This document shows positions 1 through 11,041 of a stretch of DNA of 11,041 nt, in pieces. Position numbers and translations under genes: made by a program. This stretch comes from Schaalia odontolytica (GTDB lineage Bacteria > Actinomycetota > Actinomycetes > Actinomycetales > Actinomycetaceae). The stretch's first letter is position 1; the number at the start of each line of letters is the position of its first letter. Below the pieces are notes generated by a model. The model searched no databases. It saw only the letters and a list, made by a program, of their open reading frames with translations, and had not been told where the DNA came from. The stretch is from positions 1 to 11,041 of the forward strand of contig CATYYP010000033.1 in NCBI GenBank assembly GCA_958415245.1, given 5' to 3'.

Positions 1-251
1 CACTGGAGCAGGCAGTTGACGAGACGCTTCTCGGCTGCGGAGCAGTCCGAGATCATCTTCGTGAGGTTCGTGATCTGCTCGTTGACCGGGGAAACGAAGA
101 AGGAACAGATCAGGCCGAAGGCGTTGCCGTTGACCTGGCCCTTCGTCGAGTTGGCGACGCCCACGCTCTCGTCGAGGGTCGACGCACAGTCACTCACCGT
201 GGTCGCATGATCACGGATTACTTCTGTATTGACGCCAAGATCCGCGCTCAT
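1..251 (-). CDS. EspC-like (DUF2580 / T7SS ESX EspC family) small secreted protein, 3' end cut off by window edge
   Basis: The ATG at 251 opens a frame that stays open to position 1, giving 83 full residues. The protein begins MSADLGVNTEVIRDHATTVS and reads on as an amphipathic helix, a turn rich in G and N, and a second helix. The turn contains GLICSFF (residues 46-52), which matches the GxxCSxF pattern I recall from the same place in Mycobacterium tuberculosis EspC. Together with the opening 'L.V..E.I..HA' this points to the EspC family of ESX-secreted helix-turn-helix proteins. Four cysteines are visible (22, 49, 70, 80). The start overlaps the stop of the upstream YbaB-like gene as ATGA, so the two are probably translationally coupled. 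EspC-family proteins are exported by ESX systems and act outside the cytoplasm. The C-terminus, where a YxxxD/E signal would sit, is not visible. Family assignment is by motif memory, not by search. Confidence 0.72.
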   Translation of the reverse strand, partial: MSADLGVNTEVIRDHATTVSDCASTLDESVGVANSTKGQVNGNAFGLICSFFVSPVNEQITNLTKMISDCSAAEKRLVNCLLQ

Positions 252-643
252 CGCTGACCCGCTCCGAGGGAACCAAGGTTCGAGGAAATAGTCTCGAGGT
301 AGCCGCCGAGCGAGCCGCCATCCTCGCCGAACCGCTGGGTGGTCTGCATGCGCACGTAGTCACGCATGTTGCGACCGGCGTCGGCGTAGGCTTCCATGAT
401 CGAGTCCTCGAGTTCACGCGCGCTTCCCTGGAGCGCGTCATCATCGATCGACAGCTTCACGAGGCGACCGTCCGAGTCGATTTCGACCTCAACGTCGCCC
501 TGAGCGTCGACGCCACGCGTCTTCGCTGTCTTGAGAATCTCGACGAGTTCGCGGGCGTTCTGGGCACGCTTTTCAGCGGCTTCCATCTGAGCCCGGATAG
601 TCTGCCTTACTTCTTCGGGGGTGCTCCCCATTGTCTCTACCAT
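248..643 (-). CDS. YbaB/EbfC-family nucleoid-associated-like protein, EspL-like
   Basis: This 131-residue protein has the YbaB/EbfC layout: an N-terminal charged helix (about 8-40), a beta region with VEVEIDSDGRLVKLSIDD (about 51-68), and a C-terminal helix (about 74-105) followed by a Gly/Ser-rich tail. YbaB/EbfC proteins are small dimeric DNA-binding proteins. In mycobacterial ESX-1 loci the same fold occurs as EspL (Rv3880c), which supports ESX substrates and does not act as a general chromosome protein. Because it overlaps an EspC-like gene by 4 nt and sits beside core ESX genes, I favour the EspL-like role, as inference. The ATG at 643 is preceded by AGGA about 7 nt away, which supports this start over the next ATG four codons in. 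The next gene upstream, S8-A, ends 134 nt away, so a separate promoter is possible, but I could not recognise one. Confidence 0.8.
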   Translation of the reverse strand: MVETMGSTPEEVRQTIRAQMEAAEKRAQNARELVEILKTAKTRGVDAQGDVEVEIDSDGRLVKLSIDDDALQGSARELEDSIMEAYADAGRNMRDYVRMQTTQRFGEDGGSLGGYLETISSNLGSLGAGQR

Positions 644-732
644 ACGGTTATCCTAACTGAGTTCCTTGGCGCACGTGCACCACTTCATGTAGCAAGACGG
701 TAAGACCGCCTCTGTGGCGACCGGAAGTCACC

Positions 733-764
733 AATACGTTCAGTATTTGCGAGTGATTGCTCGC
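733..764 (-). other. two adjacent small inverted repeats downstream of S8-A
   Basis: In the 134-nt gap between S8-A and the YbaB-like gene there are two short hairpins: GCGAG/CTCGC with a 6-nt loop (749-764) and AATAC/GTATT with a 5-nt loop (733-747). They begin 14 nt past the S8-A stop codon. Neither is followed by a T-run on the minus strand, so this is at best a weak terminator or an RNA processing site. The rest of the gap has an 8-nt palindrome GCACGTGC at 671-678 and nothing else that I can interpret. Confidence 0.25.
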
Positions 765-777
765 TCATGGGAATCAT

Positions 778-1986
778 TCACTGCGCGTGGTACCGGGGGC
801 TCGTGCCGAGGTGAGCCGGGTAACCGGACGCGCCCGAACTCACCACCTTCTCATCGAGGCCCCGGTACACATACGTGTCGTCGTTGTAAATCGAGCTCGG
901 GTTCACGAGTCCGTCGTAGTAATCGTCGATGTCATCAGGAGTCACGACGGAATCACCTTGCTTTTCTTCGAGGGGGTTCTCGTCCGGGTACCGCGAGGGA
1001 TCAGACGCCAGCAAAGCCGCAGGATCAACCTCACCATAACCGGTCCGATCGTTCCATTTGCCGCCCGTCCCTCGGGCGGTGGCAACCAGCGCCTGCAAAA
1101 TCTGATCCCCCGTAACCTCGTCATCAAAGTCGGACCATGCCAGAGCTAGCATGCCCGCAACCATAGGTGCAGAGTTCGAAGTACCCGCTGTTGTCACGAT
1201 TTTATTGGTGCTGGCCTGACGCACAGCCATCTCTCCCACTGCGGCAATGGAAACCCCGTCACCGTAGTTCGAGTAATCAGCAAAGCGCCCATCAGTTTCA
1301 AGTGCCGCGACGCCAACGACTCCACCCCACGAGGCAATGGTATCGTCGGAATTACGCTCACCATCGTTCCCCATAGAAACGAGAACCGGCACACCCTCGA
1401 CGACGGCGCGAGCGATCGCCCACCGCAACGACTCGCTATCCCTCGACACGTAGGTCGTCGAGATCGAGATGATGTCCACGCCGTCATTCAAGGCCTGCTC
1501 AATAAGCACGGATTGATCTGCATAGGCCGTTGAACGCACCCCCAGGTCACAGTCTCCGCCCGCTTCTCTCGTCGTCCCCGCCTGGACATAGCTGTAGAGC
1601 GTCGCACCAGGAGCGACACCGAAGTCCGGCGCAACCAGAAGCTGAGCCATAAATGTTGCGTGATCATTCGACTCCGCATCTGGCGTGACCTGACACGGGG
1701 ACTTGTCTTGGATATCAGCCCCTTGCAGCTCGGGAATTGACGTATCGATGCGGCCATCGATGACAGCGATGACCACGCCTTCACCCGTGTATCCCTGATC
1801 GTGCAGTGAGGCCAACGAGTAGCGCGAATAGTACGCCTCATCCGCCGCTGTGACCTTGCGATCCACCGCCTCTGCGGGGGCAGCGGGAGCGACGGGCGAG
1901 AGCACGGCCGTCAGGGCCAGCGCGCAGGCCGAGGCCAGAACGGAGAGGGCACGCAGGCCTCGGGACCGACCGGCCGACCGCATCAT
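778..1986 (-). CDS. secreted S8 (subtilisin-like) serine peptidase, paralog S8-A
   Basis: This is a 402-residue secreted subtilase. A Sec signal peptide covers about residues 1-40 (twin basic start, long Ala/Leu core, AEA before VDRK). The catalytic domain follows: Asp77 in VIDGRID, His109 in NDHATFM, oxyanion Asn207 in SMGND and Ser270 in GTSNSAP. All triad residues are present, but DTG has become DGR and HGT has become HAT. Two cysteines (about 98 and 146) are conserved in the other two paralogs and may form a disulfide. There is no C-terminal membrane helix, unlike mycosins. Instead a tail of about 60 residues ends in GYPAHLGTSPRYHAQ. An in-frame ATG at 2004 exists, but the AAAGGAAC ribosome site lies just inside it, and alignment with S8-B puts the start at 1986 or 1983. 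The substrate is unknown; position after mycP suggests work on T7SS-exported proteins. Confidence 0.88.
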   Translation of the reverse strand: MMRSAGRSRGLRALSVLASACALALTAVLSPVAPAAPAEAVDRKVTAADEAYYSRYSLASLHDQGYTGEGVVIAVIDGRIDTSIPELQGADIQDKSPCQVTPDAESNDHATFMAQLLVAPDFGVAPGATLYSYVQAGTTREAGGDCDLGVRSTAYADQSVLIEQALNDGVDIISISTTYVSRDSESLRWAIARAVVEGVPVLVSMGNDGERNSDDTIASWGGVVGVAALETDGRFADYSNYGDGVSIAAVGEMAVRQASTNKIVTTAGTSNSAPMVAGMLALAWSDFDDEVTGDQILQALVATARGTGGKWNDRTGYGEVDPAALLASDPSRYPDENPLEEKQGDSVVTPDDIDDYYDGLVNPSSIYNDDTYVYRGLDEKVVSSGASGYPAHLGTSPRYHAQ

Positions 1987-2002
1987 TGTGTCTGTTCCTT
2001 TC
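1853..2002 (-). repeat. direct repeat copy 1: ribosome site plus signal-peptide cassette of S8-A
   Basis: This 150-nt stretch aligns without gaps to 3134-3283, at a constant offset of 1281 nt. By hand I count about 14 differences in total, and none at all across 60 nt (1883-1942 against 3164-3223). It covers the ribosome-binding site, start codon and signal peptide of S8-A. Confidence 0.88.
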
Positions 2003-2049
2003 ATCGTGGCGTTTCAACATTCGCAAGGGCGTCGCGGGTCACTGCACGC

Positions 2050-3264
2050 TCATCCCTGGTAGTGGTAGAGCGGGCTCGTCCCCAGGTGGACCTCGTACCC
2101 CTGCCCTTCGGACAGAGCACTCTCCTCGTCGACGCCCCGGTATACGTACCAGTCGTCGTTCAGGACCTCGCGCGGGTTCGCCAGCCCGTAGTAGTAGTCG
2201 TAGAGGTCATCCCTATGGAAGGCGAAGCGACTACCCTTCTCGAGAAGCGGATTCTCCTCCGGGTACTGCGACGGATCGTCGGCCAGCAAAGCTGCCGGAT
2301 TGATCTCACCGTAGCCGGTATATTCGTTCCACTGCCCATTCGTCCCCCACGCGGTAGCCTGCACGGCCTGGAGAACCTGGTCCACGTTTGCCCCACCGCC
2401 TGCAAAACGCTGCCAGGCGAGGGCCAGGAAACCCGCAACCATAGGGCCCGCAAATGAGGTGCCCCTCACCTCCTTGAGCTGATTGTCGATCGTTGACCTA
2501 CCAACAACGACCCCCACAGCGGAAAGAGTAACCCCCTCCCCGTAGTTCGAATAGTCCGCGAAGTTACCACTTGTGTCGAGGGCGGAGACACCAATGACGC
2601 CTCCCCACATACCCAGCGAATTACCGGGATCGCGGGTTCGATCATTACCGGCACCAGCGACAATTGGCACCCCTGATAGAGCAGCCCGAGAAATAGCCCA
2701 GCGCATCCCCTGACTCTGGTCCCTGCCATAAGTGGAGGAGATCGCAATGATATCGGCACCGTCGTTGAGGGCCTGCTCGATGAGATAATCCAATCGGGCT
2801 CGCGCTCCCGGACGCGACCATCCCAGAGCACAGTCATCGGTACTCTTCTGAGCGTCCAGAACCACCGTATAGTTATAGATCGTAGCCTTTGGCGCAATAC
2901 CGAAGTCCGGAGAGACCAAGAGCTGCGCAATGAAGGTCGCGTGCTCGTCACTTGACTCATCAGGAAGCACCTCACACGGACTCTTTTCGACGATGTCCGC
3001 ACCCTGCAGCTCAGGAATGGACGTATCGATACGGCCGTCGATGACCGCGATAATCACGCCCTCGCCCGTGTACCCCTGGGCATGCAGCGCGTCCAGGTTG
3101 TACCGCGAGTAGTACTCCTCATCCGAGACTCTCACCTTGCGATCCACCGCCTCCGCAGGGGCCGCGGGAGCGACGGGCGAGAGCACGGCCGTCAGGGCCA
3201 GCGCGCAGGCCGAGGCCAGAACGCTTAAGGCACGCAGGCCTCGGGATCGACCGATCGATCGCAT
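2050..3264 (-). CDS. secreted S8 (subtilisin-like) serine peptidase, paralog S8-B
   Basis: This 404-residue protein is the close sister of S8-A. Its first 44 residues are almost the same, including the signal peptide ending AEA-VDRKV. The catalytic residues are Asp76 (VIDGRID), His108 (DEHATFI), Asn207 (GAGND) and Ser270 (GTSFAGP), and the Cys97/Cys145 pair is kept. The C-terminal tail ends GYEVHLGTSPLYHYQG. There is no membrane anchor, so the mature enzyme should be released or stay in the cell envelope without one. The ATG at 3264 follows AAAGGAACAG with about 12 nt spacing, the same leader as S8-A. It lies 64 nt after S8-C and 63 nt before S8-A, on the same strand, and is probably co-transcribed with them. 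The catalytic domain is clearly related to S8-A but has diverged much more than the signal region. Substrate unknown. Confidence 0.9.
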   Translation of the reverse strand: MRSIGRSRGLRALSVLASACALALTAVLSPVAPAAPAEAVDRKVRVSDEEYYSRYNLDALHAQGYTGEGVIIAVIDGRIDTSIPELQGADIVEKSPCEVLPDESSDEHATFIAQLLVSPDFGIAPKATIYNYTVVLDAQKSTDDCALGWSRPGARARLDYLIEQALNDGADIIAISSTYGRDQSQGMRWAISRAALSGVPIVAGAGNDRTRDPGNSLGMWGGVIGVSALDTSGNFADYSNYGEGVTLSAVGVVVGRSTIDNQLKEVRGTSFAGPMVAGFLALAWQRFAGGGANVDQVLQAVQATAWGTNGQWNEYTGYGEINPAALLADDPSQYPEENPLLEKGSRFAFHRDDLYDYYYGLANPREVLNDDWYVYRGVDEESALSEGQGYEVHLGTSPLYHYQG

Positions 3265-3283
3265 CGTCTTGTCTGTTCCTTTC
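3134..3283 (-). repeat. direct repeat copy 2: ribosome site plus signal-peptide cassette of S8-B
   Basis: Partner of the repeat at 1853-2002, aligned without gaps. The perfect 60-nt core is 3164-3223. It carries the ribosome-binding site, start codon and signal-peptide codons of S8-B. S8-C has a different signal-peptide sequence and does not share this block. Confidence 0.88.
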
Positions 3284-3302
3284 GTTCGGGCACTCAGGCA
3301 CT

Positions 3303-3328
3303 CGGGCTCGCGGGAAAGCCGAGGCCCG
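3303..3328 (-). other. intercistronic hairpin directly after the S8-C stop codon
   Basis: On the minus strand, CGGGCCTCG (3328-3320) pairs with CGAGCCCG (3310-3303), with one bulged C and a 9-nt loop. It begins immediately after the S8-C stop codon. No T-run follows, so it is not a standard intrinsic terminator. It could slow ribosomes or RNase, or partly attenuate transcription into S8-B. Confidence 0.4.
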
Positions 3329-4516
3329 TCACTGACTGTGGTACCGGGGGCTGGTGCCGATGTGGGTCGGGTAGCCGTGTTCGCGGCTGAGTGCAGCCTC
3401 TTCGTTCACGCCGCGGTAGACGTAGACATCATCATTACGAATCAGAATGGGGTTAACGACGCCGTCCATGTAGTCGATGACGTCATCCCTCGTAGGCAAA
3501 GACCTGTTGTCCTGCGGTACGCACGGATTCTCGTCCGTATACTGCGACGGGTCTGACCGGAGGAACGCGATCGGGTCGGCGGGGCCGTAGCCGGTGAACT
3601 TGTTCCACTCGTTTCCGCTTCTCCCCGTTGCAGCCAGAGCTTGAAGCATCTGCCCTGCGCTCACGTCCTCGTCAAAGTGCTGCCAGCCGAGCGCCAAAAA
3701 GCCGGCGATAATCGGGGTCGCGAAGGACGTTCCGTCAGCCTCCTCGACACGACCGGTCGACGTGTCACGCGTCAGGACTGTTCCCAGGGCGGTCGTCAGC
3801 AACCCGTTGCCCCAGTTCGTGTACTCCGTCAGGCTGCCGTCATGCAGCGTCGCTCCAATGCCACAGATTCCCGTCCAGATAGCCAGCGCGTCATCGGGGT
3901 CCTCGGTAGTCTCGTTGCCCATCGCGGCCACGACGATGACGCCCGAGGCCATGGCTCTGGCCATGGCCCATCGAAGGTCGATGGAATTATCGTCAAAGTT
4001 ACTGGAGATCGTGATGATGTCGGCGCCGTCGTTGATCGCTTGCTCGATGAGGAGAGGCGTGTCGTTCTCTGCGTCACCCGTCCAGCCGGACAGCGTACAG
4101 TTCGACGCATCACCATGAAGGGGGAGTGTATAGGTGTAGAGCGTCGCGTCCGGCGCCACACCAAACTCGGGCGAGACCAGGATCTGCGCGACCGTGGTGC
4201 CGTGCGCCATATTCTCGGGGGCTGAGTCCTTGACGCAGGGCATCCGATCCTGAATGTTCGCGCCCCTGAGTTCAGGAATGTTCGGGTTGACCGCGCCATC
4301 CAGGACCGCGATGGTGACGCCCTTGCCCGTGATTCCCTGATCGTGGATGGACTTGAGCTTGTAGTACTTGTAGTAGTCCTGCTTGTCAGCGGTCACCGGC
4401 GGGTCGGCGGCGTAAGCCGGCGCAACGGGGGTGAGGCTCGCGCCGAGGCTGAGCGCGAGTGCGCTGGCGAGGACGCCCACGCTCTTCGCCCAGCGCCGCG
4501 ACACCCAGGTGCTCAC
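3329..4516 (-). CDS. secreted S8 (subtilisin-like) serine peptidase, paralog S8-C
   Basis: This 395-residue protein is the most distinct member of the triplet. It has a signal peptide (about 1-37, ending AYA before AD) and a subtilase domain with Asp73 (VLDGAVN), His105 (MAHGTTVAQ, the most canonical of the three), Asn201 (AMGNE) and Ser264 (GTSFATP). Cys94 and Cys140 match the paired cysteines of the paralogs, and Cys218 and Cys332 are extra. The C-terminal tail ends GYPTHIGTSPRYHSQ. There is no C-terminal membrane helix. The start is a GTG at 4516 that overlaps the mycP stop as GTGA, with AGAGGA 6 nt upstream, so it is translationally coupled to the mycosin gene. That coupling is the best evidence that the peptidase triplet belongs to the secretion operon. 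Its role is inferred to be processing of exported proteins; no substrate can be named. Confidence 0.9.
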   Translation of the reverse strand: MSTWVSRRWAKSVGVLASALALSLGASLTPVAPAYAADPPVTADKQDYYKYYKLKSIHDQGITGKGVTIAVLDGAVNPNIPELRGANIQDRMPCVKDSAPENMAHGTTVAQILVSPEFGVAPDATLYTYTLPLHGDASNCTLSGWTGDAENDTPLLIEQAINDGADIITISSNFDDNSIDLRWAMARAMASGVIVVAAMGNETTEDPDDALAIWTGICGIGATLHDGSLTEYTNWGNGLLTTALGTVLTRDTSTGRVEEADGTSFATPIIAGFLALGWQHFDEDVSAGQMLQALAATGRSGNEWNKFTGYGPADPIAFLRSDPSQYTDENPCVPQDNRSLPTRDDVIDYMDGVVNPILIRNDDVYVYRGVNEEAALSREHGYPTHIGTSPRYHSQ

Positions 4517-5931
4517 GCCAGGTCCTCTTCTGAGTCTTCGACCACGGCGGGCCTACCGCGCAGGTGGGAGAGGATCACGAGGCCTCCGATCAGCGACGCC
4601 CCGAGGACGGCGATCGCGGACACGATGTAGGCGCGGATCGTCAGGTTGTTATCGCGCGAGGTCAAGTCCGCCGAGGCTACGGCCTGTCGGGCGGGAGCGG
4701 GATGTTCTGCGGCGTTAGGGTGTTCGGGCCCGAACCTGGTGCCGATATCGGTGAAGGTGAGGGCGTCGAAGGGAGCGACGACACCCCAGCCGAGGGCGTC
4801 GGTGCGTTGATCGGGCGTGCCGCGCAGGGCGGTCACTTCGAGCCGGTATTTCCACATGTCGGGCCCCTCATCGGGGTAGGCCGAAGCCACGAGGGCCGCG
4901 AAGCCGCCCGCGTATGCGGTCGCGTAGGACGAGGACGGCAGGGGCTGGTCCCCCTCGTATCCGCCGACGAGGCAGTCGGCCTGATCGAACCAGGTCGTGA
5001 GGATGACGCCGGCGGGAACGGCGAGCTTGACGTGCGCGCCGTGCACCTGCTGGTCCGAGGCCGATCCGTCAGCGTTCGAGGCGGTCACGCCGAGCACGCC
5101 CGGGTAGGCGGCCGGGTAGACGACCTGATTCGCTTCCTGGCCCTGGTACACGTTGCCGGTCGAGGCCACGACGAGGGCCCGGCCGCGCACGGCGTTGACG
5201 GCTGCCTCCAGCTGGGGGTCCCCCTCGGGAGCAGATTGTGCGACGACGATAATCTGCGCGCCATGGTCGGCGGCCCACTGGATCCCGCGGCCGACCTTCG
5301 ACATGAAGGTCTCTTCGCCTTCCTTGTGCGGGCGATTGTCCTGAAGCCCGGTGTCAACGCGCACCGGGAGGATCTTCGCCTCGGGGGCGACACCGACGAG
5401 GCCGGATCCCATCTCCTTGGGCAGCTCCTGCGCCGCGATCGCACCGGCGATGGCAGTGCCGTGTTCGCCGACGTCGACGCGCCCGTCGGTGTTTTCACCA
5501 CTCAGGTCGATGCCGGGGAGCACGACGGGCCCGTCCGGGCCCTGGAAGTGCTGGTTGCCGGCCGCGACGCCCGAGTCGACGATCGCGACCGTCACGCCAC
5601 GGCCTCGTGAGACCTCCCAGGCACGACGCACTCCGACGGCGTCGAAGATGGCGGGTGCTTGCTTGATGTACGAGGGCGAGTTTTGCGAGCATTCGCCGCC
5701 CTCGGACTCGCTCGCGGGCGTCGTCGCCGACGACGAGGGAGTCGCAGTCGGAGTCGGACGCACGCTCGGGGTCGGCACCGGGTCAGCGTGGGCGACGCCG
5801 GGACCGAACGCACCGGAGTCCTCAGGCGAGACGACGGGTGCGGCAATCGGCACGAGCACGAGTCCTGCGATCAGCGAGGCCCCGACGAGGCCTCGGCCCA
5901 GGAAGCGGGAACGCGTACGGCGGGCGCTCAC
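4513..5931 (-). CDS. mycP: type VII secretion-associated serine protease, mycosin (MycP)
   Basis: This 472-residue membrane-anchored subtilase has the mycosin layout: signal peptide (about 1-49, ending AHA), a Pro/Thr/Ser-rich linker (51-79), the N-terminal extension leading to RRAWEVSRGRGVTVAIVDSG, the S8 domain, and a C-terminal transmembrane helix (about 434-455) with a short cytosolic tail. The triad is Asp119 (IVDSG), His157 (GEHGTAIAG) and Ser335, with Asn260 in STGN. The serine motif reads SSSYATAYAGG where GTSxAAPxVAG is usual, so the glycine, threonine and proline are all replaced while the serine remains. Cys81 and Cys320 may pair. In mycobacteria MycP is needed for ESX secretion and for stability of the EccB-E complex. 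Start is GTG at 5931, overlapping the eccB stop as GTGA; the S8-C gene overlaps its stop in the same manner. Confidence 0.93.
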   Translation of the reverse strand: MSARRTRSRFLGRGLVGASLIAGLVLVPIAAPVVSPEDSGAFGPGVAHADPVPTPSVRPTPTATPSSSATTPASESEGGECSQNSPSYIKQAPAIFDAVGVRRAWEVSRGRGVTVAIVDSGVAAGNQHFQGPDGPVVLPGIDLSGENTDGRVDVGEHGTAIAGAIAAQELPKEMGSGLVGVAPEAKILPVRVDTGLQDNRPHKEGEETFMSKVGRGIQWAADHGAQIIVVAQSAPEGDPQLEAAVNAVRGRALVVASTGNVYQGQEANQVVYPAAYPGVLGVTASNADGSASDQQVHGAHVKLAVPAGVILTTWFDQADCLVGGYEGDQPLPSSSYATAYAGGFAALVASAYPDEGPDMWKYRLEVTALRGTPDQRTDALGWGVVAPFDALTFTDIGTRFGPEHPNAAEHPAPARQAVASADLTSRDNNLTIRAYIVSAIAVLGASLIGGLVILSHLRGRPAVVEDSEEDLA

Positions 5932-7382
5932 TTGAGCCCCACTGAGGCGGCTGCAGCTTTCGGCGACATCTCGGAGCCCGGCGGGATGAGCTCACCCCAC
6001 GCACGCGGGACCGACGCAGCCTCGGACGACTGCCACCCGAGGGCATTCATGGAGACGGACGGAACATCGCCAAGGGAATGGCGGAAGCCCATATCGGAGA
6101 TGAAGACGTAGGATGCGGCCTCGCCACCACCGCCGGACGTGAGGGCGAGGAGGGCGCCAGATCCGCCCGCGACAGTGACGTTGCGCGTCGTGGACGGCCC
6201 CTTCGGGGACTGCAGAGATTCCGCATCGTAGGACGCTTCGATCGCGCGCTTCTCGGGCATGGTGACCAGGTCAAACGTCGGATTAGCGCGATCAGTGGTG
6301 TCCATCGCGGCGCACAGGACCGTCCGGCTGGCCGCATCGCGGCTCTCATTAAACCACTCGGGCGATTCAAAGTCCTCGACGTCAGGCCAATCGTCACCGA
6401 CGAAGACAGCTTGGACGGGCTCGACGTACTTGAACATCTCGGTTGGGAACTTCTTCGAGGGCGGTGCGTCCTGATACAGGCGCGCCGCAGTCGAGTTGAA
6501 GACCACCAGATTCGAGTCGTCGATCACCAGGTAGGAGTTTTTGACCTGACCGGCGGAATCGACCTGATCAAGGACCATTCCGATGGTGATGCCCTCGTTC
6601 TTCAGGTCACCGGGCAGGTTCTTGGCCGGCTGCCCAGCGTTCTCGATGTCGTTGTAGCTCCAGGGACGCAGCGGCGTGCCCGAAGGGAAGAGGTCGAGCC
6701 ACTCAGGTTCGACGGTGATCGGGTAGCTGGTGAGGTTCTGGAAGGACAGCGCCCAGTCACCCAGGCGGCTCACACTGGAGTCGATGTAGTACTTCTTGCC
6801 TTTTTCCCGATCGACGAAGTACTTGTCTCCACTGCCGGTCGCCTGAACGAGCGCGGATGTCGCCTGCTTCACCGGAAAATTCGCCGCAGGCAGTTCCTTG
6901 GCGATCCACGTGTGATAGCCGGACTCCATGTCGCAGGAGAGCCACTGCTTACTCAGCATGTCGGGTACTGGCACGTCATCGGGGACATCGGGCAGGCCGA
7001 TCTGGGCGCCGCGCGGAATGTTCTCGAGTGACGACGCTGACGCCTGGATGGTCGTCAGCGTCGATTCGGGGCTGAGGAGCCTAGCGGTGGTCACGTTCGC
7101 GATCGGATGAAGAACACCATTCGCCCAGAAATAGCGGGCACCCGTCCCCTTCACGTCGATCAGCTGATACTGCGCCTCCCCGAGTTTCGGGTTCGGTGAA
7201 AAAACGCGCATGCCGATTCCCACCACGCTGAGAATAACGGCGACCACGAGCCCGAAAATAAGGGGGCGCACGGGCGAGGGCGTGTCGACCTCGCGCCCGT
7301 CGGGCGTGCCGGAGGTAAAGGCCGTGATCAGGCGGTTTCGATTAAAGCGCTGGGCTTCGAGGATGTCTTTACTCGACGGCAT
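5928..7382 (-). CDS. eccB: type VII secretion system core protein EccB
   Basis: This 484-residue protein fits EccB, the ESX core subunit with a short cytosolic N-terminus, one transmembrane helix and a large periplasmic domain. The N-terminus carries the family-like DILEAQRFNRNRLITAF (6-22). The membrane helix is about 40-60. The rest is the repeat-built outer domain with a widely spaced cysteine pair (150 and 357) and the C-terminal stretch YVFISDMGFRHSLGD followed by a Val-Pro and a LIPPG-like motif, as in other EccB proteins. EccB forms part of the EccB-C-D-E translocon in the inner membrane. The ATG at 7382 lies 3 nt past the eccD stop, and its GGAG ribosome site (7390-7393) sits inside the end of eccD, so translation is coupled. 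It is followed by mycP with a 4-nt overlap. Confidence 0.95.
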   Translation of the reverse strand: MPSSKDILEAQRFNRNRLITAFTSGTPDGREVDTPSPVRPLIFGLVVAVILSVVGIGMRVFSPNPKLGEAQYQLIDVKGTGARYFWANGVLHPIANVTTARLLSPESTLTTIQASASSLENIPRGAQIGLPDVPDDVPVPDMLSKQWLSCDMESGYHTWIAKELPAANFPVKQATSALVQATGSGDKYFVDREKGKKYYIDSSVSRLGDWALSFQNLTSYPITVEPEWLDLFPSGTPLRPWSYNDIENAGQPAKNLPGDLKNEGITIGMVLDQVDSAGQVKNSYLVIDDSNLVVFNSTAARLYQDAPPSKKFPTEMFKYVEPVQAVFVGDDWPDVEDFESPEWFNESRDAASRTVLCAAMDTTDRANPTFDLVTMPEKRAIEASYDAESLQSPKGPSTTRNVTVAGGSGALLALTSGGGGEAASYVFISDMGFRHSLGDVPSVSMNALGWQSSEAASVPRAWGELIPPGSEMSPKAAAASVGLK

Positions 7383-7385
7383 GGC

Positions 7386-8747
7386 TCAGCTCCACAGGTA
7401 GACGGCCAGGGGAAGCAGGACAAACAGCGACAGCACCGAGATCGTGTCGGCGATGCGCGTCAGGTGCGGGCGTGCACGAGGCCCGACGACGTTCGTGATG
7501 ACGAGGACGAGGGCGGTCGCGATCGCCGACAGCGTCAGCCACGGCATGGTCCTCGGGTCCGCGTAGACACCGAGCACGGTGGCGACGAGGATCACAATGA
7601 GGCCGGTGAGAGCGCCGAGAAGCACCTCGACGCGAGCGCGGATGGAACGCGTCTGGAGAACGAGGGAGACCGCACCGAGCACGATGAGGGTCAGCGGCAG
7701 GGAGATCGACCGCGTTTCGGGTGCCGTCATCAGGGCGACGGCCAGGAAGAGAGCGGCGATTGCCCCGCCGGCGCGCAGAGCGACGACGAACACGAAGGAG
7801 GTGCTGACCTGGTCGGTGATGCCCTTCGCGGGAATCTGCTCAGTCGTGTCCGCGTCCAGGATGCGCACGGGGATGTGGGCCAGCGCGATCCAGGGCGCGA
7901 CCTGGAGAAGCACAATCACGAGGGCAAAGAGGATGGCGGAGATGCCCGCCTGAGAGAGCTGACCGAGCCGAACCAGGAGGCCGGTGGCGGCCAAAACCGT
8001 ACCGACGACGAGAGGGGCCGCGATAGAGATTCGGTACCGCTTGGGCAGCGCGAGAACGGCGAGGGAGCCGATCAGGAGGCCGAGGCCGGTCCACCCCCAG
8101 CCGGCGGTGTCCCAGTGGCTCTGGCTCAGGCGCAGAGCCGATGCGGCCGTCAGGAAGGGGACGGTGTGTGCCAGCGCGATGCCGCTTGCCTGCGGGTACT
8201 TCCGGGTCATCACGGCGGACGTCGCAGTCACGAGCAGCGCCGCGACGATGCCGATTGCGCCGGCAATGACGTTGTACCTCGTGACGGAGTGAGAATCGAG
8301 GGCGGTGAGGGCGTCCGGAGGAGTGGTGGCCAGGAGGAGGGCTGCGACGAAGACGAGGCCCGCCGCAGAGAGTGCAGCAAGAGTGCGAGCGTCGTCACGT
8401 GTCCAAGGAGTGGACACTCTTTCGACGACTTGACCGACCGCTTCGGTGAGGTCGTCATAGACCATATCGGCAGCGCCCTCACCCAGAGGCTCGAGCGTGA
8501 GCGCCGCGCCGGCGCGCACTCCCTGGGCAGACAGGGACTTGGATTGATCGAGCAGACGACCCGAGGCCGTGCGCACTGCATAGCCGTCATTCGTTGGCTG
8601 ATCAGTGAAAGCGCCCACCGTTTCAACCATTCCAGGGAGCAGCTCCACCAGGGGGATCGACTGCGGAAGCGTCACGTCACTACGGTCAACGCCGTACGTG
8701 ATCGTGAGCGGAATCAGCGCCACTCCTCGTGATGTTTTCGATGCCAT
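7386..8747 (-). CDS. eccD: type VII secretion integral membrane protein EccD
   Basis: This 453-residue protein has an N-terminal ubiquitin-like (YukD-type) domain of about 90 residues (PLTITYGVDRSDVTLPQSIP onward), a charged linker, and then about eleven transmembrane helices to the C-terminus (ending LAVYLWS). That is the EccD architecture; EccD is the polytopic subunit of the ESX translocon, normally a dimer. I chose the ATG at 8747 because GGGAGGA (8752-8758) stands right before it. A longer in-frame start at 8831 would place the start codon inside the predicted -35 box and would add 28 residues that do not look like the family. It is the first gene of the leftward row, followed by eccB after 3 nt. 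Confidence 0.94.
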   Translation of the reverse strand: MASKTSRGVALIPLTITYGVDRSDVTLPQSIPLVELLPGMVETVGAFTDQPTNDGYAVRTASGRLLDQSKSLSAQGVRAGAALTLEPLGEGAADMVYDDLTEAVGQVVERVSTPWTRDDARTLAALSAAGLVFVAALLLATTPPDALTALDSHSVTRYNVIAGAIGIVAALLVTATSAVMTRKYPQASGIALAHTVPFLTAASALRLSQSHWDTAGWGWTGLGLLIGSLAVLALPKRYRISIAAPLVVGTVLAATGLLVRLGQLSQAGISAILFALVIVLLQVAPWIALAHIPVRILDADTTEQIPAKGITDQVSTSFVFVVALRAGGAIAALFLAVALMTAPETRSISLPLTLIVLGAVSLVLQTRSIRARVEVLLGALTGLIVILVATVLGVYADPRTMPWLTLSAIATALVLVITNVVGPRARPHLTRIADTISVLSLFVLLPLAVYLWS

Positions 8748-8751
8748 TGGG

Positions 8752-8758
8752 TCCTCCC
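8752..8758 (-). promoter_or_regulatory. ribosome-binding site that fixes the eccD start
   Basis: Minus-strand GGGAGGA lies 4 nt before the ATG at 8747. It decides between this start and the in-frame ATG at 8831, which has no comparable site. Confidence 0.75.
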
Positions 8759-8802
8759 GAATGCCGCGTGATGGGGTTTTGGCTACACGACACAACCCTG
8801 TA

Positions 8803-8831
8803 AGTCTAGATTCTCGGTCAGGTTTTGTCAT
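8803..8831 (-). promoter_or_regulatory. candidate housekeeping-type promoter for the eccD row
   Basis: Reading the minus strand, ATGACA (8831-8826) matches TTGACA at five of six bases. It is followed after exactly 17 nt by TAGACT (8808-8803), which matches TATAAT at four of six. The predicted start of transcription is near 8796, giving a leader of about 50 nt before eccD. This is a consensus match by eye, not a mapped start. Confidence 0.55.
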
Positions 8832-8861
8832 GATTTTTCCGTAACATCGAAAAAAATGATG
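8829..8861. promoter_or_regulatory. imperfect palindrome in the divergent control region, candidate operator
   Basis: CATGATTTTTCCG (8829-8841) is mirrored by CGAAAAAAATGATG (8848-8861) around a 6-nt centre. Eleven pairs form with two mismatches and one bulge. It sits in an AT-rich tract within a GC-rich locus and overlaps the candidate -35 box of eccD. On the other side, a weak -10-like TAGTAT (8872-8877) could serve the WXG100 genes, but I see no matching -35. Function as an operator is inference. Confidence 0.35.
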
Positions 8862-8941
8862 AAAACATGGTTAGTATTCATGTGTCCCCATGCTCTCACG
8901 CATTCCGGCGAGAGAGTTCACTCATACAAATGGAGGTTCAC

Positions 8942-9247
8942 ATGGCAGACCAGAGGGCCGTAGAAGGTGCCCTAAGAGACGGTTACACAGCGGTCGGGCA
9001 GACCAAGGAAGCGATCGACGGCCACCTTCAGCGTCTTCGGGGCGACCTGGAAGCCGTCCGCAGCTCCTGGCAGGGCGAGGCGTCGGTGCAGTTCCAGTCG
9101 CTGATGGATCAGTGGGATGAGAACGCAAAAAAGGTTAACCAGGCTCTTCAGGATCTCGCTGATAACCTGAGCGCCACCGAATCGTCGATGGGAGACAACG
9201 AGTCCCAGACCAAGAACTCGTTCTCCCAGCTGCTCGGCGGCCTGTGA
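8942..9247 (+). CDS. WXG100-family protein, first of an Esx pair
   Basis: This 101-residue protein is of WXG100 size and shape: helix 1 (about 5-42), the turn SSWQG with Trp43 and Gly45, and helix 2 (about 48-85), then a polar tail. It has no signal peptide. Proteins of this family are exported by ESX systems as helical hairpin dimers. No C-terminal YxxxD/E motif is present, so it probably relies on its partner gene (9270-9551) for targeting. The ATG at 8942 is preceded by GGAGG with a 5-nt gap; an in-frame ATG at 8867 has no ribosome site and adds non-helical residues. It is the first gene of the rightward unit, divergent from eccD. Confidence 0.93.
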   Translation: MADQRAVEGALRDGYTAVGQTKEAIDGHLQRLRGDLEAVRSSWQGEASVQFQSLMDQWDENAKKVNQALQDLADNLSATESSMGDNESQTKNSFSQLLGGL

Positions 9248-9269
9248 GAAATTAGATTAGGAGACTGAC

Positions 9270-9551
9270 ATGGATTTCCAGGTAAGTTACGGCGCTCTTG
9301 AGGCCGCTGCCACTGACATCAAAGGCGGTGCCAATAACCTGCAGCAGTGCCTCGACGACCTCGAGGGGACGCTGAACAAGCTGCGCTCGAATTGGGAAGG
9401 CAAGACACAGGAAGCCTACGACGCCGCTCAGCGTCAGTGGAACCAGGGCCTTGAGGGCCTGAAGGACGTGCTGACCCGCACCTCCGCCGCCGTTGATTCG
9501 GCTCGCGACAACTACCAGTCGACGGACCAGTCCAACGCTGCCCGCTTCTGA
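9270..9551 (+). CDS. WXG100-family protein, second of an Esx pair, with YxxxD export signal
   Basis: This 93-residue protein has the WXG100 fold signature: helix 1 (about 3-40), the turn SNWEG with Trp42 and Gly44, and helix 2 (about 46-82). Just after helix 2 it carries YQSTD (82-86), which fits the YxxxD/E general T7SS signal found in CFP-10/EsxB-type partners. I infer that it is the signal-bearing member of a heterodimer with the protein encoded 22 nt upstream. AGGAG lies 6 nt before the ATG. One cysteine (Cys27) lies in helix 1. A strong terminator begins 25 nt past its stop, so the two genes form a short transcription unit of their own, apart from the core genes. Confidence 0.93.
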   Translation: MDFQVSYGALEAAATDIKGGANNLQQCLDDLEGTLNKLRSNWEGKTQEAYDAAQRQWNQGLEGLKDVLTRTSAAVDSARDNYQSTDQSNAARF

Positions 9552-9576
9552 GAGCATGAGCGCCTAGCGCTACGGG

Positions 9577-9605
9577 AGGGGTCGCCCCATTGGGGCGGCC
9601 CTTTT
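9577..9605 (+). terminator. intrinsic terminator of the WXG100 pair
   Basis: GGGTCGCCCC (9579-9588) pairs with GGGGCGGCCC (9592-9601) over 10 bp with one G-T pair and a 3-nt loop, then CTTTTCC follows. A smaller hairpin, AGCGC/GCGCT (9559-9571), stands just before it. Confidence 0.88.
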
Positions 9606-9742
9606 CCGTACCCGCGAGCGCTCGGTTCCGCGCCACGGCATGGCGTTTCCGCACTCTCGAACGGCCAGCTGCATCTACTTGTTGCCCCACCACACACAAG
9701 AATTTTCCATTCGGTTAAATCGGGGTGGGAGTGAGCACATAG

Positions 9743-9777
9743 AAAACCGCCGCCGCCCCAATCGGGACGGCGGCGGT
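9743..9777 (-). terminator. intrinsic terminator of the RDD-FHA gene
   Basis: ACCGCCGCCG (9746-9755) and CGGCGGCGGT (9768-9777) form a perfect 10-bp stem. An inner CCC/GGG extends it past one mismatch, with a 4-nt loop. On the minus strand the stem runs into TTTTCT. It starts 32 nt after the FHA gene stop. With the plus-strand terminator it closes both convergent units; the sequence between the two terminators (9606-9742) holds no gene that I can see. Confidence 0.85.
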
Positions 9778-9808
9778 GACTATTCGAAGGATCAGCCAGG
9801 CGAGGAGA

Positions 9809-11041
9809 TCAGTGCACCGAGTCGGCGTCGGCGTAGACGATCGTGGCCCTCCGGTCTCCCATGATGACCTCGGTACCGGCGGGCACCTCGACCGCCTGTC
9901 CGCCCGTCAGTTCCATGACGCGGCCATCGGGCGTGCGAATCTGCGTGCCGTTCGCGGAGAAGGAGTCTTCGATCCAGGCGCCGGTGGCCGTGGGCCCCAA
10001 ACGCATGTGCGTGCGCGAGAGCGACATCGTTGCGTCGGGAACGACGACCGCACGCGAGCCCTCGACGGCTGCGGGTGCACGCCCAAGAGTCACCGGCATG
10101 TCGATGAGCTCGCGCTGCCCGGAGTCGAAGATGAGCCACAGGAGCTGCGTGCGCGGCGGCGTCGCTGGTGCGCCCCACTGGGACTGGCCGGCCCCACCCC
10201 ACTGGGAGGTGCCGGAGCTCTGGGCGGCCTGCACGTCGCGGCGACTCGGCGGAGGTCCGGGCACACCCGATGCGGGGGCCACATACTGCCCTCCTGCGTT
10301 GTACGAGGCCTGGGCGGGCTGAGGGGGCACCTGCTGAGCGGGAGCTCCCCAGCTGGCCTGGGCGGGAACCTGCGCGGGCGCGGCAGGCGTCGACGAGGCG
10401 GGCACGCTGGGCACCGGAGGTACCGCGGGCACGGACGGTGTCGCGGGGCGCTGAGGCGCGGGGCGGTGAGTGTCCGGTGTTCCCTGGGGCGGCGCGAGGA
10501 GCGCCTCGAACTCGTTGGACTCGCGCGCGGCGGGCGCAGCGGGAGCCGAAGGCGCAGCGGACAGCCCGGGCGCAGCAGGCGCACTGGGTGCCGCCGGCAT
10601 GGCGGGGGCCGCAGGCAGCGGGGAGACCGCCGGGGCCGCGGGAGCACTGTAGCCCGTCCCAAAGGGGTCGTTCACACGCTGACCGGGCGCGGAATAGTCC
10701 GGCGCCGAGGAGGGCACGGGCGTTAGCGGCGCAGCGGGAGCGTTCCACTGGTCAACCCCCGCATGCACGCTCTCAAAACCACTGGGGCCCATGTGCGGAC
10801 GCTCGGAGCGCTCAACCTCACCGGGGCCCGCCGCGAGCGCCGCATGCTTGCGCAAGTCGACAAAGCGGGTACGGGTGGGGCCGCTCAGCCACGTACGCCC
10901 ATCGTGGACCATCGCATACGAGGCGAGCAGGCCCACGACGGTGACCTGGAGGAGCACAGCGAGGGCCGTGTAGCCCAGCGCCGCGCCGAGCGACGGAGTC
11001 TGCGCGTCTTCCTCGTCGCGGATCATGCACACGCGCATGAG
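9809..11041 (-). CDS. RDD-FHA domain protein, 5' part cut off by window edge
   Basis: The frame is open to the right edge, giving 410 visible residues. An ATG at 11038 exists, but the codon before it is in frame and the sequence after it looks like the middle of a protein. Visible parts, counted from 11041: the end of a membrane region with one hydrophobic helix (about 20-44), then RTWLSGPTRTRFVDLR (49-64), which resembles the RTWHDRxxxTxVVDLR ending of RDD domains; a long Pro/Ala/Ser-rich linker (about 98-297); and a C-terminal FHA domain (about 300-401). The FHA core is intact: GR (320-321), SRTH (342-345) and NG (364-365). FHA domains bind phosphothreonine peptides, so this is a membrane protein likely to report Ser/Thr kinase activity to the secretion system. 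FHA call sure; RDD call is by resemblance. Confidence 0.85.
   Translation of the reverse strand, partial: LMRVCMIRDEEDAQTPSLGAALGYTALAVLLQVTVVGLLASYAMVHDGRTWLSGPTRTRFVDLRKHAALAAGPGEVERSERPHMGPSGFESVHAGVDQWNAPAAPLTPVPSSAPDYSAPGQRVNDPFGTGYSAPAAPAVSPLPAAPAMPAAPSAPAAPGLSAAPSAPAAPAARESNEFEALLAPPQGTPDTHRPAPQRPATPSVPAVPPVPSVPASSTPAAPAQVPAQASWGAPAQQVPPQPAQASYNAGGQYVAPASGVPGPPPSRRDVQAAQSSGTSQWGGAGQSQWGAPATPPRTQLLWLIFDSGQRELIDMPVTLGRAPAAVEGSRAVVVPDATMSLSRTHMRLGPTATGAWIEDSFSANGTQIRTPDGRVMELTGGQAVEVPAGTEVIMGDRRATIVYADADSVH

Follow-up and report, generated by a model that had tools for sequence, protein, structure and literature searches.

The window, an 11,041-nucleotide stretch of DNA from Schaalia odontolytica, an inhabitant of the human mouth, contains an ESX type VII secretion system (T7SS) locus. 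The minus strand encodes EccD (positions 7386..8831; PF08817 and PF19053), EccB (5928..7382; PF05108, 171.8 bits) and the ESX core mycosin MycP (4513..5931), which has a C-terminal transmembrane helix (hydropathy 2.55), and two WXG100 proteins (PF06013) are encoded on the plus strand at 8939..9247 (protein a) and 9270..9551 (protein b). Behind mycP lie three S8 peptidase genes in a row, with the strand, order and coordinates that a sequence-only reading of this DNA had assigned to them: S8T-3 (395 aa, 3329..4516, minus strand), whose GTG start overlaps the mycP stop in a GTGA that is present in the DNA, S8T-2 (404 aa, 2050..3264, minus strand) and S8T-1 (408 aa, 778..2004, minus strand, with a possible alternative start at 1986). 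Each protein ends in a C-terminal tail, formed by residues 321–395 of S8T-3 (3332..3556), 328–404 of S8T-2 (2053..2283) and 333–408 of S8T-1 (781..1008), all on the minus strand; the mycosin has no such tail. The minus strand further encodes a YbaB/EbfC-like protein (248..643; PF02575, 41.3 bits), at a position that we take to be EspL-like, and an EspC-like protein that is incomplete at the window end (3..251; PF10824, 24.6 bits, cut-off 23.5). A plasmid origin was discarded, since a plasmid collection contained no close match to the window DNA.

All three peptidases passed the Pfam Peptidase_S8 model (PF00082) with 105, 89.6 and 88.1 bits against a cut-off of 21.8; matches to the NCBIfam entries for PatA, dentilisin, QhpE and IteS were far under cut-off and were taken to reflect generic S8 similarity. 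The complete triads noted earlier were borne out by alignment, in which the active-site Asp, His, Asn and Ser are invariant across the three proteins and the mycosin. In the wider family of tail-bearing S8 peptidases (S8Ts), His105, Asn201 and Ser264 are invariant in 56/56 aligned members and the catalytic Asp is found in 51/56. Hydropathy analysis agreed with the proposed signal peptides and with the proposed lack of a membrane anchor: the N-termini of all three window proteins are hydrophobic, and their C-terminal parts contain no 19-residue window of transmembrane strength. By the same measure 54/57 family members lack an anchor, the highest C-terminal hydropathy among them being 0.74 (19-residue windows), while the remaining three, all divergent, continue past the tail into a transmembrane helix.

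Mycosins are described as tail-anchored, some being annotated as S8 peptidases (PMC10924467), and MycP is counted among the ESX core components (PMC11217815). Compared with the mycosins MycP1 and MycP3 (TIGR03921; PDB 4m1z and 4kg7), the three S8Ts score well under the TIGR03921 cut-off of 278.75 (130.6, 123.2 and 121.4 bits), although the core mycosin of the window itself reaches only 214.2 bits. They also form a separate clade, as 57 S8T and 8 MycP sequences split into two clades with support of 100/100 each, in a tree with long branches and a midpoint root used for drawing only. Further differences are that S8Ts mostly lack a transmembrane helix, carry the extra tail and are numerous, with 10–14 tail matches in each S. 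odontolytica-group genome, mostly outside the ESX core; G001, the closest relative among the genomes compared, has 11. In the available text of open-licence papers on Schaalia or Actinomyces T7SS, subtilases and additional mycosins, we recognised no description of the S8T family; the available part of a report on ESX genes in Actinotignum (PMC5720513) lacks the word mycosin, and that of PMC11131293 makes no mention of the S8 family, serine peptidase, subtilisin, protease or type VII.

MycP is reported to be needed for secretion, with the protease activity of MycP1 dispensable (PMC5082899), and S8Ts could likewise serve ESX export as structural or assembly factors, with proteolysis incidental and the tail acting as a docking surface. 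Consistent with this, the five of 56 aligned members that lack the catalytic Asp keep the tail, and the transmembrane helix after the tail in the anchored members resembles the layout of a mycosin. We nevertheless consider such a role unlikely, given the near-complete conservation of the catalytic residues, the catalytic-domain dN/dS of about 0.18–0.20 and the prevalence of anchorless members, which would be odd for a factor of a membrane complex.

The tail is common to all three window proteins, as first proposed, but its length is about 70–75 residues rather than 60. PDB, structural and sequence alignments place it beyond the catalytic domain and confirm its absence from the mycosin. In sequence comparison with the PDB, the aligned part did not extend past profile position 311 of 387 (60 of 203 matches listed), and structural alignments ended between model residues 320 and 338 (50 structural matches listed); among the matches listed, the general S8 fold therefore does not include the tail. 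Tyr365, Tyr367, Gly369, Gly387, Ser389 and Pro390 are invariant in 56/56 aligned family members, and of the parts measured, residues 385–394 are the most strongly conserved, with the commonest residue reaching a mean of 86% per column, compared with 56% for the catalytic domain. Conservation across 56 diverse proteins and purifying selection (dN/dS 0.16–0.30) excluded chance or an annotation artefact as the source of the tail. The AlphaFold2 model of the S8T (pTM 0.86) gives the tail block a pLDDT of 80–95 and shows the tail as an ordered element lying outside the subtilisin fold. Conservation up to the last residue had been taken as a sign of a terminal tag. This idea is weakened by the ordered model and by the three divergent members in which a transmembrane helix follows the tail, which argue that the tail did not originate as a terminal tag.

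Since the S8T catalytic domain starts near residue 40 in the structural matches, on visual inspection immediately behind the signal peptide, S8Ts appear to lack a classical propeptide. They differ in this from the secreted S8A subtilisins BPN' and Carlsberg, and also in having the added tail and no match to them beyond residue about 328. The tail might accordingly replace the propeptide as a C-terminal inhibitor or folding chaperone over the active site, a role in keeping with the strong conservation of residues 385–394 and with the confidence values of the model, which suggest that the tail is placed on the core. However, copies without the catalytic Asp keep the tail, and in the anchored members it leads into the membrane helix, so that this alternative seems to us less probable still than an assembly role. 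The best explanation of S8Ts is that they are secreted subtilases separate from the core mycosin, most of them anchorless and bearing an ordered C-terminal tail instead.

A profile of the tail alone found it in 23/213 Actinomycetaceae genomes, all of one genus, and in 2/394 genomes sampled from the class, namely a Schaalia reference (G002) and G526, the latter with a marginal match of 26 residues (E 1.2e-4). One tail-bearing S8 peptidase (P0123) occurs in a metagenome-assembled genome labelled Propionibacteriaceae. Judged from these searches, the S8Ts form an expanded family, marked by its tail, that is found almost only in Schaalia. Within the genus, all 23 tail-bearing genomes encode EccB; the tail is present in 23/25 EccB-positive and 0/10 EccB-negative genomes (Fisher p 3.6e-7, uncorrected for kinship), which upholds the proposed tie to ESX. 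The sequence-only reading had asked whether the tail always belongs to S8 proteins in T7SS loci. The first part held, in that matches were S8 genes or pieces of them wherever this could be checked, and the tail was not seen as a domain of non-S8 proteins in the 394 class and 213 family genomes, where checkable. By eye, tail matches overlap S8T matches, save two in G011:C1 that adjoin N runs, one of which corresponds to no more than a tail-length match in the S8T search. The second part did not hold, most matches lying outside the ESX core. The triplet is likewise no fixed unit: the run at the ESX site comprises one, two or three S8T genes depending on the genome, and S8T-3 groups in the tree with the single copy of L005/L087. 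Nor does a place beside the ESX core define the family, since most copies sit elsewhere, in contrast to the window genes.

On its face, this dispersal speaks against a link to ESX substrates, which had been held to fail if such genes were equally common far from T7SS genes. The link survives in another form, because outlying S8T genes mostly follow a gene pair, c4–c1, that is found in ESX loci too and resembles T7SS cargo. Here c1 denotes a gene with a product of ~500 aa, and c4 the small WxxE-hairpin gene upstream of it. In six multi-copy genomes, 47 S8T runs comprise 70 genes; 34 runs (53 genes) are led by c1, 6 by mycP and 7 by neither. These totals include two genes of G022, an ESX-site copy behind mycP and one behind neither (L108:7564-8718), and without them there are 45 runs and 68 genes, with 5 runs (8 genes) led by mycP and 6 (7 genes) by neither. 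At 19/32 measured junctions c1 and the S8T gene overlap, and the widest gap is 71 bases, with starts as assigned by a simple gene caller. Immediately upstream of c1, a gene matching the c4 profile is present in 30/34 cases, including all 29 full-length ones, and in a separate genome-wide search 5/5 c1 matches in G005 and 6/6 in G017 adjoin an S8T. The many soluble, secreted copies distant from the ESX core would also fit a common multiplication of secreted proteases that scavenge or act on the host and have nothing to do with T7SS. This is improbable, and the weakest of the alternatives, given that 40/47 runs stand behind c1 or mycP and that ESX-positive genomes are the only ones in the genus to carry the tail.

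Domain searches gave one Pfam and one NCBIfam match for c1, each in 1/25 members, and the NCBIfam match, to a uridylyltransferase (E 1.3e-5), was read as low-complexity similarity. For c4, seven Pfam matches were obtained, each in 1/16 members, including EspC at E 0.036; no known T7SS substrate family domain was thus assigned by Pfam or NCBIfam to the 25 c1 and 16 c4 sequences. The W..E turn of c4 is invariant in 16/16 members, and the export motif YxxxD/E occurs in its strict form in 2/16 and as relaxed [YF]xxx[DE] after the turn in 11/16. The c1 proteins have a long hairpin of helices, whose turn is FxG/WXG-like in most members, and a disordered C-terminal part. Comparison of c1 with the PDB by sequence found nothing convincing, Foldseek returned no match at E 0.001 and EspB was absent from the 50 structural matches listed; in structural comparison the fold appears only weakly PPE-like. 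The c4–c1 pair also occurs in ESX loci without a tail-bearing S8 peptidase, where it adjoins EccC (G071 and G125), and it looks like an unannotated T7SS substrate pair. c1 and the adjoining S8T co-diverge over 28 pairs (r 0.81, 0/5000 permutations), most strongly between the c1 N-domain and the S8 catalytic domain (0.81, against 0.55 for the tail), although the signal inside single genomes is mixed and is no proof of contact.

Gene content and order show that, within the genus, S8Ts are limited to ESX-positive genomes, and that most dispersed copies lie directly behind c1. This placement behind putative cargo genes suggests that each cargo has its own processing protease. We see an even chance that S8Ts are a second mycosin family, mostly soluble, amplified and dedicated to c1-type ESX substrates. 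If so, c4–c1 would be a T7SS substrate pair, and an S8T exported by Sec would meet ESX-exported c1 outside the membrane and trim its disordered C-terminal part, by analogy with MycP1, which cleaves EspB in its C-terminal part (PMC10140165). The catalytic domain would be tuned to the cognate c1. For the tail, which three copies keep although they have lost the catalytic Asp, we infer a function common to all copies, which would most likely be to dock onto one partner of all S8Ts, either the ESX complex or the envelope, or to stabilise the fold. More tentatively, and with somewhat less than an even chance, the multiplied c4–c1–S8T cassette may let one ESX machine serve many substrates, each with its own soluble mycosin, the catalytic domain co-evolving with its substrate and the common tail tying the copies to the same machine or surface. 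At the window locus, where no c1 gene adjoins the S8T genes, the likely substrates would be the EspC-like protein and a WXG100-like protein encoded just downstream, the latter judged from relatives.

This arrangement resembles MycP1–EspB of mycobacterial ESX-1 in pairing a protease family with helical, WXG-like, C-terminally disordered proteins. It differs in that c1 is a putative substrate, unannotated and only weakly PPE-like, and that the two genes are adjacent and multiplied in Schaalia. The PE/PPE proteins of mycobacteria are substrates encoded in two-gene units that are specific to their lineage, present in many copies and scattered away from the ESX cores. As a candidate substrate unit, the c4–c1 pair shares these features, but no sequence relation to PE/PPE was found and a dedicated protease travels with it. 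The role of mycosins in T7SS beyond the cutting of EspB is an open question that is hard to separate from machine assembly in mycobacteria; the mycosin-like proteases of Schaalia are mostly anchor-free, multiplied and usually encoded next to a candidate substrate. Should the pairing prove real, it offers many matched and mismatched protease–substrate pairs for testing specificity and exposes c1 as a large unannotated family of candidate T7SS substrates in human oral bacteria.

Some tail matches are short. Those in G004, G011 and G020 proved to be fragments of S8T genes, and we therefore no longer considered that partial cassettes might form a silent repository; in L077, one S8T is present in pieces.

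On the minus strand, the window encodes EccD (7386–8831), EccB (5928–7382) and MycP (4513–5931), followed in that order by the S8 peptidases S8T-3 (3329–4516), S8T-2 (2050–3264) and S8T-1 (778–2004), a YbaB-like protein (248–643) and an EspC-like protein cut by the window end (3–251). Two WXG100 genes (8939–9247 and 9270–9551) lie on the plus strand, and the product of 9809–11038 is FHA-like by eye and matches neither Pfam nor NCBIfam. The stop of mycP and the start of S8T-3 overlap in the DNA sequence GTGA, and S8T-3 is 98% identical to the protein encoded by the best genome match, which puts the source close to Schaalia strain ORNL0103. All three S8Ts well exceed the Pfam S8 cut-off, keep the active-site Asp, His, Asn and Ser and have hydrophobic N-termini. 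They score far below the cut-off of the mycosin equivalog model (TIGR03921), which the core MycP also misses, less widely, and none of the three has the C-terminal TM stretch present in 8/8 mycosins examined. The S8Ts make up a real and conserved second-mycosin family, largely soluble and extended by an ordered tail; the family is nearly confined to Schaalia and has expanded along with a candidate T7SS substrate pair, comprising the small WxxE-hairpin gene c4 and the unannotated gene c1. No description of the family was found in the literature searched.

Dispersed copies are described from the genomes of relatives. Essentially all S8T sites were fetched from six multi-copy genomes (G001, G002, G005, G010, G017 and G022), the ESX site of G022 being covered by 4 kb only (L029), and sites of further species were also taken in. 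Genes were called with an in-house codon-score caller and labelled by phmmer, and one run (an uninterrupted stretch of S8T genes) was counted across two adjoining fetched pieces. The six genomes contain 47 runs with 70 genes, led directly by c1 in 34 (53 genes), by mycP in 6 (5 runs with 8 genes and one G022 gene) and by neither in 7 (6 runs with 7 genes and one G022 gene). A c4-profile gene lies immediately upstream of c1 in 30/34 runs overall and in 29/29 with full-length c1; of the 5 short c1 genes, four are pieces of 44, 69, 176 and 212 aa, and the fifth (130 aa) lies at the end of a contig. S8T adjoins c1 in 34/34, in loci selected for S8T, and an independent c1 search found it beside 5/5 c1 genes in G005 and 6/6 in G017. 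Over a broader collection of 64 runs and 94 genes, the leader is c1 in 42, mycP in 6, the lipoprotein c2, which joins the cassette near EccC, in 2, and another gene or an edge in 14, including L086, where a later profile search placed c1 upstream. One ESX locus of G034 is ordered mycP-c4-c1-S8T. In genomes that lack tail-bearing S8, c1 is likewise in or near ESX loci: c4-c1 lies beside EccC in G071 and G125, both outside the genus; G014 has c1 with c4 ~7 kb from an EccC piece, and in G024 c1 adjoins the WXG100 genes, a c4-like gene being more distant.

Behind mycP at the ESX site, L005, L087 and L029 carry one S8T, L001, L002, L003 and L096 carry two, and L004 and the window carry three. In the tree, the ten copies from ESX sites share a single clade (support 97/87), with S8T-3 clustering with the lone copy of L005/L087 and S8T-1 and S8T-2 falling in another group. 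The S8 triplet with a tail of its own, seen in the sequence-only reading, is borne out as an observation but not as a unit: the site holds one to three copies, and the unit is the c4-c1-S8T cassette.

The c1 family (~500 aa; for example L050:8895-10442 and relatives, L138, L139 and L140) has no Pfam model and also occurs in ESX loci of other Actinomycetaceae, with matches at E 1e-5 in 32/213 family genomes, of which 7 lie beyond the genus set. Remnants of c1 adjoin S8T genes at L054:9389-9523 and G010:C2:2089509-2090246, indicating that the protease gene can persist after loss of its neighbour. A separate S8T clade, solo or paired (L049:8143-9345, L057:7573-8700 and L062:7923-10387), is convergent to the cassette linked to EccC and has neither c1 nor mycP as its leader; L108:7564-8718 is placed likewise. 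In L075, L078 and L081, an EspC-like gene followed by genes for an Abhydrolase_8 protein and DUF4853-like proteins adjoins S8T cassettes.

Divergence among c1 copies tracks that among their S8T neighbours, with distance correlations of 0.94 over 36 adjacent pairs and 0.81 over 28 S. odontolytica-group pairs (0/5000 permutations each). Within genomes, the correlations are 0.74 in G002 (50/2000 permutations as high), -0.44 in G005 (1577/2000), 0.39 in G010 (443/2000), 0.58 in G017 (16/2000), 0.90 in G022 (166/2000) and 0.995 in G001, the last from 3 pairs with no permutation test. By segment, the c1 N-domain correlates best with the S8 catalytic domain (0.81) and at 0.55 with the tail, while the tail gives 0.21 with the c1 C-terminus and 0.10 with the c1 low-complexity stretch. 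The lower tail values may partly be noise, the tail being short, but the segment pattern fits a tail that serves every copy alike. Mycobacterial MycP1 cleaves EspB within the latter's disordered C-terminal part, and the cut EspB then oligomerises (PMC10140165). The S8T-c1 pair resembles MycP1-EspB in outline, and we give about an even chance that the S8Ts are dedicated substrate proteases.

A structural role is an unlikely rival. For MycP1, export is reported to require its presence and not its protease activity (PMC5082899). Three related S8Ts of tandem runs (L056:8318-9547, L062:11703-12929 and L063:7630-8793) have Gly at the position of the catalytic Asp but retain the tail, and two others (L076:9036-10205 and L084:9046-10242) have Glu there; some family members may therefore work without cutting. 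S8T-1 and S8T-2 are close in their signal-peptide regions (1861–2004 and 3121–3264; dS 0.17, 41 codons) versus a near-saturated dS of about 2.0 between their catalytic domains, which points to gene conversion of the signal-peptide region.

The tail (residues 321–395 of S8T-3) lies outside the S8 fold among the PDB sequence and structural matches listed. Residues P331, Y365, Y367, G369, G387, S389 and P390 are invariant in a 56-member alignment, and the mean commonest-residue share per column is 0.56 in the catalytic domain and 0.58 in the whole tail, with 0.69 around YVYRG, 0.86 in residues 385–394 and 0.29 in the variable stretch between. AlphaFold2 predicts the tail block with pLDDT 80–95 (whole-model mean 87.1, pTM 0.86), and in this model the tail is an ordered part of the protein, not a loose tag. 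Judged by dN/dS (0.16–0.30 for the tail versus 0.18–0.20 for the catalytic domain, four comparisons), it is under purifying selection, as is the catalytic domain. Three divergent members (G021, G031 and G034; L086, L082 and L083) carry a TM helix after the tail, with almost no spacing or a low-complexity linker. Most simply, this would mean an ancestor anchored in the membrane as mycosins are, with later and possibly repeated loss of the anchor; the tree allows other histories too. The S8T catalytic domain begins at about residue 40, by eye directly past the signal peptide, so a classical propeptide is lacking. That the tail is inhibitory, a role combinable with that of a dedicated protease, is improbable.

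The full-length S8T profile matched 25/35 genus genomes, with 1 to 17 matches each that include some unrelated long subtilases and fragments. The tail profile alone matched 23/213 Actinomycetaceae genomes, all inside the genus set of 35, and in a class-level sample of 394 genomes only the Schaalia reference, besides one marginal 26-residue match. Genomes of the S. odontolytica group have from at least 10 to at least 14 tail matches: at least 11 in G001, 12 in G002, 14 in G003, 12 in G004 (one a fragment), 13 in G005, 12 in G010, 10 in G017 and 12 in G022. In a first protein search (E 1e-5), all of the best 120 of 1334 relatives combine PF00082 with the tail; querying the protein database with a distant member's tail region gave 5 proteins, each of them an S8, including one encoded by a MAG that is labelled Propionibacteriaceae. 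EccB is present in 25/35 genus genomes, among them all 23 with the tail, and the tail profile found nothing in the 10/10 EccB-negative ones (kinship uncorrected in both counts); G014 and G024 have EccB and no tail. Against this distribution, scavenging proteases unrelated to T7SS are a distinctly poor prospect. Schaalia-type ESX loci also occur in records titled Xylanimonas cellulosilytica 352_XCEL (L003) and Sanguibacter keddieii 250_SKED (L004); both genomes belong to the same genus group as G002, and the source isolates were probably mislabelled.
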